This document shows positions 1 to 64,000 of a stretch of 64,000 bases of DNA, in pieces (position 1 is the stretch's first letter; each line of letters starts with the position of its first letter). The notes under the pieces are model-generated. The model was not told the origin of the DNA. It saw only the letters and a program-made list of their open reading frames with translations, and did no database searches. Made by a program: the position numbers and the translations under genes. The stretch is from Bradyrhizobium sp. (GTDB lineage: Bacteria; Pseudomonadota; Alphaproteobacteria; Rhizobiales; Xanthobacteraceae), in assembly GCF_027307225.1 (NCBI RefSeq), contig NZ_DAHUXJ010000154.1, forward strand, positions 1-64,000, written 5' to 3'.

Positions 1-216
1 GCAAATCGAGCCTACAAAGCCAATCAGTAGAGCCGCCAAGCCAATCCGGGCCTGTGCATCGGCATTCTCCACCCCGCCGATAATGCACACTAAGATGCCT
101 ACGGTGAAGGATACGAACGTACCGGCTGGGACGAGGAGGAAAGCGAGAAAGAGAAAAACCGGGGTTGAAATGCGTCGGAAAAAGTTCGGCTGAATAGAGT
201 TTTCGGCGCTGGACAT
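1..216 (-). CDS. Small membrane protein, N-terminal part (cut by window edge)
   Basis: An open frame of 72 codons starts at an ATG (216-214) and runs off the left edge. An AAAGGA Shine-Dalgarno lies 7 nt upstream of the ATG. Residues about 20-48 form a long hydrophobic stretch and residues 58-72 begin a second one, separated by a short polar turn (E-N-A-D), so this is an integral membrane protein with at least two helices. It is divergent from the XRE regulator gene at 303. I do not recognise the family. Function unknown. Confidence 0.55.
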   Translation of the reverse strand, partial: MSSAENSIQPNFFRRISTPVFLFLAFLLVPAGTFVSFTVGILVCIIGGVENADAQARIGLAALLIGFVGSIC

Positions 217-261
217 CGTTCGATCCTTTCAATGTTTTCGTCGTGAGCGCGCCCGCCTAGG

Positions 262-301
262 TTGACGAATAGGGACTATATTCCCTAGAGACTATATGCC
301 C
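262..301 (+). promoter_or_regulatory. Promoter and controller-type operator of the XRE gene
   Basis: A perfect 18-bp palindrome at 270-287 (TAGGGACTATATTCCCTA) is followed by a second half-conserved copy. The core GACTATAT occurs at 274-281 and again at 290-297, 16 bp apart. A TTGACG -35-like hexamer lies at 262-267 and TAGAGA at 286-291 could serve as -10 with an 18-bp spacer. The start codon is only 5 nt beyond the second core, so the mRNA may be leaderless. Two spaced dyads overlapping the promoter resemble autoregulatory operators of restriction-modification controller proteins. That link is inference. Confidence 0.55.
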
Positions 302-302
302 G

Positions 303-530
303 ATGGTGCTCGATCCTGCAATGCAGGACTGGCGCGCGATATTGGGGAGAAACGTTCGCAAGATCCGTCAGCAACGACGGATGACGCAGGAGAAGTTGGC
401 CTTCGAGGCCGAGATCGATTTGACTTATGTCGGCGGGATCGAACGAGGGAAGCGCAACCCCAGTCTGATGGTCATGGCGCGCATTGCGGAGGCGCTTTCG
501 GTACCTCTAACCAAGCTGATTTCTGAGTAG
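303..530 (+). CDS. XRE-family HTH regulator, controller-protein-like
   Basis: A 75-residue protein consisting almost only of a helix-turn-helix XRE domain (about residues 12-70), with the typical R-K-I-R, T-Q-E-K-L-A and I-E-R-G-K-R-N-P-S signatures. Size and motif order match Cro/CI-type repressors and the controller (C) proteins of restriction-modification loci. The ATG at 303 has no Shine-Dalgarno but lies just after a palindromic operator, which suggests a leaderless transcript and autoregulation. No restriction or methylase gene follows directly, so if it is a C protein it is an orphan here. DNA binding is well supported; the target beyond its own promoter is unknown. Confidence 0.85.
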   Translation: MVLDPAMQDWRAILGRNVRKIRQQRRMTQEKLAFEAEIDLTYVGGIERGKRNPSLMVMARIAEALSVPLTKLISE

Positions 531-560
531 TGGCGGGCGTCCTGATGAGCCGGTTAGCTA

Positions 561-890
561 CTAATATTCTTCTGCCAACATTATCGTAATCACCCGTTCG
601 GTAAGAGACGGATCGGCGGGATCGGGCGAATGTGCCTCTGCGTCCAGAGCGTAGTAGTCGATCTTGAAAACGATGGAATGGCCTTCAAATTGGAGCGTCC
701 CAAAATCGTGCTCACCCCAAGGATCGTTGTCGGCGCTGAAATCGTGGAAGCTGGCTATCGCATTGACGATGTGATTGACTGCTGCCTCTCCGAGCGCTGC
801 GACGCCGGGAGTCATGACGGCACCTCCACTATATAAATGTTGTCGCAGTTCATCGTTGAGCAAACGGATGCGATCCGTGTCGGTGGACAT
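561..890 (-). CDS. DUF3768 domain protein
   Basis: A 109-residue protein recognised as DUF3768 by its conserved core N-D-P-W-G-E-H-D-F-G, the following K-I-D-Y-Y and the C-terminal T-I-M-L-A-E-E-Y. The family is common on alphaproteobacterial plasmids and islands and has no known function. The start at 890 is chosen because AGGAGA precedes it; a longer open frame to 1085 overlaps the next gene and lacks family-like sequence. It lies downstream of, and on the same strand as, the gene at 1012-1632, so the two may be co-transcribed. Confidence 0.85.
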   Translation of the reverse strand: MSTDTDRIRLLNDELRQHLYSGGAVMTPGVAALGEAAVNHIVNAIASFHDFSADNDPWGEHDFGTLQFEGHSIVFKIDYYALDAEAHSPDPADPSLTERVITIMLAEEY

Positions 891-1011
891 CGGTGTGTCT
901 CCTAAAAAGATGGTGGGATCTGAGTTTGCGCACCTAAGAGCCGGGTCGCGCAGTTTTGGAAGTTGGCCCGGGCCGAAGTCCGAGCCAGCTACACGAACGT
1001 TGGGCCTATGA

Positions 1012-1632
1012 TCAGGCGGGGCCGGGGTTGACCAGTGCCACCGCATTGATGTGGCGGACCCACGTTCCCTGTTTTGGATAATCACGCAGGCGGAGGGTCA
1101 GGACTTCGCCCTCACGTTTGATAACTGTAGCCTCGAACCAACCATCTTCTGGGCTCTCATGCATAAGGACCATGTGACCGACCGAGACCTCGTCCCAGCT
1201 CCTCGGCAAGCCCGAAATTGTGGGCGAGACACATTTCACATCGGGGAGAGCGGAGTGAGCCACTTGGCCCTTGGTCTCATTGGCTGCCGTCTGCTCGCTG
1301 GGAGCGGCTTCCGTTTTGGTCTTAGATAGAGCTTCGGCGGTTCGCGCCGCCTCTGATATCTGGTCGTAGAGTTCGCGCCGGATGTTTGGGACGAACAGCC
1401 TCACCACCTTGCCTGTACCGATCACACGACCGACCGGCAGCTTCATGCCAAGCGCGGAAACCGCTTCGGGTTGGCTGATCAGCACGCGGCAGTTCATATC
1501 CATGGCGGCGGAAGCGATGCTGTCCTTCAGTTCTGGAAAGCGTGCGCCGCGCGGCTTTCCATTAGCGTCCAGACCAAGGACGTAGACTTGATCAACTCGC
1601 GCCGGTTCTTTCTTCTCAGCTTTCTTACCCAT
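1012..1632 (-). CDS. Hypothetical protein with Tudor-like C-terminal segment
   Basis: A 206-residue protein whose ATG at 1632 has an AGGAG Shine-Dalgarno. The N-terminal half (residues 12-95) alternates short strands and helices and contains K-L-P-V-G-R-V-I-G-T-G-K. A low-complexity T/E/A linker covers about residues 98-125. The C-terminal 60 residues (W-D-E-V-S-V-G-H-M-V-L onward) look like a small beta-barrel with the alternation seen in Tudor/Agenet-type domains. That resemblance is weak and by eye. I do not recognise the family. It sits just upstream of the DUF3768 gene. Confidence 0.6.
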   Translation of the reverse strand: MGKKAEKKEPARVDQVYVLGLDANGKPRGARFPELKDSIASAAMDMNCRVLISQPEAVSALGMKLPVGRVIGTGKVVRLFVPNIRRELYDQISEAARTAEALSKTKTEAAPSEQTAANETKGQVAHSALPDVKCVSPTISGLPRSWDEVSVGHMVLMHESPEDGWFEATVIKREGEVLTLRLRDYPKQGTWVRHINAVALVNPGPA

Positions 1633-1656
1633 CGAGCGGCTCCTAAAAATGCGAAA

Positions 1657-1673
1657 GGGAGCCATTGGCTCCC
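1657..1673. promoter_or_regulatory. Hairpin in the leader of the 1012-1632 gene
   Basis: GGGAGCCATTGGCTCCC is a perfect 17-bp inverted repeat with A-rich and T/C-rich flanks, 25 nt upstream of the start at 1632. It could be a leader hairpin or the terminator of an upstream transcript; the sequence does not decide. Confidence 0.35.
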
Positions 1674-1846
1674 TCTTTCCGCGGTTGGAAAGGCGATTTC
1701 AGACCCGAAGGCTGGGGCAAAGAGAAGTATTCCCGGAAGTATCTCCAAGTCTAAAATGCGCAAGGTCGTGAATTCGACTCTGTGTCAAAAGTATATCGAG
1801 ATTCTAAGTCAGAAACAAGTCTGAAAAATACCGTAAATACTTGAAA

Positions 1847-2908
1847 TTACGCCGTTTTTAGCGGCTTTCTGGCGCAAATCCGAAACAGGTGGCAGTAGCC
1901 AAGCTGGCACGGCTCGGTGGCCGGGAGACGGTTGCCGTTGCACAGATCGAGCCCCTCTGCGGAGCAGTATCGCCAGAGAGCGAATTGAATCCAACGCGGG
2001 AAAAGCTTCGGAAACCGCGGATTGAAGGTGCGAGCATCAATCCGGTCTGCGGCTCCTCTGATAATTTCGGCGCAGCCGCCCTCCGCGTAGCAGGCGGGAC
2101 CATAGGGGTGGGGGACACCGCAATCATCCAGAATCCCCGAGCGGGTTAGGAAGGCATGGACGAGGGTATCCACGACTATCATCGACACGCCCGCCTCAAA
2201 CCAGAGGGGCCGCTGTTCCCGAGAGCCGATGAGGAGGCCGGACAGCGCCATCGTCAGGAGTTTGTCCGAGACGCCGAAAATCTCCCGAAGAGGCCCAATT
2301 AATGCTTCCTGCCTTGCCTTTTCTAGGTCGGCGACTGGGGCGCGCGCTGCGGCTTTCAGTTGACCGTCGATCCAGCCGACGAGGTCGCTCTCGGCGATGT
2401 CCCGGACAAATAAAAAGAAGCTGAGGGCGATCTGGTTCAGTCGCCCGTTTCGCAAACGAAGGCGAGGTACCGGACACGCGTCGATACGATCCGGCACCGT
2501 GCAGGTGTGCCGAGTCTTTTCGTACCCGCAGTCTGCGTAGCTCCAAAATGAACGAAGCTTCGAGCATGGCGGAAAATCCGTGATACTTGCCTCTACCTGG
2601 GACCACGACGCAGTGCCGTGCTTACGCATGTATTCCCAAGCGGCTTGATCGGAAATTCCTTGAAAATTGAATGCTCGTAGGAGCCAATCGAAAATTGGTG
2701 GTGTTTGTCTTCGCGTGACCGCCTCTCGCAAGCCAGTGCCCCGGATTTCCTCGTCGATGTCGTCGAGGAAGGATAAGGGACCTGCAAATTCACAGACGGT
2801 TCGAATGAGCAATGTGGTGCGCTCACTCGGACTGCGATGCACAGAGGACAGTGGGCGTGTGGGTGCCGCGATCTGTTGCCGAGATCGGGCATGCGGAGGC
2901 GGACTCAA
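1847..2908 (-). CDS. Putative HhH-GPD (EndoIII/MutY-like) DNA glycosylase-related protein
   Basis: A 353-residue protein if translation begins at the TTG (2908-2906) whose last bases overlap the integrase stop as TTGA. Residues 212-216 (G-V-S-D-K) match the hairpin of helix-hairpin-helix glycosylases, and residues 246-255 (V-D-T-L-V-H-A-F-L-T) match the V-D-T segment holding the catalytic Asp of EndoIII/MutY. Near the C-terminus Cys323, 334, 339 and 345 give C-x10-C-x4-C-x5-C, similar to but wider than the usual [4Fe-4S] loop. Extra Cys residues occur at about 115, 127 and 136. Known members excise bases. The assignment rests on motifs by eye. Coupling to an integrase suggests a role in element maintenance or recombination, which is inference. 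Confidence 0.55.
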   Translation of the reverse strand: MSPPPHARSRQQIAAPTRPLSSVHRSPSERTTLLIRTVCEFAGPLSFLDDIDEEIRGTGLREAVTRRQTPPIFDWLLRAFNFQGISDQAAWEYMRKHGTASWSQVEASITDFPPCSKLRSFWSYADCGYEKTRHTCTVPDRIDACPVPRLRLRNGRLNQIALSFFLFVRDIAESDLVGWIDGQLKAAARAPVADLEKARQEALIGPLREIFGVSDKLLTMALSGLLIGSREQRPLWFEAGVSMIVVDTLVHAFLTRSGILDDCGVPHPYGPACYAEGGCAEIIRGAADRIDARTFNPRFPKLFPRWIQFALWRYCSAEGLDLCNGNRLPATEPCQLGYCHLFRICARKPLKTA

Positions 2909-3486
2909 ATCAGCGAAACCAATTTGCGCTGCGCATCCGTATCGCCGTCGATGTATCCCTGCGTGGTTTGTATTGAACGATGACCCGCAAGTAGTTGTAC
3001 ATCGCGGAGCGATCCGCCGGTCTTGTGCACCAGTCTCGCCGCCCTCGTGATAAACGTGCGGCGACCTGAGTGGGAAGAACACCCCGTCAAATCGAGCGCT
3101 TTGAACACACGATGAAACCAGACGACAATACTGAGAGGCGTCATAGCGCCGCCTTGCTGCGACCGGATCACAGGTCCTCGACCTGTGCTTTGGTGTCTGA
3201 CAGCGACAAGTGCTTGTCGTAGATCAGTATGAAGCGGAACCGACCTTCCACCACCCTTTTTCGCGACTTTGTCGTGAAGTTCGATGGTACTGCCAACTTC
3301 GCCGCTCGGATCGAGGATCATATCCCAAGTGAGCTTGGCGATTTCAGCCGCGCGAAGGCCAGCTTTCACTGACAATAACACGATCAGGCGATTGCGGTGC
3401 GGATGACGAGAGGTTTCGGCGAAATAAAGGAGTTCGTCGATATGATCAGTCGAAAGCGTCTTGGCCTGTCTGCCTGCCATCGTCAC
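2905..3486 (-). CDS. Tyrosine recombinase/integrase, catalytic domain only
   Basis: A 193-residue phage-type integrase. The catalytic set is complete: Arg45 (G-L-R-A-A-E-I), Lys77, His139-x-x-Arg142 (H-S-G-R-R), His169 (G-H-R-S) and nucleophile Tyr178 (T-Q-G-Y-I-D). Full-length integrases are 300-400 residues; this one lacks the N-terminal arm- and core-binding domains, so it is either a compact recombinase or a truncated one. No 5' coding remnant is evident upstream. Its stop overlaps the start of the glycosylase-like gene by TTGA, indicating one mRNA. It may mobilise this island, but distance from the visible att site leaves that open. Confidence 0.9.
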   Translation of the reverse strand: MTMAGRQAKTLSTDHIDELLYFAETSRHPHRNRLIVLLSVKAGLRAAEIAKLTWDMILDPSGEVGSTIELHDKVAKKGGGRSVPLHTDLRQALVAVRHQSTGRGPVIRSQQGGAMTPLSIVVWFHRVFKALDLTGCSSHSGRRTFITRAARLVHKTGGSLRDVQLLAGHRSIQTTQGYIDGDTDAQRKLVSLI

Positions 3487-3942
3487 TCAGAAAAGTAGAC
3501 CTCGATTCTAGAGCGATTTGGTCGGCGCGCAACGGAAATTTACGAACCAGATTCGATAAGGTTTCTATGAAAAGCTTATCGAATGCCGCACCACAAATCG
3601 GCACACGCAAAGAACTTATCAGTTCTATTGAATTCTGCTCGGAGGCGAGCGAGATCAAGTCGTGAGAACAAGAGCAAAAAGGTATCGAGGCCGATTCGGT
3701 CAGTGCGGCTTGCTGGTCGCGACACTTCTGAAAGGAGTCGCACCGATCAAGAAAAAGCTAAGCAAGCGGTAGGGTCGCTGTTTGCGGTCGCCGCGCGGCA
3801 ACGCAGTGCGCTCTTCTTCAGTCAGCTTGGTGCGCGTGAAGCTATGAATACGTCCAAAGTGACCCATTGAATCTTGCGAATGCCGCGCAAAGAGAGAATG
3901 TCTCTCCCACAGAGAGACTAGCCGCCTCCGAAGGAAGCTTTC
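3487..3942. other. Non-coding stretch upstream of the integrase
   Basis: I see no convincing gene. An open frame on the plus strand (3583-3870) is basic and low in recognisable structure and is probably noise. The start of the integrase transcript should lie here, but no clear promoter was identified. Confidence 0.4.
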
Positions 3943-4068
3943 ATGACAGGTACATTTGTAGTAGCCGCCGCGATCCTGCTCCGAGAGGGATTGGAAGCCT
4001 TGCTAGTGATCGCAGCCCTCGCTGCTATCTCAAATCAGCCGTTTCGCGAAGTGCGGGTTCGGACCTAA
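3943..4068 (+). pseudogene. FTR1-type iron permease, N-terminal remnant
   Basis: An ATG at 3943 preceded by GAAGGAAG opens a frame that begins as a typical FTR1/EfeU permease: a hydrophobic first helix carrying L-L-R-E-G-L-E-A-L-L-V-I, the family's R-E-G-L-E iron-binding signature. Similarity ends after about 30 codons, at about 4032, exactly where the convergent HNH gene ends, and the frame stops at 4068. Full-length permeases have about 270 residues or more, so roughly 90 percent of the gene is gone. It marks a deletion or insertion breakpoint inside the island. Confidence 0.7.
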
Positions 4069-4857
4069 CAGATCGCGAGGGGCGATCCATCCACCGTCTT
4101 CCAATTCGTCATTGTTAGAAAGAGTGTCCTTATTCTCGACTGCAAAGCCGAGAACATAAAAGCCTTGCCGAAATCGGACGAAGCAGCCAAACAACCCTTC
4201 ATTTACATTCGTATCGAACTTGTATTCGAATGTTTTTCCTGTATCCCAGCGGCCCTGAACCAACTTGTTGTATTTGCCCATCAGATTGATGAGGTCCAAC
4301 GGTACGCCGTGGTGAAAGTCTTCCTTTGACCTCCAGAAAGCTTGCACGCGACCGTTATTTGATAGCGGTCGCTTGAAGTGCTCGAAGTAAAGGGCCAGTG
4401 CCACCTTATGGGAGAACACGTTCAGATGACGAACGGTGAGAGGTCCAATGGTCACGACCGGCGTACCACGCGGAAGGTCAACGCCCTGACGCTTGAGGTG
4501 TAGTTGCCCTCGACGCTGCATATCTGGCGTAAACGCGGTCTCCCACTCAAGCAGAACGTCAGGAGCTTGTATCCTGATCTGACTAACAAGCTTCGCGTGG
4601 TCGGCTGGACCATAAGGCGTTTGTTCAAAGCCCCAACGACTTATCAGCGACACGACCAAATCAGAAGTGCTGGTGCCTCTATTGCACTCGCCGCAAGCAG
4701 GCATGACTAGCTTGTCTGGGCGATGCTTATTCTCGAAGAGCGCTTTGGGCGGCATGTGCTCGCGAGTAGCGGTAGGACGTTCACCGCAAAGACAGCACGC
4801 GGGATAGTTCCGAATGAACTCAGCCGTGCTGCGCCGTTTCACCTTCTGCTGTCCCAT
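4030..4857 (-). CDS. HNH-type endonuclease-like protein
   Basis: A 275-residue protein. The N-terminal 60 residues hold a zinc-bound HNH-like core: C-C-L-C-G at about 21-25, then R-E-H-M-P-P-K with the putative catalytic His, then C-G-E-C-N-R-G. The remaining 200 residues are not recognised. HNH enzymes nick or cut DNA; whether this one acts in defence, repair or mobility is unknown. The small gene at 4861-5064 ends 3 bp upstream of its start, so the two are probably one operon. Its 3' end lies at the breakpoint of the FTR1 remnant, consistent with arrival by recombination. Confidence 0.75.
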   Translation of the reverse strand: MGQQKVKRRSTAEFIRNYPACCLCGERPTATREHMPPKALFENKHRPDKLVMPACGECNRGTSTSDLVVSLISRWGFEQTPYGPADHAKLVSQIRIQAPDVLLEWETAFTPDMQRRGQLHLKRQGVDLPRGTPVVTIGPLTVRHLNVFSHKVALALYFEHFKRPLSNNGRVQAFWRSKEDFHHGVPLDLINLMGKYNKLVQGRWDTGKTFEYKFDTNVNEGLFGCFVRFRQGFYVLGFAVENKDTLSNNDELEDGGWIAPRDLLGPNPHFAKRLI

Positions 4858-4860
4858 ACT

Positions 4861-5064
4861 TCAACCTGAATAGGTGTTGAACCTTCCGTGCTTCACGCCA
4901 CGCACGTACCCTTCCGATACTTGCTTCTCTGTGAATTCAAGAGCGACCAAGAGCGCCTTAACAGCCTCTCGCGCATCACCGCCACAAGCCGCTATCGCCT
5001 GATCAGCAGCAATCTCCAATCGCTCCGCGTCTGACGGCGGATCGACCGTTTGGGCCTCGTTCAT
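4861..5064 (-). CDS. Small conserved helical protein
   Basis: A 67-residue, mostly helical protein. Its pattern A-C-G-G-D-A-R-E-A-V-K-A-L-L-V-A followed by Y-V-R-G resembles a short protein family common in Rhizobiales genomes and islands, of unknown function (from memory). It lies 3 bp upstream of the HNH-like gene and is divergent from the HEPN-like gene at 5175. Confidence 0.6.
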   Translation of the reverse strand: MNEAQTVDPPSDAERLEIAADQAIAACGGDAREAVKALLVALEFTEKQVSEGYVRGVKHGRFNTYSG

Positions 5065-5174
5065 GATGGCTAATCCGCTTGACGGAGCGAAATAGATGTT
5101 CTCATTATGTTCTTATTAAGTCAAGCTGCGTTGGGCCCCTCTTGCGGGATGCGAACCCTTTAAAGGAACGGAAA

Positions 5175-6305
5175 GTGTCTGAAAATTCGTCCGACGCCTC
5201 AGTGCGATTTCTGCTTACTGAAAGACTGGCTGAGATTAGCTTCAATCCGGCACTTCCAGACGGCCTGACATTCGCTGATGCTTCATCGGGCGTGGAAATC
5301 ACCATCAAGCCAGAACGCCCCGACGGTTTTAGACCTCTCGTGTGCAAAGCGCGCGTAAGCCTCGCCGCGCCTGCCGCTGCACACAAGTTCATTACGTCAT
5401 TGCTTGCCCGTAAATTTGAAGCACATGACAAGATGCCTGTTGAGCTGCCTTACAAGGACCGCGACCGTACCTTGATTGCTGCTGACGGTTCAATTTCAGA
5501 AGGCTTTGGTGTGCCTTTCGAGCTGTATCCACTTGACGTGCAGGCCCTGTGCGACACAGCGCGCGAAATGCTCTTGCAGCGAGCCTATCGGCTGGTCCGT
5601 CTCCTGCGATGGCAACAGAATCTGGATGGTCCTCATTGGGTGTTCGATGGTGACCCTGCGCTGTATTGGAATGTAGGCGGCAGCTCGTACCAGATTGTGG
5701 GGCGTCGAGGGCAAGAACGAGTAGGAGCATCACCGGCTGGAATCGAGTGGAATGAGCTGGATCGCGCCGACCTGGATAGCGTCTGGAACGAAGCTTCTTC
5801 AGAAGAAAGTGTCGCTCATGAGCTTTTGAGAGAAGCCAAAGTTCTTCGAGAGCACTCCCCACGCAGCGCGTTTTTGATCGCTACTTCGGCACTGGAAGTC
5901 GGCGTTAAGGCGTATGTCGCGCACCTCTCTCCGGACACTAGTTGGTTGCTTTCTGAGCTGCCTTCACCTCCAATCCACAAAATTCTTAGGGCTTATATTC
6001 CGGAGTTGCATCAGCATCGGGGAACACCAATCGACTATTGGGGCAAGCTGAAGCCGTGGTTCAAGCGCGTTGAGTCTGGGGCGATCACTCGAAACAAGCT
6101 TGTTCATACGGGAGCGATACAGATCGAGCCAAAGGACCTTACGGCATACCTTCAGGATGTATCGGACTTGCTCTACTTGTTTGATATCTTGAGAGGCCAC
6201 GAGTGGGCCAAGCACAACGTTAGTTCCGCAATGAGAGCCGCGCTCGGCTGGCCATCATCGCGCCGAAAGCGCTACATCGTGCTGATGCGCTCGGGCGGCC
6301 TGTAA
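5175..6305 (+). CDS. HEPN-like domain protein of unknown function
   Basis: A 376-residue protein if it starts at GTG 5175, which has AAAGGAAC upstream; an in-frame ATG at 5079 would add 32 residues with no clear ribosome site. The N-terminal 200 residues are a mixed alpha/beta region I do not recognise. The C-terminal part (about 215-360) is helical, with A-F-L-I-A-T-S-A-L-E-V-G-V-K and later Arg306-N-K-L-V-His311, the R-x4-H signature of HEPN domains. HEPN proteins are often RNases in toxin-antitoxin or anti-phage systems. No obvious nucleotidyltransferase antitoxin is adjacent, so a defence role is inference from island context. Confidence 0.6.
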   Translation: MSENSSDASVRFLLTERLAEISFNPALPDGLTFADASSGVEITIKPERPDGFRPLVCKARVSLAAPAAAHKFITSLLARKFEAHDKMPVELPYKDRDRTLIAADGSISEGFGVPFELYPLDVQALCDTAREMLLQRAYRLVRLLRWQQNLDGPHWVFDGDPALYWNVGGSSYQIVGRRGQERVGASPAGIEWNELDRADLDSVWNEASSEESVAHELLREAKVLREHSPRSAFLIATSALEVGVKAYVAHLSPDTSWLLSELPSPPIHKILRAYIPELHQHRGTPIDYWGKLKPWFKRVESGAITRNKLVHTGAIQIEPKDLTAYLQDVSDLLYLFDILRGHEWAKHNVSSAMRAALGWPSSRRKRYIVLMRSGGL

Positions 6306-6315
6306 GAAAGGCGAT

Positions 6316-6414
6316 ATGACGGCTGAAGATCCGCTGAATCTCCTGTGGGATTTGCGGGTGCCGTTGAGTGGTTACGCAGCTTACGAGCTAGTGCCTAGGC
6401 TCGCGGTGCTGTAG
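6316..6414 (+). CDS. Possible 32-residue ORF
   Basis: A short frame from ATG 6316 to TAG 6414 has GAAAGGCG just upstream and follows the HEPN-like gene by 10 bp. The sequence (starting M-T-A-E-D-P-L-N-L) shows no domain. It could be a small co-translated protein or the truncated head of a lost gene. Confidence 0.25.
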   Translation: MTAEDPLNLLWDLRVPLSGYAAYELVPRLAVL

Positions 6415-6422
6415 ACAATCCC

Positions 6423-6689
6423 CTATTTGGCGAGAGTTGATGCGCGACGGCTAACGCGAATGAGATCAACCACTAGCCAAACTGCTTGGGCCGCAAGCTC
6501 CTCCCGTGCGTAAGTGGGAAAGCTCCCGGTCAGCCATAGAATGAGGCTGGCGATTACCAGAGAAGCGACGTTCGCCGCAATCGCGAGGAACGGCCCATTC
6601 GGAAGAGCTTTGCCGACAACCCAAAGCATAAGTCTGCTAATCAAGAATGTCGGCACGAGTGCACCAATGAAAAACGCCACGTCAAACAT
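6423..6689 (-). CDS. Small membrane protein
   Basis: An 88-residue protein with a strong AGGAGG Shine-Dalgarno before its ATG. Three hydrophobic segments are visible, about residues 4-27, 33-53 and a weaker one at 66-76, followed by a basic C-terminus (R-V-S-R-R-A), which suggests an inner-membrane protein with a cytoplasmic tail. Family not recognised. Confidence 0.55.
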   Translation of the reverse strand: MFDVAFFIGALVPTFLISRLMLWVVGKALPNGPFLAIAANVASLVIASLILWLTGSFPTYAREELAAQAVWLVVDLIRVSRRASTLAK

Positions 6690-6876
6690 GCCAACCTCCT
6701 ATGCAAGCTAAGAGTTTCTTTACCGGATGCGACGATACGGCGAACCGGGTTGCGTATCATGCCCCCTTCCTAGCAAAGCCGTCGCCGATCTCAACCCGGC
6801 GGCGGCTTTCGACTTTGTGGGGCTTTGCGCCTTCGATAAAGTTCGCTACGATTGTAAGCGGGGAGCATCACAACGT

Positions 6877-7698
6877 ATGAACGACCTCTTTGACTGGGTT
6901 CTTTCACTTCCGTCCTTCGCCATCGTCGGGATTATCGGCGCGATAGCTGGCGGAACTGGTGCATTGCTTGGCGCTGCGGCTCAGAAAGTCTTCGGCCAGA
7001 ATAAAGCGTGGCGGATCATCCCTGTTATTTTCGTGGTTGGCTCAATCCAGTTAACGACGAAGTCACTTCTCCCATCGCTCCAGCAAGATGCGGCGGTCAG
7101 GGTGATGATGAAGCAATCCCCGATTTTCAGCGTGATCCTCAAATATCACCCTGACGCGGAAGCGGAGACCGTGCGAAAGCTAAATGAAATCAGGGGTAGT
7201 CCAAACTCCGGTCTAGCCGCTCGCGCGGTTGGCGCGGCAATCGCAGACAAATATGTAAACCTGCACATGTTAGTGGCTTCTGATGAAGCCGTCCGAAATT
7301 TGCTTCTGAGCGAAGTGGCCATAGTTCGTTCCGCGAGATCGCAACCAAGTGACTGTGTCGCTCTCTATCTCGGGACAGCAAATGCTCCCGTCGATAAAGT
7401 CCCGCTCGACCTATTGAACGCAAAGGCGAAAGCCAGAGCCGACATCATCGAAACGGCCGTCACTCAACCCGCTCCGCTACCATCAGGTCTCTCGGTGGAC
7501 GCGCTCGGAAAGATTCTAGCCCGCTCCTATCAAAGCAACGGCTTTAACATCGGCGAAATCAGCAAGCTCGAAGATGTCGGCTCGTTGCCCGCGAAAGAAG
7601 GATGCGACATCGCATATCATTTTCTTACTGCTATGGCCTCGCTTGCTCCGAAGGAAGCGGCGACGGTTTACAAAGGGCTATTGGCCTTAAATAAGTAG
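6877..7698 (+). CDS. Membrane-anchored protein of unknown function
   Basis: A 273-residue protein counting from ATG 6877; a longer frame from 6727 has an atypical, proline-rich head and is unlikely to be translated. Two hydrophobic segments at about residues 12-35 and 46-65 place it in the inner membrane. The rest is a soluble, mostly helical domain with one conserved-looking pair of Cys (in P-S-D-C-V-A-L and E-G-C-D-I-A). No family is recognised. It is followed after 32 bp by the secreted-protein gene at 7731 on the same strand. Confidence 0.55.
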   Translation: MNDLFDWVLSLPSFAIVGIIGAIAGGTGALLGAAAQKVFGQNKAWRIIPVIFVVGSIQLTTKSLLPSLQQDAAVRVMMKQSPIFSVILKYHPDAEAETVRKLNEIRGSPNSGLAARAVGAAIADKYVNLHMLVASDEAVRNLLLSEVAIVRSARSQPSDCVALYLGTANAPVDKVPLDLLNAKAKARADIIETAVTQPAPLPSGLSVDALGKILARSYQSNGFNIGEISKLEDVGSLPAKEGCDIAYHFLTAMASLAPKEAATVYKGLLALNK

Positions 7699-7730
7699 CT
7701 CAGGTCCGATTCGGAGTGAGAAGCATCGCC

Positions 7731-8207
7731 ATGCGGCAGAAAACTAGGAAATACCCTCATGGCGTCGGCATCGCTCTCGCACTAGCCATCTTCACCCCCT
7801 GCATGGCGCAGAACTCGAAGCTGAACGCGCCGATTTCACGGCAGCCAACTGTAGGATCAGAAATTGATAGGGGCCAAGATGCTGCGTTCGACTGCGGACT
7901 GCACAACCTCACAAACTTTGCCGAGTTCGTCGCCTGCCTAAACGACATTGTCACCGCCAATCGGCAAAAGAGTACGCTATCCGAGCCGTTCCAATTCGGC
8001 CTTTACGTGCGCGCGTTGCAACACGCCTATGTGCAGCACGTTGCTCTGGAGGGGAACGTGTCGATCTGGCGTGACAGCATGGTCAAGATAATGAAGTCCA
8101 ATAAACTATCATTTAAGGACTTCTGCGACGCGGTTGGCTCGGGCAAGTGTGAACCCGTCAAAATCAACGAACAGACCTTCGGAAGCGCGACCGCTGCGCG
8201 GCATTGA
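7731..8207 (+). CDS. Secreted or periplasmic protein of unknown function
   Basis: A 158-residue protein with an N-terminal signal: basic start (R-Q-K-T-R-K), hydrophobic core about residues 12-22 and a probable cleavage after C-M-A-Q. ATG 7731 is preferred over GTG 7716 because GAGAAG sits 7 nt before it. The mature part has four Cys residues that could form disulphides. Not recognised. It follows the membrane gene at 6877 and precedes the DUF4268 gene by 28 bp. Confidence 0.55.
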   Translation: MRQKTRKYPHGVGIALALAIFTPCMAQNSKLNAPISRQPTVGSEIDRGQDAAFDCGLHNLTNFAEFVACLNDIVTANRQKSTLSEPFQFGLYVRALQHAYVQHVALEGNVSIWRDSMVKIMKSNKLSFKDFCDAVGSGKCEPVKINEQTFGSATAARH

Positions 8208-8235
8208 TAGAACAGGGTAGGGGAAAGCGGCGAAC

Positions 8236-9240
8236 ATGACAGCAGTAACGCCTTTGGCGCGCCTTGAACGTGAGACGCTTCGCAAAGCATGGCCTAACGA
8301 GGCCAGTAACTTCACTCCGTGGCTGGCAGAAAAGGCCAATCTTGATCTACTTGCTGAGAGAATTGGCATCCCACTCCAGCTTGAAGCGGTTGAAAAGGTG
8401 GTCGGGTCCTTCTTTGCGGACATCTTAGCCAAGGAGGCTGATACGGGCCGATGGGTAATTATCGAAAGCCAGATCACGCCTACCGATCACAGCCATCTCG
8501 GGCAGTTATTGACGTATGCGGCTGGATTGGAAGCTAGCACGGTCATTTGGATCGCCGAGAATTTTCGGGAAGAGCACCGCGCAGCAATCGATTTTCTTAA
8601 TCGAGCTACTACCGAGGAGTTCGCTTTCTTCGGTGTGGAGATCGAGCTTTACAAAATTGGCGATAGCCCGCTTGCCCCCGATTTCTCGATTGTCGCGAAA
8701 CCGAATGACTGGGCAAAGAGAACGCTGACGGCAAAGCAGACTACGGCCACCGAAAAAGAATATCAGCGAGAGTGGAAGGACTACTGGCGCGCGTTGATCG
8801 AAGCAGCGAACGGCCGATATTCCGCCCTTGCTGAACGAAGTCCGTACAGAGAAAATTGGCAGGCGTTTGAAACTTTGAAAGGTGGCAACCCTAGCTTCGC
8901 GCTCAATGCAACATTCCCCTGGGATAAAAGTCTTCGACTGGAAATCTATATTCAGGGGTCTTTGGCGAAGGCCGGGTTCGCCGCGCTCCTTGCCCAAAAG
9001 GAGCAGATTGAGAACGCCTTCGGGGCACCGCTTGCATGGGAGGAATTGCCGGAAAGACAGGCTTCTCGGATCGCGTTTTATATGCCCGGCCTAGAGAAGC
9101 GCGGCGATCAGGCAACATGGGGAAAACAGCACGAGTGGTTGCTTACGTGGGGGCCGAAATTGGCAAGCGCTCTGAAGCCTTTTATGAGCAATCTCAAGCT
9201 TGCCGTGCCGGACATTGAGCATGATCGCTCGGCGCTTTGA
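8236..9240 (+). CDS. PD-(D/E)XK-like N-terminal domain fused to DUF4268
   Basis: A 334-residue protein. Residues about 50-165 look like a PD-(D/E)XK nuclease core: F-F-A-D-I-L, then W-V-I-I-E-S-Q in place of the E-x-K strand, and H-L-G-Q-L-L-T-Y-A-A-G-L typical of these proteins. The C-terminal 150 residues match DUF4268 (L-E-I-Y-I then L-L-A-Q-K-E-Q-I-E, W-E-E-L and R-I-A-F-Y-M-P-G). Such proteins are scattered in bacterial genomes, often on islands, and are suspected nucleases. Gln in place of the catalytic Lys is common in this group and may or may not abolish cutting. Substrate and biological role are unknown. Confidence 0.8.
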   Translation: MTAVTPLARLERETLRKAWPNEASNFTPWLAEKANLDLLAERIGIPLQLEAVEKVVGSFFADILAKEADTGRWVIIESQITPTDHSHLGQLLTYAAGLEASTVIWIAENFREEHRAAIDFLNRATTEEFAFFGVEIELYKIGDSPLAPDFSIVAKPNDWAKRTLTAKQTTATEKEYQREWKDYWRALIEAANGRYSALAERSPYRENWQAFETLKGGNPSFALNATFPWDKSLRLEIYIQGSLAKAGFAALLAQKEQIENAFGAPLAWEELPERQASRIAFYMPGLEKRGDQATWGKQHEWLLTWGPKLASALKPFMSNLKLAVPDIEHDRSAL

Positions 9241-9288
9241 TAAGCGGCTGGCGTTCGCCCGGGCAGGATAGGGAGGTCAGCGCTCGGA

Positions 9289-10338
9289 ATGTTGCGACGA
9301 ATTGCGATAGCCGCAAGCCTCTTACTTGCCGTAGCGACCGAAGCAGACGCCATGACTTTCACTAGGCGTGACCTCCAGACGGTGTATGCATCAGGGCCGA
9401 TTGAAGAAAATGACGCAGCGAAATTCGCTGCGTTGCCAAAGTTCGAAACGTTAGAATTAGACAGCCCTGGCGGCCTAGTTGGCGAGGCGCTCGCTATCGC
9501 CGCCCGTATGGATGCGCGCGGCGGTATTCGGACGGTGGTCAGGGCGGGTGCATCGTGTGCTTCTGCGTGCGCGATGGCTCTGTTCGTATCGGGCAAGACA
9601 CGCGTTGTGTACATGGGCGGGCGTCTCGGCATTCATTCTTGCCGTAATCCAGACGGCACACCAGCCCTCGAATGTAACAAGGCCATGGCCGCTAATGCGA
9701 CCGCGCATGGCGTACCATGGGGCGTGATCGAAGGTTTCGGTAAATACACCAAACCCTCTGACATGATGTGGCTTGGTGCCGAAGACTCCGAGTGCTGGGG
9801 ACTCATGAAGTGGAGCGTGGAGGATACCTCAAATAATGGCGTTGACTGCTACAGATGGGCAAGCCGCATTCCCGCTGAGGAGGTAACACCGGCCAGCGCA
9901 AATGAAGCAGACTACATAGCTTGTAGGGCCAACGCGGCCACGTCTCGTACTTATGTTTCAACGGGCCGCGATAGTCAGGGGCGCTCAGCCGCATACCGCA
10001 CGGCTTGCGAACGCATTGCGGCAGATCCGAAGACGCCGAAGTATGCCGCCATCGATATAATCATGTGGCTTACTCTTTCTGACCCCAACATGTCGGCGCA
10101 AAAACCGGGGACGCTGATGGTGACTATTTTGGATCGCGATGACAAGCAAATCGTCAACTGCTGGAAATGCCTCGCCATCGTAGGAATATCGGAAGCCATG
10201 CGTGGATATCCAAGGGAGGCACTAGAGGATTTTCGAAAAGCTGTGAACTTGGTTAGGCGCGAGACTGGCTCAGTTCCTGCTTGGCTTACGGCGAGCGTTG
10301 ATACTGCTGCTGCGGAGGCGGCAAAGCAAGACCGCTAG
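9289..10338 (+). CDS. Periplasmic ClpP/crotonase-fold serine protease-like protein
   Basis: A 349-residue protein with a signal peptide (hydrophobic residues 5-15, probable cleavage after A-D-A). Residues about 50-125 match the periplasmic ClpP-like group (COG3904 type): L-D-S-P-G-G, then G-A-S-C-A-S-A-C-A-M containing the probable Ser nucleophile, then L-G-I-H-S with the probable His. The C-terminal part (about 190-340) is rich in Cys and in short helical repeats and may bind partners. It likely cleaves peptides in the envelope; substrates are unknown. It stands alone on its strand between unrelated island genes. Confidence 0.75.
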   Translation: MLRRIAIAASLLLAVATEADAMTFTRRDLQTVYASGPIEENDAAKFAALPKFETLELDSPGGLVGEALAIAARMDARGGIRTVVRAGASCASACAMALFVSGKTRVVYMGGRLGIHSCRNPDGTPALECNKAMAANATAHGVPWGVIEGFGKYTKPSDMMWLGAEDSECWGLMKWSVEDTSNNGVDCYRWASRIPAEEVTPASANEADYIACRANAATSRTYVSTGRDSQGRSAAYRTACERIAADPKTPKYAAIDIIMWLTLSDPNMSAQKPGTLMVTILDRDDKQIVNCWKCLAIVGISEAMRGYPREALEDFRKAVNLVRRETGSVPAWLTASVDTAAAEAAKQDR

Positions 10339-10358
10339 TTTGTGGCGCTGGCGGCGGC

Positions 10359-10582
10359 GTGTTGGCTTATGTGTCGCCAGTTGTCCGGGCGGAGTTCGTC
10401 AAGGCTCATCGCGAGGGAATCGACCTAGAGGAGATGTTTGATCAGGTCTTCGCGCGCGACCGGAAGATTGCCTCCGCCCAAGCCATACGAGGCAGCCAAT
10501 TTCGGGTTTTTTTCGGCATCCAACGCGAAGAACGCGACGCCTCCGAGCGATGTTTTATCGGGATTGAAGGTGAGATCGATTA
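10359..10582 (+). other. Gap with an uncertain open frame
   Basis: A plus-strand frame beginning at GTG 10359 runs to 10673 but its last 90 bases overlap the convergent gene ending at 10583. The first 70 codons look moderately protein-like (A-E-F-V-K-A-H-R-E-G-I-D-L-E-E-M-F), so a truncated gene is possible. No domain and no ribosome site are visible. Confidence 0.25.
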
Positions 10583-11989
10583 TCAGGGAACATCGGCTAG
10601 ATCGGCGGAACTATCTGCCACTCGCAACGGATACTGCGCTGATGGAGGACCTTGGTCGGCATGGACGCCGTAATCGGTGAATGGCCCCTCATATCCTATT
10701 AGGTAAAACGTTAGCTGCCGGAGCAAAACTTCGGTACGATGTATGAGGTCAAAAAGCTCTTGGTAATCGACTTGATCAGGTTTCTTTAGATCCCTTATTG
10801 TTGGGTGGACGTGTCGCTGACGAAGCCTATTCCAAGCTTTGATATATTCCTTTGTAACGTGCCCTGTTTCGGCGAGCACGTGTAAAGTATCATGCGGGCG
10901 TTTATTTCCCATCGCATCGATCTGTCCGTTTATTCGGTTAGCGAAGTCTTGCAGGTCAGCCTGCTCGGAGAACCATTCACGCATTCGATCTTGAAGGACG
11001 CCGACCCTTTCAGCCTTTTCTTTGTCTCCTTCCACGCTGATTAAACTTGTCAAGGCCTCAACCGCGACGGATACACCGACCGCCCAAGCGTCGAGTGAGC
11101 CTGCTGTCGCTTCGCAAGCGTTGTACAGGTGATATGCAACAGGGTTCCAGTATGTACCTTTTGCACTGGCGATGACGTACTCTAAGTATTTCCCAAACAG
11201 CCGCCATCCGTGCTGATGAAAATCAATAGAGATTGGTGCGATGGGTGGATTGAATTGAGTGCGCGGAGCCTTACGCAATGACGACGCAAGTTCGAGGTGA
11301 AGTTCGCTACCCGCGCTCTCTAGGCGGGCGCGGTAGATTGCTGTCTTTGCTGTTATGTATTGGAGAGCTTCCTGTATTCTGAGATTAAACTGCGCAGGGA
11401 AGGGGCTTTCGGAAGTCACTTCAATGGTGGTGTCGCCCGACCCGTCGCGCTTCCGAACCTCAAACTTCGATCCGCATGCTTCAAATTCGGCAAGGTCCCG
11501 AACCATCCAGCGATTTCCGTGCTTTTCAGTCTCACTCATACGATGAAGTGGAACGACATATTCGTCGAAAAAATGCAGACGCAGGAAATTCAGCCTTTGC
11601 GGCATATCAAGATGTGCGGTTATAGATTGCATCTGAGCGTTGACCAGCACGCTCAAATCCGTCGCGTCCCAATGAGGCGCTAATCGAATGCGCTTCGAGG
11701 TCCAACGCGTGCCGTCGTGCCCAGTTGCATCTAAATCGTAAAACAGGTCATCGCTAATAATCTCGCCCGACTTGGTAGCGAACATGGCTGCAAAATGGCC
11801 GAACGGTTTGGCGTTGTGTTGCGCGACATAAATTTTGCACACAAGCGTGCCATCTGCTGACTGGCGGACATACCCTTGACCTTCGAAGCGTTCGCCGTCT
11901 TTCTTTCGTTGAGCTAGCACCATTCGCTTGCAGTCGAAATCGAGCGCACCCCGGCGGAAAGCGTCAATCGTGTCATCGATGTCCAACAT
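10583..11989 (-). CDS. Large protein with HEPN-like C-terminal region
   Basis: A 468-residue protein. The first 250 residues are beta-rich and unrecognised. From about 255 it becomes helical, with A-W-A-V-G-V-S-V-A-V-E-A-L at 301-313 and Arg388-L-R-Q-R-His393 (R-x4-H) in the order seen in HEPN or Apea-like proteins. This layout, an N-terminal beta domain and a C-terminal HEPN-like bundle, parallels the gene at 5175. Apea-type proteins are abortive-infection effectors, but I cannot show homology. The stop is close to the convergent frame at 10359. Function unknown. Confidence 0.5.
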   Translation of the reverse strand: MLDIDDTIDAFRRGALDFDCKRMVLAQRKKDGERFEGQGYVRQSADGTLVCKIYVAQHNAKPFGHFAAMFATKSGEIISDDLFYDLDATGHDGTRWTSKRIRLAPHWDATDLSVLVNAQMQSITAHLDMPQRLNFLRLHFFDEYVVPLHRMSETEKHGNRWMVRDLAEFEACGSKFEVRKRDGSGDTTIEVTSESPFPAQFNLRIQEALQYITAKTAIYRARLESAGSELHLELASSLRKAPRTQFNPPIAPISIDFHQHGWRLFGKYLEYVIASAKGTYWNPVAYHLYNACEATAGSLDAWAVGVSVAVEALTSLISVEGDKEKAERVGVLQDRMREWFSEQADLQDFANRINGQIDAMGNKRPHDTLHVLAETGHVTKEYIKAWNRLRQRHVHPTIRDLKKPDQVDYQELFDLIHRTEVLLRQLTFYLIGYEGPFTDYGVHADQGPPSAQYPLRVADSSADLADVP

Positions 11990-12114
11990 GCCTCAGACTT
12001 CCAAAAAGGACGCACAGTCCGGTGGGCCTAGCCTAATAAATTGAAGGGCTACTGCGCACTCAGATCATCGGGTGCGCCGATTCAACTCATCGAGCGGACT
12101 TGAGCGGCAATCTT

Positions 12115-13290
12115 CTATCGAATGGCGGAGATGCCGCGGCTTTGGCGTGGACGGCCAGACGTGAATAGCCCGCTGCACCTACTTCGCTCGATACATTTCG
12201 TGCACTCTTCAACGTAACCATTTTTCCAATCCGAGATCGACTGGACAGCATAAGGCCAAATACTGCGTTCGAGGACACACAGTGGGAGGTTGTAAACAGA
12301 GACATTCATGCCAATGGCGGCCAATGTCTGGACCCCCTCACAAAGGCTCTCCCGATAGTCAATCGGATCGATCCAAAGCGATTTTTCGTTAGCGAGCGCG
12401 AAACCAGTGTTTTCCATTCCCATTAAGGCGACGTGATCGACGAAGGGCAGATTTCGGGCAATCCAGCGACTAGTCTCGGCGATAATCGGTGCTGTGTGCG
12501 CATGTAAGACCACCCGCACTTCCACGCGTTGTCCTCGATCCTTAAGTTTCAAAATGCCTAGGATCGTTTCATCGAAGGCACCTTTGGCCTGGACAACGTA
12601 ATCGTGCAGATAGTCTACGGCTGCATATACTGGAATTGCCGCTATCAGGCTTCGATGACCTATAGCCTTCCAAGCGTCTACAATTGTCGAGTTAGCAAAT
12701 GCGCGCCCGTTTGTCAGAACTTGAATGGCGGTATTCGGAAGAAGGTCGCGGCAGTCTGCAATAACCCCGATAAAGTCAGTCCAATCTGAGAGCGGCTCGC
12801 CCCCCGTAAAAGTTAGAGTAGGAGTGCTTTTGGGAATAAGCGGCAAGCTCCGTTTTATCTCACTTAGAATCCAATTGTCGTCTATGTCTTTTGGTGGCTG
12901 GGAGCACATAAGGCAATAGTTGTTGCAGCGCTCGGTTACCAAGAATGAGTTGTGCCGGGAGCTCCTTCTAAACAGTGTCCGGAATTTTTTAGTTGGAATA
13001 TGGATCCCGAGGATATCGCCCGTATCCAAATAATCGAATTTGGCCGGTAGTGAAATTACCCTATTGAACAGGCTGGGCGACACGGGGGTATCAAGTGAGT
13101 CGCCGACCACAAATATTGAGTGGTGCTTTCCCTCAATTGAGCGGATCAAATCAACGGTCGATTTGACGAGCGAAAAATCGGAATCGTCGCAGGGTTCAGT
13201 GTCCGGCGATTTCAAACGAACAACGATCCTCGACGGCTCTCTCGCAAATCCCTCACAACTATCAGCAATCCCAAATAGCGGAAGCGTCAT
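12115..13290 (-). CDS. hxsC: HXS system radical SAM maturase HxsC
   Basis: A 391-residue radical SAM protein. The [4Fe-4S] motif is Cys122-x3-Cys126-x2-Cys129 (R-C-N-N-Y-C-L-M-C), followed by T-F-T-G-G-E-P at 160-166, the SAM-binding strand. A C-terminal cluster (E-C-T-K-C-I-E-R-S-R-C-S-G) may hold an auxiliary iron-sulphur centre. Its place as last gene after hxsB, and the C-S-Q-P-P-K after the cluster, fit HxsC of the His-Xaa-Ser system. ATG 13290 is chosen because it overlaps the hxsB stop as ATGA, giving translational coupling. The expected role is peptide modification of HxsA; the reaction is not known to me. Confidence 0.88.
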   Translation of the reverse strand: MTLPLFGIADSCEGFAREPSRIVVRLKSPDTEPCDDSDFSLVKSTVDLIRSIEGKHHSIFVVGDSLDTPVSPSLFNRVISLPAKFDYLDTGDILGIHIPTKKFRTLFRRSSRHNSFLVTERCNNYCLMCSQPPKDIDDNWILSEIKRSLPLIPKSTPTLTFTGGEPLSDWTDFIGVIADCRDLLPNTAIQVLTNGRAFANSTIVDAWKAIGHRSLIAAIPVYAAVDYLHDYVVQAKGAFDETILGILKLKDRGQRVEVRVVLHAHTAPIIAETSRWIARNLPFVDHVALMGMENTGFALANEKSLWIDPIDYRESLCEGVQTLAAIGMNVSVYNLPLCVLERSIWPYAVQSISDWKNGYVEECTKCIERSRCSGLFTSGRPRQSRGISAIR

Positions 13291-14744
13291 ATCCCTGCCC
13301 ACTGCCGTAGAATTGCTGCGTCCTTCGGAGAGCTTTCCAATATTTCGAGCAGCAGACGCATTGTTCCCTTCTGCCGTTCGCAGAAGTCCGAAAGGGGCTT
13401 GATGCCGAGCATGTCACCTTGAGTGGCGTGGTGATGAACCGGGTTCGCCCCGCAGTGGCTTTCAAACACGCAGTCTGAGCATTCGGGGGCGCATTGGGTC
13501 AGAGAAGCTGAAATTGCCTCGATTAATGTGTCCGACAGAACAAGCGAGCGGTAGTCATGAGTGTCAACATGGCCAAGACGAAATGCGTTGTCGCCGGTCT
13601 CCGCAAGCATGCGTCCCTCGTCAGAGGCATATACACTTCCATCATAATTATAGACCAAAGCGCCTATTCCAATTCCAGCCGGACTGCGCAGATCAACGTA
13701 GCCGATTGGTTTGTCTGTAAGCATCCTGGTCAGGACCAGCGCGGAGTAGAACTCACGGAACGGGGTACCTTTGTGATTGATATCTAGAATGCGTCGAAGA
13801 CCTTGTTCGAAGAAACGAAGCCAGCGCTTCGTATCGTAACGTTGATACTGCTTCGTTTTAATGGCGAAGCCAAACGGCGATAACGGTCGGAGAAAAATGC
13901 CTTCTAAGCCGAGCTTCAAGTATTCATCGATGATTTCATCGACGCGATCCAAGCTGGCTTCGGTTGTCGTCATAAGTGCGCCGACGCGGTCTTTGCCAAG
14001 CGCCTCTTGTGCCCTGCGGATGCCACTAGTCGCCAATTCGTAGCTGTTTCCGCCCGGTCTAGGTCGATTCTTGTTATGTAGGTCTAAGGGGCCATCAAGC
14101 GAAGTCGATAGAAGGACTCCATTCGCTTTGCAGTATTCCAAGATTGAAGTGTTCAGTAGGGCGAGGTTAGTCGCAATTACGAAGTCAACCTGCTTGCCGC
14201 GCGTTGTGGATTTTGTGTTAGCCGCTTGCACAATTTTCTGGATTAAGCCGAAGTTGAGAAGGGGCTCGCCTCCTTGGAATTCAATCTTAATTCGTGATGA
14301 CTTGCTTTCGAACGCAATATCTAGCGCTCGCTGAGCGGTCGTTTCGCTCATGTCAAATCGCGAACGATCTGTACTCTGACGCGAGACTTGGCAATATGGG
14401 CACGAGTGCTCGCAGCGCAACGTCACGACAAACATGTGCAAAGGTGTCATTTCCCGCAAGAATGACATCCGGCTCCGAAGACGGAGAGCGAGAAGCTGCT
14501 GCTGAGCCTTTTGCTGAGTGCCAGTGATCAGGTGAGCGGCGTAAGCCCTTTCGTATAACCCGTCTCCGGGCTTCAGCTTAAGGTCAATGACGTTGTTGAT
14601 TTCATCCTCGGTCAGTCGGATGAAATCGCCCACCATATTGGAAACTAGGAATTGTGCGTTTCCCGTGCGCTCAAAATTGAACGGCAGAAGGGTAAGCTCA
14701 CCGCTTGGCGAGCCGAAAGCTTCTACGTTAGCAAAACGGGCCAT
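13287..14744 (-). CDS. hxsB: HXS system radical SAM/SPASM maturase HxsB
   Basis: A 485-residue radical SAM enzyme. Cys111-x3-Cys115-x2-Cys118 (R-C-E-H-S-C-P-Y-C) binds the reactive cluster and G-G-E-P (158-161) contacts SAM. Near the C-terminus Cys418, 422, 425, 431 and 455 form a SPASM-like set for auxiliary clusters, as in peptide-modifying radical SAM enzymes. The first 95 residues may act as a peptide-recognition region. It lies 18 bp after hxsD and overlaps hxsC. Together with HxsC it should install a modification on HxsA, probably at the H-x-S repeats. That target is inference. Confidence 0.9.
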   Translation of the reverse strand: MARFANVEAFGSPSGELTLLPFNFERTGNAQFLVSNMVGDFIRLTEDEINNVIDLKLKPGDGLYERAYAAHLITGTQQKAQQQLLALRLRSRMSFLREMTPLHMFVVTLRCEHSCPYCQVSRQSTDRSRFDMSETTAQRALDIAFESKSSRIKIEFQGGEPLLNFGLIQKIVQAANTKSTTRGKQVDFVIATNLALLNTSILEYCKANGVLLSTSLDGPLDLHNKNRPRPGGNSYELATSGIRRAQEALGKDRVGALMTTTEASLDRVDEIIDEYLKLGLEGIFLRPLSPFGFAIKTKQYQRYDTKRWLRFFEQGLRRILDINHKGTPFREFYSALVLTRMLTDKPIGYVDLRSPAGIGIGALVYNYDGSVYASDEGRMLAETGDNAFRLGHVDTHDYRSLVLSDTLIEAISASLTQCAPECSDCVFESHCGANPVHHHATQGDMLGIKPLSDFCERQKGTMRLLLEILESSPKDAAILRQWAGI

Positions 14745-14762
14745 GCTGAGCAGTTCTACGCG

Positions 14763-15110
14763 CTAGTTGTTAGCTTGGTCGGCTGCCAACGATCCAAAGG
14801 CGAGCGCCAGTATTACATTCCGGATACCGGACGTTTTCCTCGCCACTTGCGCTCTCAAGTTCTCGTCGGTGACAAAGTCCAGAAAGCGCGCCCTTAGTCT
14901 ATCCGGATCCTCCTCCACACGCCCAGAGGGCCCGTGCTGAATTTCAAGATGACAAACGAATTGGCCGTTTACTTCCTCAATCCGGCACGCCGCGGTTCCG
15001 ATTAGACGATAGGCAGCCGCCTGCAAGGCATCCAAAGTCTGGACGCTCGCATCGAAATCTACGGTAATCGAAGGTCGCGGCTCGTGCTTCTCAGTATCGG
15101 CTTGAGGCAT
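14763..15110 (-). CDS. hxsD: HXS system small protein HxsD
   Basis: A 115-residue protein. It begins F-D-A-S-V-Q-T-L-D-A-L-Q-A-A-A-Y-R, has a short beta-hairpin (F-V-C-H-L-E-I) and ends with R-N-V-I-L-A-L-A-F-G, matching the HxsD family. ATG 15110 lies inside the last codons of hxsA, so the genes overlap by 20 nt and are translationally coupled; an ATG at 15128 is also possible. HxsD has no catalytic motif and may act as a chaperone or recognition element presenting HxsA to the maturases. That role is inferred from size and conserved position. Confidence 0.85.
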   Translation of the reverse strand: MPQADTEKHEPRPSITVDFDASVQTLDALQAAAYRLIGTAACRIEEVNGQFVCHLEIQHGPSGRVEEDPDRLRARFLDFVTDENLRAQVARKTSGIRNVILALAFGSLAADQANN

Positions 15111-15390
15111 GTGATGCGTGAGACGCATGAGAAGCGTGGGAAGTGTGAGACGAATGCTGGGCCACCAACGTTCCGTCTGGCTGCTGAGTCATCACAAAGC
15201 CGAGTAGATCATCGCCCACTCGGTAGTGCGCGTTTGGTTCCAACCGTGGAACGGAGTTCTCTGTACCGACATTTGTAGCGTTCGAATCCGTTGCCGCTGT
15301 TGCGTGCGCTTCGGTGCCGAGCACCTGAGCGCCAGTCAAAGATGCAATCGCAGTTCCAAGTGAAAGAATCTTTTTGGAAGTGACAGACAT
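15091..15390 (-). CDS. hxsA: His-Xaa-Ser repeat protein HxsA (modified precursor)
   Basis: A 99-residue protein. ATG 15390 has GGGGGA 8 nt upstream. Residues 1-27 resemble a signal or leader (K-K-I-L-S-L-G-T-A-I-A-S-L then A-H-A). A middle region (28-78) is unremarkable, and residues 79-96 consist of six consecutive H-x-S triplets (H-S-S, H-T-S, then H-A-S four times) before the final S-R-Y. The Ala and Ser codons differ between copies, so the peptide pattern rather than the DNA repeat is kept. This C-terminal tract is the presumed substrate of the radical SAM enzymes HxsB and HxsC. Product and function are unknown. Confidence 0.9.
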   Translation of the reverse strand: MSVTSKKILSLGTAIASLTGAQVLGTEAHATAATDSNATNVGTENSVPRLEPNAHYRVGDDLLGFVMTQQPDGTLVAQHSSHTSHASHASHASHASSRY

Positions 15391-15510
15391 CAGGCAAATC
15401 CCCCGGCTCACGTGTTGGCGTTATGAAATGAAAAGCACCATTTTGCGATTGGTTGCAAGTATCAGAGGGGACCAACTTTAGATTAAAAACACTTCTTTGG
15501 CAGCCCTAAT

Positions 15511-16074
15511 CTAACTTTTCCGGTCCGCTCCGCCCCGCTTTTGCGCGAGCAACTGGACGACAGCCGCTCTCTGAGAGGGGGGACCGACCGGCCTTTCCTT
15601 GCATAGGACTAGCTCAAATCCCTGGAGTGCCTCTGGAATCTCGCCAAGCTTTGGCAATTCGAGATAGTTTTGGCCTTGGCCCCCAAAGGTCTCGACGTAA
15701 AGCCATCCACCATCTTTTAACGCAGTGCACAAATCCACAATGACCTTCTGCACCGGATAATGGATGCAGAGAATTGCTGAAAATGATGAGTTCCGAAAAG
15801 GCAATCGGCTCGCGACAAGGTCGGCGCAGAGCGTGACAATCCTTCCTGACCCGGTCGATTGCAATGCGCCAGACACTTCGACCGATTTGAGACGTGCAAC
15901 ATCGTTATCGACCGCAATCACGTCGTACCCGCGGGAAGCCAGAGCCAGCGCGTTTCGCCCGAAACCGCACGGGGCGTCCAAAACCGGCTGGTCATAGGAT
16001 GAAGCCACTCGGTCGAGGACTTGCATCAAAAATTTAGACGGAGCGAGCGAAGGTACCGGCCTGCTTGTAGGCAC
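15511..16074 (-). CDS. Class I SAM-dependent methyltransferase
   Basis: A 187-residue Rossmann methyltransferase. Motif I is L-D-A-P-C-G-F-G-R-N-A (32-42), motif II ends in the acidic pair V-D-N-D, and a later strand reads A-I-L-C-I-H-Y. It lies 120 bp upstream of hxsA on the same strand, so it might be transcribed with the HXS genes, although a promoter could fit in the gap. Small methyltransferases of this type act on metabolites, rRNA or peptides. A role in modifying HxsA is speculative. Length is slightly below the usual 200-250 residues. Confidence 0.75.
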   Translation of the reverse strand: MPTSRPVPSLAPSKFLMQVLDRVASSYDQPVLDAPCGFGRNALALASRGYDVIAVDNDVARLKSVEVSGALQSTGSGRIVTLCADLVASRLPFRNSSFSAILCIHYPVQKVIVDLCTALKDGGWLYVETFGGQGQNYLELPKLGEIPEALQGFELVLCKERPVGPPSQRAAVVQLLAQKRGGADRKS

Positions 16075-16103
16075 TGCGCCAATGTCCAGTTATAGGAACG
16101 AAG

Positions 16104-16135
16104 GGGACAACACAGCGCCTGATGCGTGTTGTCCC
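16104..16135. terminator. Hairpin downstream of the repeat-protein gene
   Basis: Ten-bp perfect arms, GGGACAACAC (16104-16113) and GTGTTGTCCC (16126-16135), with a 12-nt loop, begin 8 bp after the end of the gene at 16143 and before the methyltransferase start. No clear T-run follows on either strand, so it may need Rho or only protect the 3' end. Confidence 0.55.
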
Positions 16136-16142
16136 ATTGGTC

Positions 16143-17075
16143 TCACGGATGCTGTTCGTTCTTTGCGGCGCGCATTCCTTGTGTAGCAGTATCTCTTTCA
16201 CACATATACGCGCCGTCTTTGGTGTTTCCGTAATTGTGAGTTCCCGCAAAATGATAGATTTTGGACCGCAAGTTCACCCAAACAACGGTATCTCCCAAGC
16301 AGGAAGCCTTCGCTTGAGCCTCAGTTGCGTATTGGCCAGTTCCGGACGGCGATCCGGTGGATGGTGCCCGTTGCGTAGTACCGTAGGGCGGTTCTGACGA
16401 CGGCCTTGAAGCGGTTGGTGCAGGCGGCGGTGACGGTGACGGTGGCGGTGGGGCGGCAGTCGTCGTAGGCGCTGGGGCAGGGGCTGGAGCCACCGTAGGC
16501 GTTGCGACAGTTCCGGCCCGGCATGCCGCGACATACGCTCTTTCTGTGATGCCTCTAGCTTGGAAGTTGGCTTTATCAGCACGCCATTCTTCGGTGCAGG
16601 CTTTAGCGGTTTTTGCCCCCGCATTGCCTTCAGGCGCTGTTGCAACAGGAGGAGGCGCAGCCGTCGGCGCTGGACTTGGTGCAGCGGTCGGGGTTACGGC
16701 GGTCCCGGCGCGACAAGCAGCTACGTATGCTCTTTCCGTGATGCCCTTAGCCTGGAAATTCGCTTTATCCGCCCGCCATTCTTCGGTGCAAGCTTTGGCG
16801 GTCTTTCCGCCCGTGCCGCTACCTGGAAAGGTCGTGCTGGGTGCCGTCGCTGTGGGGGCTGAAGGCGGAGCAGTGGTAGGGACTGCCGCCGTTCCGGCCC
16901 GACACTGCGCTACATATGCCTTCTCTGTAATGCCCTTCGCTTGGAAATTGGCCTTGTCCGCTCGCCACTCTTCGGTGCAAGCTTTAGCGGTCTTCCCTTG
17001 AGCCAATACGGGGATGGAAAACGCGAAGAAACCGACTATGACAGCGCCGGTTGATACTAGAATCAGTTTTTTCAT
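16143..17075 (-). CDS. Exported protein with three C-x-E-E-W repeats and Pro-rich spacers
   Basis: A 310-residue protein with a signal peptide (M-K-K-L start, cleavage near V-L-A-Q-G) and a GGGAGGA ribosome site 6 nt before ATG 17075. The mature region has three near-identical units of about 35 residues, each carrying K-A-C-T-E-E-W-R-A-D-K-A-N-F-Q and ending Y-V-A-x-C-R-A-G-T, separated by Ala/Pro/Thr spacers. Two Cys per unit suggest a disulphide-closed hairpin module, seen singly in many Bradyrhizobium exported proteins. The C-terminal 60 residues (V-V-W-V-N then Y-H-F-A-G-T, Y-G-N-T-K) form another small domain common there. Probably an envelope protein; binding partner unknown. Confidence 0.7.
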   Translation of the reverse strand: MKKLILVSTGAVIVGFFAFSIPVLAQGKTAKACTEEWRADKANFQAKGITEKAYVAQCRAGTAAVPTTAPPSAPTATAPSTTFPGSGTGGKTAKACTEEWRADKANFQAKGITERAYVAACRAGTAVTPTAAPSPAPTAAPPPVATAPEGNAGAKTAKACTEEWRADKANFQARGITERAYVAACRAGTVATPTVAPAPAPAPTTTAAPPPPSPSPPPAPTASRPSSEPPYGTTQRAPSTGSPSGTGQYATEAQAKASCLGDTVVWVNLRSKIYHFAGTHNYGNTKDGAYMCERDTATQGMRAAKNEQHP

Positions 17076-17162
17076 TAAACATCCTCCCAGCAAATGCAAT
17101 TGACGGTTGTCAGCTTAACATAAGACTCTCAACGCCGTCATTCCCACCTAAAGCATGTTAAC

Positions 17163-17591
17163 TCAGCATTTGCCGTTATCGGGTGGTTTGGGCAGCCGCC
17201 GTTTCACAGATCGAGCCAGTTCGTCGAACGAGTCAAACTTCTCTACACCATGCAAGAATTCACCTTCCACGTAACCATCGTCTCGAATTCTGTAGCCCAC
17301 GCCATAGAGATAGCCGACTTCCTGACCTAATGCCCGACCAATTAAAACCGTCTCTACGTCGAGCGGGGGCTTCAACGGATTGATATGCCCTGTTGATCGC
17401 ATCTGCCTAAAGGGCATGTGCATTCCAGTAACTTCCGTCTCGCATGATCCGTTGGGCTCTGATTTTTTTTTATTCGTTGGATAGTCTGACGTGCCGGAAA
17501 TTCGAGACAATATTGCTCGATGAGGACTAACCTCGTACTCAAAGAACAAATCCTTTTCGATTTTGACTCGCCGCTTAATCATGGGCTTCAT
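17163..17591 (-). CDS. Hypothetical protein
   Basis: A 142-residue protein with an M-K-P-M-I-K-R-R-V-K start and no signal peptide. It contains a G-Y-L-Y-G-V-G-Y-R-I-R-D-D-G-Y-V-E-G turn-rich segment (about 92-109) suggesting a small beta sheet. Cys occurs only at about residue 50 and at the very end. Family not recognised; no obvious partner. Confidence 0.45.
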   Translation of the reverse strand: MKPMIKRRVKIEKDLFFEYEVSPHRAILSRISGTSDYPTNKKKSEPNGSCETEVTGMHMPFRQMRSTGHINPLKPPLDVETVLIGRALGQEVGYLYGVGYRIRDDGYVEGEFLHGVEKFDSFDELARSVKRRLPKPPDNGKC

Positions 17592-17601
17592 TCGTGCTTA
17601 G

Positions 17602-17895
17602 CTAGGAGCATGTCGGCAGTCTAGCGGTCATGGATTTCAGCCCCCGGGGCGACGCGCCAATCCGCGAAGCCGATAACTTGCGCTGACAGGCGTGTGGTCC
17701 ATCCCAGCACTTGTAGCCAATATCCGTTGAGCAGCCAAAGGCACGAGGAATTGCGGCTCTCGCAGCAGAGCTTCTCGTCGGAACGTTGAAAGTTTGGCCT
17801 CGTGAAACCCAACGAATAGGCCAATTCCTCACCCTAACGCTATGGCGCGACAAAGCGTGACCTGATGTTCTCTTTTGCAAAGCAGCGGGCTTCAT
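17602..17895 (-). other. Possible small gene, frame undecided
   Basis: Two overlapping minus-strand frames compete: one of 97 codons (17895-17602), rich in Ser/Arg with C-S-T-D-I-G-Y-K-C-W, and one of 67 codons (17824-17621) with N-S-S-C-L-W-L-L-N-G. Neither shows a family signature or clear ribosome site. A degraded gene is as likely as a live one. Confidence 0.25.
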
Positions 17896-17899
17896 TACG

Positions 17900-18607
17900 T
17901 CACTTCCGCATGCTGTCGCGTTGCCTCTCGGCTTCGACGATACTAGCGAAGAGCTTCTGTGTTTCGATTTTTGCGTCGGTTTCCGTCAGTTTCCGTCTGT
18001 CAACCCGCTCGGATATTTGAAGGCGCTTCGTATTGAAGTCCTCAATGAGGTCCATGTAGCGGTAGTTGGCTCTTCTAAAAGCTTGGATGATGCGAGGATT
18101 GGCACATTCAGCCGACGCGACGAAAGATTTCAGTTCGCCGTTGATCCTCTTATTTCTGCACTCGGCGATTGCCGCGACCATTTCGTTTTGCGCGACCACC
18201 ATAGCGTCTTGTGGCGGTTGGCTGAGCGCTTGCTGCGGTAACGGCGCGCCCATTTCGCGAAGTTTACGTTGCGCATCGAGCGCCTGCTGATGTTCCTTAG
18301 CGTTCGCCTGTTGCGTCCCTTCAACTCGTTCCGCCATTATTTGTGCCGCCGTGCATCGCCCAGCCAACTCGATACTTTGCGGAAGAGATTTATTTTCGAT
18401 TGCATCTGCTTGTAGGCAGACGATTGTCGCGTTTCGCTTGAATTGCTCTAGCGTTCCGCAGGTACCGTTAATGCAACAGCTTCCGCCCGGCATACATGGA
18501 GGTGTTTGAGCAAAAGCAACTCCGCTGACGGCGACAAATACAATTGCGAAAAGCATCTTAATCGGGAATGCTGCTCGCAACGCGATACTGTCCAGCTTGG
18601 CAATCAT
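17900..18607 (-). CDS. Exported protein of unknown function
   Basis: A 235-residue protein with a signal peptide whose hydrophobic core is L-F-A-I-V-F-V-A-V-S-G-V-A and whose probable cleavage follows A-F-A. ATG 18607 has GGGGG upstream; ATG 18619 is also possible. The mature N-terminus is Cys-rich (C-M-P-G-G-S-C-C-I-N-G-T-C-G) and the remainder is a long charged helical region (about 85-235), probably coiled-coil. Bradyrhizobium genomes hold several such exported proteins of unknown role. Likely periplasmic. Confidence 0.6.
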   Translation of the reverse strand: MIAKLDSIALRAAFPIKMLFAIVFVAVSGVAFAQTPPCMPGGSCCINGTCGTLEQFKRNATIVCLQADAIENKSLPQSIELAGRCTAAQIMAERVEGTQQANAKEHQQALDAQRKLREMGAPLPQQALSQPPQDAMVVAQNEMVAAIAECRNKRINGELKSFVASAECANPRIIQAFRRANYRYMDLIEDFNTKRLQISERVDRRKLTETDAKIETQKLFASIVEAERQRDSMRK

Positions 18608-18980
18608 TGATGCCCCCATCGCAAGTCTCGGGGCGGGATCATCGGGTAAAAGGCGCTTCTGTCAATCAGGGGATGTGCCTGCTGGCTTGCCGCGCGGCGC
18701 GAAAAATGCGGGCAATTTTCGGACATGCTGAGAATCGTGGAGGCAACGCGCCTAAAGGATCTTCATTTCACCGTTGAGGACGGGACCGACGGTTCCCGGT
18801 CTTTAGCTGAGGTATCTTGGCGGCGTTGGCCTAGCGATTGATAGCCGAGCTTTGGCGGGTAACATTGCCGAACGCCGCCCCTCGAAAACCCCCCGAAGTA
18901 TGGCGTGAACGAAACGCGAAGAGGGTGGCCGGAAGCCGATGAAAAACACTGAAAATACAAAGGCTGACGACTTGGGAAGG
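18608..18980. other. Non-coding right end of the island
   Basis: About 370 bp between the last island gene and the tRNA fragment. I see no plausible gene. The frames that cross it are antisense readings continuing from the tRNA fragment. Confidence 0.5.
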
Positions 18981-19028
18981 GCGTTCGGGACGCAGGGGTC
19001 GCAGGTTCGAATCCTGCCGCTCCGACCA
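18981..19028 (+). other. 3' fragment of tRNA-Pro(CGG): island attachment site
   Basis: The 48 bases give the anticodon loop TTCGGGA (18984-18990, anticodon CGG at 18986-18988), the T arm GCAGG-TTCGAAT-CCTGC (19001-19017), the 3' acceptor strand CGCTCCG (19018-19024), discriminator A and encoded CCA. Upstream of 18981 the sequence no longer pairs with the anticodon stem and there is no D arm or 5' acceptor strand, so it is not a functional tRNA. This is the displaced original 3' end left when an element integrated in the tRNA gene; the restored tRNA should lie at the island's other end, off-window. Confidence 0.85.
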
Positions 19029-19324
19029 ACTTCTCAACTCCTTTTAGATACGACTGTTTTCGAGCGCAACGACTGGCTGCCATGATTGACCCCATGGCCC
19101 GGTCAGCGCTGGCCTTCGCCTCTCTATTGCTGGTGGCGGCTTGAAGGATCGGAATCAGCCGCGCCGCTTCGCTCTTTACGAGCTCGGCGAGCCGCTTTTT
19201 GACCTGTTTCCTTCTCAAGATCGCCATCTGAAAGATGGCGGCCGCCACCCAATACCTCATCACGATTGCCTCCCTTGCGCGGTGCCCGCTGCCGCCGTGC
19301 CTGGCGACGCCGTCAAATCTGCGG
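19029..19324. other. First chromosomal intergenic segment after the island
   Basis: Between the tRNA fragment and the BKACE gene. It holds a hairpin at 19222-19240. A minus-strand frame starting at 19263 (M-M-R-Y-W-V-A-A-A-I-F) could be a small gene, but it reads straight through the tRNA fragment into the island with the well-known artefact G-F-E-P-A-T-P, so at most its first 75 codons could be genuine. Confidence 0.4.
19222..19240. terminator. Hairpin 3' of the BKACE gene
   Basis: CGCCATCT and AGATGGCG form a perfect 8-bp stem with a GAA loop, about 85 bp beyond the BKACE stop on the minus strand. No long T-run follows, so terminator function is tentative. Confidence 0.4.
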
Positions 19325-20251
19325 TTAGACCTCGAGCTTGTCGCCGCCCTTCAGATCGAGAATTTCGCGGGCTTCGTCGGAGCTTGCGATCTCGAGACCA
19401 AGCCCCTCGATGATCTTGCGGGCGAGCAGCACCTGCTCGGCGTTCGAGGCTGCCATCCGCCCCGGCGCGGCCCACAGCGAGTCCTCCAGCCCGACGCGGA
19501 CGTTGCCGCCCATGGCGGCCGACATCGCCGCGATCGGCAACTGGTTGCGTCCGGCGCCGAGTACCGACCAGATCATCTTGTCGCCGAACAGCCGGTCCGC
19601 GGTGCGCTTCATGTGCAGCACGTCGTCGGGATGCGCGCCGATCCCGCCCTGCAGGCCGAACACGGTCTGGATGAACAGAGGCGGCTTTACCAGGCCCTGA
19701 TCGAGGAAATATTTGAGGTTATAGAGGTGGGCGGTGTCGTAGCATTCGAACTCGAAACGGGAGCCACTTTCCGCAAGTGTCGTAAGCACATATTCGATAT
19801 CCTGAAAGGTGTTGCGAAACACGATGTCCTTGTTTTCGACGTGCTTGCGCTCCCATTCGTGCTCGAACTTGTTGAAGCGGTTGAGCATGCCGAAGAAGGC
19901 GAAGTTCATCGATCCCATGTTGAGCGATGCGACCTCGGGCTTGTAGGTCGCCGCTGGCCGCACCCGTTCGTCGACCGTCATGGTCGGCGAGCCACCGGTG
20001 GTAAGATTGATCACGCAATTCGAGCGCTGCTTGATGATCTTGAGGAAAGGCGCGAAGGCCGCCGGACTTTGATCGGGCTGGCCGGTCCTGGGGTTTCTTG
20101 CATGCAGATGCACGATCGCGGCTCCTGCTTCCGCCGCCTCGACCGCGGCATCGGCGATTTCCTGCGGCGTCACCGGGAGCGCCTTCGACATCGAAGGCGT
20201 ATGGATCGCGCCGGTCACGGCGCAGGTGATGATGACTTTGCGGGGGGCCAT
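19325..20251 (-). CDS. Beta-keto acid cleavage enzyme (BKACE, DUF849)
   Basis: A 308-residue TIM-barrel protein of the family founded by 3-keto-5-aminohexanoate cleavage enzyme. Visible markers are I-I-T-C-A-V-T-G at the first strand, the metal-binding H-L-H-A-R (49-53), F-E-C-Y-D and G-L-Q-G-G-I-G. The family condenses a beta-keto acid with acetyl-CoA and splits it into a CoA thioester and a shortened product. It lies 30 bp after the dehydrogenase gene, which could generate the beta-keto substrate, as in carnitine breakdown. The actual substrate cannot be read from sequence. The first gene of the backbone beyond the island. Confidence 0.9.
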   Translation of the reverse strand: MAPRKVIITCAVTGAIHTPSMSKALPVTPQEIADAAVEAAEAGAAIVHLHARNPRTGQPDQSPAAFAPFLKIIKQRSNCVINLTTGGSPTMTVDERVRPAATYKPEVASLNMGSMNFAFFGMLNRFNKFEHEWERKHVENKDIVFRNTFQDIEYVLTTLAESGSRFEFECYDTAHLYNLKYFLDQGLVKPPLFIQTVFGLQGGIGAHPDDVLHMKRTADRLFGDKMIWSVLGAGRNQLPIAAMSAAMGGNVRVGLEDSLWAAPGRMAASNAEQVLLARKIIEGLGLEIASSDEAREILDLKGGDKLEV

Positions 20252-20281
20252 GGTTTTTTGCCTTTTTTGAGGAGGATGGAG

Positions 20282-21229
20282 TCAGGACTTATTGGCTTGG
20301 TTGATCTTGTGGGCCGCGAGCGCGGCGAGGCGTTCATTGCGTCGAGCGGTCAATGCTGCGATGCGCTCGGCCTCCGGCGGGTAGGGCCACGCCGCGATCA
20401 CCGCCTCGACATTCGGGCTTTCGTACACGGCGGGACCGGCCGCGGACGCGGCGAGTTCCTTGTAGAAGCCGGTGTAGCGCGCGCAATAGTCCGGGATGCC
20501 GCCGGGCGCATTTAGTTCGATGGTCTCGAACGGCCCGAGAAACGACCAGCGCAGACCAAGCCCGTCCTTGACGGTGTGGTCGAGGTCCTCCGCCGAGATA
20601 TAGCCTTCGCCGACCAGCCGGAACGCTTCAGCGAGCAGCGCGCCTTGCAGGCGGTTGAGCACAAAGCCGTTGACCTCCTTGTTGATCGTGACCGGCACCT
20701 GTCCGATTTCGCGGTAGATCGTACGTGCCCGCTCGATCGCCTCGGGCGAGGTCCAGGGCGCGCCGCAAAGTTCCACCAGCGGCACCAGATGCGGCGGGTT
20801 GACCGGATGGCCCACCAGGCAGCGCGCGCGGCCAGGCAGATCCTCGGTGAAGCGCGAGGCCGTGATCGCCGAAGTCGAGGAGACGAGCAGCGCGTCCTTT
20901 CGCGTCAGCCGGTCGAGCTGGGCGAAGATGACCCGCTTGTCCTCGAGCTTTTCCGGTCCGTTCTCCTGAACGAATTCGACATCGTGCACCGCTTCCTCGA
21001 AACTGCCGGCCACCGAAACCCGCGCGACGGCACTATCGGGATCGTCGGCGAGGCCATGGCGCGCCAGCATGTGCAACTCGTCGCGAATGAGGCGCGGGGC
21101 GGCCTTGAGCGTTGCGATGTGCGGATCGGTCAACCGCACGTTCCACCCTGCGCGGGCGAAGATCGCGGCCCAGGCCCGTCCAATCAGCCCAGCGCCAACG
21201 ATGGCGACGTTGCGTTCAGCGTTGGCCAT
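20282..21229 (-). CDS. 3-hydroxyacyl-CoA/carnitine dehydrogenase-type oxidoreductase
   Basis: A 315-residue NAD-dependent dehydrogenase. The Rossmann motif is G-A-G-L-I-G-R-A-W (12-20), followed by S-S-T-S-A-I-T-A, the conserved G-H-P-V-N-P-P-H with the catalytic His, and E-V-N-G-F-V-L-N-R-L. This subgroup includes L-carnitine 3-dehydrogenase, lambda-crystallin and L-gulonate dehydrogenase as well as 3-hydroxybutyryl-CoA dehydrogenase, so it oxidises a 3-hydroxy acid or its CoA ester. Coupled with the downstream BKACE it would oxidise then cleave a beta-hydroxy acid. Divergent from the SDR gene across 93 bp. Confidence 0.88.
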   Translation of the reverse strand: MANAERNVAIVGAGLIGRAWAAIFARAGWNVRLTDPHIATLKAAPRLIRDELHMLARHGLADDPDSAVARVSVAGSFEEAVHDVEFVQENGPEKLEDKRVIFAQLDRLTRKDALLVSSTSAITASRFTEDLPGRARCLVGHPVNPPHLVPLVELCGAPWTSPEAIERARTIYREIGQVPVTINKEVNGFVLNRLQGALLAEAFRLVGEGYISAEDLDHTVKDGLGLRWSFLGPFETIELNAPGGIPDYCARYTGFYKELAASAAGPAVYESPNVEAVIAAWPYPPEAERIAALTARRNERLAALAAHKINQANKS

Positions 21230-21261
21230 TTCTGTCTCTCACCGGTTTTCCTTGCCGTGAT

Positions 21262-21273
21262 CTGTCATGACAG
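21262..21273. promoter_or_regulatory. Palindrome between divergent catabolic operons
   Basis: CTGTCATGACAG is a perfect 12-bp palindrome in the 93-bp gap between the dehydrogenase start (21229) and the SDR start (21323). Its position makes it a candidate operator controlling both directions. No regulator gene is adjacent, so the binding protein is unknown. Confidence 0.4.
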
Positions 21274-21322
21274 TTAGAGTTGCAAAAGACAGGACGCTTG
21301 TCGACCTGCCCCACGAGTGATC

Positions 21323-22099
21323 ATGAATCTCGACATCAACGGTTTGCGCGTGCTGGTGACGGCAGGCGCCAACGGCATCGGGCTCGCCATCGCGCGCGCT
21401 TTCGTGCGCGAGGGCGCAAAGGTCCACACCTGCGACGTCGATGATGCGGCACTCGCGGCGCTGGCCCGAACCGATCCTGCGATCACCCAGACCAAGTGCG
21501 ACGTTTCCGACCGCAGGACGGTGAAGCATTTGTTTGACGAGGCGATCGGAAATCTTCGCGGTCTCGACGTGCTGGTGAACAATGCCGGTGTCGCCGGCCC
21601 GACCTCGAAGGTCGATGAGATGCACCCGGAAGATTGGGACCGCTGCGTGGACATCTGCCTGACCGGGCAATTCAATTGCACGCGGCTCGCCGTGCCGCAG
21701 TTGCGCAAGAGCAGGAACGCCTCGATCGTGAATATCTCGTCGGCGGCAGGAAAGCTCGGCTTTGCGATGCGAACGCCCTACGCGGCGGCGAAATGGGGCG
21801 TGATCGGCTTCACCAAGTCGCTGTCGATCGAGCTTGGACCGGACAATATTCGCGTCAATGCGATCCTGCCTGGCCTCGTTGCCGGTGACAGGCAACGCCG
21901 CGTGCTGGAGGCAAAAGCGCAGCAGCGCGGCATTTCCTATGCCGAGATGGAGCGCACCGCATTCTCCTTCACCTCGATCAAGGAATATGTGACGCCCGAT
22001 CAGCTCGCCGATCAAATCCTCTTCATGTGCAGTCCGCGCGGCAAGACGATTTCCGGACAGGCGATCTCGATCTGCGGTGACACGCAAATGCTGGGATAG
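21323..22099 (+). CDS. Short-chain dehydrogenase/reductase (SDR)
   Basis: A 258-residue classical SDR. The cofactor motif is T-A-G-A-N-G-I-G, followed by N-N-A-G-V-A-G, the catalytic Ser in N-I-S-S-A-A-G and Tyr/Lys in P-Y-A-A-A-K-W-G. The acidic residue after the second strand (C-D-V-D) favours NAD(H). ATG 21323 is chosen over the GTG 6 bp upstream, as it begins the family-like M-N-L-D-I-N-G-L. First gene of the plus-strand catabolic cluster that includes hydrolases and an ABC importer, so it probably oxidises an alcohol intermediate of the same pathway. Confidence 0.88.
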   Translation: MNLDINGLRVLVTAGANGIGLAIARAFVREGAKVHTCDVDDAALAALARTDPAITQTKCDVSDRRTVKHLFDEAIGNLRGLDVLVNNAGVAGPTSKVDEMHPEDWDRCVDICLTGQFNCTRLAVPQLRKSRNASIVNISSAAGKLGFAMRTPYAAAKWGVIGFTKSLSIELGPDNIRVNAILPGLVAGDRQRRVLEAKAQQRGISYAEMERTAFSFTSIKEYVTPDQLADQILFMCSPRGKTISGQAISICGDTQMLG

Positions 22100-22210
22100 G
22101 CGAGAGGGGGCAAAAACGCAGGGGTGACGTCGCCCGCAGGGCGATGACAGCCGGCCCACGATTTGCTCAAATTCTGGCGCGACTGAAGTTCCCGCTCGCT
22201 GGAAATCCAA

Positions 22211-23002
22211 ATGCATTTTATCGAACTGGACGGTGTTGCGCTTCGCTTCGAGTTGAGCGGCACGGGTGAGCGTACGCTGGTGCTGGTGCATGAAATGGGC
22301 GGCTCGCTCGAAAGCTGGGACGAGGTCGTTCCGCATGTTGCCTCGTTGCGCCGTGTCCTGCGCTACGACACCCGCGGGGCAGGGATGTCGCAGAAAGTCC
22401 GTGGCGAGCTCAGCTTTGCCGCCATGGCAGCCGATATTGCCGCGCTGCTCGATGCACTGCGGATAAGCGGCAGGGTGGCGCTGGCAGGCGTTGCCGTCGG
22501 CGGCGCCATCGCGCTTCAATTCGCGGGCCAATATCCGGAGCGAGCAAGCGCCGTCATCGTCGGCAGTCCGGCCACCGGGATCGCAGCCGCGCGCCGTCCG
22601 GCGGCGCTTGAACGCGTTGCCAGGATCGAGGCGCTCGGGATGGCATCCGTCGTCGAGGATTCGATGCTGAACGGCTACCCACCGGAGCTGCGCGGTGATG
22701 GCAAGCGCTTTGAGCAATTCCAGGCGCGCTGGCTTGGCAACGATCCCTCGAGTTACGCGACGATCTGGCGAATGCTGGCGAACGCCGACATGCAGGAAAC
22801 CCTGAGCAAGATCAGGTGCCCGGCGCTTGTAATCGGCGGAAGCCTTGATCGCGTCCGGCCACCGGCGATTGCGCAGGAATTGGCCAAAACGATACCAGGC
22901 GCCCGTTATCTCGAAGTACGTACCGGGCATTATATGGCGGTCCAGACTCCCGGCCTGATCGCGAACTGCATCGACGAGTATCTCACATCCATCGGTGCCT
23001 GA
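22211..23002 (+). CDS. Alpha/beta-hydrolase with Ala at the nucleophile position
   Basis: A 263-residue alpha/beta-hydrolase of 3-oxoadipate enol-lactonase type: L-V-L-V-H-E-M-G-G at the oxyanion strand, Y-D-T-R-G-A-G-M-S, and late G-G-S-L-D-R with the acid and R-T-G-H-Y with the His. The nucleophile elbow reads G-V-A-V-G-G (93-98), so Ala95 (codon 22493-22495, GCC) stands where Ser is expected. Either catalysis does not use a nucleophile, or the protein binds rather than hydrolyses. The frame is otherwise intact, so this is not a decayed gene. It sits 111 bp after the SDR gene within the catabolic cluster. Confidence 0.82.
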   Translation: MHFIELDGVALRFELSGTGERTLVLVHEMGGSLESWDEVVPHVASLRRVLRYDTRGAGMSQKVRGELSFAAMAADIAALLDALRISGRVALAGVAVGGAIALQFAGQYPERASAVIVGSPATGIAAARRPAALERVARIEALGMASVVEDSMLNGYPPELRGDGKRFEQFQARWLGNDPSSYATIWRMLANADMQETLSKIRCPALVIGGSLDRVRPPAIAQELAKTIPGARYLEVRTGHYMAVQTPGLIANCIDEYLTSIGA

Positions 23003-23039
23003 CGGATCAGCTTCCCTCCAGTGTATCAAGGTCGCCCCC

Positions 23040-23927
23040 ATGACTTCCCAGCCCCTGCAGCAAATTCCCGGCCTCTATCGTCGCAAGATCGGGGACATTA
23101 TCGTTACCGCCGTCAGCGACGGTTACCTCGACGGCAATCTCGAAGTGATGCGCAACGTCGATCTGCAAATGGCGGAGACGATCCTGCGCGAGGCGTTTCG
23201 CCCTGCGCGCCGAACCAGCGTCAACACCTTCCTGATCCGGTCAAAAGGACGCACCGCGATCATCGACACCGGATCGGGCAATTATCTCATGCCGACCGCA
23301 GGTCACGTTCATCGCAATCTCGTCGCAGGCGGCATCGATCCGAAGTCGATCGACACGGTGCTCCTGACCCATATGCACCCGGATCATTCCGCCGGGCTGA
23401 CCGACATGTCGAACGGCGAGCTGCTGTTTCCGAATGCGGAACTGGTCGTGCACGAATACGAACTACCGCACTGGTTCGACGACGGCGCGATGGCCAAGGC
23501 CGATGAGCGCTCGAAGAAGCTGTTTTTCCAGGCAGGCCGCGAACAGGTCGCGCCCTACAAGAACCGCACGCGCTTGTTCAAGCAGGGCGAAATCTTTCCC
23601 GGCGTGACGGCGGTGCCAAGCCATGGACATACGCCGGGCCACACCGCCTATCTGGTCGCATCAGGCGATCATCAATTGATGATCTGGGGCGACACGGTTC
23701 ATGTGCCGGAAGTGCAGACCGCGCATCCCGAAGCCGGCATGGCCTTCGATACCGATCTGGCGCAAGCGGCAGCATCCCGAAAGCGCATGTTTGACCGGGT
23801 CAGCGCCGACGGCGTCCTCATCGCGGGGATGCATACGCATTTCCCGGGCTTTGGGCGGTTGGCGCGGCGCGGCGACGCTTATGCACTTTATCCGGAAGCA
23901 TGGGTGCACAGCTTCGACCAGGCCTGA
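23040..23927 (+). CDS. Metallo-beta-lactamase-fold hydrolase
   Basis: A 295-residue MBL-fold protein related to AHL-lactonase-type and other lactone or ester hydrolases. Metal ligands are visible: H-M-H-P-D-H, the His in G-H-T-P-G-H, the Asp in W-G-D-T-V-H and a final H in G-M-H-T-H-F-P-G. An exported form is unlikely, as no signal peptide is present. ATG 23040 is taken because the frame upstream to 22995 overlaps the previous gene. It belongs to the plus-strand cluster and probably opens a ring or ester in the pathway; the substrate is unknown. Confidence 0.87.
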   Translation: MTSQPLQQIPGLYRRKIGDIIVTAVSDGYLDGNLEVMRNVDLQMAETILREAFRPARRTSVNTFLIRSKGRTAIIDTGSGNYLMPTAGHVHRNLVAGGIDPKSIDTVLLTHMHPDHSAGLTDMSNGELLFPNAELVVHEYELPHWFDDGAMAKADERSKKLFFQAGREQVAPYKNRTRLFKQGEIFPGVTAVPSHGHTPGHTAYLVASGDHQLMIWGDTVHVPEVQTAHPEAGMAFDTDLAQAAASRKRMFDRVSADGVLIAGMHTHFPGFGRLARRGDAYALYPEAWVHSFDQA

Positions 23928-23946
23928 CGAACGCCATTCGTTCGCG

Positions 23947-23965
23947 CCACTTTCCGAAGTTCGTG
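23947..23965. repeat. Solitary arm of the class A palindromic repeat
   Basis: The 19 bases CCACTTTCCGAAGTTCGTG are identical to the left arm of the first hairpin of the class A repeat (for example 46261-46279) but no complementary arm follows. It is a deletion derivative or a degenerate copy, located 41 bp before the deacetylase start. Confidence 0.6.
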
Positions 23966-24005
23966 TTACATCTTCGCGCTCTTTGGCTCTCACCCGGAGA
24001 TGATG

Positions 24006-25175
24006 ATGTCTTTCGATCTGGTTCTGCGCGGCGGTCGCGTGGTTGATCCCTCCCAGAAACTCGATGCCATCGCCGATGTTGCTTTTGCCGGCGGCAAGGT
24101 CGCCGCGGTCGGGAACGCGCTCAAGACAACTCCGGGTACCGAGGTGCGCGATGTGTCGGGCCATATCGTCACGCCCGGCCTGATCGACCTGCATACGCAT
24201 GTCTATTGGGGCGGTACCTCGCTCGGCATCGACGCCGAGGAGTTCTGCCGCACCTCGGGCGTCACGACCGCGATCGACACCGGCAGCGCGGGGCCCGGCA
24301 ATTTCGCCGGCTTCCGCAAGCACGTGATCGAGCCGAGCCAGGTCCGCATCCTGGCCTACTTGCACATTTCGCATGCCGGCATCTACGGCTTCTCGCACCG
24401 CGTCATGGTCGGTGAAAGCGAGGAAATGCGGCTGATGAATCCGATCGACGCCGTGCAGGTCGCGGATGCCAACCGCGACCTCATCGTCGGCATCAAGGTG
24501 CGGGTCGGTCTTCATTCTTCCGGTACGTCCGGAATCGTACCGCTGCGGATGGCGCTGGAAGTGGCGAACGAAGTCGGCATGCCGCTGATGGCGCATATCG
24601 ACCATCCGCCGCCGAGCTACGAAGAGGTGGTCAGCCTGCTGCGCCCCGGCGACGTTCTGACGCACGCCTTCCGGCCGTTCCCCAATTCGGCGGTTTCCGC
24701 GCAGGGCACGGTGAAACAGGTCGTGCGGGAAGCGCGCGAGCGCGGTGTGCTGTTCGATATCGGCCACGGCAAGGGATCGTTTGCCTTCAAGGTCGCGCGC
24801 GCGATGCTCGCCAACGGCTTCTATCCCGACACGATTTCCTCCGACGTTCATCAGCTCTGCATCAATGGCCCGGCCTACGACCAGGTGACGACGATGTCGA
24901 AATTCCTGTGCATGGGCATGCCGTTTCCGGACGTGGTCGCGGCGTCGACCGTCAATGCGGCGATGGCGCTGCGGCGTCCCGAACTCGGCAGCCTCAAACC
25001 GGGCTGTGTCGGTGATGCGACCGTCCTCTCCATCCAGGAGGGGAAATTCGACTACGAAGACGTTGTCGGCGAGCATTTGGTGGGCGACCGCAGGATCGTG
25101 TCCGAAGGCGTCGTCATCGGCGGACGCTGGTGGTATCCGAAAGAGTCGCCGAAATTCAAACGGCTAGCTGGCTAA
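24006..25175 (+). CDS. Amidohydrolase/deacetylase, Atu3266/EF0837 type
   Basis: A 389-residue amidohydrolase-superfamily enzyme. Ligands appear in order: H-T-H in D-L-H-T-H-V-Y-W-G, the carboxylated Lys in G-I-K-V-R-V-G, His in A-H-I-D-H-P-P, His in T-H-A-F-R and Asp in S-S-D-V-H. The subgroup (COG3964) contains Atu3266, which was shown to hydrolyse acetyl-R-mandelate, so ester or amide deacylation of an acylated hydroxy acid is plausible. Three consecutive ATGs occur; the third (24006) has the best spacing from GGAG. A Tat-exported paralogue lies at 32747. It directly precedes the ABC importer genes. Confidence 0.85.
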   Translation: MSFDLVLRGGRVVDPSQKLDAIADVAFAGGKVAAVGNALKTTPGTEVRDVSGHIVTPGLIDLHTHVYWGGTSLGIDAEEFCRTSGVTTAIDTGSAGPGNFAGFRKHVIEPSQVRILAYLHISHAGIYGFSHRVMVGESEEMRLMNPIDAVQVADANRDLIVGIKVRVGLHSSGTSGIVPLRMALEVANEVGMPLMAHIDHPPPSYEEVVSLLRPGDVLTHAFRPFPNSAVSAQGTVKQVVREARERGVLFDIGHGKGSFAFKVARAMLANGFYPDTISSDVHQLCINGPAYDQVTTMSKFLCMGMPFPDVVAASTVNAAMALRRPELGSLKPGCVGDATVLSIQEGKFDYEDVVGEHLVGDRRIVSEGVVIGGRWWYPKESPKFKRLAG

Positions 25176-25335
25176 CTCCCGCCGAAAATGCTGTGATCCT
25201 CCAAAATCGCCCATCCAGACCGGGCTAAACCGGCAGGGCGTTGGCATATCGTTTGCAAGCTAACGAACCGCATTGCGTGACGTTGCTTCTTGAGGGCCTA
25301 ATCGCGCGGTGGGCATTGGGAATTGGGAGGTCTCC

Positions 25336-26937
25336 ATGGATCGCAGAACAGTATTGAAGGGATTGGCGGGGGCGGGCACCCTTGCAGCCACGGGCAGCCT
25401 GCCGATGCCGGCGCTGTCCCAGGGCGCTGCCGCGCGCACCTTGCGCCTTGTGCCGCAGGCCGACCTTGCGAATTTCGACCCCGTCTGGACCACGCAATAT
25501 GTGGTGCGCAACGCCGCCGTGCTGGTGTGGGAAACGCTCTACGGCTTTGACGAAAAATTGCAGCCGCAGCGCCAGATGGTCGAGTCGGAAGAAAACTCCA
25601 GCGACGGCCTGACCTGGACGTTCCGGCTGAGGCCGGGGCTGAAGTTTCATGATGGCGAGCCGGTGCGCGCCAAGGATGTCGTGGCGAGCCTGACCCGATG
25701 GTCGAACCGCGATCCCATGGGACTCATGCTCAAAGCAATCCAGAACGAGCTCACCGCTGTCGACGACAGGACCTTCAAATGGGTGCTGAAGCGGCCCTAT
25801 CCGAAAATGCTGCTGGCGCTCGGCAAGAACAGCACGCCTTGCGCTTTCATCATGCCGGAGCGCATTGCCCAGACCGACCCGTTCAAGCAGATCAACGAAT
25901 ATGTCGGCTCCGGGCCGATGAAATTCGTGCGGAGCGAGTGGGTGCCCGGCGCGAAGTCGGTGTTTGAGAAATTCGCCGACTACGTGCCGCGGCAAGAAAA
26001 GAACTCGTGGTTTGCCGGCGGCAAGCAGATGCTGCTTGATCGGATCGAATGGGTGGTGATCCCCGATCCGGCGACGGCGTCGGCCGCCTTGCAGAGCGGC
26101 GAGGTCGACTGGTGGGAGAATCCGCTTCCCGATCTCGTGCCGGTCTTGAGGAAGAACCGCAACATCAATGTCGATATTGCCGACCCACTTGGCAACATCG
26201 GCTCATTCCGGATGAATCATCTTCACCCGCCCTTCAATGACGTCAGGGCGCGGCGCGCTGTGCTGACTGCGATGAACCAGGAAGATTATATGCGGGCGCT
26301 GGTCGGGGACGATACCTCGCTCTGGAAGACGCTGCCGGGCTTCTTCACGCCCAATACGCCGCTTTACACGGAAGAAGGCGGCGAAATCCTCAAAATGCGC
26401 AATCTCGATGCTGCCAAGAAACTTCTTGCCGAGAGCGGCTATGCCAACCAGCCGGTCTCTTGCATTGTGGCGCAGGACCAGGTGATCACCAAGGCCCAGG
26501 GCGACGTCACGGCCGATCTGTTGAAGCGCATGGGCATGAATGTCGATTTCGTCGCCACCGACTGGGGCACGGTCGGTACGCGCCGCGCGCAAAAGGCGCC
26601 CCACAACCAGGGCGGCTGGGAAATGTTCCACACCTGGCACGCCGGCGCGGATTGCATCAATCCTGCCGTCTATATCGCCATTCGCGCCAGTGGCGACAAG
26701 GCTTGGTATGGCTGGCCGGATAGCCCCGCCGTGGAAAAGGAAGTGACGGCATGGTTCGATGCCAGGAGCCTCGATGAGGAAAAGGCCGCGGTCCGCCGCC
26801 TCAACAAGGCGGCGCTCGAGGATGTCGTCTATGCGCCGACCGGTTTCTTCCTGAGCTACACGGCGTGGCGCAAGAACGTGTCCGGGATCGTCAAGGGGCC
26901 GGTGCCGTTCTTCTGGGGTGTGTCGAAGACCGCCTGA
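25336..26937 (+). CDS. Peptide-type ABC transporter substrate-binding protein
   Basis: A 533-residue family 5 solute-binding protein (DppA/OppA/NikA type). The N-terminus carries a twin-arginine signal (D-R-R-T-V-L-K-G followed by an Ala/Gly-rich core and A-L-S-Q-G), so it is exported folded. The body shows V-W-E-T-L-Y, T-F-R-L-R-P-G-L-K-F-H-D-G-E and later R-R-A-V-L-T-A-M. ATG 25336 is preceded by GGGAGG. It begins a five-gene importer and should capture the substrate that the neighbouring hydrolases and dehydrogenases degrade. Ligand class (peptide, opine, acylated compound) cannot be told. Confidence 0.92.
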   Translation: MDRRTVLKGLAGAGTLAATGSLPMPALSQGAAARTLRLVPQADLANFDPVWTTQYVVRNAAVLVWETLYGFDEKLQPQRQMVESEENSSDGLTWTFRLRPGLKFHDGEPVRAKDVVASLTRWSNRDPMGLMLKAIQNELTAVDDRTFKWVLKRPYPKMLLALGKNSTPCAFIMPERIAQTDPFKQINEYVGSGPMKFVRSEWVPGAKSVFEKFADYVPRQEKNSWFAGGKQMLLDRIEWVVIPDPATASAALQSGEVDWWENPLPDLVPVLRKNRNINVDIADPLGNIGSFRMNHLHPPFNDVRARRAVLTAMNQEDYMRALVGDDTSLWKTLPGFFTPNTPLYTEEGGEILKMRNLDAAKKLLAESGYANQPVSCIVAQDQVITKAQGDVTADLLKRMGMNVDFVATDWGTVGTRRAQKAPHNQGGWEMFHTWHAGADCINPAVYIAIRASGDKAWYGWPDSPAVEKEVTAWFDARSLDEEKAAVRRLNKAALEDVVYAPTGFFLSYTAWRKNVSGIVKGPVPFFWGVSKTA

Positions 26938-26956
26938 GCCGTGCGGTAAAGCGATC

Positions 26957-27898
26957 ATGGCCTCCTACATCCTGCGGCGCGTTCTGGTGACTTTGCCGGT
27001 GATGGCGATCGTCGCGCTGTTTGTCTTCAGCCTGCTCTACATCGCGCCGGGCGATCCGGCGGCGGTGATCGCAGGTGATCAGGCAAGCCCGGCGGATGTC
27101 GAGCGGATTCGCCAGAGCCTTGGTCTCGACCAGCCGTTCCTGGTCCAGTTCGGCGGCTGGTGCTGGCGAATTCTGCACCTCGATCTCGGCACCTCGATCT
27201 TCACCAACCTGCCGGTCACTTCCATGATCGCGCAGCGCATTGAGCCGACGCTCTCGCTCATGATGCTGACGCTGGCGCTCACCCTCGTGATCGCCGTGCC
27301 GCTTGGCGTGATCGCGGCCTGGAAAGCCGGTAGCTGGATCGATCGTTCGATCATGGCGTTTGCCGTATCGGCATTCTCGCTTCCCGTTTTTGTGGTCGGT
27401 TACGTTCTGGCCTATGTCTTTGCGCTGGAGCTCGATTGGCTTCCGGTCCAGGGCTATACGCCGTTTTCCGAAGGGGTCTGGCCATGGCTGCAGAACCTCA
27501 TTCTTCCATCGGTCGCACTTGGTAGCGTCTATATCGCGCTGATCGCGCGCATCACGCGGGCCTCGATGCTCGAAGTGCTACAGCAGGACTATGTCCGCAC
27601 CGCCCGCGCCAAAGGTCTCGGGCAACGTGATGTTCTCTTCATTCACGCGTTGAAAAATGCCGCCGTGCCGATCGTCACGGTGATCGGCATCGGTGTTGCC
27701 TTGCTGATCGGTGGCGCGGTGGTGACCGAGAGCGTGTTCGCCATTCCGGGTTTGGGACGCCTGACGGTCGACGCGATCCTGCGCCGCGATTATCCTGTGA
27801 TCCAGGGTATCGTGCTGATGTTCTCTTTCCTCTACACGCTCGTCAATTTGATGGTCGACGTCACGTATACGCTGCTTGATCCGAGGATACGCTATTGA
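26957..27898 (+). CDS. ABC transporter permease, DppB type
   Basis: A 313-residue inner-membrane permease with about six helices; the first spans residues 11-30. It has the typical periplasmic segment A-P-G-D-P-A and the EAA loop (V-R-T-A-R-A-K-G-L), which docks the ATPases. The C-terminus L-L-D-P-R-I-R-Y is characteristic of the family. Start ATG 26957, 19 bp after the binding-protein gene. Its stop overlaps the next start as TTGA, so the two permeases are translationally coupled and presumably form a heterodimer. Confidence 0.93.
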   Translation: MASYILRRVLVTLPVMAIVALFVFSLLYIAPGDPAAVIAGDQASPADVERIRQSLGLDQPFLVQFGGWCWRILHLDLGTSIFTNLPVTSMIAQRIEPTLSLMMLTLALTLVIAVPLGVIAAWKAGSWIDRSIMAFAVSAFSLPVFVVGYVLAYVFALELDWLPVQGYTPFSEGVWPWLQNLILPSVALGSVYIALIARITRASMLEVLQQDYVRTARAKGLGQRDVLFIHALKNAAVPIVTVIGIGVALLIGGAVVTESVFAIPGLGRLTVDAILRRDYPVIQGIVLMFSFLYTLVNLMVDVTYTLLDPRIRY

Positions 27899-28818
27899 CG
27901 GCGTCAATCACCAGTTCAGTACCCGTGCCGCCGGGCCTTGCCGTCGCGCAGGTGCTGCCGGACCTCATGCTGCCGGTGAAGGTGCGGCGCGGCGTGCTCG
28001 GCTTTCTGCGCAACAATCCGACGGTTGCGATCGGCGGCGCATTACTGCTCTTGCTGGTGCTGATCGGCGTCTTCGCACCCTATCTCTGGACGGTCGATCC
28101 TACGGCGTTGGCGCCTGCCAAGCGCATGCGCCCGCCATCGGAACAATACTGGTTCGGCACGGACGCGCTTGGCCGCGATGTCTTTTCGCGCGTGATTTTC
28201 GGGACGCGCGTTTCGCTCACGGTCGGGCTGTCAGTGGCACTGCTCGCCACGTTCGCCGGCCTTGCCATCGGTCTCGTCTCGGGCTTCGTGCGCTGGGCCG
28301 ACAGCATCATCATGCGGATCATGGACGGGTTGATGTCGATCCCGCCGATCCTGCTCGCGATTGCGCTGATGGCCTTGACGCGCGGCAGCGTCCGCAATGT
28401 CATCATGTCGATCACGATTGCCGAAATCCCGCGGGTATCGCGTCTCGTGCGCGGTGTCGTCCTGTCGTTGCGCGAGCAGCCCTACGTGGACGCTGCGATC
28501 GCATGCGGGACTCGGACGCCGATGATCATTCTTCGCCACATCCTGCCCAACACGTTGGCTCCGCTTTTGGTACAGGCCACCTATGTCTGCGCCAGCGCGA
28601 TGATCGTCGAGGCCATCCTGTCCTTCATCGGCGCCGGCACGCCGCCGACGATTCCGTCCTGGGGGAACATCATGGCCGAGGGCAGGGCGCTGTGGCAGGT
28701 GAAGCCTTTTATCGTGTTCTTCCCGGCCGCGTTTCTCTCGATCACAGTGCTCGCGGTCAATCTGGTCGGCGATGGCTTGCGCGACGCGCTCGATCCCCGC
28801 ATGGCCAAGAATCTCTAG
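27895..28818 (+). CDS. ABC transporter permease, DppC type
   Basis: A 307-residue permease partner. It starts at TTG 27895, overlapping the dppB-type stop. The N-terminal helix of this class is at about residues 43-65 (G-G-A-L-L-L-L-L-V-L-I-G-V-F-A-P), followed by the conserved W-F-G-T-D-A-L-G-R-D-V-F-S-R. The EAA loop is Y-V-D-A-A-I-A-C-G. It ends G-D-G-L-R-D-A-L-D-P-R, as usual. It forms the second half of the membrane channel of the importer. Confidence 0.93.
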   Translation: MTASITSSVPVPPGLAVAQVLPDLMLPVKVRRGVLGFLRNNPTVAIGGALLLLLVLIGVFAPYLWTVDPTALAPAKRMRPPSEQYWFGTDALGRDVFSRVIFGTRVSLTVGLSVALLATFAGLAIGLVSGFVRWADSIIMRIMDGLMSIPPILLAIALMALTRGSVRNVIMSITIAEIPRVSRLVRGVVLSLREQPYVDAAIACGTRTPMIILRHILPNTLAPLLVQATYVCASAMIVEAILSFIGAGTPPTIPSWGNIMAEGRALWQVKPFIVFFPAAFLSITVLAVNLVGDGLRDALDPRMAKNL

Positions 28819-28829
28819 GTCCGTTTCTG

Positions 28830-29819
28830 ATGGCGTTGCTCGAAGTCGAGAATCTGCAGACCCACTTCCGCACTCCGGACGGAATCAACCGCGCTGTCGA
28901 TGGCGTCTCTTTTCACGTCAATGAAGGCGAGACGCTGGCGATCGTCGGCGAGTCCGGCTGCGGCAAGTCGGTGACATCGATGTCGGTGATGCGGCTCATT
29001 CCGGAGCCGCCCGGCAAGATCGCTGGCTCGATCCGCTTTCGCGGAAAGGATCTTCTAAAGCTCAGCGATCGCGAAATGCGCAATATCCGCGGCAACGATA
29101 TTTCAATGATCTTTCAGGAACCGATGACGAGCCTCAACCCGGTGTTGACGGTCGGTCGCCAGATCGGCGAGACGCTGCGGCTGCATCAGGGGCTCGACAA
29201 GCAGACGGCGGAGGCGCGCGCCGTCGAGCTGTTGACGCTGGTCGGCATCCCCGAGCCGGCGCGGCGGGTCAGGGAATATCCGCATCAGATGTCCGGTGGA
29301 ATGCGCCAGCGCGTGATGATCGCGATTTCGCTCGCCTGCAATCCCAAGCTTCTGATCGCCGACGAGCCGACTACCGCGCTCGACGTCACGATCCAGGCCC
29401 AGATCCTGCAATTGATGCTCGACTTGAAACGCCGCGTCGGCGCTGCCGTGATCCTGATCACCCATGATCTCGGTGTGGTCGCCGAAGTCGCCGAGCGCGT
29501 CATGGTGATGTATGCCGGCCGCAAGGTCGAGGAAGCGCCGGTCGAGGAGCTGTTTCGCACCCCACGTCATCCCTATACGCAAGGCCTGCTCGGCGCCGTG
29601 CCCAAGCTCGGCTCGTCGCTATCGGGCGAGGCCGGCCGGCTTGCGGAAATCCCTGGCCAGGTGCCGAGCCTGAAGCAGCGCATCGCGGGCTGCGCCTTTG
29701 CCGGGCGATGCGCGCTTGCCACCGATTTCTGCCGCGAGGTTGCGCCCGGGCTGGAAGAGAAATCGTTCCGCCATTTCGCCGCCTGCCATTTTGCGAAGAA
29801 GGAGGCGGCCGCGGCATGA
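28830..29819 (+). CDS. ABC transporter ATP-binding protein, DppD type
   Basis: A 329-residue ATPase: Walker [10 protein letters not shown]-loop F-Q-E-P-M, signature M-S-G-G-M-R-Q-R, Walker B L-L-I-A-D-E-P and switch His in I-T-H-D. The C-terminal oligopeptide-transporter extension has C-A-F-A-G-R-C-A and a later Cys pair, similar to the iron-sulphur-binding tails of DppD proteins. ATG 28830 lies 11 bp after the permease gene. It overlaps the second ATPase by ATGA. Confidence 0.94.
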
Positions 29820-30826
29820 ACGCGCCTCTGTTGCAGGTCAATGACCTCAAGAAGCACTTTCCGATCCGCGGCAATCTTTTCAGCCGCGGCGGCGGGGGCA
29901 GGGTCTATGCGGTCGACGGCGTATCTTTCGAAATCGCGCGCGGCGAGACGCTGTCCCTGGTCGGCGAATCCGGCTGCGGCAAATCAACGGTCGGGCGCGC
30001 GATTTTGCGGCTAAACGATGTCACCGCAGGTCAGGTGGTGCTGGATGGCCAACGCATCGACACTCTTTCGCCCGATCGGCTGCGCCGCATTCGCCGGCGC
30101 ATGCAGGTGGTGTTCCAGGATCCGTTCTCCAGCCTCAATCCGCGATTGAGGGTGCGTGACATCCTGGCGGAGCCGATCCGCAATTTTGGCCTCGCCAGGT
30201 CATCCGCCGAACTTGAAGAAAAAGTCGCGGCGTTGATGGATACCGTGCGCCTGCCGCGCGATGCGCTGAGCCGCAGGCCGCACGAATTTTCAGGCGGGCA
30301 GCGTCAGCGCATCTGCATTGCACGCGCGCTTGCCGCGGAGCCCGATCTGATCGTCTGCGACGAGGCGGTTTCGGCGCTCGACGTTTCGGTGAAGGCGCAG
30401 ATCGTCAACCTGTTGCAGGATTTGCAGCGTGAGTTCGGTCTCGCGCTGCTCTTCATCAGCCACGATCTGGCGATCGTCGAGCACATGACCCATCGGGTCG
30501 CAGTGATGTATCTCGGCAAGATCGTCGAGATGGCGCCGCGCCACCAGATTTTTGCCGCACCCAGGCATCCATACACCAGGGCGCTGCTCTCAGCCGTGCC
30601 GGTGCCGGACCCGACTGCACGCCGCACGCCGATGATCCTCAAAGGCGACGTGCCGAGCCCGATCAATCCGCCGCGCGGATGCCGCTTTCACACGCGCTGT
30701 CCCTATGTGTTCGAGCGCTGCCGCACCGACGAGCCGGAGCTTCGCCAACGCGTGGAAGGTCAATGGGCTGCCTGCCACCTCGAGAGCCTGCCGGAAGATG
30801 CCGGCAAAGGTGTCCCTGCCGAATAG
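29816..30826 (+). CDS. ABC transporter ATP-binding protein, DppF type
   Basis: A 336-residue ATPase, second of the pair. Walker [11 protein letters not shown]-loop [10 protein letters not shown], signature F-S-G-G-Q-R-Q-R, Walker B L-I-V-C-D-E-A and I-S-H-D are all intact. The C-terminal zinc or iron-sulphur-like tail (G-C-R-F-H-T-R-C-P, then C-R, A-C-H-L) is present. Its ATG is inside the stop of the previous gene. Last gene of the importer operon. Confidence 0.94.
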
Positions 30827-30968
30827 GGGAACTACCGGTTTTCCAGGCGGAAAAGCGCTCTGCTGATCGGCGGCACCGCGGTAACCTTGCCGGCTAAATC
30901 CACTGGAATTGGCCGCCATATATCCTAGATTGATAGATGTGGGGGGTAACCCGTTTCGGGAGGCCCTG

Positions 30969-31463
30969 ATGGTCAAAAAACACGGTCCGTTGTTGGCGGC
31001 CATTGGCGTGGCCCTGGTATGGAGCGGCTTTGCGGCTGCGCAGCCCTATCGCCCCGGTGAATTCCTTAAACTCAACCTTTCGCAGGCTGTGCTCTCGCCG
31101 AGGCCGCTCGGTCCCGCCACAAGCTTCACTCCCGGTCCGCTGGACGTGACGGTCGATCGCGGCAGTAAACCCGCGCAGGCCGATGCCGAACTCGTGGTCG
31201 ATCCCAAGGCTGTGCTGGCCGCCACGGTGCATGCCGGGAACGCGCCGACGGCACATGCCGAAAGCAAACCCGCCAGCCGCGCTGTCGTCAGAACCGCCGC
31301 TGCCCCACGCGTGGCCCATGCGCGCACCGCGCGGCCGGCTCGCCATGCGCCGCATAGGCTGGTCGCGCTTCACGGACGAAATCCCATGGAAGCCCAGGCC
31401 CGCGACACCCGAATTCAGGTCTGGCCCTGCAGGTCGGGCGGTATTTGCAACTGGAAGCGATAA
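30969..31463 (+). CDS. Exported protein of unknown function
   Basis: A 164-residue protein with signal peptide (M-V-K-K start, hydrophobic core about 9-20, cleavage after A-A-A-Q). The mature part is Ala/Pro/His/Arg-rich and probably disordered, ending in a compact conserved-looking tail (I-Q-V-W-P-C-R-S-G-G-I-C-N-W-K-R) with two Cys. Similar tails occur in other Bradyrhizobium exported proteins (from memory). Start ATG 30969 is favoured because it begins the signal peptide. No link to the importer is evident. Confidence 0.6.
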   Translation: MVKKHGPLLAAIGVALVWSGFAAAQPYRPGEFLKLNLSQAVLSPRPLGPATSFTPGPLDVTVDRGSKPAQADAELVVDPKAVLAATVHAGNAPTAHAESKPASRAVVRTAAAPRVAHARTARPARHAPHRLVALHGRNPMEAQARDTRIQVWPCRSGGICNWKR

Positions 31464-31635
31464 TCTCGCCTGCTCACCCGCCGTCAGGCGAGAGTTGGTG
31501 ACGTCATCTTGATTTGAATACGGCCGTGCCGGCACATTATCAGCGGCGGGACGTTGGTTTGCTCAAACCTCACCTGATCATTTCTGCGAGCCGCCCTGTC
31601 GTCGACGATGGGCCGCCGATCGGAGTTCACCTGAA

Positions 31636-32454
31636 ATGGAACAGTTGCAAACGCAGGGCATCGGCCTGCCGCGCCTCGGGCTCGGTACCTTTCGCATGCA
31701 GGGCGATGCTTGCCGCGCGGCGGTGGAGAGCGCGCTTGCGCTCGGCTATCGCCACATCGACACCGCCGAAATGTACGGCAATGAGGAAGCGGTCGGCGCG
31801 GCGATTGCCGCATCAAGGATCGCCCGCAAGGACCTGCACATCACGACCAAGGTCTGGAATGAGAACCTCGCGCCGGATGCAATCCGCCGCGCCTTCGATG
31901 CCAGCCTGAAAAAACTCAGGCTCGACCAGATCGACCTCTATCTCGTGCATTGGCCCGCGCCGAACATGAACCTGCCGGCGATGTTCGAGGCCCTGATGAA
32001 GCTCAAGCAGTAAGGCCGGACGCGCGCCATTGGCGTTGCCAATTTCAATGTCGTGCTGCTGAAGAAGGTCGTCGAGGAGATCGAGGCACCAATTGCCTGC
32101 AATCAGGTCGAGTATCACGTAATGCTCGACCAGACGCGCTTGCTCAAATATCTCGCCGCAAAATCGATTCCGCTGGTGTCCTACTGTCCGCTCGTGCAGG
32201 GACGGGCGGCATCCAACGAAACGCTTGAGGCGATCGGCAAGAAGCATGGTGCGAGCGCCACCCAGGTCGCGCTGAAATGGCTGCTCGATCAGGATGGCGT
32301 TGCGGCGATCCCGAAGGCTTCGCGCACTGAGAGCCAGCGTAGCAACCTCGAGGCGCTGAACATCGGGCTCGATGACGAGGACCGCCAGGCGATCGCTAAT
32401 TTGCCCAAGGACCGGCGATGCGTGTCGCCGGGTTTTGCCCCGGTGTGGGATTAG
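31636..32454 (+). pseudogene. Aldo/keto reductase interrupted by one in-frame stop
   Basis: The frame 31636-32454 encodes a complete aldo/keto reductase (272 residues plus the stop) except for TAA at 32011-32013, codon 126. Before it are the catalytic motifs D-T-A-E-M-Y-G-N and T-K-V-W and the His in L-V-H-W; after it come I-G-V-A-N-F, N-Q-V-E-Y-H and I-P-K-A-S-R. Relatives usually have Glu or Asp followed by Gly at this place, so a single G-to-T change from GAA would explain it. No other damage is seen, so the lesion is recent, or a sequencing error. Confidence 0.85.
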
Positions 32455-32485
32455 GCCCTATCCGAGCGGCTTAAAGAAAACGGCC

Positions 32486-32507
32486 CCGCCAGTAACGAGA
32501 CTGGCGG
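32486..32507. terminator. Terminator-like hairpin after the aldo/keto reductase
   Basis: CCGCCAGT (32486-32493) and ACTGGCGG (32500-32507) pair perfectly around a 6-nt loop, with A-rich sequence before and CATTCCT after. Located 31 bp past the AKR stop. The rest of the gap to 32746 holds no gene I can see. Confidence 0.6.
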
Positions 32508-32746
32508 AGCCATTCCTGTGTCGGCCTTCCTAATCGTGGCGATTCTTGATGACGACCGTCCGGACAGCTGTTCAGTTTGGAATACGTTCCCTGAGATAAT
32601 ACGCCGGCGCGAAATCAGTCGACGATGGCTTGATAGACCAGCGCATTGACCGTCGGGCGCAGGCGCGGCCTGTAGCTTGCGCAAAACCGCAAGGCGGCGC
32701 ATCATCGATGCATAAGAAACAATCAATATTCGGGGGAGGCGCCAGC

Positions 32747-34018
32747 ATGTCCGCACTGTCACGCCGATGTTTTCTCGCCGGTACGGCCGCCGCTGCCCTG
32801 TCGGGCCCGGCCATGGCCGCGATGGGACCGAACGACAAATTCGATCTGGTGATCAAGGGCGGGGACGTGCTCGATCCCAGCCAGTCCTTGCGCGGCAGAC
32901 GCGACATCGGCATCCGCTGGGGCGTGGTCGAAGCGGTCGAGGCGGACATTCCGGCCGCGCGGGCGCTCAAGACCATCGATGCTTCGGGCAAGCTCGTCAC
33001 ACCCGGCCTCGTCGACCTCCATTGCCATGTCTACCCTTACGGCTCGGCGATCGGCATTCCCGCCGATGAACTCGTGCAATTCCAGGGGACGACGACCGTG
33101 GTGTCGGCGGGCGACGCCGGCGTCAACAATCTCGCCGCGTTGCGCCGCTTCATCGTCGCGCAAACGCGGGCACGGATGTACGCCTTCCTGCACATTGCCA
33201 ATAATGGCCTGTCGGCATTCCCGGTCGCAGAGCTCTACAATATCGACAACGCTCAGGTCGAAGCTTGCGCGATGGGGCTTGCCGAAAACCCGGACTTCCT
33301 GATCGGCGTCAAGGTACGGATGTCGGAGAACGTCATCTTCAAGCATGGCATCGAGCCGCTCAAGCGCGGCATCCAGGCCTGCGAGATGTGTGGCTGGCCG
33401 GCCAGGATGATGGTGCATATCGGCGGCGTCGAAACCCCGCAATTGATGACCGATATCCTCAATCTGCTGCGGCCGGGCGACGTTCTGACCCACTGCTATT
33501 CCGGCGCGCCGAACATGGCGGGCGCCTTCACCAACATCGTGCAGGACGGCAAGCTGTTGCCGGCGGCGCTCGCCGCCAAGCAGCGCGGCGTCATCTTTGA
33601 CGTCGGCCATGGCGGTGGCAGCTTCGATTTCACGGTGGCGGAGGTCGCGATTCCTGCGGGCTGCGCGCCGGATACGCTTTCTTCCGACATCCATGTCTTC
33701 TCGGGAAATTCGCCCGGTCTGCCCTATCTGCCCAATGTCATGGGCAAGTTCATGGCGATGGGCTTTTCGCTGGAGCAGGTCGTGGCGATGGCAACCATTG
33801 CGCCGGCCAGGATCATCAATCGCGCGCCCAAGATCGGCACGCTTCAGATCGGCGCGCCCGGCGACGTCACCATCCTGGATGTGGTGGAAGGGCCCGTCAC
33901 GTTCGTCGATACCCGCAACAACAGGCGCGAAGGTAAGGTGCAGCTGAGGCCGGTGCAGGCCGTCCTCAATGGCGTGCCGTTCGGCCGGCCCTATCAGGCG
34001 CCGTTTGCGGTGAGATAG
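32747..34018 (+). CDS. Tat-exported amidohydrolase/deacetylase, Atu3266 type
   Basis: A 423-residue paralogue of the enzyme at 24006. The N-terminus is a twin-arginine signal (L-S-R-R-C-F-L-A-G then an Ala-rich core, A-M-A-A), so this copy is exported to the periplasm in folded form. Metal ligands are conserved: H-C-H in D-L-H-C-H-V-Y, Lys in G-V-K-V-R, His in M-V-H-I-G-G and T-H-C-Y-S-G, Asp in S-S-D-I-H. ATG 32747 follows GGGGGAGG by 8 nt. Exporting one copy and keeping another in the cytoplasm suggests deacylation on both sides of the ABC importer, which is inference. Confidence 0.88.
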   Translation: MSALSRRCFLAGTAAAALSGPAMAAMGPNDKFDLVIKGGDVLDPSQSLRGRRDIGIRWGVVEAVEADIPAARALKTIDASGKLVTPGLVDLHCHVYPYGSAIGIPADELVQFQGTTTVVSAGDAGVNNLAALRRFIVAQTRARMYAFLHIANNGLSAFPVAELYNIDNAQVEACAMGLAENPDFLIGVKVRMSENVIFKHGIEPLKRGIQACEMCGWPARMMVHIGGVETPQLMTDILNLLRPGDVLTHCYSGAPNMAGAFTNIVQDGKLLPAALAAKQRGVIFDVGHGGGSFDFTVAEVAIPAGCAPDTLSSDIHVFSGNSPGLPYLPNVMGKFMAMGFSLEQVVAMATIAPARIINRAPKIGTLQIGAPGDVTILDVVEGPVTFVDTRNNRREGKVQLRPVQAVLNGVPFGRPYQAPFAVR

Positions 34019-34042
34019 GCCGATCCGCTCGGGACCACGGGC

Positions 34043-34172
34043 TTAAGCGCGCAGTTCCTTGTTCGAGCTGCGCGTCGGCACGCCGAATTCCTTTCGGCAC
34101 ACCTCGGCCAACGTCGCGATGCCTTCGGCCAGCACCATCTGCTCCAGTGCGCCGCTGCTGGAATCGGAGCAC
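34043..34172 (-). pseudogene. Possible C-terminal gene fragment
   Basis: On the minus strand a frame ending in TAA at 34045-34043 reads L-E-Q-M-V-L-A-E-G-I-A-T-L-A-E-V-C-R-K-E-F-G, which looks like the end of a real helical protein, but nothing upstream continues it. It lies between the deacetylase stop and the FMN riboswitch. Probably a remnant; parent family not recognised. Confidence 0.3.
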
Positions 34173-34220
34173 TAGTTCGCCATTGACGTATTTCATCCTC
34201 CGATGCAGCATGCCTCCGTT

Positions 34221-34362
34221 CTCAGGGCAGGGTGAAACTCCCTACCGGCGGTATGCAGCGTCATTTGCTGCGAGCCCGCGAGCGCCTTCCTTCGGGAAGG
34301 GTCGAGCAGATCAGGTGAGATGCCTGAGCCGACGGTGAAAGTCCGGATGAAAGAGAACGCGC
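34221..34362 (+). ncRNA. FMN riboswitch (RFN element)
   Basis: The conserved RFN blocks are present in order: AGGGCAGGGTGAAACTCCC, ACCGGCGGTATGC, GAGCCCGCGAGCG, GATCAGGTGAGATGCCTGAG, and CCGACGGTGAAAGTCCGGATG followed by GAAAGAGAACG (each block shortened to at most 20 bases here or read at 34221-34358). It precedes ribB by about 280 bp and senses FMN to shut off riboflavin synthesis genes. Between aptamer and gene lies GC-rich sequence with potential hairpins that could serve as the expression platform. Confidence 0.95.
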
Positions 34363-34642
34363 GAGCCGGCCTGCAAAATGCGGGGCTGGCGCGCACGTGA
34401 TCGCCTTGGGTGACGTGTCGGTTACCGGAAAGGAGATCGCTGTGACACACGCCCGATATGTATTTGTCGAAGCCAATTGGGATGGTGAGTTCGCCACCCC
34501 GTCTTTCGCTGGCTTCCCGCCGTCGCTTCCAGGACAGGAGATCGCCGTTTTTGGTGCACCGGGCAGGTCTGCCCTGCGTCACGACGCTGGCAGGCGGCTT
34601 GCCGCCGGGCTAAATGCTCGATCCCTTTAGCGAGAGACCCAC

Positions 34643-35719
34643 ATGGCTGACCCGATTCAGGAAGTTCTGTTTGCCTTTGCCCAGGGCGAGCTTGTCGTCG
34701 TTACCGACGACGACGATCGCGAAGGCGAGGGCGATCTGATTGTCGCCGCCTCGCTCTGCACGCCGGAGAAAATGGCTTTCATCATCCGCCACACCTCCGG
34801 CATCGTCTGTGCGCCGATCACCGTGGAAGACGCGCGCCGACTGCGGCTCGATCCCATGGTGGCGCATAACGATTCCAGCCACACCACCGCCTTTACCGTC
34901 TCGATCGACTACAAGCCGGACGGCGGCACCGGCATTTCCGCGGAAGAGCGCGCGTCCTGCTGCCGGGCGTTGGCCAATCCGAATGCCGGCGCCAACGATT
35001 TTGCTCGGCCCGGCCATGTATTTCCGCTGATCGCGCGGGATGGCGGCGTGCTGTTGCGCTCGGGCCATACGGAAGCGGCGGTCGATCTCTGCAAGCTGAG
35101 CGGCCTGCCGCCGGTCGGCGTCATCAGCGAATTGATGAACGACGACGGCTCGGTGATGAAGGGCGCGCAAGTGGCGCAGTTCGCCAAAGCCCACAACCTC
35201 AAACATGTCACGATCGCCGAGTTGATCGCCTACCGGCAGGGGCGTGAGAAACTGATCGAACGTGTTTCGACCTTTACCGCCGATAGCCCGATCGGGCCGA
35301 TGCAGGGCTTCGCCTACCGCTCGCCGTTCGATTCCATCGCCCACGTCGCGTTTGTCTACAACGGCATCGGCGACGGCAGGAACGTGCTGACGCGCTTTCA
35401 CAAGCCCAACATCGTGAGGGACATCTTCACCGGGCCCAAGCAGATGAAAGCGGTGCTGGAGCAGTTCAAGAAGAACGGTAGCGGCGTTCTGGTCTATTTG
35501 CGCGATGGCGCGGCCGGTGTTCCGGTGGCGCCATTGCCGGAGGAGAAGACCGCGGAGGCCGACCGCAACCGGCAATGGCGCGAAGTCGGCGTCGGCGCGC
35601 AGATCCTGCGCGATCTCGGCGTCACCTCAATCCGGAATCTGAGTTCGTCGCTTCACGACTACAAGGGGCTTTCCGGATTCGGCATCGAGATCGTGTCGAA
35701 CGAGGCGCTTGAAGGCTGA
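34643..35719 (+). CDS. ribB: 3,4-dihydroxy-2-butanone 4-phosphate synthase with degenerate RibA-like tail
   Basis: A 358-residue protein. Residues 1-205 are DHBP synthase, which converts ribulose 5-phosphate to the four-carbon riboflavin precursor: D-D-D-D-R-E-G-E-G-D-L binding site, S-G-I-V-C-A-P, R-P-G-H-V-F-P-L and G-H-T-E-A-A-V-D-L. Residues about 210-355 align in position with GTP cyclohydrolase II of RibBA fusions but lack its three zinc-binding Cys and the G-D-x-F-G-S segment, so this half should not make the cyclohydrolase product. It is controlled by the FMN riboswitch upstream. A separate ribA should exist elsewhere. Confidence 0.9.
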   Translation: MADPIQEVLFAFAQGELVVVTDDDDREGEGDLIVAASLCTPEKMAFIIRHTSGIVCAPITVEDARRLRLDPMVAHNDSSHTTAFTVSIDYKPDGGTGISAEERASCCRALANPNAGANDFARPGHVFPLIARDGGVLLRSGHTEAAVDLCKLSGLPPVGVISELMNDDGSVMKGAQVAQFAKAHNLKHVTIAELIAYRQGREKLIERVSTFTADSPIGPMQGFAYRSPFDSIAHVAFVYNGIGDGRNVLTRFHKPNIVRDIFTGPKQMKAVLEQFKKNGSGVLVYLRDGAAGVPVAPLPEEKTAEADRNRQWREVGVGAQILRDLGVTSIRNLSSSLHDYKGLSGFGIEIVSNEALEG

Positions 35720-35807
35720 GACGAGGCAAATGATTGCACGATGCGACAAGCTTCCCGCTGATTGAGCCGGAGGCTCGCTCCATTCCGCATCTCGAAATGA
35801 AAAAACC

Positions 35808-35985
35808 AGTGCCCACTTTCCGAAGTTCGCAAATCCCTCTCAGCAACAACTTTAAGCGAACTTCGGAAAGTAATGGGCCCTGGCAAGATAATATTTCCAG
35901 CACCCCTTTCGATTTGAAGTCCCTGATGGACACCCGCGGCTTGTGGTGCAGGGACTTCAAATCGGCGGTGCTGGTGCAATTGCGC
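35808..35985. repeat. Class A composite palindromic repeat, copy 1
   Basis: Two hairpins in tandem. The first pairs GCCCACTTTCCGAAGTTCGC (35811-35830) with its complement ending at 35878. The second pairs CCAGCACC...GATTTGAAGTCCCTG (35897-35925) with CAGGGACTTCAAATC...GGTGCTGG (to 35974). Copies with the same arms but different loops occur at 46253, 49908 (inverted), 54973 and, as a single arm, 23947. Located between ribB and gcdH, ending about 50 bp before the gcdH start. Confidence 0.85.
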
Positions 35986-36035
35986 TTCCTTGCCGATCGT
36001 TTTAAAATAAAGGCATCTTTGTGAAAGGACTTTCC

Positions 36036-37250
36036 ATGAGCGTGCGCCCTCAGGCCAAGGACAAGCCGTCTCCCGTGAATTTTCAGTGGGACGATCCGTT
36101 TTTGCTCGATGACCAGCTGACCGAAGATGAACGGATGATCCGCGATACCGCGCGCGCCTATGCGCAGGACAAGCTGCTGCCGCGCGTCATCAAGGCGTAT
36201 CTGGAAGAGAAGGTCGATCGCGACATTTTTCATGAGATGGGCGAGCTTGGCCTGATTGGCATCACGCTGCCAGAAGAATACGGCTGCGCCAACGCCAGCT
36301 ACGTCGCCTACGGCCTGGTCGCGCGCGAGATCGAACGCGTCGATTCCGGCTATCGCTCGATGAATTCGGTGCAGTCATCGCTGGTGATGCACCCGATCTA
36401 TGCCTATGGCGATGAAAACCAGCGCAAGAAATATCTGCCGAAGCTCGCAACCGGCGAGTGGGTCGGCTGTTTCGGCCTGACTGAGCCCGACGCCGGTTCC
36501 GATCCCGGCGGCATGAAGACCCGTGCGGAGAAAACCTCCGACGGTTACCGGCTGACCGGCTCCAAGATATGGATCTCCAACGCGCCGATCGCCGACGTGT
36601 TTGTGATCTGGGCGAAATCCGCCGAGCACAACAACCAGATTCGCGGCTTCATCCTCGAAAAGGGCATGAAGGGACTTTCGGCGCCGAAGATCGGCGGCAA
36701 GCTTTCGCTGCGCGCCTCCGTTACCGGCGAAGTCGTGATGGACGGAGTCGAGGTGCCCGAAAGCGCGCTGCTGCCCAATGTCTCGGGTTTGAAGGGGCCC
36801 TTCGGCTGCCTCAACCGCGCCCGTTACGGAATTTCCTGGGGCGCGATGGGCGCTGCCGAAGACTGCATGCACCGCGCGCGGCAATATACGCTCGACCGCA
36901 AGCAGTTCAACAAACCGTTGGCGGCGACGCAGTTGATACAGAAGAAACTCGCCGACATGCAGTCGGAGATCGCGCTGGGCCTGCAGGCCTCGTTGCGGGT
37001 CGGACGGCTGATGGACGAGGGCAAGATGGCGCCCGAGATGATATCGATCGTCAAGCGCAACAACTGCGGCAAGGCGCTCGATATCGCCCGCACCGCGCGC
37101 GACATGCATGGCGGAAACGGCATCCAGATCGAATACCACGTGATGCGCCACACCGCGAACCTGGAGACCGTCAATACCTATGAAGGCACAGCCGACGTTC
37201 ATGCGCTAATCCTCGGTCGCGCCATCACCGGCATTCAGGCGTTTTCGTAA
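36036..37250 (+). CDS. gcdH: Glutaryl-CoA dehydrogenase
   Basis: A 404-residue acyl-CoA dehydrogenase that oxidises and decarboxylates glutaryl-CoA to crotonyl-CoA in lysine and tryptophan breakdown. Diagnostic segments: F-Q-W-D-D-P-F-L-L near the N-terminus, [15 protein letters not shown] region, R-Y-G-I-S-W-G, the glutaryl-CoA dehydrogenase-type M-H-G-G-N-G-I and the catalytic Glu in [12 protein letters not shown] 36036 has AAGGA upstream; the family's usual length is matched. It stands alone between two repeat elements. Confidence 0.93.
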
Positions 37251-37260
37251 AAGTTATAGG

Positions 37261-37368
37261 CCGTCATTCCGGGGCGCGTCGAAGACGCGAACCCGGAATC
37301 TCGTGCCGTATTTTTCCTCATCTTCGAGATTCCCGGTCTAGCCCTTTCGGGCTATCCCGGAATGACCG
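37261..37368. repeat. Class C palindromic repeat
   Basis: A nested palindrome: GTCATTCCGG (37263-37272) pairs with CCGGAATGAC (37357-37366), and inside it GAATCTCG pairs with CGAGATTC. A small GCCC-TTTC-GGGC hairpin lies near the right end. The outline, a GTCATTCCGG palindrome flanking GAACCCGGAATCTCG, is a dispersed repeat I recall from Bradyrhizobium. It fills the gap between gcdH and the MBL gene, ending 10 bp before the ATG at 37379. Confidence 0.8.
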
Positions 37369-37378
37369 CGGAGAAAAA

Positions 37379-38305
37379 ATGGCCGATACCGACGACGTCC
37401 CGTTTAACCGTAACTTTCCGCTTGCGCCCGGCGTGGTCGAGGAAGTGAGGCCCGGCGTGCGGCGCATCCTCTGCAACAATCCGAGCCCGTTCACGTTCAC
37501 CGGCACCGTGAGTTACATCGTCGGCCGCGGCAAGGTCGCGATCATCGATCCCGGTCCCGGCGATGAAGCCCATGCGAAGGCGCTGCTTGATGCCGTGCGC
37601 GGCGAGACCGTGACGCACATTCTCGTCACCCATACCCATCGCGATCACTCGGTGAATACGCCGCGAATCAAGTCGGCCACCGGCGCGCCGGTCTATGCCG
37701 AGGGGGCGCATCGCGCCTCGCGTCCGCGCTTCGAAAGCGAGAAGCACAATCCGGAATCGGGCGCCGACCGCGACTTTCGTCCCGACGTGCAAGTCAGGGA
37801 TGGAGAGATCATCGAGGGCGACGGTTGGAAACTCGAGGCGGTCGCGACGCCGGGCCATACGGCCAACCATCTTGCGTTCGCCTGGCCTGAGAAGAAGTTC
37901 CTGTTCGTCGGCGATCACGTGATGGGATGGTCGACCTCGATCGTGGCGCCGCCGGATGGCTCGATGATCGATTACATGGCCTCGCTGGAAAAGCTCGCCG
38001 CGCGTTGCGAGAATCTCTACTTCTCCGGTCATGGCCCGGAAATTCCGGACGCGCCGCGTTATGTGCGCTTCCTGATCCGCCATCGCCAGGCACGGGAAGC
38101 CTCGATCCTGCATCGCCTTGCCAAAGGCGAGGCGGACATCCCGACCATCGTTCGTGCCATTTATATCGGCATCGATCCGCGGCTGATGAAGGCGGCCGGC
38201 TATTCCGTGCTGGCGCATCTGGAGGATCTGGTCGGGCGCGACGTGATCGCAACCGATGGCGACCCCGTGATTGGCGGAACGTATCGATTGGCGAATAGCG
38301 AGTAG
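37379..38305 (+). CDS. MBL-fold hydrolase, LACTB2/glyoxalase II-like
   Basis: A 308-residue metallo-beta-lactamase-fold protein: H-T-H-R-D-H (metal site), P-G-H-T-A-N-H, F-V-G-D-H-V-M-G and S-G-H-G-P. A C-terminal winged-helix-like part (about 225-290) as in LACTB2-type proteins follows. These enzymes hydrolyse thioesters or cleave RNA ends; the substrate here is not known. CGGAG precedes ATG 37379, supplied by the end of the class C repeat region. The stop codon is inside the terminator hairpin. Confidence 0.88.
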   Translation: MADTDDVPFNRNFPLAPGVVEEVRPGVRRILCNNPSPFTFTGTVSYIVGRGKVAIIDPGPGDEAHAKALLDAVRGETVTHILVTHTHRDHSVNTPRIKSATGAPVYAEGAHRASRPRFESEKHNPESGADRDFRPDVQVRDGEIIEGDGWKLEAVATPGHTANHLAFAWPEKKFLFVGDHVMGWSTSIVAPPDGSMIDYMASLEKLAARCENLYFSGHGPEIPDAPRYVRFLIRHRQAREASILHRLAKGEADIPTIVRAIYIGIDPRLMKAAGYSVLAHLEDLVGRDVIATDGDPVIGGTYRLANSE

Positions 38306-38329
38306 GGAAAACAAGACTACTCGCTATTC
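38293..38329. terminator. Bidirectional terminator-like hairpin overlapping a stop codon
   Basis: GAATAGCGAGTAG (38293-38305) and CTACTCGCTATTC (38317-38329) form a perfect 13-bp stem with an 11-nt loop. The left arm includes the last codons and the TAG stop of the MBL gene. It lies between convergent genes, so it can end transcription from both sides. Confidence 0.7.
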
Positions 38330-38349
38330 ACCATTCCCTGTTCGCCTCA

Positions 38350-39201
38350 CTACTTCTTCACCGTTTTGGCCGGCGGCTTCGAAGGCGCGGGCGCGGTCTT
38401 CGCAGGCTTCTGCACGTCGGCGTCGGCAGCGGTGTTGAGGTCATCGATCAGCTTGCGCACCCGCGCCGCATTGCTGCCGAGGTCGCTCTCGAAAAAGCGC
38501 GAGGCGGAGCGGATATCGACGCGCGAATCCTCGTCGTCCGGCGCGATGCGGATCGATACGTCCTCGCGGAACCCCATGATCGGCGTGCGTGCGACGGCCT
38601 CGATTCGGCCGATCCGGCGCGGCGGCTGGGGAGGGCGCTCGTCGATGATCAGCCACTTGCGCCGGTTGACGAGCCGCAAGGTGATCTCGTAGGCCCGATC
38701 CACCGGAAGCTCGAGTTCGACCGTTTCGATATCGGGATAGGCAATGTGCTGCTGTTCGGCCGAATAAAGGCCGGCATAGACGGCGGGGTTGGCGCCGTCG
38801 CTGCTGCGCAGGCGCGCCAAGGCTTCGAAGCGCGGTGGATCGATCGGGTCGGTGGTGACGTCGTGGATCGCGGGCAGGCGGCGATATTGCACGCCGAGAT
38901 AGGCCGGATAGGCGAGCAGCAAAGCGTCAATCAGGAATGCCAGCAGGATCCGGGCCATACCACGCGCGCCACTCTGCCAGATCGCCGCAGCCCCGATCAG
39001 GCCGACCAGAATGGAAAGGCCCGCGCAGGCCAGCGCGCCGAAGAAGGTTGCGAGCGCCGGTTTGATTTCGAGAAAGCCGAAGCGGACGATGAGGATCGAG
39101 ACCACGACCGCTACCACGGCAAATACCGCCAGATTGCGTGACCATGACGCCAGGCGCGACACGGGCTCCGACAGATAGGGAGCAGAAAACCTGCGGGCCA
39201 T
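38350..39201 (-). CDS. DUF1499 membrane protein
   Basis: A 283-residue protein with three hydrophobic segments (about 22-42, 50-73 and 82-102) and a C-terminal DUF1499 domain (about 115-262) marked by I-M-G-F-R-E-D-V-S-I-R-I and S-R-V-D-I-R-S-A-S-R. The end is a Lys/Pro/Ala-rich tail. The family is widespread in Alphaproteobacteria and of unknown function; topology places the DUF1499 part on one side of the inner membrane. Convergent with the MBL gene. Confidence 0.87.
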   Translation of the reverse strand: MARRFSAPYLSEPVSRLASWSRNLAVFAVVAVVVSILIVRFGFLEIKPALATFFGALACAGLSILVGLIGAAAIWQSGARGMARILLAFLIDALLLAYPAYLGVQYRRLPAIHDVTTDPIDPPRFEALARLRSSDGANPAVYAGLYSAEQQHIAYPDIETVELELPVDRAYEITLRLVNRRKWLIIDERPPQPPRRIGRIEAVARTPIMGFREDVSIRIAPDDEDSRVDIRSASRFFESDLGSNAARVRKLIDDLNTAADADVQKPAKTAPAPSKPPAKTVKK

Positions 39202-39355
39202 GGGCGCTGTTCTTGGCCTTGAAACTACCGGGTTGAGTCACAGCCGGCCGGAACCGGCCGGCGGTTAGAATTAACCCGTTTGAGACCACGAACCTGCGCC
39301 GAATTCAAGGGAGGCGTACCAATGGCCGGAGCATTGTCAGGCCATTTGATGCCCT

Positions 39356-40978
39356 CTACGCGCCCCGAAAACTGTAGGCCTTGAATTGCTCGCGCAGCGC
39401 CGTTTTCAGGATCTTGCCGGTCGCGGTATGCGGAATGCCGTCGACGAACACGACATCGTCGGGCATCCACCATTTGGCGATCTTGCCGTCCATGAATTTA
39501 AGAATGTCCTCGCGTGAGGCATTCTGCCCTTGTTTGAGCTGCACGATCAGCAGGGGGCGCTCGTCCCATTTGGGATGATGCAGACCGATCACGGCAGCTT
39601 CCGCCACCGCCGGGTGGGCGACGGCGAGATTTTCCAGATCGATCGAGGAAATCCACTCGCCGCCGGACTTGATCACGTCCTTGGAACGGTCGGTGATCCG
39701 CATGTAGGCCTGCCCGTCGATCGTCGCGACGTCGCCAGTGTCGAAAAATCCGTTCTCGTCGAGGATACTGCCATCGACGCGGTAATAGGCTTTGGCGACC
39801 GCGGGCCCCGAAACCTTGAGGCGGCCGAAGGTCTTGCCGTCCCATGGCAGCTCCTTGTCGGCGTCGTCGGTGATTTTCATCTGGACGCCGAAGGGCGGGT
39901 ACCCTTGCGTCTGCAGGATATCGAGCGCTGTCTCGCCGGTTAGCTTGTCGTGGGGCGGCTTCAGGGCGGCGAGCGTTCCGATCGGGCTCATCTCGGTCAT
40001 GCCCCAGGCATGCCGCGCCGTGACGCCCATATCGTTGAAGGCCTTGATCATCGAGCGCGGCATCGCCGAGCCGCCGCAGACCACAAAGCGCAGATGCGGC
40101 AGCTTCAGTTTGTTGGCGGCCATGTGGTTGAGCAGCATCAGCCACACGGTGGGAACGCCTGCCGTATGGGTGACGTTTTCGGTGTCCAGCAGTTCGAACA
40201 CGGAAGCGCCGTCGAGTTTCGCACCAGGCAGCACCAGCTTGGTCCCCATCGAGGGCGCCGAGAACGCGATGCCCCAGCTATTGGCGTGGAACAGGGGAAC
40301 CACCGGCAGCATCGTATCGCCCGCACAGGCGCCAAGCGAGTCGCCGGTATTGGCCATCAGGGCGTGCAACACGTTGGAGCGGTGCGAATACAGCACCCCC
40401 TTGGGGTCGCCGGTGGTGCCGGACGTGTAGCACATCGCAGCTGCGGTATTCTCGTCAAAGGTCTTCCATTTGAAATCGCCGTCGACTTCGCCGATCCAGT
40501 CCTCATAGGCGACCGCATTTTTCAGCGAGGTCTCCGGCATATGGGCTTTGTCAGTGAGCACGATGTAGCGCTCGACGCTGGAAAGCTTGTCAGCGATCTT
40601 TTCCAGAATCGGCACGAAGGTGATGTCGGTCATCACCACGCGGTCCTGGGCGTGGTTGATGATCCAGGCGATCTGTTCGGGGAACAGTCGCGGGTTGACG
40701 GTATGGCAGATCGCGCCAATTCCCATGATGCCATACCAGGCTTCGAGATGACGCCAGGTGTTCCACGCGATGGTGGCCACGCGGTCGCCGAACTTGATGC
40801 CGTCACGGTCGAGCCGCTGCGATATCTTCAGCGCGCGCTTGTAGATTTCGGCATAATTGGTGCGATGGATGGGGCCTTCGATCGAGCGCGTGACAATTTC
40901 CTGCTTGCCGTGGATTGTCGCTGCGTGCTCAAGAATTCGGTGACAGAGCAAAGGCCAGTCTTGCATCAAACCAAGCAT
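39356..40978 (-). CDS. Acyl-CoA synthetase (3-methylthiopropionyl/fatty-acyl type)
   Basis: A 540-residue AMP-forming ligase that activates a carboxylic acid to its CoA ester. Motifs: [11 protein letters not shown] (P-loop), W-G-M-T-E, G-F-F-D-T-G-D, I-T-D-R-S-K-D and the final catalytic Lys in T-A-T-G-K-I-L-K. The subgroup includes DmdB (3-methylmercaptopropionyl-CoA ligase) and medium-chain ligases; sequence alone does not fix the substrate. ATG 40978 has a perfect AGGAGG, which rules out longer starts. Divergent from the extensin-like gene. Confidence 0.92.
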
Positions 40979-41104
40979 GCGGTAGTTCCTCCTGAAAGTG
41001 CTGTCGCTTTTCGCGGTTCTTTTGCGCGAGTTGGCACAAAGTTTAGCGTGGGGAAGAGATGCCGCAAGTGGGCTTCTGGTAGGGGGCACGCCGGCCGGGG
41101 TGCC

Positions 41105-41995
41105 ATGGTTACCGCCGCCGCGCTGCTGCTCGCCTTTTGCGGCGAGTTATATCCAGCCGCTGCCAGGATACCGCTGCCCAGGCCCCGGCCTGCCGACGCT
41201 CCGGCCGCGACGGCTGAGCCGTCCGCCGGGCCGGACCAGAAAAACGCCGAGCCAAAGGCCGCAGCCCCACCTCCGCCCTCCGCCTGCCGGACCGCCTTGA
41301 CGGAAGCGATCGCGATTGCGCCGAGCATTCCCGACATCCACGGCCCCAGCGGCTGCGGCGGCGAGGATCTGGTGCGGCTGCAGGCGGTGGTGTTGCGTGA
41401 CCAACGTCGGGTTGCGCTCAAGCCGGCGGCGATCCTGCGCTGCAAGATGGCCGCAGCCGTCGCCGACTGGGTTCGCACCGACGTCGACGCCGTTGCCAGC
41501 AAGCTCGGCAGCGTGGTCACGGACCTCGACAACTTCGATTCCTACGAGTGTCGCGGCCGCAATCGCATTGCGGGCGCGCCACTGTCCGAACACGGCCGCG
41601 CCAATGCGCTCGACGTTCGTTCCTTCAAATTTGCCGGCCGGACCATCTCGCTGACCGACCGCAACGTGCCGCGCGATGTGCGCGAGACGGTGCTGCATTC
41701 GGTATGCGCGCGATTCTCGACCGTGCTGGGGCCCGGCTCCGACGGCTACCACGAGGACCACATCCATCTCGACCTGATGGAGCGCCACAACAATTACCGG
41801 ATTTGCCAGTGGAACGTCTGGGATCCGCTCCCGGCCGTTGCGCCGATGCTGCCGGCGCCGCGGCCGGCAGAGGCGCCGCCGCGCGAGGTGGCGGACGAGC
41901 CGACAGCAGCAAAGCCCGGCCGTGAAGCAGCTCCGGGAGGTGAGCAGGCGCAAACGCCTCCACCCGACCATCCGCCAATAAAAAAGCGCCGGTAA
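41105..41995 (+). CDS. Extensin-like exported protein
   Basis: A 296-residue protein with an N-terminal hydrophobic segment (A-A-A-L-L-L-A-F-C-G) as signal and a Pro-rich linker (about 20-58). The core (about 60-240) matches the bacterial extensin-like domain: C-R-T-A-L, Y-E-C-R-G-R-N-R, L-S-E-H-G-R-A-N-A-L-D-V and H-E-D-H-I-H-L-D-L, whose His/Asp residues resemble a D,D-peptidase-type metal site. The tail is again Pro-rich. Probably a cell-wall associated enzyme. The start at 41105 is the first plausible Met; upstream sequence in the same frame is antisense to the ligase gene. Confidence 0.82.
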   Translation: MVTAAALLLAFCGELYPAAARIPLPRPRPADAPAATAEPSAGPDQKNAEPKAAAPPPPSACRTALTEAIAIAPSIPDIHGPSGCGGEDLVRLQAVVLRDQRRVALKPAAILRCKMAAAVADWVRTDVDAVASKLGSVVTDLDNFDSYECRGRNRIAGAPLSEHGRANALDVRSFKFAGRTISLTDRNVPRDVRETVLHSVCARFSTVLGPGSDGYHEDHIHLDLMERHNNYRICQWNVWDPLPAVAPMLPAPRPAEAPPREVADEPTAAKPGREAAPGGEQAQTPPPDHPPIKKRR

Positions 41996-42031
41996 ACCGG
42001 CGCCTTTTCCGTTAAATCAGAATGAAGAGGC

Positions 42032-42742
42032 TTATCGCCACGAGCCAATGTTGGTGTTGCCGCCTTGCGCCACTTGCGACGAACCGCCGAACGGCGAGTC
42101 GCTGCCGCCGCCATGATGAGGCGCGAGCACGACGACGATCGTGCCGACCTTGGCACGGTTATAGAGGTCGATCACGTCTTCATTCGTCATGCGGATGCAA
42201 CCGGAGGAGATCGACTGGCCGATATATTCGGGTTGGTTGGTGCCGTGAATCCGGAACAGCGTGTCCTTGCCGCCAGAATAGAGATACATCGCGCGCGAAC
42301 CCATCGGATTGTCCGGGCCCGGCGGCACGAAAGTGGGAACGCCAAGGCGCTCGATTTCGCCCGAGGTCGGGTGCCACGCGGGCCATTCGGTCATCGCGCC
42401 GATCTTGGCGACACCAGACCAGGCCATGGCTTCTTCGCCAACGGTGATGCCATAACGGATCGCCTTGCCATCGTTCATCACGTAATAAAGGTAGTGGTTG
42501 TCGGAATCGACGACGATCGAACCCGGGGCTTCCTTGCGCTGATACTCGACGATCGCGCGGCGGAAGTTCTCCGGCGGCTGCACGTTCTCGTAGCGAATTT
42601 TCGCCAGCAGATCCTTGTCGTGCTGCTTGAAATTAGCGGTATTGGTCGCCTCATAGTTTGCCGTTTCCATGCAACCTGAGAGCAGGAGCCCGGCGGCAGT
42701 CACAGCCATTGCCAATTTCAGCGACGTCAGTTTCAACGACAT
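42032..42742 (-). CDS. L,D-transpeptidase (YkuD domain) lipoprotein
   Basis: A 236-residue protein. The N-terminus is a lipoprotein signal with lipobox L-L-S-G-C (Cys near residue 25). Residues about 70-215 form a YkuD domain with the catalytic motif H-G-T-N-Q-P then S-S-G-C-I-R-M. Such enzymes make 3-3 peptidoglycan cross-links or attach lipoproteins. ATG 42742 begins the lipoprotein signal; a longer frame to 42934 is not signal-like. Convergent with the extensin-like gene 36 bp away, another envelope protein. Confidence 0.9.
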   Translation of the reverse strand: MSLKLTSLKLAMAVTAAGLLLSGCMETANYEATNTANFKQHDKDLLAKIRYENVQPPENFRRAIVEYQRKEAPGSIVVDSDNHYLYYVMNDGKAIRYGITVGEEAMAWSGVAKIGAMTEWPAWHPTSGEIERLGVPTFVPPGPDNPMGSRAMYLYSGGKDTLFRIHGTNQPEYIGQSISSGCIRMTNEDVIDLYNRAKVGTIVVVLAPHHGGGSDSPFGGSSQVAQGGNTNIGSWR

Positions 42743-43042
42743 TTTGGAGTTTCCAATCGAAGGCCATACGGTCGAGACGAAGAATTTTCTGTCCGCCACG
42801 ATTCCATCTTCAACTCCCACATTATCGCCGAAATTGGCAACAATTCCAGCGCTCAGATGCCACTTCGGCACTGCAGCGGCCCGGTTGTGTCTTTTTTGCC
42901 GCAAGTACTTGAGCGGGACGGGATTCTTGGGCAATTAGCTGGGCCGAGGGGCGGATTCCGCCACTCTTCCGACGCCCCGACGCCGCAAATCCTGGAGAGC
43001 TACCGGCTTTCACGAAAGGTTTGCCGAATCGAGCCAAGTCTC

Positions 43043-43106
43043 CTGGTTACAAGTCTTCCTGGTTACAAGTCTTCTTGGTTACAGGTCCTGATGGCTACGA
43101 GTCCTC
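43043..43106. repeat. Four 16-bp tandem repeats upstream of corA
   Basis: Unit CTGGTTACAAGTCTTC occurs at 43043-43058 and 43059-43074 identically, then as diverged copies at 43075-43090 and 43091-43106, with partial units on both sides (AAGTCT before, TTGGTTA after). Sixteen bp is about 1.5 helical turns. The last unit ends 30 bp before the corA ATG, so the array lies in the promoter or leader region. Confidence 0.8.
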
Positions 43107-43136
43107 TTGGTTAACTTTGCCAGTCCGGAGTTCTGC

Positions 43137-44114
43137 ATGTTTTCGGTGTTCGTCCCCAGCGAGTCCTCCCTGAAAAAGGCCACCGTTACCGATCTGGACA
43201 AGTTGCCGGAGAACGCCGTCTGGATCGACCTGATCAAGCCGACCGCGGCCGAGGACAGGGCGGTGGAGGGGATCGCCGGGATCGCGGTGCCGACCCGGGA
43301 AGACATGCAGGAAATCGAGATTTCGAGCCGCCTTTATATCGAAAACGGCGCGCGCTACATGACGGCGACGCTGATGTGCCAGTCCGACACCGAGGCGCCG
43401 AAGACCACGGCGGTGACTTTCATCCTTGCCGGCCATCGTCTCGTGACGGTGCGCTACGACGATCCGAAGCCGTTTGTGCTGGTGGAAAACAAGCTCGGCC
43501 GCAATTGCTCGGCCAGCGTTACCGGCGAAATGGTGTTGATGGAGTTGCTGGACGCGGTGATCGACCGCTGCGCCGACATCCTCGAGCGCATCGGCGCGGA
43601 CGTCGACCAGGTTTCCCACGACATCTTCGAGCCCGAGAGCGAGCGCCACGGCAACGCCAAGCGCTATTCGCAGATCCTGATCGCGATCGGCCGCAAGGGC
43701 GACCTGACCTCCAAGGTTCGCGAAAGCCTCGTCTCAATCGGCCGCCTCGTGACGTTTCTCTCGGCTGTTATCGAAGGCGTGAAGTGGACCAAGGACATGC
43801 GCGAGCAGCTCAAGACCATGCAGCGCGACGTCGCCTCGCTGACCGACCACGCCTCCTATCTTTCAAACAAAATCACCTTTGTGCTCGATGCCATGCTCGG
43901 CGTCGTCAATCTCGAACAGAACAACATCATCAAGCTGTTTTCCGTGATGGCGGTGGTGCTGATGCCGCCGACCCTGATCGCCTCGGTCTACGGCATGAAT
44001 TTCAAGGTGATGCCGGAACTTGAATGGCAGCATGGCTATCCGCTTGCCGTGCTGATGATGGCGGTCGCGGCCGTCGCCCCCTACATGTATTTCCGCTGGA
44101 AGAAGTGGCTGTAA
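43137..44114 (+). CDS. corA: CorA-family magnesium/cobalt transporter
   Basis: A 325-residue CorA protein: large cytoplasmic N-terminal domain, long helix, then two transmembrane helices at about 263-286 and 298-318 with the signature Y-G-M-N-F between them and a basic tail (R-W-K-K-W-L). It moves Mg2+ (and possibly Co2+) as a pentamer. ATG 43137 has CGGAG upstream; a TTG at 43107 in the tandem repeat region would add 10 residues and is less likely. Confidence 0.94.
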   Translation: MFSVFVPSESSLKKATVTDLDKLPENAVWIDLIKPTAAEDRAVEGIAGIAVPTREDMQEIEISSRLYIENGARYMTATLMCQSDTEAPKTTAVTFILAGHRLVTVRYDDPKPFVLVENKLGRNCSASVTGEMVLMELLDAVIDRCADILERIGADVDQVSHDIFEPESERHGNAKRYSQILIAIGRKGDLTSKVRESLVSIGRLVTFLSAVIEGVKWTKDMREQLKTMQRDVASLTDHASYLSNKITFVLDAMLGVVNLEQNNIIKLFSVMAVVLMPPTLIASVYGMNFKVMPELEWQHGYPLAVLMMAVAAVAPYMYFRWKKWL

Positions 44115-44294
44115 AGCCTGGCGCCGCCGCCGCCCGCGCGAGGTTAAGAAAGTGCGCTGCAATTGCCGGACTCGCCGTTATTTTCGCTCCGCTAAAATTT
44201 GAGCGGTGCACTGAACGTTTGCGCGACGGCTTTCTGCCATAACACTCGCGAACGACCCGCGAAAATTCCAATGGTTGAGAAAGTCATAAGGCCA

Positions 44295-44495
44295 ATGCAG
44301 AACGTCATCGATTTCGCAAGCTACCGGCAGGGCCGCAGCATTGTGGTCGGGGCACGGGCGATCTCGGCGCGTAGCTGCCGGCATTGCGGGGCTGCGCTCG
44401 GCGACGGCGAGCTCGAAGACGAGTGCTCCAGCATCGCCAACACCCAGGAAGCGCTGCGCTGGCAGGCCGCCCAGATCCTGCGCGGGCTGATCTGA
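44295..44495 (+). CDS. Small zinc-ribbon-like protein
   Basis: A 66-residue protein beginning M-Q-N-V-I-D-F-A-S-Y-R-Q-G, like the heads of several small Bradyrhizobium proteins. It contains C-R-H-C-G and a later single Cys in E-D-E-C-S-S, so only part of a metal-binding site is evident. AAGG lies 4 nt before ATG 44295; ATG 44271 is an alternative. Unknown function. Confidence 0.55.
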   Translation: MQNVIDFASYRQGRSIVVGARAISARSCRHCGAALGDGELEDECSSIANTQEALRWQAAQILRGLI

Positions 44496-44566
44496 AACGT
44501 TATCCTGCTTCGATGCCCACCTGCGCGGCTTCGAGGTTAAGCGACTTTTGCGCATCGCCCAAAACG

Positions 44567-44732
44567 CTAGTGGAGTGGATTTGACATTCGCTACCCATCC
44601 GGCCGCGAGTTTGGAAAGCGAATGTCAAATCCTAAACTCCACTAGAAACAGACATTTGCTAGTGGTCCTTTGACTCTGACGTTCCTTTGAAGAGGTCGCT
44701 GCGAAACTGAAACGTCAGTGTCGCCACACTAG
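44567..44732. repeat. Class B palindromic repeat bounded by CTAG, copy 1
   Basis: Two hairpins, each starting CTAGTG and ending CACTAG or CACACTAG. The first (44567-44645) has arms GATTTGACATTCGCT / AGCGAATGTCAAATC; the second (44659-44732) pairs GACTCTGACGTTC with GAAACGTCAGTGTC. The same architecture recurs at 61054-61217. The right CTAG (44729-44732) provides the stop codon region of the convergent SDR gene. Confidence 0.85.
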
Positions 44733-45484
44733 ACGTGCTGGCCGCCGTTGATGTGGATCTCCGCGCCGTTCACGTAAGAGCTCGTTTCCGTACACAGCAC
44801 GTAGATGATCTTGGCGACCTCATCCGGGGTGCCGACCCGGTGCATCGGAATCTGCTGCTCCACGATCTTTTCGGTGCCCGGCGACAGGATCGACGTGTCG
44901 ATTTCGCCCGGAGCGATCGAATTGACGCGGACGCCGAGCCTGCCGAAATCCGATGCCATCTCGCGCGTCAGTGCGGCGAGTGCCGCTTTCGACGTTGCAT
45001 AGGCGGCGCCCGCGAACGGATGCACCCGCGAGCCGGCGATCGACGTCACGTTGACGACCGAACCTTTCGCCGCCGTCAATTCGTCGATCAGGCCGCGCGC
45101 CATCATGATGGGCGCGAAGAAATTGACGCGAAACACGTGTTTCCAGGTTTCAAGTTCGGTATCGATCGAGCCGAGCCGTTTGCCGCCTTCGGCCTTCGGC
45201 GAAATCGCCGCATTGTTGACGAGCGCATGCAGTACGCCGCCTTCCAGCCGGTCTCGAATTTCGGAGATGGCGCGTTCGGTATCGCGGTGATCGGCGAGGT
45301 CGACCTGAATGTGATCCTCAGGCCCCGCGCCCCATGGGCATTCCTCGGGAAAGGGATGGCGTGAACAGGTGAGAACGCGCCAACCCGCCGACGAAAAGCG
45401 GATCACGGTTGCATGGCCGATGCCGCGGCTGGCACCGGTGAGCAGCATTGTCCGTCGTGGTCCGTTATGAGAGGGAGTGGCCAT
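44729..45484 (-). CDS. Short-chain dehydrogenase/reductase
   Basis: A 251-residue SDR: T-G-A-S-R-G-I-G-H cofactor motif, N-N-A-A-I-S, catalytic Ser in N-V-T-S-I-A-G-S and Y-A-T-S-K-A. The C-terminus I-N-G-G-Q-H-V is family-typical. Residue patterns after strand 2 (C-S-R-H-P) favour NADP(H). The substrate is unknown. Its TAG stop lies in the terminal CTAG of the class B repeat, and its start is 17 bp downstream of the pdxH stop, so it is likely co-transcribed with pdxH. Confidence 0.88.
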   Translation of the reverse strand: MATPSHNGPRRTMLLTGASRGIGHATVIRFSSAGWRVLTCSRHPFPEECPWGAGPEDHIQVDLADHRDTERAISEIRDRLEGGVLHALVNNAAISPKAEGGKRLGSIDTELETWKHVFRVNFFAPIMMARGLIDELTAAKGSVVNVTSIAGSRVHPFAGAAYATSKAALAALTREMASDFGRLGVRVNSIAPGEIDTSILSPGTEKIVEQQIPMHRVGTPDEVAKIIYVLCTETSSYVNGAEIHINGGQHV

Positions 45485-45501
45485 GGGATCCTAGCCGTCG
45501 A

Positions 45502-46143
45502 TCACGGGTAAAGCCGCGTCTTCGACCAGACCTGGTCGGGAGCGTCGCGGCGGAATTCAATGCGGTCGTGCAGGCGGAACGGGCGGTCATGCCAGAACTC
45601 GAAGCACTGTGGGGTGATGCGCCAGCCGCTCCACCCCTGTGGGCGCGGCACCTCGCCGATGATGTATTGCGCGGCAACCTTGGCGATCGCTTGTTCAAAA
45701 GCGAACCGGCTTTCCAGCGGCTGCGACTGTTTGGACGCCCAGGCGCCGATCTGGGCTTGCTTGGGGCGGGTGGCGAAATAGGAATCCGCCTCGGCGTTGG
45801 TGACCGGCGACACCAGGCCACGGATACGCACCTGCCGCCGCAGCGACTTCCAGTGAAATAGTAACGCCGCCTTAGGATTTGCGGCCAATTCGCGGCCCTT
45901 CTGGCTGGCGATGTGACTGTAGAACACGAAGCCGGCGCCGTCATAGCCCTTCATCAGCACCATCCGCACGTCGGGCAGGCCGTCCGTATCGACGGTCGCC
46001 AGCGCCATGGCGTTGGGATCGTTAGGCTCGGCCTTTACGGCTTCCGCAAACCACTCTCCGAACAGCGCGAAGGGTTCCTCGGCCGCGGTGAAATCACCGG
46101 ATGTTAAGGGTGTCGGGTGTTTGATGGAGGTCGTGTCCGTCAT
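45502..46143 (-). CDS. pdxH: Pyridoxamine 5'-phosphate oxidase
   Basis: A 213-residue FMN oxidase that converts pyridoxamine or pyridoxine phosphate to pyridoxal phosphate (vitamin B6). Family segments: [39 protein letters not shown] and terminal T-R-L-Y-P. The start at 46143 gives the usual length and drops an unrelated head reaching 46224. The SDR gene follows at 17 bp. Confidence 0.95.
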
Positions 46144-46252
46144 GTAATCGGAGTCCAAGGTTGCGCCCGTCCGCGGCCAAATGCGCGTCAATGCACCGTG
46201 TGAAGTCAGCCTTATATAGGGCATGGGGACGCTTTGGCCTATCGCCGATCAG

Positions 46253-46421
46253 GCTAGTGCCCACTTTCCGAAGTTCGTGCACCGTCGCAGCAACCACCTT
46301 CACGAACTTCGGGAAGTTATGGGCGCTAGCAAACTCATTGATTCTAGGACCGCTTTATCGATCTGAAGTCCCTGATCGAATTCGCCGCTTGTGGTACAGG
46401 GGCTTCAGATCGGCGGTCCTA
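46253..46421. repeat. Class A composite palindromic repeat, copy 2
   Basis: First hairpin 46253-46330: GCTAGTGCCCACTTTCCGAA... paired with ...TTCGGGAAGTTATGGGCGCTAGC. Second hairpin 46345-46421: TAGGACCGC...GATCTGAAGTCCCTG paired with CAGGGGCTTCAGATC...GCGGTCCTA. Arms match copy 1, loops differ, and several paired changes keep the stems. It ends 15 bp before the lipoprotein start. Confidence 0.85.
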
Positions 46422-46436
46422 CCCGGAGTAGCGGCC

Positions 46437-46835
46437 ATGCTTTTGATTGGCGTCAGTGTCGGCGGTTGCAGCATGTCCCGCCTGAATGGTGCGTTCGCCA
46501 AAAGCGACGACGTCACCGGCTCGTTCAGCCCGGCGGCCGGGGCGGGCTCGTCCGTTCCGACCGAGACCGACCTCGCCTTTGCCCGCAACGCCGCGTCCGA
46601 TGTGCTGACGCGGGGCGACAAGGATGCGAGCCAGCCTTGGGAAAATCCGGAGACTGGCGCACGGGGGTCGGTGACGCCGCTGGCGCAGGCCTATTCCTCG
46701 GATGGGCGGACCTGCCGTGATTTCCTGGCGAGTTACGTCAAGGGTACGTCGGAAAGCTGGCTTCAAGGGGCTGCTTGTCAAACCAGCCGCGGGCAATGGG
46801 AAATTCATACGCTCAAGCCTTGGCGGCAGAGCTAA
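46437..46835 (+). CDS. Surface lipoprotein, RT0821/Lpp0805-like
   Basis: A 132-residue protein starting at ATG 46437 with a lipoprotein signal (L-L-I-G-V-S-V-G-G-C, Cys at 11). The C-terminal half carries the conserved T-C-R-D-F and final C-Q-T-S-R-G-Q-W-E-I of the RT0821/Lpp0805 surface-protein family. The frame continues upstream to 46161, but that part is translated class A repeat and is unlikely to be protein. The repeat ends 15 bp before the start, so the promoter must lie in or before the repeat. Signal core is short, so the start could be a few codons earlier (GTC/GTA region). Confidence 0.75.
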   Translation: MLLIGVSVGGCSMSRLNGAFAKSDDVTGSFSPAAGAGSSVPTETDLAFARNAASDVLTRGDKDASQPWENPETGARGSVTPLAQAYSSDGRTCRDFLASYVKGTSESWLQGAACQTSRGQWEIHTLKPWRQS

Positions 46836-47049
46836 AGTCGCGCGGAAACGGCCAGTTGAGAATCAGCTTTTGCTTTGGCTTCCTTGCACAAATGGTTGAG
46901 AATGCGTGCGATCTTGGTCTATTTCGACAGCGCTGCGCGACGGGTGCGAAGCCGTTGCAAAAATGACACGACGTCCCCAAATGAAAAGCCTGAGCTGGCT
47001 GCCGGCCCGTATCATAGACTGACGACTTCCCATGAAGGAGAACTGACGG

Positions 47050-48006
47050 ATGCGCGACCCCTATGAGGTCTTGGGGGTGCCGCGGAGCGCCAATGCCGCG
47101 GCGATCAAGGGCGCCTATCGCAAGCTTGCCAAGAAGTACCACCCCGACACCAACAAGAACGACCCGAAGGCTGCCGCTCGTTTCGCCGAGCTGAATTCGG
47201 CCAACGAGATCGTTGGCGATGAGGACAAGCGCAAGCAGTTCGATCGTGGCGAGATCGACGCTGAGGGCAAGCCGCGCTTTCAGGGATTTCCCGGCGGCGA
47301 TCCGCGCGCGCGCGCCGGTGGGTTCGAGACCCATACCTTTCGCAGCGGCGGCGCGGGCCCCGGCGGCGGCGGCGGTTTTGAGGACATCCTCAACAGCATG
47401 TTCGGGGCGGCGGCGGCGCGCGGCGGAGGCCGACCCGGCGGCGGTGGCGCCCGGTTCGAGTTCGACCCCGGAACCATGGCGATGGACCTCGATGTCTCCG
47501 TCGCCATGACCGTGTCGCTGGAGGAGTCGGTCAAGGGGGCGGAGAAGCGCGTTCGCTTGCCGGCCGGCAAGGAACTCAATGTCAAGATTCCACCCGGCGT
47601 TGTGGCCGGCCAGCAGATCCGGCTGAAGGGGCAGGGCGAAACCGCGGCGGGCCATCCGCCAGGGGACCTGCTGATCGCGGTCAGTATTGCGCCGCACGCG
47701 CTCTTCAAAGTCGATGGCAGCGATTTGCGCCTGGATCTGCCGATCACGCTCTATGAGGCTGTTCTGGGCGGAAAGGTTCGCGTGCCGACGCTCGGCAGCG
47801 CGGTCGAACTTTCAATCCCGAAAAACACCTCGAGCGGCCGGACGTTTCGTCTTAAAGGCAAGGGATTGCCGAAAGCAGGCGGGAACGGCGATCTGCTGGT
47901 GACCACCCGAATCATGCTGCCGGACGGGAACAACGCCGAACTGGAGGCGTTGATGCAAAAATGGCGGGATACCCATCCCTACAACCCGCGCAGCGACTTT
48001 TCGTAA
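47050..48006 (+). CDS. DnaJ-type co-chaperone (CbpA-like)
   Basis: A 318-residue type II J-protein. J-domain at 1-67 with H-P-D (Y-H-P-D-T), then a Gly-rich region (about 80-140) and the two beta-barrel C-terminal domains (V-K-I-P-P-G-V, L-K-G-Q-G, G-D-L-L-I-A-V, and [10 protein letters not shown]). The zinc-finger domain of true DnaJ is absent, so this is CbpA/DjlA-like. It stimulates DnaK ATPase. AAGGAG precedes the ATG by 10 nt. Confidence 0.93.
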
Positions 48007-48027
48007 TCGCCGCGGGAACGAAGGGGT

Positions 48028-48077
48028 GCGGCCTCGATCTGGGGGACCAGCGCGGTACAAACCCCAGTCGAGGCCGC
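48028..48077. terminator. Strong hairpin downstream of the J-protein gene
   Basis: GCGGCCTCGA (48028-48037) pairs with TCGAGGCCGC (48068-48077), and inside it CTGGGG pairs with CCCCAG, giving 16 bp of stem with one bulge and a 17-nt loop. It starts 22 bp after the stop. It may end both this gene and the convergent anti-sigma operon. Confidence 0.6.
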
Positions 48078-48214
48078 TTGCGTCGATCGGCGGATCGAAC
48101 GCGCCACAATTTTTCGTGAGTCATGGTGCGATATTGAGACGCGTCCATGTTCCAATTCCAGATTCTTAATGTCGGAATTTGGACGTGGCCGATTTGCCAC
48201 CCAGTCGCGCCGCT

Positions 48215-48982
48215 TCAGCCGCCTTTCTCGTTCTGGTCATAAACTTGGCGCGCCACCCGATGCAGCTTTTCCTTGTCCATCGGGCCGCTGAGCACATAGC
48301 TGACGTCGTCTTCCGACCAGTACATGGCGCCCGAATTCTCGGCGGCGGTGTAGCGCATCTGCGCCGATCCGGCCTTCGAGCGGGAAGCGTAAAGCGTGTA
48401 GCGTTCCCCGGAGGCGCTCTCGTACATGAAGAATGAGGCCGGCCCGGTCGGGCCGGGCAACAGGCGTCCGCCGACGAGCTTCAATCCACTCGCGTCCAGC
48501 TTCGGGGCCCGGACGTCCCAACCGCATCGTTTGGTCAGCCAGGTCTGCAAGTGATCGCGTTCGCTGCCCGGCACCTCGACGGGATGGCGGACTTCGACGA
48601 CATAAAGCCGATGCGCATCGAGCGCGTCGGAGGTCAGGCTCTGGATGGCCGAAGGCGTCGCCGTAATACCACGCGCCACCCAGCCGACGCCGCCGCCGCC
48701 AACGAAAGCTGCGAGCACCGCGGCCGCCGTGCCATACAGCCACTGGCGCGGCCGGCTTACCAGCCGCTCGAGTTCAAGACGCTTCGGCACCACCTCGTCG
48801 GCAACACGATCATAGCGTGCATGCAGTGCATCCGCCATTTCGCGCCATCCTTGTACCCGTTCGGCGCAATCGGGGTGGGTCGCAAGCCACGCTTCGACAT
48901 CGCCGCGCCGTTCCGCGGGCAATTCGTTGTCGACGTAAGCGTGCAGCTCGTCTTCGGTGACGGGAATCTTTGGGTCGATCAT
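48215..48982 (-). CDS. Anti-sigma factor, membrane-anchored
   Basis: A 255-residue protein. The N-terminal 75 residues are a helical anti-sigma domain (V-T-E-D-E-L-H-A-Y-V-D-N-E-L, with A-T-H-P-D-C); residues about 83-108 are a transmembrane helix rich in Gly/Ala; the remainder is periplasmic and of a type seen in ChrR/RseA-like regulators. It lies downstream of and on the same strand as the ECF sigma gene, as expected for a sigma/anti-sigma pair. It holds the sigma factor until an envelope signal arrives; the signal is unknown. Confidence 0.85.
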   Translation of the reverse strand: MIDPKIPVTEDELHAYVDNELPAERRGDVEAWLATHPDCAERVQGWREMADALHARYDRVADEVVPKRLELERLVSRPRQWLYGTAAAVLAAFVGGGGVGWVARGITATPSAIQSLTSDALDAHRLYVVEVRHPVEVPGSERDHLQTWLTKRCGWDVRAPKLDASGLKLVGGRLLPGPTGPASFFMYESASGERYTLYASRSKAGSAQMRYTAAENSGAMYWSEDDVSYVLSGPMDKEKLHRVARQVYDQNEKGG

Positions 48983-49112
48983 GGTCGTCGTCTCTTCTCA
49001 GTCGAAATGCTCGCTGCCGCCGTCCGCTCTCCCCGACGGAAATGCGACCGCGTCTGCGATGCGGTTTCCCCAAAAAGCTTAGTCACTCCACGCCAGTTCA
49101 TCGAGTTCGTCA

Positions 49113-49601
49113 TTATTTCACCCGCCGCAATGCCGGGCGCTCGCCTTCGAGGACCGCCTTTACATGGGCCCGCGCCCGCGCCAGGCGCGACATCACCGTG
49201 CCGATCGGCACGCCCTGAATGTCGGCAACTTCGCGATAACTCAATCCTTCCAGCATCACGAGCAGCAGCACCGCGCGCTGATCGTCCACCAGCGTCGCCA
49301 TGGCCTTGGCGATGTCGCGGCCTTCGGCTTCGGTGCCGCTGGCGTCCGGATTGTTGTCCAGAAGAGGCATGAACTGCGGCCGCCGGGCCAGCGATCGCCG
49401 CCTGTTCTTGTTGAGATTGGTCAGGATGGTGTAGAGCCAGCTCCGCACGTCACCGCCGAGAAAAAGCCGTTCCGAGCGCAACGCCCGAACCAGCGTATCT
49501 TGCACGAGGTCGTCCGCAATGTCGGCATCCCGCGTCAGCGCGCGCGCATAGCGGCGCAACGCAGGAATCATGGCTTCGACACTCTCGCGAAACGCTATCA
49601 T
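49113..49601 (-). CDS. ECF RNA polymerase sigma factor
   Basis: A 162-residue sigma-70 family ECF factor. Region 2 (L-R-R-Y-A-R-A-L-T-R-D-A-D-I-A-D-D-L-V-Q-D) and the following W-L-Y-T-I-L-T-N, then region 4 with L-S-Y-R-E-V-A-D-I-Q-G and G-T-V-M-S-R-L-A-R-A-R. ATG 49601 starts the family-typical protein; the frame to 49667 is not conserved-looking. 130 bp precede the anti-sigma gene. It probably activates its own operon. Confidence 0.92.
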   Translation of the reverse strand: MIAFRESVEAMIPALRRYARALTRDADIADDLVQDTLVRALRSERLFLGGDVRSWLYTILTNLNKNRRRSLARRPQFMPLLDNNPDASGTEAEGRDIAKAMATLVDDQRAVLLLVMLEGLSYREVADIQGVPIGTVMSRLARARAHVKAVLEGERPALRRVK

Positions 49602-49907
49602 CGCGTGCGATCCTAAATCATCCCCTGCGGTGCTTCGGCAGTCGCGAGCACCAAAGCCTGAATACAAACGACTAAACCCCAGATCGAAATCGCTATTCCG
49701 CCCGTAGTCGCACGGGTATTCAGGTTGTCGTCATCGAGGAGCCTGTACCGACCGTCGGGGCTGATGTACCTCCAAACCGGCGGCAAAGCACCGGATTTGT
49801 CATATGGTGAAAAACTCAGATCTGATGAAAGGTAAAAGCAGCGTGATTCCTGGCGCCGCCAAGCCGCTCGATTGCCTGGGGTATTGCGAAAGCATGCCGC
49901 GTGCGGG
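49602..49907. other. Upstream region of the sigma-factor gene
   Basis: About 300 bp without a gene, where the promoter of the sigma/anti-sigma operon should lie. I could not identify a reliable -35/-10 pair. Beyond it begins the inverted class A repeat. Confidence 0.4.
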
Positions 49908-50031
49908 TGCGGAGATCGGGGACTTCAGATCGATAAGCGGTACTAGAATCGATTAGTTTGTGAGTAGCCCACGCTTTCCGAAGTTCGTGAAGGTGGGTGC
50001 TGCGATGGAGCACGAACTTCGGAAAGTGGGC
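49908..50031. repeat. Class A palindromic repeat, copy 3 (inverted, partial)
   Basis: The first hairpin is intact: GCCCACGCTTTCCGAAGTTCG (49967-49987, read in two parts) pairs with CGAACTTCGGAAAGTGGGC ending at 50031. Of the second hairpin only one arm is recognisable (GGGGACTTCAGATCG at about 49918-49932). Relative to copies 1 and 2 it lies in the opposite orientation. Its end is 5 bp before the GTG start of the phosphatase gene. Confidence 0.75.
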
Positions 50032-50036
50032 ACCAG

Positions 50037-50633
50037 GTGCCGACCATCTATTACATCCGTCACGGCGAAACGGAATGGAATGCGCTGGGTCGCTTGCAAG
50101 GCGTGCAGGACATTCCACTCAACGAACTCGGCCGCAGACAATCGGTTCACACCGGCCATATCCTCGCAGATCTGTTCGCGCGGGATGGCCAACGCGCGGC
50201 CTCGATCGGCTTCGTCTGTAGTCCGCTTGGTCGCGCGCGCCAGACCATGGATCTGGCGCGCGGTGTTCTCGGACTTCCGCTTTCGGGTTACGCCATTGAC
50301 GATCGCCTGCGCGAAATCGGTTACGGCACGTGGGAGGGATCGACGCTCGCGGAAATGCAGGCGAAAGACCCCGATCTGTTTGCGCGGCGTCAGGCGGAAA
50401 AATGGACAGTGGCCCCACCCGGCGGCGAGACCTACGTCGAGGTGCAGGCGAGGGTGGCCGAGTGGTATCGAGAGCTCAAGGTCGACATGGTGACAGTCGC
50501 TCATGGCGGCACCGCTCGCGCGTTGATGGTTACGCTTGACCTTTTGACGCCCGAAATCGCTGCCGATTGGTCCGTCGGGCAGGGCATAGTCTACGTATTC
50601 AGGGACGGCGAGATGAGTAGCTACTATAGTTAA
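50037..50633 (+). CDS. Histidine phosphatase (phosphoglycerate mutase family)
   Basis: A 198-residue protein with the phosphohistidine motif R-H-G-E-T-E-W-N (8-15), L-G-R-A-R-Q-T and the second catalytic His in V-A-H-G-G-T. These enzymes dephosphorylate small metabolites or act as mutases. Start is GTG 50037; no Shine-Dalgarno is visible because the class A repeat ends 5 bp earlier. Downstream, aroC begins after 76 bp. Whether the insertion altered expression is unknown. Confidence 0.9.
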   Translation: MPTIYYIRHGETEWNALGRLQGVQDIPLNELGRRQSVHTGHILADLFARDGQRAASIGFVCSPLGRARQTMDLARGVLGLPLSGYAIDDRLREIGYGTWEGSTLAEMQAKDPDLFARRQAEKWTVAPPGGETYVEVQARVAEWYRELKVDMVTVAHGGTARALMVTLDLLTPEIAADWSVGQGIVYVFRDGEMSSYYS

Positions 50634-50709
50634 TTCGGCTGTCCTCGAGTTTAACCGGGGCGGAGGAAAGGCCATTTGACCGGCCATTCGCCGCGCGTTA
50701 CGACAAATC

Positions 50710-51798
50710 ATGTCCCACAACACCTTCGGCCATCTGTTCCGCGTGACGACCTTCGGCGAGAGCCATGGGGTTGCGATCGGCTGCGTGGTCGACGGCTGTC
50801 CGCCGCTGCTGCCCTTGACCGCCGAAGATATCCAGCACGATCTCGATCGCCGCCGTCCCGGGCAATCGCGCTTCACCACCCAGCGCCAGGAGCCGGACGC
50901 AGTAAAAATCCTGTCGGGCGTGATGGCGCATCCGGAGACCGGGACGCAGGTCACGACCGGCACGCCGATCGGGCTTCTGATCGAGAATACCGATCAGCGT
51001 TCGAAAGACTATTCCGACATCAAGGACAAGTTTCGTCCAGGTCACGCCGACTTCACCTATGAAGCCAAATATGGCTTGCGCGATTATCGCGGCGGCGGCC
51101 GCTCGTCGGCGCGCGAGACCGCGATGCGGGTCGCGGCCGGCGCCATTGCACGCAAGATCCTGTCCGGCGTCACCGTGCGCGGCGCGCTGGTGCAGATGGG
51201 ACCACACAAGATCGATCGCGGCAAATGGGATTGGGATGAAGTTGCGAAAAATCCGTTCTTCTGTCCCGACAAGGACAAGGCGGCTTTCTTCGAGAATTAT
51301 CTCGACGGCATCCGCAAGAACGGCTCGTCGATCGGCGCGGTGATCGAGGTGCTCGCGGAAGGCGTGCCAGCCGGGTGGGGCGCGCCGATCTATGCCAAGC
51401 TCGATGCAGATCTCGCGGCCGCCATGATGAGCATCAACGCAGTCAAGGGCGTCGAGATCGGCGCCGGCTTTGCCGCGGCCGAACTGTCCGGCGAAGAAAA
51501 CGCCGACGAAATGCGGATGGGCAATCAGGGCGTCAACTTCCTGTCCAATCATGCGGGCGGCATTCTGGGCGGCATCTCCACCGGCCAGCCGGTGGTAGCG
51601 CGCTTTGCAGTGAAACCGACGTCGTCAATCCTGTCGCCGCGCCGCACGGTCGATCGCAAGGGTGGCGAGACGGAAATTCTGACCAAGGGCCGCCACGACC
51701 CCTGCGTCGGCATTCGCGCCGTTCCGGTCGGCGAGGCCATGATGGCCTGCGTGCTCGCGGATCATTTCCTGCGTCACCGCGCCCAGACGGGTCAGTAG
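50710..51798 (+). CDS. aroC: Chorismate synthase
   Basis: A 362-residue enzyme for the last step of the shikimate pathway, EPSP to chorismate, with FMN. Signatures: G-E-S-H-G, R-R-P-G-Q-S (13-54 region), [13 protein letters not shown] and G-I-S-T-G-Q. All usual blocks are present and length is normal. Stand-alone start at ATG 50710 (M-S-H-N-T-F-G). Confidence 0.97.
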
Positions 51799-51864
51799 GC
51801 TTTTGCTGGCGGCTGGTTGTTCGCCTCATTGACCTTTTCGCCACTTGCGTCGCACATTGATCCC

Positions 51865-53082
51865 ATGGACGCATCGGAGCTGGATAAACTGGTCGAGTGG
51901 CTGACCGACGGCGCACGATCGGCAAAAACGTCGGCAGCGCTGCTGGAGCAGACCTGCGAGCGGCTGGTTGCGGCCGGCGTGCCGCTTTACCGGGTCGGCG
52001 CATTTGTCACGACGCCGCATCCCGACCTGTTTGGCCGCGCCTTCATCTGGCGCCGTGGCAGCGAAGTCGTGGTCAACACCGCCAACTTCGATCTGCCGTC
52101 GTCGCCCCAGTTCACGCAAAGCCCGCTGATCCTCGTCTACCGGAGCCTGAAGGCGGCCCGCTTTCGGATGGACGATCCCGAAATCCGGCGATTTCCCCTG
52201 TTCGACGATCTACGCAAGGAGGGCGTGACCGATTACATCGCGCTGCCGATGTTGTTCACGGACGATTCGGTTCACGTCGCAAGCTGGACCACGAAAGAGC
52301 CTACCGGGTTCGGCGAAGAGCACTTGATCGCTTTGCGGAGGATCATTGGTCCGTTTGCGCGGCTCGGTGAAATTTTCGCGCAGCGTCGCATCGCCAGCAC
52401 GCTGCTTGATACGTATGTGGGCAACAGCGCAGGCGAGAGGATTCTTGCAGGGCAAATTCGTCGTGGCCACACAGAAGCCATGCAGACGGTGATCTGGCTA
52501 TCGGATCTGCGCGGCTTCACGGCGCTTTCGGACCGCCTCCCGGCCGAGACCGTCGTCGAGATTCTCAATCGGTATTTCGATTGCCAGGTCGCTTCGATCA
52601 AATCCCGTGGCGGCGAGATACTGAAATACATGGGCGACGGACTGCTCGCCGTTTTCCCGGTCGATCAGCACGCCGACGACGTCGGGAAGGTCTGTTCCGG
52701 CGTTCTGGACGCCGCTCGTGAGGCGCGCGCCAATGTCGAAGCCATGCAATTTCCGATCGGTGAGACCGTCGAACGCTTTCGCTTCGGCGTCGCCTTGCAT
52801 GTCGGAAGAGTGCTCTACGGCAATATCGGTGGCGGCAATCGGCTCGATTTCACCTGCATTGGCCCTGCGGTCAATCTCGCAGCCCGACTGGAAAAGATCG
52901 CCAGCCGTCTGCATCGCACCGTGATTGCCTCACACGCCTTCGTCGAGGCTTGCGCGAATAGCTGGCAGGATAGCTGGCAAGACCTTGGCGAATTTCCGAT
53001 TGCCGGTTTTACGATAGCCTCACGTGTTTACGGCTTGCGAGACGAGGCAGGAACGCAAGCCTCCCAACCGGCCGTTCAATGA
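51865..53082 (+). CDS. Adenylate/guanylate cyclase, class III (copy 1)
   Basis: A 405-residue cyclase. The N-terminal 190 residues are a sensory-type domain shared with copy 2. The catalytic domain (about 205-390) has D-L-R-G-F-T (metal Asp), G-G-E-I-L-K-Y-M-G-D-G (second Asp), and L-D-F-T-C-I-G-P-A-V-N-L-A-A-R-L-E with the transition-state Asn/Arg. Nucleotide specificity is probably ATP but not proven. An in-frame duplication S-W-Q-D-S-W-Q-D occurs near the C-terminus. ATG 51865 is preferred to 51817. Copy 2 starts 17 bp after it. Confidence 0.9.
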   Translation: MDASELDKLVEWLTDGARSAKTSAALLEQTCERLVAAGVPLYRVGAFVTTPHPDLFGRAFIWRRGSEVVVNTANFDLPSSPQFTQSPLILVYRSLKAARFRMDDPEIRRFPLFDDLRKEGVTDYIALPMLFTDDSVHVASWTTKEPTGFGEEHLIALRRIIGPFARLGEIFAQRRIASTLLDTYVGNSAGERILAGQIRRGHTEAMQTVIWLSDLRGFTALSDRLPAETVVEILNRYFDCQVASIKSRGGEILKYMGDGLLAVFPVDQHADDVGKVCSGVLDAAREARANVEAMQFPIGETVERFRFGVALHVGRVLYGNIGGGNRLDFTCIGPAVNLAARLEKIASRLHRTVIASHAFVEACANSWQDSWQDLGEFPIAGFTIASRVYGLRDEAGTQASQPAVQ

Positions 53083-53099
53083 CCAATAACGGATAGCTT

Positions 53100-54299
53100 A
53101 TGGACGCACTCGCCCTGCAGAAGCTGACCGAATGGCTTGTCGACGGTGCGAGGTCTGCTCCGAACCCGCCGCAGATGATGACGGAAACCTGCGAGCGGAT
53201 GGTGGCGGCCGGGCTGCCGCTGTGGCGGGTCGGCGTTTTCGTCCGAACGCTGCACCCGGATGTGATCGGCCGCAACTTCGTCTGGCGGCCGGGGACCGAA
53301 GTCGTCGCCGGCACGGCGAATTACGACGTGCTGGATTCTCCGGAGTTCCTTCGCAGTCCACTTGCAATCGTCTTCAACGAGCGGCGCGAGGTCAGGGCGC
53401 GCATGGACGGGCCGGACGCCAGGCGTTTCCCGTTGTTCGATGACCTCCGCGCCGAAGGCGCCAGCGATTATATCGCGTTGCCGTTACTCCAGGTTGACGG
53501 TACGGCGCACGCATCAAGTTGGACGACGAAGCAGCCGGGCGGCTTCACCGAGGCTCAGCTCGCAGCGATCCGCGGATTGATCCCGCCGCTGGCCCGCCTC
53601 ATCGAAGTCACGCGGTGGCGTTTCACGTCCTCGATCCTGCTCGATACCTATGTTGGAAACCGCGCCGGTGGACGCATTCTCGGCGGGCAGATCCGGCGTG
53701 GCCATGCCGAGACGATGGACGCGGCGATCTGGCTATCGGATCTGCGTGGCTTTACCGCGCTGTCGGATCGACTGCCGCCCGAAACCGTGATCGACATTCT
53801 CAACCAGTATTTCGACTGCCAGGTTTCGGCGATCTCAACCCACGGCGGCGAAGTCCTGAAGTTCATGGGCGACGGGCTGCTCGCCGTCTTTCCGATCGAT
53901 GAATATGTCGGCGATGTCGGCAAGGCCTGCGCCCAAGTCCTCGACGCGGCCTGCGAGGCGCGCGCCAATGTCGAAGCCATGCAATTTCCGATCGGCGAGA
54001 CCATCGAACGCTTTCGGTTCGGCGTCGCCTTGCACGTCGGAAGGGTGCTTTACGGCAATATCGGCGGTGGCAACCGCCTCGATTTCACCTGCATCGGACC
54101 TGCGGTCAATCTCGCGGCAAGACTGGAAAAGATGGCAGGCCGCCTGCATCGAACGGTACTCGCATCGTCGGCTTTCGCGGCGGCCTGTCCGGACCGCTGG
54201 CAGGATCTTGGCGAATATCCGGTAGCCGGCCTTTCGCAAGCGGCGAGAGTTTATGGCCTCACGGATGAGGCAGCCGCTGCCTTGGCTGCGGATGTATGA
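53100..54299 (+). CDS. Adenylate/guanylate cyclase, class III (copy 2)
   Basis: A 399-residue tandem paralogue. The order of domains is the same and the catalytic half is strongly conserved (D-L-R-G-F-T, F-M-G-D-G, L-D-F-T-C-I-G-P-A-V-N-L-A-A-R), whereas the N-terminal half has diverged more. It lacks the S-W-Q-D duplication. Likely co-transcribed with copy 1. The pair may form homo- or heterodimers with different inputs. That is inference. Confidence 0.9.
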   Translation: MDALALQKLTEWLVDGARSAPNPPQMMTETCERMVAAGLPLWRVGVFVRTLHPDVIGRNFVWRPGTEVVAGTANYDVLDSPEFLRSPLAIVFNERREVRARMDGPDARRFPLFDDLRAEGASDYIALPLLQVDGTAHASSWTTKQPGGFTEAQLAAIRGLIPPLARLIEVTRWRFTSSILLDTYVGNRAGGRILGGQIRRGHAETMDAAIWLSDLRGFTALSDRLPPETVIDILNQYFDCQVSAISTHGGEVLKFMGDGLLAVFPIDEYVGDVGKACAQVLDAACEARANVEAMQFPIGETIERFRFGVALHVGRVLYGNIGGGNRLDFTCIGPAVNLAARLEKMAGRLHRTVLASSAFAAACPDRWQDLGEYPVAGLSQAARVYGLTDEAAAALAADV

Positions 54300-54332
54300 T
54301 GGGTTGAGGTCCCAGGTCGGGGCTGCGAACCG

Positions 54333-54638
54333 CTATTCCTCCGGCTCGGTCGTGAACATCAGCGGGTAGCCCTTGGCGCGGCCGGCATCGGTGGCGCGGG
54401 TGGCCTTGGTTTCGGCAACATCCTTGGCGAAGACGGCCACGACGCAGGCGCCACGCTGATGCGCCGTGATCATCACCTTGTGTGCCTGATCCTCGGTCAT
54501 CCGGAACTCCGCTTTGAGAATCGTGACGACAAATTCGCGCGGCGTGTAATCGTCATTGAGCAGAATGACTTTGTGCAGCCGCGGCCGCTCGACCTTGGTT
54601 TTGACCTTCGTCCGGGGTTTGGTATCGGTATCGGCCAT
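54333..54638 (-). CDS. clpS: ATP-dependent Clp protease adaptor ClpS
   Basis: A 101-residue adaptor that delivers N-degron proteins to ClpAP. Recognised by L-N-D-D-Y-T-P-R-E-F-V at the pocket, V-M-I-T-A-H-Q-R-G-A-C and the C-terminal G-Y-P-L-M-F-T-T-E-P-E-E. Convergent with the cyclase genes. clpA is not downstream within the window; alphaproteobacterial clpS is often next to clpA, but here the neighbouring position (upstream or downstream) is occupied by other genes. Confidence 0.94.
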   Translation of the reverse strand: MADTDTKPRTKVKTKVERPRLHKVILLNDDYTPREFVVTILKAEFRMTEDQAHKVMITAHQRGACVVAVFAKDVAETKATRATDAGRAKGYPLMFTTEPEE

Positions 54639-54972
54639 TCGCTTCCCACACCTTCGATAAGTCGCCGTCGAGGCGTCAGCCTATCAAAATAGGCTCCGTC
54701 TGTTGACCGGCAACCCCATTAATCGGGAATGCCATCATTGCATAGTAGCGGAACGCCATCGTGGCTTGAGCGTGTGACCGTCGCAGCCGATCCCGCGGGG
54801 TGACAGCGCGAACAATTTCCGGCACGCAGCGGTGCGCCTGAAAAGCCAGTCTCCCCGATTCTCCGCGAGGCCGGCGATACGAACGGCAGCAGTCTGTGCC
54901 GCTAACCTGAATGTGAATGCTGGAGGCTGTTCCGCCTTTCCGCGGGCCACTTTGCATGTCAACATAGCGCTA
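54639..54972. other. Intergenic segment before the nested repeat
   Basis: No convincing gene. Several short frames on both strands lack starts with ribosome sites. It contains the clpS upstream region. Confidence 0.4.
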
Positions 54973-55303
54973 GTGTCCCGTTTCCGCAGTTCGTCCGGCC
55001 TTGCAGCACCTTCTGAAACGAGCTTCGGAAAACATCGGGGGCCTAGAGCTCCGATTCCGAGGTTCGCAAGCTATCGCGGTAACCTCTGATGCGAACTTCG
55101 GAATCAAAGGAGCTCCAGCAACTTATTGATTTGAGTAGCGGCTTTGAATTTGAAGTTCCTATAACGAACTCGCGGCGAAACTGATAGGAATTTCAAATTC
55201 GCCGCACTCGCACAGAATAGGTTTCGAGTGCCGCTTTCGATTTGAAATTCCTTTGCGAACCAGCAGTAACCCGTGGAGGAATTTCGGATCGGCGGCACTT
55301 GCC
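54973..55303. repeat. Class A repeat array, copy 4 (four hairpins)
   Basis: Four palindromes in series: a degenerate first hairpin (54973-about 55041, GTCCCGTTTCCG), then GAGCTCCGATTCCGAGGTTCGC with its partner (about 55046-55115), then GCGGCTTTGAATTTGAAG with ...TTCAAATTCGCCGC (55138-55204), then AGTGCCGCTTTCGATTTGAA with ...GATCGGCGGCACTT (about 55228-55303). It looks like a class A element with a second divergent element inserted in it or tandemly duplicated. It ends 17 bp before the VWA gene start. Confidence 0.75.
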
Positions 55304-55319
55304 GACGGGAGGGCCGCAA

Positions 55320-56168
55320 ATGCGCTGGTATGCCTCGATCGGAGCGGTGTTGGTCGCGGGTGTGCTCACCGCAAGCGACGTCACTGGAGTGGCCGCGCCG
55401 GATCCGCGCCATCGACCCGCGATGCAAGCGGCAGACAAGGCCGCCGGCAAGGTCGACGTCGAGCTCATCCTCGCCGTCGACGTCTCCTATTCCATGGATA
55501 TGGACGAGCTCGCGGTGCAGCGCGAAGGCTATGCACAGGCCCTTGTCTCGAGGGAATTCTTGCAGGCGTTGAAGGCGCTCCCCAGCGGCAAGGTCGCGGT
55601 GACCTATTTTGAATGGGCGGCGTCGAACGACCAGAAGATCATCATTCCCTGGCGCGTCATCGACGGTCCGGAGACCGCAGATGCGGTAGCCGCCGAAATC
55701 ATGAATGCGCCGATTCGCCGCGCCTCGCGCACTTCGATTTCCGGCGCGATCTATTTTGCGATGCCGCTATTCGAGACCAGCCCCTATCCGGGATTGCGTC
55801 GCGTGATCGATATCTCCGGCGACGGCGCCAACAACAATGGCGCGCCGGTCACGCCGGCGCGCGATGAGGCAATCTCCAAGGGGATCGTCATCAACGGCCT
55901 TCCGATCATGGTGAAGGATCCGTCCTACTCGACCATGGATATCGAAAATCTCGATTGGTATTACGAAGATTGCGTGATCGGTGGCCCTGGGTCTTTCGTG
56001 GTGGCGATCAAGGACCGCGACAAGTTCAAGGAAGCTATTCGAAGCAAGCTCCTGCAAGAGGTTGCCGGCCGCACGACGGAACGTCCTTTGGTGCCGGTCG
56101 CGGAAAAGGAGCCGCGCGTGCCGTGCCTGATCGGGGAGAAGATGTGGCAGGACAGGTGGGGACGTTAG
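55320..56168 (+). CDS. Exported VWA-like protein (DUF1194)
   Basis: A 282-residue protein with a signal peptide (residues 1-26) and a von Willebrand A-like fold: L-A-V-D-V-S-Y-S-M (MIDAS D-x-S-x-S), T-S-I-S-G-A-I and I-S-G-D-G-A-N-N. This is the DUF1194 family, periplasmic, thought to bind a divalent metal and protein partners. ATG 55320 has GGGAGGG upstream. The nested class A repeat occupies its upstream region. Confidence 0.85.
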   Translation: MRWYASIGAVLVAGVLTASDVTGVAAPDPRHRPAMQAADKAAGKVDVELILAVDVSYSMDMDELAVQREGYAQALVSREFLQALKALPSGKVAVTYFEWAASNDQKIIIPWRVIDGPETADAVAAEIMNAPIRRASRTSISGAIYFAMPLFETSPYPGLRRVIDISGDGANNNGAPVTPARDEAISKGIVINGLPIMVKDPSYSTMDIENLDWYYEDCVIGGPGSFVVAIKDRDKFKEAIRSKLLQEVAGRTTERPLVPVAEKEPRVPCLIGEKMWQDRWGR

Positions 56169-56195
56169 GCGGAAAGTGTCAGTCTCGCCTCTGCA

Positions 56196-57437
56196 TCACC
56201 GCGCAAACCTTGCGACGAGCTCGACATGCGGCGTGTGGCGGAATTGATCGACCGGCGTCACGCCCTCGATCCTGTAACCGCCGTCGATCAGGATGCGCGC
56301 ATCGCGGGCAAAGGTCGCGGCGCTGCAGGACACGGCGATCACGAGGGGCACCTTGCTTGCCGCCAGCCGTTCGGCCTGGGCCTGTGCACCCTGCCGCGGC
56401 GGGTCGAACACGGCGGCATCGAACTCGCGCAGCTCTTCTGCCACCAGCGGGCGGCGAAACAGGTCCCGGGCCTCCGCCTTGATTGGCTTCAATCCCGGCG
56501 TCGAGGCGGCCGCCTTCTGCAGGCTGGCGATCGCACCCGCATCGCTGTCGACGGCTGTGATCCGCGATTTTTCCGCGAGGCGGAGCGCGAACGGACCGAC
56601 GCCACAGAACAGATCGGCAATATGTTTGGCGCGTCCGCTATGCTTTGTGACCAGTGCGGCCAGCGTCTCTTCGCCGGCGAAGGTAGCCTGAAGGAAAGAG
56701 CCGGGCGGCAATATCACCCGTGCCTTGCCCATCGTCACGCCAGGCGTCTCGCGCATCAGCACCAGTTCGCCATGCCGTGACAGCCGGGCGAGACGGCGTT
56801 TCGCTGCGATCTGCGATAGTGCCGCGATGGCGGCGGCCAACAGTGGGCCGGAGCCTCTGACGTCAACATCGAGCCCGCCATCGGTCGCCGTGATCTGGAT
56901 GTCGAGCGGCTTGCCGATCCCGATCAGGGGTTCGGCCAGCGCCCAGGCGGCCTCAATTGCGCCGTCCAGGCCGGGATCGAGAACCGGGCAGCGATCGATC
57001 GGCACGACATCGTGCGACTGTGCTGCGGCGAAGCCGACCTTGAGCACGCCTTGCGAGCTTTTGCGTCCGTGCAGGGTCAAGCGCCGGCGGCCGCTGCCAT
57101 GGGCCTCGAGCAGGGGAAAGACCTCGCAGGCAATCTTTGCCTGCGCCAGCGTTGCGATCACGAGGTTGCGCTTCCAGTCGCGGTAGCGTTCCGCGTCCCA
57201 ATGCTGGATCGCACAGCCGCCGCAGGTGCCGAAATGCTGGCAGAATGGTTCGACGCGTTGCGGACTTGCGCGTTCGACCCGTACCAGTTGCCGCCGGTCC
57301 GGATGATGGCCCGGCACGGGCGCGACGTCGACGGTCTCGCCAGCGAGCGCACCGGGAACAAAGACGCTTCGTCCGTCGACCAGCGCAACGCCGTCGCCGA
57401 GATGGCCGACATGGTCGATGACGAGCTGCTCAACCAC
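56196..57437 (-). CDS. RNA (uracil-C5)-methyltransferase family protein
   Basis: A 413-residue TrmA/RumA-type enzyme: N-terminal iron-sulphur Cys cluster ([10 protein letters not shown]), central OB-like part, then class I motif [15 protein letters not shown] and the catalytic Cys in [11 protein letters not shown]. It methylates C5 of a uridine in rRNA or tRNA; RlmD-like 23S rRNA is likely but not certain. GTG 57437 overlaps the end of tlyA by 8 nt, indicating translational coupling. A 135-nt longer frame is antisense to tlyA. Confidence 0.85.
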
Positions 57438-58164
57438 GGCGCGCGCCGATGAAGAATTCGACGTTGCCGTCGCCCCCGGTGATCGGGGAGGGGAATACCT
57501 GGATATCCGTGCATCCGAGCGACGACGCGAAGGCGGAGATTTCGTCGCAGATCTGCTGATGCACGGCGGCATCGCGGATGATGCCGCGTTTCGAATGCTT
57601 TCGGGCGGCTTCGAACTGCGGCTTGATCAATGCCAGCAGATGCATCGGCGCCGCCGCCAGCGAAAGCGCAGCCGGCAGCACCATTTTCAGCGAGATGAAG
57701 CTGACGTCGATGACCACGACGTCCGGCCGGGCGGGCAGCCGTTTGCCTTCGAAGCTGCGGATGTCCGTCCCTTCCATGGAAACGATTTTGGGATGATCGC
57801 GCAGGGACGGGTGCAACTGGCTACGCCCGACGTCGATCGAGAAGACCACGCTGGCGCCGTTGGCGAGCAAGACTTCGGTGAAACCGCCGGTCGAGGCGCC
57901 GACGTCGAGACAGACGTGATCCTCGATTTCGATCGGATATCGCTCCAGCGCGCCTGAAAGCTTGACACCGCCGCGCGAGACAAAGGGATGGGCGGGCTGG
58001 GCCTGCAATTCGGCATCAGCCACGACGGTCTCGGATGCCTTGAGGACCTGTTTGTCATTCGCTGAAACCAGGCCGGCCTCGATCGCGGCGCGGGCGCGAG
58101 CCCGGCTTTCGAACAGTCCGCGTTCGACCAGCAGGAGATCGATGCGTTTGCGGGGCGAGGGCAT
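57430..58164 (-). CDS. tlyA: TlyA family rRNA 2'-O-methyltransferase/hemolysin-like
   Basis: A 244-residue protein with an N-terminal S4 RNA-binding domain ([18 protein letters not shown]) and an FtsJ-like methyltransferase domain ([26 protein letters not shown]). TlyA proteins 2'-O-methylate 16S/23S rRNA. ATG 58164 with AGGTGAG upstream. Part of the run dxs-(remnant)-tlyA-rumA on the minus strand. Confidence 0.93.
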
Positions 58165-58181
58165 TTTCTCACCTGGACAAT

Positions 58182-58364
58182 TTAGGCTCGACCGGCGCGA
58201 AGCCGTTCGGCTGCGAAGCGGACGCATGTCTCGAACGCGGTCAGGTCGTGCCAGATGTCGTCGGGACGTGCCTTCGGTGCGACCAGTGCGCAGCCATAGC
58301 GATCGAGCGCGTGGATGGCATCCGGCAGGAACACGTCGGGTCCTGCCAGATAGACCTTCGTCAT
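58182..58364 (-). pseudogene. Nucleoside 2-deoxyribosyltransferase remnant
   Basis: A 60-codon frame starts M-T-K-V-Y-L-A-G-P-D-V-F-L-P-D-A, the exact opening of nucleoside 2-deoxyribosyltransferases, but the next 44 residues do not match that family, which is normally about 150 residues. The most economical reading is a deletion that removed the middle of the gene. It starts 11 bp after the dxs stop and may still be translated into a short peptide. Confidence 0.55.
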
Positions 58365-58374
58365 TTAAAGGTGC

Positions 58375-60300
58375 TCAGGCGAGCTTTACCGTCTCGGTCT
58401 TGACGTCCTTGCCAAGCGCCTCGAACACCTTGGCGACGATGCCCTTGGCGTCGAGTCCGGCGCGGCCATACATCGCGCCCGGCGTGTCGTGATCGAGGAA
58501 CTCGTCGGGCAGCACCATCGTGCGCACCCGCACGCCGCCGTCCAGCGCGCCACTGTCCGACAGGAACTGCATCACATGCGAGCCGAAGCCGCCAACCGAG
58601 CCTTCCTCGATCGTGATCAGGATCTCGTGGTCGCGCACGAGTTTCAGGATCAACTCCTCGTCGAGCGGCTTCATGAAGCGCGCGTCGGCAATGGTGGTCG
58701 ACAGCCCGTGAGCGGCGAGTTCTTCGGCCGCCTTCTCGCATTCGCCAAGACGCGTGCCGAACGACAACAGCGCAACCTTGCTGCCCTGGCGGACGATGCG
58801 GCCCTTGCCGATCTCCAGGGGAATGCCGACATCGGGCATATCCACGCCGCGGCCTTCGCCGCGCGGATAACGCACCGCGCTCGGACGGTCGTCGATCGCC
58901 ACCTGCGTGGCCACCATGTGGACGAGCTCGGCTTCGTCGGAGGCCGCCATGATCACGAAATTCGGCAGACAGCCGAGATAGGCGTTGTCGAACGACCCGG
59001 CATGAGTGGCGCCGTCGGCGCCGACGAGCCCGGCCCGGTCGATCGCGAAACGCACCGGCAGGCTCTGGATCGCGACGTCATGCACGATCTGGTCGTAGCC
59101 GCGCTGCAGGAAGGTCGAATAGATCGCGCAGAACGGCTTGTAGCCTTCCGAGGCAAGGCCGGCGGCGAAGGTCACCGCGTGTTGTTCGGCGATGCCGACG
59201 TCAAAAGTTCTGTTGGGGAAGGCCTTGGCGAAAATGTCGATCCCGGTGCCCGACGGCATCGCGGCGGTGATGCCGACGACCTTCTCATCCTTCTGCGCCT
59301 CCTTGACGAGGCTCTGGCCGAACACGTTCTGATAGGCTGGTGCATTGGGCTTGGCTTTGGCCTGCGCACCGGTGGCGACGTCGAATTTGACGACGGCGTG
59401 ATACTTGTCGGCGGAAGCCTCCGCGGGCGCGTAGCCCTTGCCCTTCTGCGTGACGACGTGGACGAGGATCGGTCCTTCCTCCATGTCGCGGACATTGCGC
59501 AGCACCGGCAACAGGTGATCGAGGTTATGGCCGTCGATCGGACCGACGTAGTAGAACCCGAGTTCCTCGAACAGCGTGCCGCCGTCCATCATGAAGCCGC
59601 GGGAATATTCCTCGACGCGATTGGCGCGGTTGGCGATGATCTTGGGCAGCCGCTTGTTGATCTGCTTGGCGGCCTCGCGCAGCGTGCGATAGGTCTTGCC
59701 GGAATAAAGCCTGGACAGATAGGCCGACATCGCGCCGACCGGCGGGGCAATCGACATGTCATTGTCGTTGAGTATGACGATCAGGCGCGAATTCATCGCG
59801 CCGGCGTTGTTCATGGCTTCATAGGCCATGCCCGCCGACATCGCGCCGTCGCCGATCACGGCGATGACATTGTTCTTGCCGCCCGAAAGGTCGCGCGCAA
59901 CGGCCATGCCGAGACCTGCGGAGATCGAAGTAGAGGAATGCGCGGCGCCGAACGGATCGTAGTCGCTCTCGGTGCGTTTGGTGAAGCCCGAGAGCCCGCC
60001 GCCGGTGCGCAAGGTGCGGATCCGGTCGCGGCGGCCGGTGAGAATCTTGTGCGGATAGGCCTGATGGCCGACGTCCCAGATCAGACGGTCGCGCGGTGTG
60101 TCGAAGGTGTAGTGGATCGCGGTGGTCAGTTCGACCACCCCGAGGCCGGCGCCGAAATGACCGCCGGTCACGGAAACCGCATCGATGGTTTCCTGACGCA
60201 GCTCGTCAGCGACTTGCCGGAGTTGCTCCACCTTGAGCCGGCGCAAATCGTCCGGGGTGCGGATCGTGTCGAGAAGCGGCGTCTTACTAAATGCGGTCAC
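58375..60300 (-). CDS. dxs: 1-deoxy-D-xylulose-5-phosphate synthase
   Basis: A 641-residue thiamine-diphosphate enzyme, first step of the MEP isoprenoid pathway (pyruvate plus glyceraldehyde 3-phosphate). Motifs: [19 protein letters not shown] (ThDP/Mg), [15 protein letters not shown] and R-Y-P-R-G-E. GTG 60300 is used since the family begins shortly before T-P-L-L-D-T-I. Downstream on the same strand come tlyA and the rRNA methyltransferase, upstream xseB. Confidence 0.96.
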
Positions 60301-60782
60301 AGCGCTATTCCAATTTTGTAAAGTCGGGATCAACGGCCCGACGAGAAATGGGTTGCGCAAGAACTATGCGCAAGCGACCCAGACCCGGATGCAACGCGGC
60401 AGACCCAAGGCCTGATCCATAGTCTTAGGTATGCTCCGGGTCGTTCGATGTGATTTGCATCACCCTGGACGGTCCCACCCATCGATCACTTTATCGAGCT
60501 ATTTGAAGCACTTGACGTTCTACGAACGTGCCCAGCGAGTGCTTTCCTCGGCCCATAGAGCCCGAACCTTTACACTAAAGTGTCGCTCAAAGCCAACCGC
60601 TTGGGGAACAGTCGGGAACCGGGAGCCGGCGTTGGAACCTGCCAGTTTGGTCTTTGAAGCGGCTTTCGGCGTCCAAATCAGCCGAATTTCGGGCCAATTC
60701 GGGAAAATGCCCCACGCTGCTTAACCATTTCAGCAAAGCCCCAATGCAATTGGGGCGCGGGCAACCAGTCGGCTGGTTACCG
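60301..60782. other. Intergenic region between xseB and dxs
   Basis: About 480 bp with no gene recognised. It should contain the dxs promoter. A plus-strand frame (60431-60724) has no ribosome site and no family resemblance. No repeat of classes A-C is present. Confidence 0.45.
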
Positions 60783-61034
60783 TTATTGGACGTCGAGCGG
60801 TTCCGTGCCCGTCGGCTGGCCGCTTGAGTCGGTCGTGATCTTGTCGACCCGCGCTTCCGCCTGGCGCAGCAATTCCTCGCAGCGGCGCTTCAACGCTTCG
60901 CCGCGCTCGTAGATGGCAACCGATTCTTCCAACGGTACCTTGCCGTCCTCGAGCCGCTTGACGATGGATTCGAGTTCCTCCATCGCCCGCTCAAAGCTCA
61001 ATTTCTTGACGTCCGCCTGGGCGTTTTCAGCCAT
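60783..61034 (-). CDS. xseB: Exodeoxyribonuclease VII small subunit
   Basis: An 83-residue protein: F-E-R-A-M-E-E-L-E-S-I-V-K-R-L-E and I-Y-E-R-G-E-A-L-K-R-R-C-E are the family core. With XseA it degrades single-stranded DNA into oligonucleotides. Length typical. The class B repeat occupies the region just upstream of its start. Confidence 0.95.
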   Translation of the reverse strand: MAENAQADVKKLSFERAMEELESIVKRLEDGKVPLEESVAIYERGEALKRRCEELLRQAEARVDKITTDSSGQPTGTEPLDVQ

Positions 61035-61053
61035 ATCGATTTTCCCGGATGCG

Positions 61054-61217
61054 CTAGTGTAGTGGATTTGACATTCGCTCCCCCAAGCCGCGAGTCCGGA
61101 AAGCGAATGTCAAATCCTAAACTACACTAGAATCTAATATCTCTAGTGATCCTATGATCCTAACATTCGCAAAGTGGACGCTGAGGGGGGATGCGAATGT
61201 TAGAATCGGATCACTAG
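61054..61217. repeat. Class B palindromic repeat bounded by CTAG, copy 2
   Basis: Hairpin 1 (61054-61130): CTAGTGTAGTGGATTTGACA... to ...TGTCAAATCCTAAACTACACTAG. Hairpin 2 (61143-61217): CTAGTGATCCTATGATCCTA... to ...TAGAATCGGATCACTAG. First-hairpin arms match copy 1 at 44567 almost exactly, while the second hairpins differ in sequence but keep the CTAGTG ends. Lies between the deacetylase-family gene stop (61230) and xseB. Confidence 0.85.
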
Positions 61218-61229
61218 GTGGGGCGCTTC

Positions 61230-62165
61230 TTAAGATGCCGATCCCATCAAGGCGCTGACATGGGCCGCGACTGATTCCTTCAGGCCCTGAAGATCATAAC
61301 CGCCCTCGAGCACCGAGACAATTCGCCCGCCCGCGGTGCGATCGGCGAGGTCCATCAGCTTCTTCGTCACCCATCCGAAGTCGTCAGCCTTGAGGTTGAT
61401 CGAAGCCAGCGGATCGCGATGGTGCGCATCGAATCCGGCCGAGATGATGATCAGTTCGGGGCTGAACTTGCTCAAGTTGGGCAGGATCGTGTTCTCGAAA
61501 GCGGCGCGGAATTTCGCGCTGCCGTCCTCCGGCGCCAGCGGAGCATTGACAATGTTGTCGTGCTCGCCGCGCTCGCCGCTGGCGCCGGTGCCTGGAAACA
61601 GCGGCATCTGGTGCGTCGAGCAATACATCACGCTCTTGTCGGCCCAGAAAATATCCTGGGTGCCATTGCCGTGATGCACGTCGAAGTCGACGACGGCGAC
61701 GTGACCAATGCCATATTTTTTCTGGGCATGTCGCGCTGCGATCGCGGCGTGATCGAACAGGCAAAAGCCCATCGGCCGGTTGGTCTCGGCGTGGTGGCCG
61801 GGCGGGCGCATCGCCACGAAGGCGTTACTGTGCTTTCCCGCCATGATCGCGTCCGTGGCCGCGACCGCGCCGCCGACGCCGCGCATCACCGCTTCCCACG
61901 TGCCGGGCGACATCGAGGTGTCGCCGTCGAGATAGACGAGGCCACTGGTCGGCGCCGCGCGGCGCAATTCGCTGACATAGTGTTCGTCGTGGCACAGCGT
62001 GACGAGGTCGAGCGAGCCCTCCGGCGCGAGTTCGCGCACCAGCGGATCGAACCGGCTTTCACTCAAGGTTTCGTCGACCGCGCGAATCCGGTCTGGACGC
62101 TCGGGGTGTCCGGGCGGGGTCTGGTGGTTCAGGGTCGACGGGTGCGATACGAGAAGCGTCGTCAT
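61230..62165 (-). CDS. Histone deacetylase family protein (acetoin utilisation/acetylpolyamine type)
   Basis: A 311-residue protein of the arginase/deacetylase superfamily: R-P-P-G-H-H-A (His-Asp charge relay), D-F-D-V-H-H-G-N-G-T (zinc ligands), F-P-G-T-G, S-A-G-F-D-A-H and E-G-G-Y. It deacetylates acetyl-lysine or acetylated polyamines; target not predictable. Sits upstream of xseB; the class B repeat separates them. Confidence 0.92.
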   Translation of the reverse strand: MTTLLVSHPSTLNHQTPPGHPERPDRIRAVDETLSESRFDPLVRELAPEGSLDLVTLCHDEHYVSELRRAAPTSGLVYLDGDTSMSPGTWEAVMRGVGGAVAATDAIMAGKHSNAFVAMRPPGHHAETNRPMGFCLFDHAAIAARHAQKKYGIGHVAVVDFDVHHGNGTQDIFWADKSVMYCSTHQMPLFPGTGASGERGEHDNIVNAPLAPEDGSAKFRAAFENTILPNLSKFSPELIIISAGFDAHHRDPLASINLKADDFGWVTKKLMDLADRTAGGRIVSVLEGGYDLQGLKESVAAHVSALMGSAS

Positions 62166-62244
62166 GAAGGACCTTTGCGCGTGTGAGGTGCGCTCTTTCG
62201 GGAACTCTCAATGTAAGGGCTGACCGCTGCCGGGGAAAGGCCGA

Positions 62245-63918
62245 TCATTTCGCTTGAGTGAGGCGCTTGATGCGGTCGGCTGCGGCAGGGCTGATCGGGC
62301 TGTTGGCCTGGAAATAAGCGTAAAGCGCGTCCGCGTCATAGACGCCAAATTGCGGCGCAGTTCCTTGCTTCAACGCCGTAAAGCCGTCGCCGCCGGTGGA
62401 GAGATAGTTGTTCACGGTGATGCGATAGCTCCTGGCCGGATCGAGGCGATCGCCGTTCAGCGAGATCGAATTCGCGATCACGTGCTCGCCGAACGGCTTG
62501 CTGTCGTCCCAGCTATAGCGGAACCCCTTGGAGACTTGCAGGATCCGTGGTCGCTTCGGATCGAGCCACTGCTGCTCCAGCATCGACTTGATCTGGCCAC
62601 CCGTGATCGTGAGCGTAACGAGTTGATTGCGGAAGGGCTGACTCGCAAACAGATCGGCATAGGTCACCGCGCCGTCCTGCTTTACCGCCAGATCGGCGCG
62701 CAGGCCGCCTGGATTGGTGAACGCCGCCATCGCGCCGCCGTTGGCCGCGCTCGCCGTCGCCGCCAGTTGTGCATCGGCAACGATATCGCCGAGCGAACTT
62801 TCTCCCGCCTCGTTCGGCACCCGCGACAAGGTGGCGGTGACCGATCCGGCCCGGCGGTTGGCGATCGGAGCCGCGAGCTTGTCATAGGCTGAGATCAGTG
62901 CGGTCTGGTCGGGATCGTTGGCGAGCGTATTGCTGCGGACAATGACATTGTCGGCCTTCGCGCTGACGACGTCGCGGGTCCCGGTGTCGAGCGTGACGTC
63001 GATGGCGGTGACAAGTGTGCCATACTTGTCGGCCGAGGTGACGAGCCGTCCGTCGATGTTGCAGACATAGGCCTGATGGGTGTGGCCGCTGATCACGAGA
63101 TCGACGGCGCGGTCGAATTTCTTGACGATATCGACGATGGCGCCCGATATCGCCGGACACTCATTGTAGTCGCCGGTCGGATAGCCGCCTTCGTGAATCA
63201 GCACCACGATGGTCTCGACGCCGCGTGCTTTCAGTTCCGGCACGAGCGCATTCACGGTCTCCGCCTCGTCGCGAAATTCGAGGCCCGCAGCGCTTGCCGG
63301 TGAAATAATGCCGGAAGTGCCTTTGAGGGTGAGGCCGATGAAGGCGACCGGAATGCCGCCAAACTCCCGGATTTCATAAGGCGGAAAGATCGTTTTGCCA
63401 GTCGCGGTCTCGACGGTCGAGGCCGCGAGGTAGTGGAACTTGGCGCCCATGAACGGGTGCGGTCCCTGACATTTGTCAAGGGGATGGCAACCGCCATTCT
63501 GCATCCGCTTCAACTCGTCCTTGCCTTCGTCGAATTCGTGATTGCCGACGGAGGCGAGCGCCAGTCCCATCATCGAAAGCGATTCAATCGTAGGCTCGTC
63601 ATGGAACATGGCCGACAAAAGCGGGCTTGCGCCGATCAGGTCGCCGGCAGCGACAAATATCGTGTTCTTGTGACCTTCGCGCAATTGCTTGACGAGGGTT
63701 GCCATGTGTTCGGCGCCGCCTGCGGGCACCGTGATCTTTTTGCTCTTGTCCTCGGGGTCGGTGATCCTGATCCCGCCGGACGGCGCGCGAAGGTAGCCGT
63801 GGAAATCGTTGATCGCGAGAATGCGCAGATCGACCGTGGCCGGTTCTGCCGCCGCGGTGAGGGGAGGCGACGCAGCGAGCGTGAGCGCTGCGAGAGCGAG
63901 GGCGAGCGAGTATTTCAT
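62245..63918 (-). CDS. Periplasmic bifunctional 5'-nucleotidase/metallophosphatase
   Basis: A 557-residue exported enzyme. Signal peptide residues 1-24 (K-Y-S-L-A-L-A-L start, cleavage near A-A-A-E). N-terminal metallophosphatase domain with N-D-F-H-G, G-D-L-I-G, G-N-H-E-F-D, H-E-G-G and S-G-H-T-H-Q, and C-terminal 5'-nucleotidase domain with N-P-G-G-L-R, F-R-N-Q and N-N-Y-L-S-T-G-G-D-G-F. It dephosphorylates nucleotides outside the cytoplasm. ATG 63918 begins the signal peptide. Confidence 0.93.
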   Translation of the reverse strand: MKYSLALALAALTLAASPPLTAAAEPATVDLRILAINDFHGYLRAPSGGIRITDPEDKSKKITVPAGGAEHMATLVKQLREGHKNTIFVAAGDLIGASPLLSAMFHDEPTIESLSMMGLALASVGNHEFDEGKDELKRMQNGGCHPLDKCQGPHPFMGAKFHYLAASTVETATGKTIFPPYEIREFGGIPVAFIGLTLKGTSGIISPASAAGLEFRDEAETVNALVPELKARGVETIVVLIHEGGYPTGDYNECPAISGAIVDIVKKFDRAVDLVISGHTHQAYVCNIDGRLVTSADKYGTLVTAIDVTLDTGTRDVVSAKADNVIVRSNTLANDPDQTALISAYDKLAAPIANRRAGSVTATLSRVPNEAGESSLGDIVADAQLAATASAANGGAMAAFTNPGGLRADLAVKQDGAVTYADLFASQPFRNQLVTLTITGGQIKSMLEQQWLDPKRPRILQVSKGFRYSWDDSKPFGEHVIANSISLNGDRLDPARSYRITVNNYLSTGGDGFTALKQGTAPQFGVYDADALYAYFQANSPISPAAADRIKRLTQAK

Positions 63919-63961
63919 GGTTCGACGATAGACCGTGGCCACGACGATTTCACGAAGCGGC

Positions 63962-64000
63962 TCAAGGCTTCTTCCGCGCGAAAAACGCCTTGAACGCCGC
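63962..64000 (-). CDS. C-terminal end of a gene running off the window
   Basis: Only 12 codons plus TGA (63964-63962) are visible: A-A-F-K-A-F-F-A-R-K-K-P. This ending resembles enoyl-CoA hydratase/isomerase C-termini, but 12 residues cannot prove it. The 5' part is outside the window. Confidence 0.35.
   Translation of the reverse strand, partial: AAFKAFFARKKP

Follow-up and report, generated by a model that had tools for sequence, protein, structure and literature searches.

What is done to a small ribosomal protein that ends in a row of His-Xaa-Ser (HXS) triplets, and where does the product act? The window, a 64,000 nt stretch of a Bradyrhizobium contig, raises this question at positions 12115–15390. 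HXS is a named family, patchy and taxonomically wide, and the literature passages found give neither its modification and chemistry nor its product and function, in agreement with the earlier note on this DNA, which had called product and function unknown. At a rough probability of 0.45, the window encodes an HXS cassette of the HxsA2 type, joined by an accessory methyltransferase, on a tRNA-Pro-targeted Bradyrhizobium island, and the enzymes form a His-Ser crosslink in each triplet of a displayed protein. The sequence itself shows the cassette genes and their family membership, the end of the island, selection against change and the recurrence of the methyltransferase; the crosslink chemistry is inferred. 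New here are the methyltransferase family beside hxs loci, the probable export of HxsA together with the tail domain of some of its forms, and the assignment of a likely RRE-like domain to HxsB and not to HxsD. If true, crosslinks between His and Ser repeated along a displayed protein would amount to a new chemistry at the surface of soil and clinical bacteria. The tract, the export signal, the likely HxsB recognition domain and the optional methyltransferase allow a question that was vague to be put as a concrete test.

Layout and identity of the cassette

The region comprises hxsA-hxsD-hxsB-hxsC, contiguous on the minus strand. The first gene, hxsA2 (15091..15390), encodes a precursor of 99 aa with an export-signal-like N-terminus and scores 61.6 bits against NF038296 (cut-off 48); the classic HxsA model, TIGR03979, gives 28.3 bits, below its cut-off of 121.65. 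It is followed by hxsD (14763..15110), encoding a small partner protein, and by the genes for two radical SAM maturases, hxsB (13287..14744; TIGR03978, 602.8 bits, cut-off 370) and hxsC (12115..13290; TIGR03977, 370.3 bits, cut-off 267.9). The order and overlaps claimed in the earlier note match the sequence. An ATG was taken as the start of hxsA, with an in-frame GTG at 15411 as a possible alternative. A longer start at 15128 is also possible for hxsD, but the Met of MPQ/MSQ is the one common to near relatives, and the 20-nt overlap of hxsA and hxsD therefore stands. The hxsD–hxsB spacing is 18 nt and hxsB and hxsC share an ATGA overlap.

The HxsA–D profiles proposed as a check in the earlier note matched above the NCBIfam cut-offs for HxsB, HxsC and HxsA (as HxsA2), and fell short for HxsD (TIGR03976, 38.5 bits, cut-off 50). 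A separate HxsD profile, from which the window's clade had been left out, scored the window protein at 77.6 bits (E 2e-23); with the threshold relaxed to E 10 it matched nothing else among 573 stop-to-stop window frames of at least 60 residues. By this independent profile an HxsD homologue is present between hxsA and hxsB, and the reading as precursor, partner and two maturases is upheld. As in RiPP loci, a ribosomal precursor adjoins modifying enzymes. It is virtually certain that this is an HXS cassette of the HxsA2 type. The window shares with that subtype (NF038296, TIGR03976–03978) the precursor, the partner, both maturases and the order A2-D-B-C; it differs in an HxsD under the NCBI cut-off and in an adjacent methyltransferase without a name in NCBIfam.

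Judged from codon comparisons with the nearest relative, L089, the cassette genes are under purifying selection (dN/dS 0.07 for hxsA, 0.17 for hxsD and 0.05 for hxsB; dS is saturated for hxsC). This bears on the suggestion that the cassette is a passenger on the island, in decay and functionless in its present host. The occurrence of HXS in the genus is patchy (12 of 146 genomes), with a split HxsB in one genome (G047) and its C-terminal piece alone in another (G081), as such decay would predict. In the window, however, all four genes are open, dN/dS is 0.05–0.17 where dS could be estimated, and the maturases retain all radical and auxiliary Cys; we consider decay very improbable here.

The H-x-S tract and probable export of HxsA

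The window precursor ends in six triplets (HSS HTS HAS HAS HAS HAS; 15103..15156, minus strand), then Ser-Arg-Tyr and a stop codon. The six DNA units all differ, with three CAT and three CAC codons for His and three kinds of Ser codon, and synonymous codons are scrambled across 10 hxsA genes. This indicates that the repeat is kept at the protein level. The 99 HxsA ORFs were collected with a pattern that itself fixes His and Ser, which leaves X and the flanks as the informative positions. Among their 591 triplets, 582 have S, A, R, Y, G, H, V or T at X. Position −2 relative to the tract is Ala in 82 ORFs, and a hydrophobic-x-Ala-x stretch directly before the repeat is conserved. These ORFs are not independent and some starts are over-long; the count leaves out L115 (a copy of L049), L148 (a copy of L047) and genus loci duplicating named ones. 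At four loci (L061, L132, L161 and L168) the tract pattern found no HxsA.

HxsA looks exported. The export-signal rule was passed by the window HxsA2 and by 94 of the 99 ORFs, against 27% of 4950 shuffles; it had been tightened after a looser version (96/99 against 56% of shuffles) proved weak. In classic HXS (TIGR03979), for example on the Klebsiella plasmid CP067827, the same two maturases and an H-x-S tract occur, but the order is D-B-C-A and HxsA is longer. In some long forms the repeat is followed by an additional domain: PG_binding_1 was above cut-off in all seven long proteobacterial HxsA tested, of 12 such proteins, while 10 long HxsA of other groups all failed to reach any Pfam cut-off. 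The window HxsA2 has no Pfam match, and no peptidoglycan-binding domain follows its repeat. Since HxsA looks exported and some forms extend past the repeat into a domain, a displayed protein fits better than a small released RiPP, and we regard export and display as probable.

The released alternative is a conventional RiPP, in which cleavage would set free a short modified peptide that targets competitors or kin as a bacteriocin or signal. The shortness of HxsA2, its terminal repeat, additional hxsA copies at five loci (L103, L106, L110, L113 and L125) and carriage on plasmids and islands would suit it. The neighbouring genes speak against it. Neighbour clusters common to at least four of 97 loci numbered 23, and Pfam identified no protease among the representatives of 16 non-hxs clusters (cluster L120:2-2305 fell outside this check). 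Clusters of an ABC ATPase (seven loci) and an FtsX permease (four loci) do exist, but three members of each come from near-copy Pseudomonas loci. With the further domain of long HxsA beyond the repeat also against it, such a peptide is improbable. The ABC-ATPase cluster and a LysR cluster (15 loci) were set aside as chance neighbours, in view of mixed strands, scattered distances or near-copies in one genus.

Maturases and a proposed chemistry

HxsB carries C111/115/118 and four further Cys (422, 425, 431 and 455), all seven invariant in 22/22 sequences. In HxsC, numbered in a 395-aa frame beginning at 13302, C126/C130/C133, C342, C367, C370 and C376 are invariant in 21/21 sequences. The SPASM auxiliary motif comprises seven Cys, and known three-residue cyclophane enzymes have this set. 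The SPASM-like Cys sets ascribed to HxsB in the earlier note hold in so far as extra invariant Cys are present, but beyond the radical cluster only the four C-terminal Cys are invariant in the 22 HxsB, short of the seven-Cys pattern; HxsC falls short in the same way, with four extra Cys.

The AlphaFold2 model of HxsB (pLDDT 86.1) has two equally good structural matches. One is PDB 5wgg, a thioether-forming radical SAM enzyme (CteB, a SCIFF maturase) with an N-terminal recognition domain (Z 34.0, rmsd 4.2, 406 residues aligned, 19% identity); the window's H-x-S tract differs from the substrate of a thioether former in lacking Cys. The other is anSMEcpe (4k38; Z 34.0, rmsd 2.9, 354 aligned), also second among the solved sequence relatives of HxsB. 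ChlB (PDB 9gm3, 9gmc) has a similar core (Z 33.0, rmsd 2.8, 349 aligned, 20% identity), in an alignment covering HxsB from residue 99 only. The 5wgg alignment begins at residue 20 of the HxsB model and that of anSMEcpe at 98. RiPP recognition elements (RREs) have three strands followed by three helices, the order predicted for HxsB residues 22–97 (14454..14681, minus strand), and the model suggests that HxsB likely starts with an RRE-like recognition domain. HxsD is not favoured as a PqqD-like recognition element, its model (pLDDT 91.5) being predicted as strand-helix-strand-strand-long helix rather than three strands then helices. Foldseek returned no match for it at E ≤0.001, the best VIA-align match (Z 7.9) lay within the range of common arrangements, and the HxsD profile gave three rows against solved structures, the best (E 0.0086) a designed helix bundle.

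In the mechanism that we propose, newly made HxsA2 in the cytoplasm would carry an export signal and, at its C-terminus, the H-x-S comb. HxsB, aided by HxsD, would hold this precursor by its RRE-like domain, perhaps at the hydrophobic-x-Ala-x stretch. HxsB would then take a hydrogen from Ser C-beta and bond this carbon to the imidazole ring of the His that precedes the Ser by two residues, giving a row of i/i+2 His-Ser crosslinks, with HxsC performing a second radical step. Enzymes like anSME abstract hydrogen from Ser C-beta. In the subtype with a methyltransferase, a methyl group may be added to the modified tract. Outside the cytoplasm the exported protein could act as a rigid, possibly metal-binding comb, classic HxsA being anchored on peptidoglycan and HxsA2 free or otherwise held.

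The H-x-S spacing is compatible with an i to i+2 crosslink. Among the triceptide enzymes HaaB, YhhB and MscB, in the available passages of PMC11002830, the spacing is alike, a His or aromatic residue comes first and Ser is a known acceptor: in this i/i+2-linking class the bond formed is C2(His)-Cbeta(Ala) for HaaB and C4(Phe)-Cbeta(Ser) for MscB. Unlike these enzymes, HxsB has fewer auxiliary Cys and lies far below their NCBIfam cut-offs (best YhhB, 66.8 bits, cut-off 445; likewise GrrM/OscB 58.2 and 310, FxsB 46.5 and 370), and among the matches listed (25 of 49) it exceeds no cyclophane-maturase cut-off. Its best non-HXS score is to the ranthipeptide (thioether) maturase PapB (111 bits), followed by other peptide maturases, SCIFF (79 bits) and anSME (72 bits). 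The crosslink reading is weakened by this failure and the greater nearness to PapB, and again by four extra invariant Cys in place of the seven-Cys SPASM set. The His-Ser chemistry is tentative, at somewhat less than even odds. For work along a repeat, TigE acts on Ile repeats and its structure (8vpo) aligns with the HxsB model over 390 residues (Z 26.4, rmsd 4.7). TvgB, likewise a radical SAM enzyme, acts on numerous Val residues in a series of Thr-Val-Gly-Gly repeats (PMC11002830). Both differ from HXS in the repeated residue, Val for TvgB and Ile for TigE, and in a cyclopropane product. Weak PADLOC viperin matches to HxsB and HxsC were limited to the radical SAM core and were discarded.

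Anaerobic sulfatase maturases and some relatives oxidize residues to formylglycine or aminomalonate. HxsB might likewise oxidize Ser, forming no link to His, and the methyltransferase would then esterify or cap the new group. The tied structural match to anSMEcpe, its rank among sequence relatives and the constant Ser at the third triplet position agree with this. Such oxidation accounts neither for the equal constancy of the His at two residues ahead of each Ser nor for the second radical enzyme, and 72 bits is far from the anSME cut-off of 349.45; we judge it distinctly unlikely.

The comb could also be chiefly a metal ligand (copper, zinc or nickel) at the cell surface, with the modification tuning binding. 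Every third residue is His, and there is a precedent in noursin, a His-crosslinked peptide that binds copper and requires the crosslink to do so (abstract of PMC10206099). Against this, the gene tables of the three annotated regions, two of them incomplete tables from PLSDB, list no metal-resistance gene. A primarily metal-binding role is rather unlikely, and metal binding as a property of the crosslinked comb is doubtful to a similar degree.

The methyltransferase and the island

The earlier note regarded the four-gene cassette as complete; this needs to be revised, as an unnamed methyltransferase family recurs beside hxs loci. In the window its gene (15511..16074, minus strand) lies 120 nt upstream of hxsA on the same strand, a distance that, read from sequence, need not imply one operon. 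The product is a class I SAM-dependent methyltransferase (PF13649, 37.8 bits, cut-off 27); its best NCBIfam score is 29.6 bits, against a cut-off of 303. The family adjoins hxs at 10 of the 80 named loci, in three phyla, and overlaps hxsC or lies within 30 nt of it in five. These 80 are the top-ranking ones among at least 548 confirmed, with many from Pseudomonas and Bradyrhizobium and several contigs too short for both flanks. A genus scan scoring 23 first-look candidates per genome found the family in two of 146 genomes, both hxs-positive. Because the model was trained on hxs-linked members, a leave-one-group-out test was used; its outsiders were the 19 best-scoring other loci from a scan of eight first-look candidates per genome. 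The methyltransferase is very probably a true, previously unrecognized fifth member of the HXS set. It is dispensable, since at most of these best 80 loci no such gene was found nearby and the copy in L089, the closest relative, is broken. Two queries gave no methyltransferase match in plasmids.

A link between the methyltransferase and an Arg-Tyr HxsA end (5/11 positive and 1/61 negative rows) was not used: the idea was post hoc and only two independent pairs differ on the tree (median p 0.5). This tree was a quick one of 90 rows with long-branch warnings, built without L115, L125, L132, L148, L161 and L168.

That the island targets a tRNA, as the earlier note held, is borne out by its end (18981..19028, plus strand), 48 bp that duplicate the 3' end of tRNA-Pro(CGG) and are 100% identical to G000:C4:38116-38163, where the intact host tRNA-Pro is followed by an integrase gene. 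The window contains this tRNA-derived end and no complete tRNA. A second tyrosine recombinase gene lies on the island (2905..3486, minus strand; PF00589, 62 bits, cut-off 27.1). The 59 and 44 nt directly past the tRNA end match sequence beyond an intact tRNA-Pro in L066 and L070. Four relatives (G001, G002, G003 and G006) carry tRNA-Pro(CGG) and the gene to the right of the island end, but not as neighbours.

Of 398 genomes sampled from the window's phylum, 15 carry HXS, the window's own among them, and HxsB relatives occur in 375 plasmid records; no HxsD relative was found in viral contigs. More speculatively, the HXS-linked methyltransferases may form a family devoted to methylating a novel product, a run of His-Ser crosslinks carried by an exported protein, with the methylated form encoded in the window. 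Mobile elements would then be spreading between phyla the means to make a chemically hardened, methyl-tuned imidazole comb at the cell surface; we think this unlikely as a whole. A conflict role for the cassette is possible, and PADLOC, run on 10 window proteins, gave one strong match, to candidate family PDC-S11 at 8236–9240 on the same island. At four loci an L,D-transpeptidase cluster lies near hxs, on the opposite strand.

The hxs cassette and an adjoining methyltransferase

The added interest of the window lies in an unnamed methyltransferase that travels with the His-Xaa-Ser (HXS) system, and in the display-type anatomy of the HxsA precursor. The cassette itself, which the earlier note correctly observed, is a member of a known family. 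All four genes lie contiguously on the minus strand in the order hxsA (15091-15390), hxsD (14763-15110), hxsB (13287-14744) and hxsC (12115-13290), and the tight coupling claimed for them is borne out: a 20-nt overlap joins hxsA to hxsD, 18 nt separate hxsD from hxsB, and hxsB and hxsC have an ATGA in common. NCBIfam profiles place three of the products above their cut-offs, HxsA as HxsA2 (61.6 bits, cut-off 48), HxsB (602.8 bits, cut-off 370) and HxsC (370.3 bits, cut-off 267.9), but HxsD falls short (38.5 bits, cut-off 50), so that the expected match to all four profiles held only in part. An independent HxsD profile was therefore built from 39 sequences, excluding the window's clade, and searched against 573 stop-to-stop frames of the window. 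It matches the window HxsD at 77.6 bits (E 2e-23), with no second match among these frames at E up to 10; by this profile, the gene is a genuine yet divergent hxsD. Compared with its nearest relative, L089, the cassette gives dN/dS values of 0.068 for hxsA, 0.165 for hxsD and 0.047 for hxsB; synonymous sites are saturated for hxsC against L089, and for hxsD, hxsB and hxsC against the further relative L090.

The HXS system is named in a Pseudomonas aeruginosa annotation list (PMC8446631), is remarked on in a Vibrio genomic region (PMC6537148), and its prediction is attributed to Haft and Basu in a radical SAM survey (PMC9062424). In the excerpts of these open-licence sources neither a modification nor a function is reported, in agreement with the earlier note, although newer work may exist.

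Directly upstream of hxsA, also on the minus strand, is a gene for a class I methyltransferase of 187 aa (15511-16074; PF13649, 37.8 bits). NCBIfam supplies no name for it, the top score being 29.6 bits against a cut-off of 303. When neighbouring proteins were clustered over 97 hxs loci, its family recurred at 10 of the 80 named loci (the best 80 of at least 548), and it probably belongs with the set, so that the description of the four-gene cassette as complete is not supported as it stands. Besides the window, carriers are two more Bradyrhizobium (one with a broken gene), Acidisphaera, three Pseudomonas, Methylobacter, Methylovulum, a Mycobacterium and an acidobacterium. The position varies, before hxsA, after hxsC or, in Mycobacterium, beside a second hxsA, and the gene shares its strand with hxs in each case. 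It overlaps hxsC by 4 nt at two loci (L137 and L152) and at three more (L117, L140 and L166) begins no further than 30 nt from it. At L103, the methyltransferase follows a second hxsA.

When candidates from a first look were scored, the methyltransferase family was found at E 1e-20 in 2/146 genus genomes, each hxs-positive and each at the hxs locus; a broken copy in genome G063 reaches E 1.7e-20. Among the first-look candidates from 398 phylum genomes, the window gene reaches 240 bits; in genomes with no HxsB hit the maximum is 96. With leave-one-lineage-out training, excluded members score 107-171 bits and the top outsider 83-93. At E 1e-12, nine of 10 host genomes have a single match, and one has a weak second. 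On a quick HxsB tree, presence of the methyltransferase requires 8 changes, 6 of them forced by starred branches; shuffled labels give a mean of 10.6, and as few as 8 in 5/500 shuffles. It therefore comes and goes, like an accessory enzyme.

The HxsA precursor

The window tract, HSS HTS HAS HAS HAS HAS, is encoded by six distinct DNA units, with His as three CAT and three CAC and Ser as TCT, TCC and TCA. Across 10 Bradyrhizobium-type hxsA genes, His and Ser are kept while third codon positions change; judged by this codon pattern, the repeat is maintained by protein-level selection. In a collection of 99 HxsA ORFs, tracts comprise 4 to 11 triplets, most commonly 5 or 6. Eight residues (S, A, R, Y, G, H, V and T) account for the middle position in 582/591 triplets; Glu occurs once, and Asp, Lys, Pro, Leu, Phe and Trp never. 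Ahead of the tract, position -2 is Ala in 82/99 ORFs, and a hydrophobic residue or Tyr occupies -3 in 91/99 and -4 in 75/99. Two successive ORFs with H-x-S tracts, differing in their X residues, precede hxsB at L106, L110, L113 and L125.

An export-signal rule is satisfied by 94/99 ORFs, compared with 27.4% of 4950 shuffled N-termini; a looser hydrophobicity rule, a first attempt, discriminated weakly (96/99 versus 56% of shuffles). By length, the ORFs divide into 77 with little or nothing after the tract and 22 that continue beyond it by over 60 residues; of the latter, 12 are proteobacterial. All seven proteobacterial long HxsA tested carry PG_binding_1 above its cut-off. Long HxsA from the remaining groups, 10 in all, reach no Pfam cut-off, two showing sub-threshold PEGA, and the window HxsA2 has no domain after the repeat. 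Where a folded domain follows the tract, release of a small peptide is difficult to envisage, and this anatomy suggests that the modified tract is displayed outside the cytoplasm.

The maturases and their possible chemistry

HxsB has the radical-cluster cysteines C111, C115 and C118, as the earlier note had it, but just four more (422, 425, 431 and 455) are invariant, all seven being kept in 22/22 sequences, so the SPASM-like part of that description is only partly retained. In HxsC (395-aa frame), C126, C130, C133, C342, C367, C370 and C376 are invariant (21/21 sequences). The four extra cysteines would be enough for one further cluster in each protein. By sequence, the solved structures closest to HxsB are 5wgg, a thioether-forming radical SAM enzyme, and anSMEcpe, an anaerobic sulfatase maturase; those closest to HxsC are SkfB and others, with scores much weaker than those of HxsB.

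RiPP recognition elements (RREs) have three strands and then three helices. The N-terminus of the HxsB model (pLDDT 86.1) has the same order. Structural alignments with 5wgg (Z 34.0, rmsd 4.2, 406 aligned) and TigE (Z 26.4, rmsd 4.7, 390 aligned) start at model residues 20 and 13, whereas those with anSMEcpe (Z 34.0, rmsd 2.9, 354 aligned) and ChlB (Z 33.0, rmsd 2.8, 349 aligned) start only at 98 and 99. The HxsD model (pLDDT 91.5) is strand-helix-strand-strand-long helix, with no confident fold match in structure comparison. Precursor recognition is therefore likely to be a task of HxsB, which HxsD would assist.

Among enzymes close to HxsB, the anSMEs, PapB and cyclophane formers abstract hydrogen from side-chain carbons adjoining the backbone. 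A review describes a class of enzymes that link residues i and i+2, the bond running from His C2 to Ala C-beta for HaaB, from His C2 to Arg C-beta for YhhB and from Phe C4 to Ser C-beta for MscB (PMC11002830). The spacing of H-x-S is alike, with a middle residue in HxsA that is small or Arg/Tyr. HxsB scores far under the cut-offs of the named cyclophane models in NCBIfam, and this is therefore a resemblance and not membership. Given the spacing and this precedent, the favoured reading, with a probability of about 0.4, is that an HxsB-type radical step would form a His-Ser crosslink within each triplet. Oxidation of Ser in the triplets ranks after this and seems rather unlikely. For the methyltransferase, the imidazole and a group derived from Ser are both possible targets. 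The L117 methyltransferase weakly matches a mercaptohistidine N-methyltransferase domain (29.1 bits, cut-off 170), at most a hint.

Island, distribution and neighbouring genes

The earlier placement of hxs on a tRNA-targeted island is upheld. No tRNA was found in the window by ARAGORN, and the island ends in a 48-bp exact copy of a tRNA 3' end (18981-19028) whose source is contig C4 of the same genome. There, a Sua5 gene is followed by an intact tRNA-Pro(CGG) and then by a gene for a 402-aa integrase (PF00589, 32.5 bits, cut-off 27.1); we infer that C4 joins the window's contig. With a second recombinase at 2905-3486, the tRNA copy and integrase gene therefore support such targeting, and the island carrying hxs is real.

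Distribution is patchy. HxsB at E 1e-60 or better occurs in 12/146 genus genomes (11 over cut-off), 8/297 order genomes and 15/398 phylum genomes (14 over cut-off), the window's own genome included in each. The 12 genus copies include two incomplete ones, one split into two frames (G047) and one a C-terminal piece only (G081); HxsC is still open at these loci (L045 and L046). HxsB in Mycobacterium, Mycolicibacterium and Nocardia (L100-L104) is 64-67% identical to that of the window and adjoins alphaproteobacterial rows in the quick tree, making cross-phylum transfer probable. HxsB relatives occur in 375/72,556 plasmid records (316 from Klebsiella) and in 2/50,697 phage records. The Leptospira phage record KF114877 (5242-8551) has a full hxsA-D-B-C set with a transposase nearby. 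On the Acidiphilium plasmid pACRY02, a frame at 5514-5984 (+) matches the HxsD profile (66.9 bits, E 9e-21) where the gene table has nothing entered between hxsA2 and hxsB; since PLSDB gene tables are incomplete, this is a possible, not a certain, annotation miss.

Twenty-three neighbour clusters are common to at least four of the 97 loci. Six are short HxsA, long HxsA, HxsB, HxsC, HxsD and the methyltransferase; representatives of 16 others are by Pfam regulators, signalling proteins, dehydrogenases, a helicase, a transposase, a nuclease, an ABC ATPase, an FtsX permease, an L,D-transpeptidase and similar, with no protease among them. Notable among the other clusters for adjacency to hxs is a secreted-looking protein (16143-17099, minus) in which a CTEEWRADKANFQAKGITE-type repeat occurs three times, as a 158-nt DNA repeat whose copies are 70-75% alike. 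Neither it nor its L091 copy matches Pfam; relatives occur near hxs, on either side, at 6 of the 80 named loci (the best of at least 548), in Bradyrhizobium only. The same island encodes a protein that matches PADLOC candidate defence family PDC-S11 at 8236-9240 (+; 359 bits; Pfam DUF4268, 74.8 bits). At gathering scores, Rfam yields a single match for the window, an FMN riboswitch at 34214-34362 (+; 111.4 bits).
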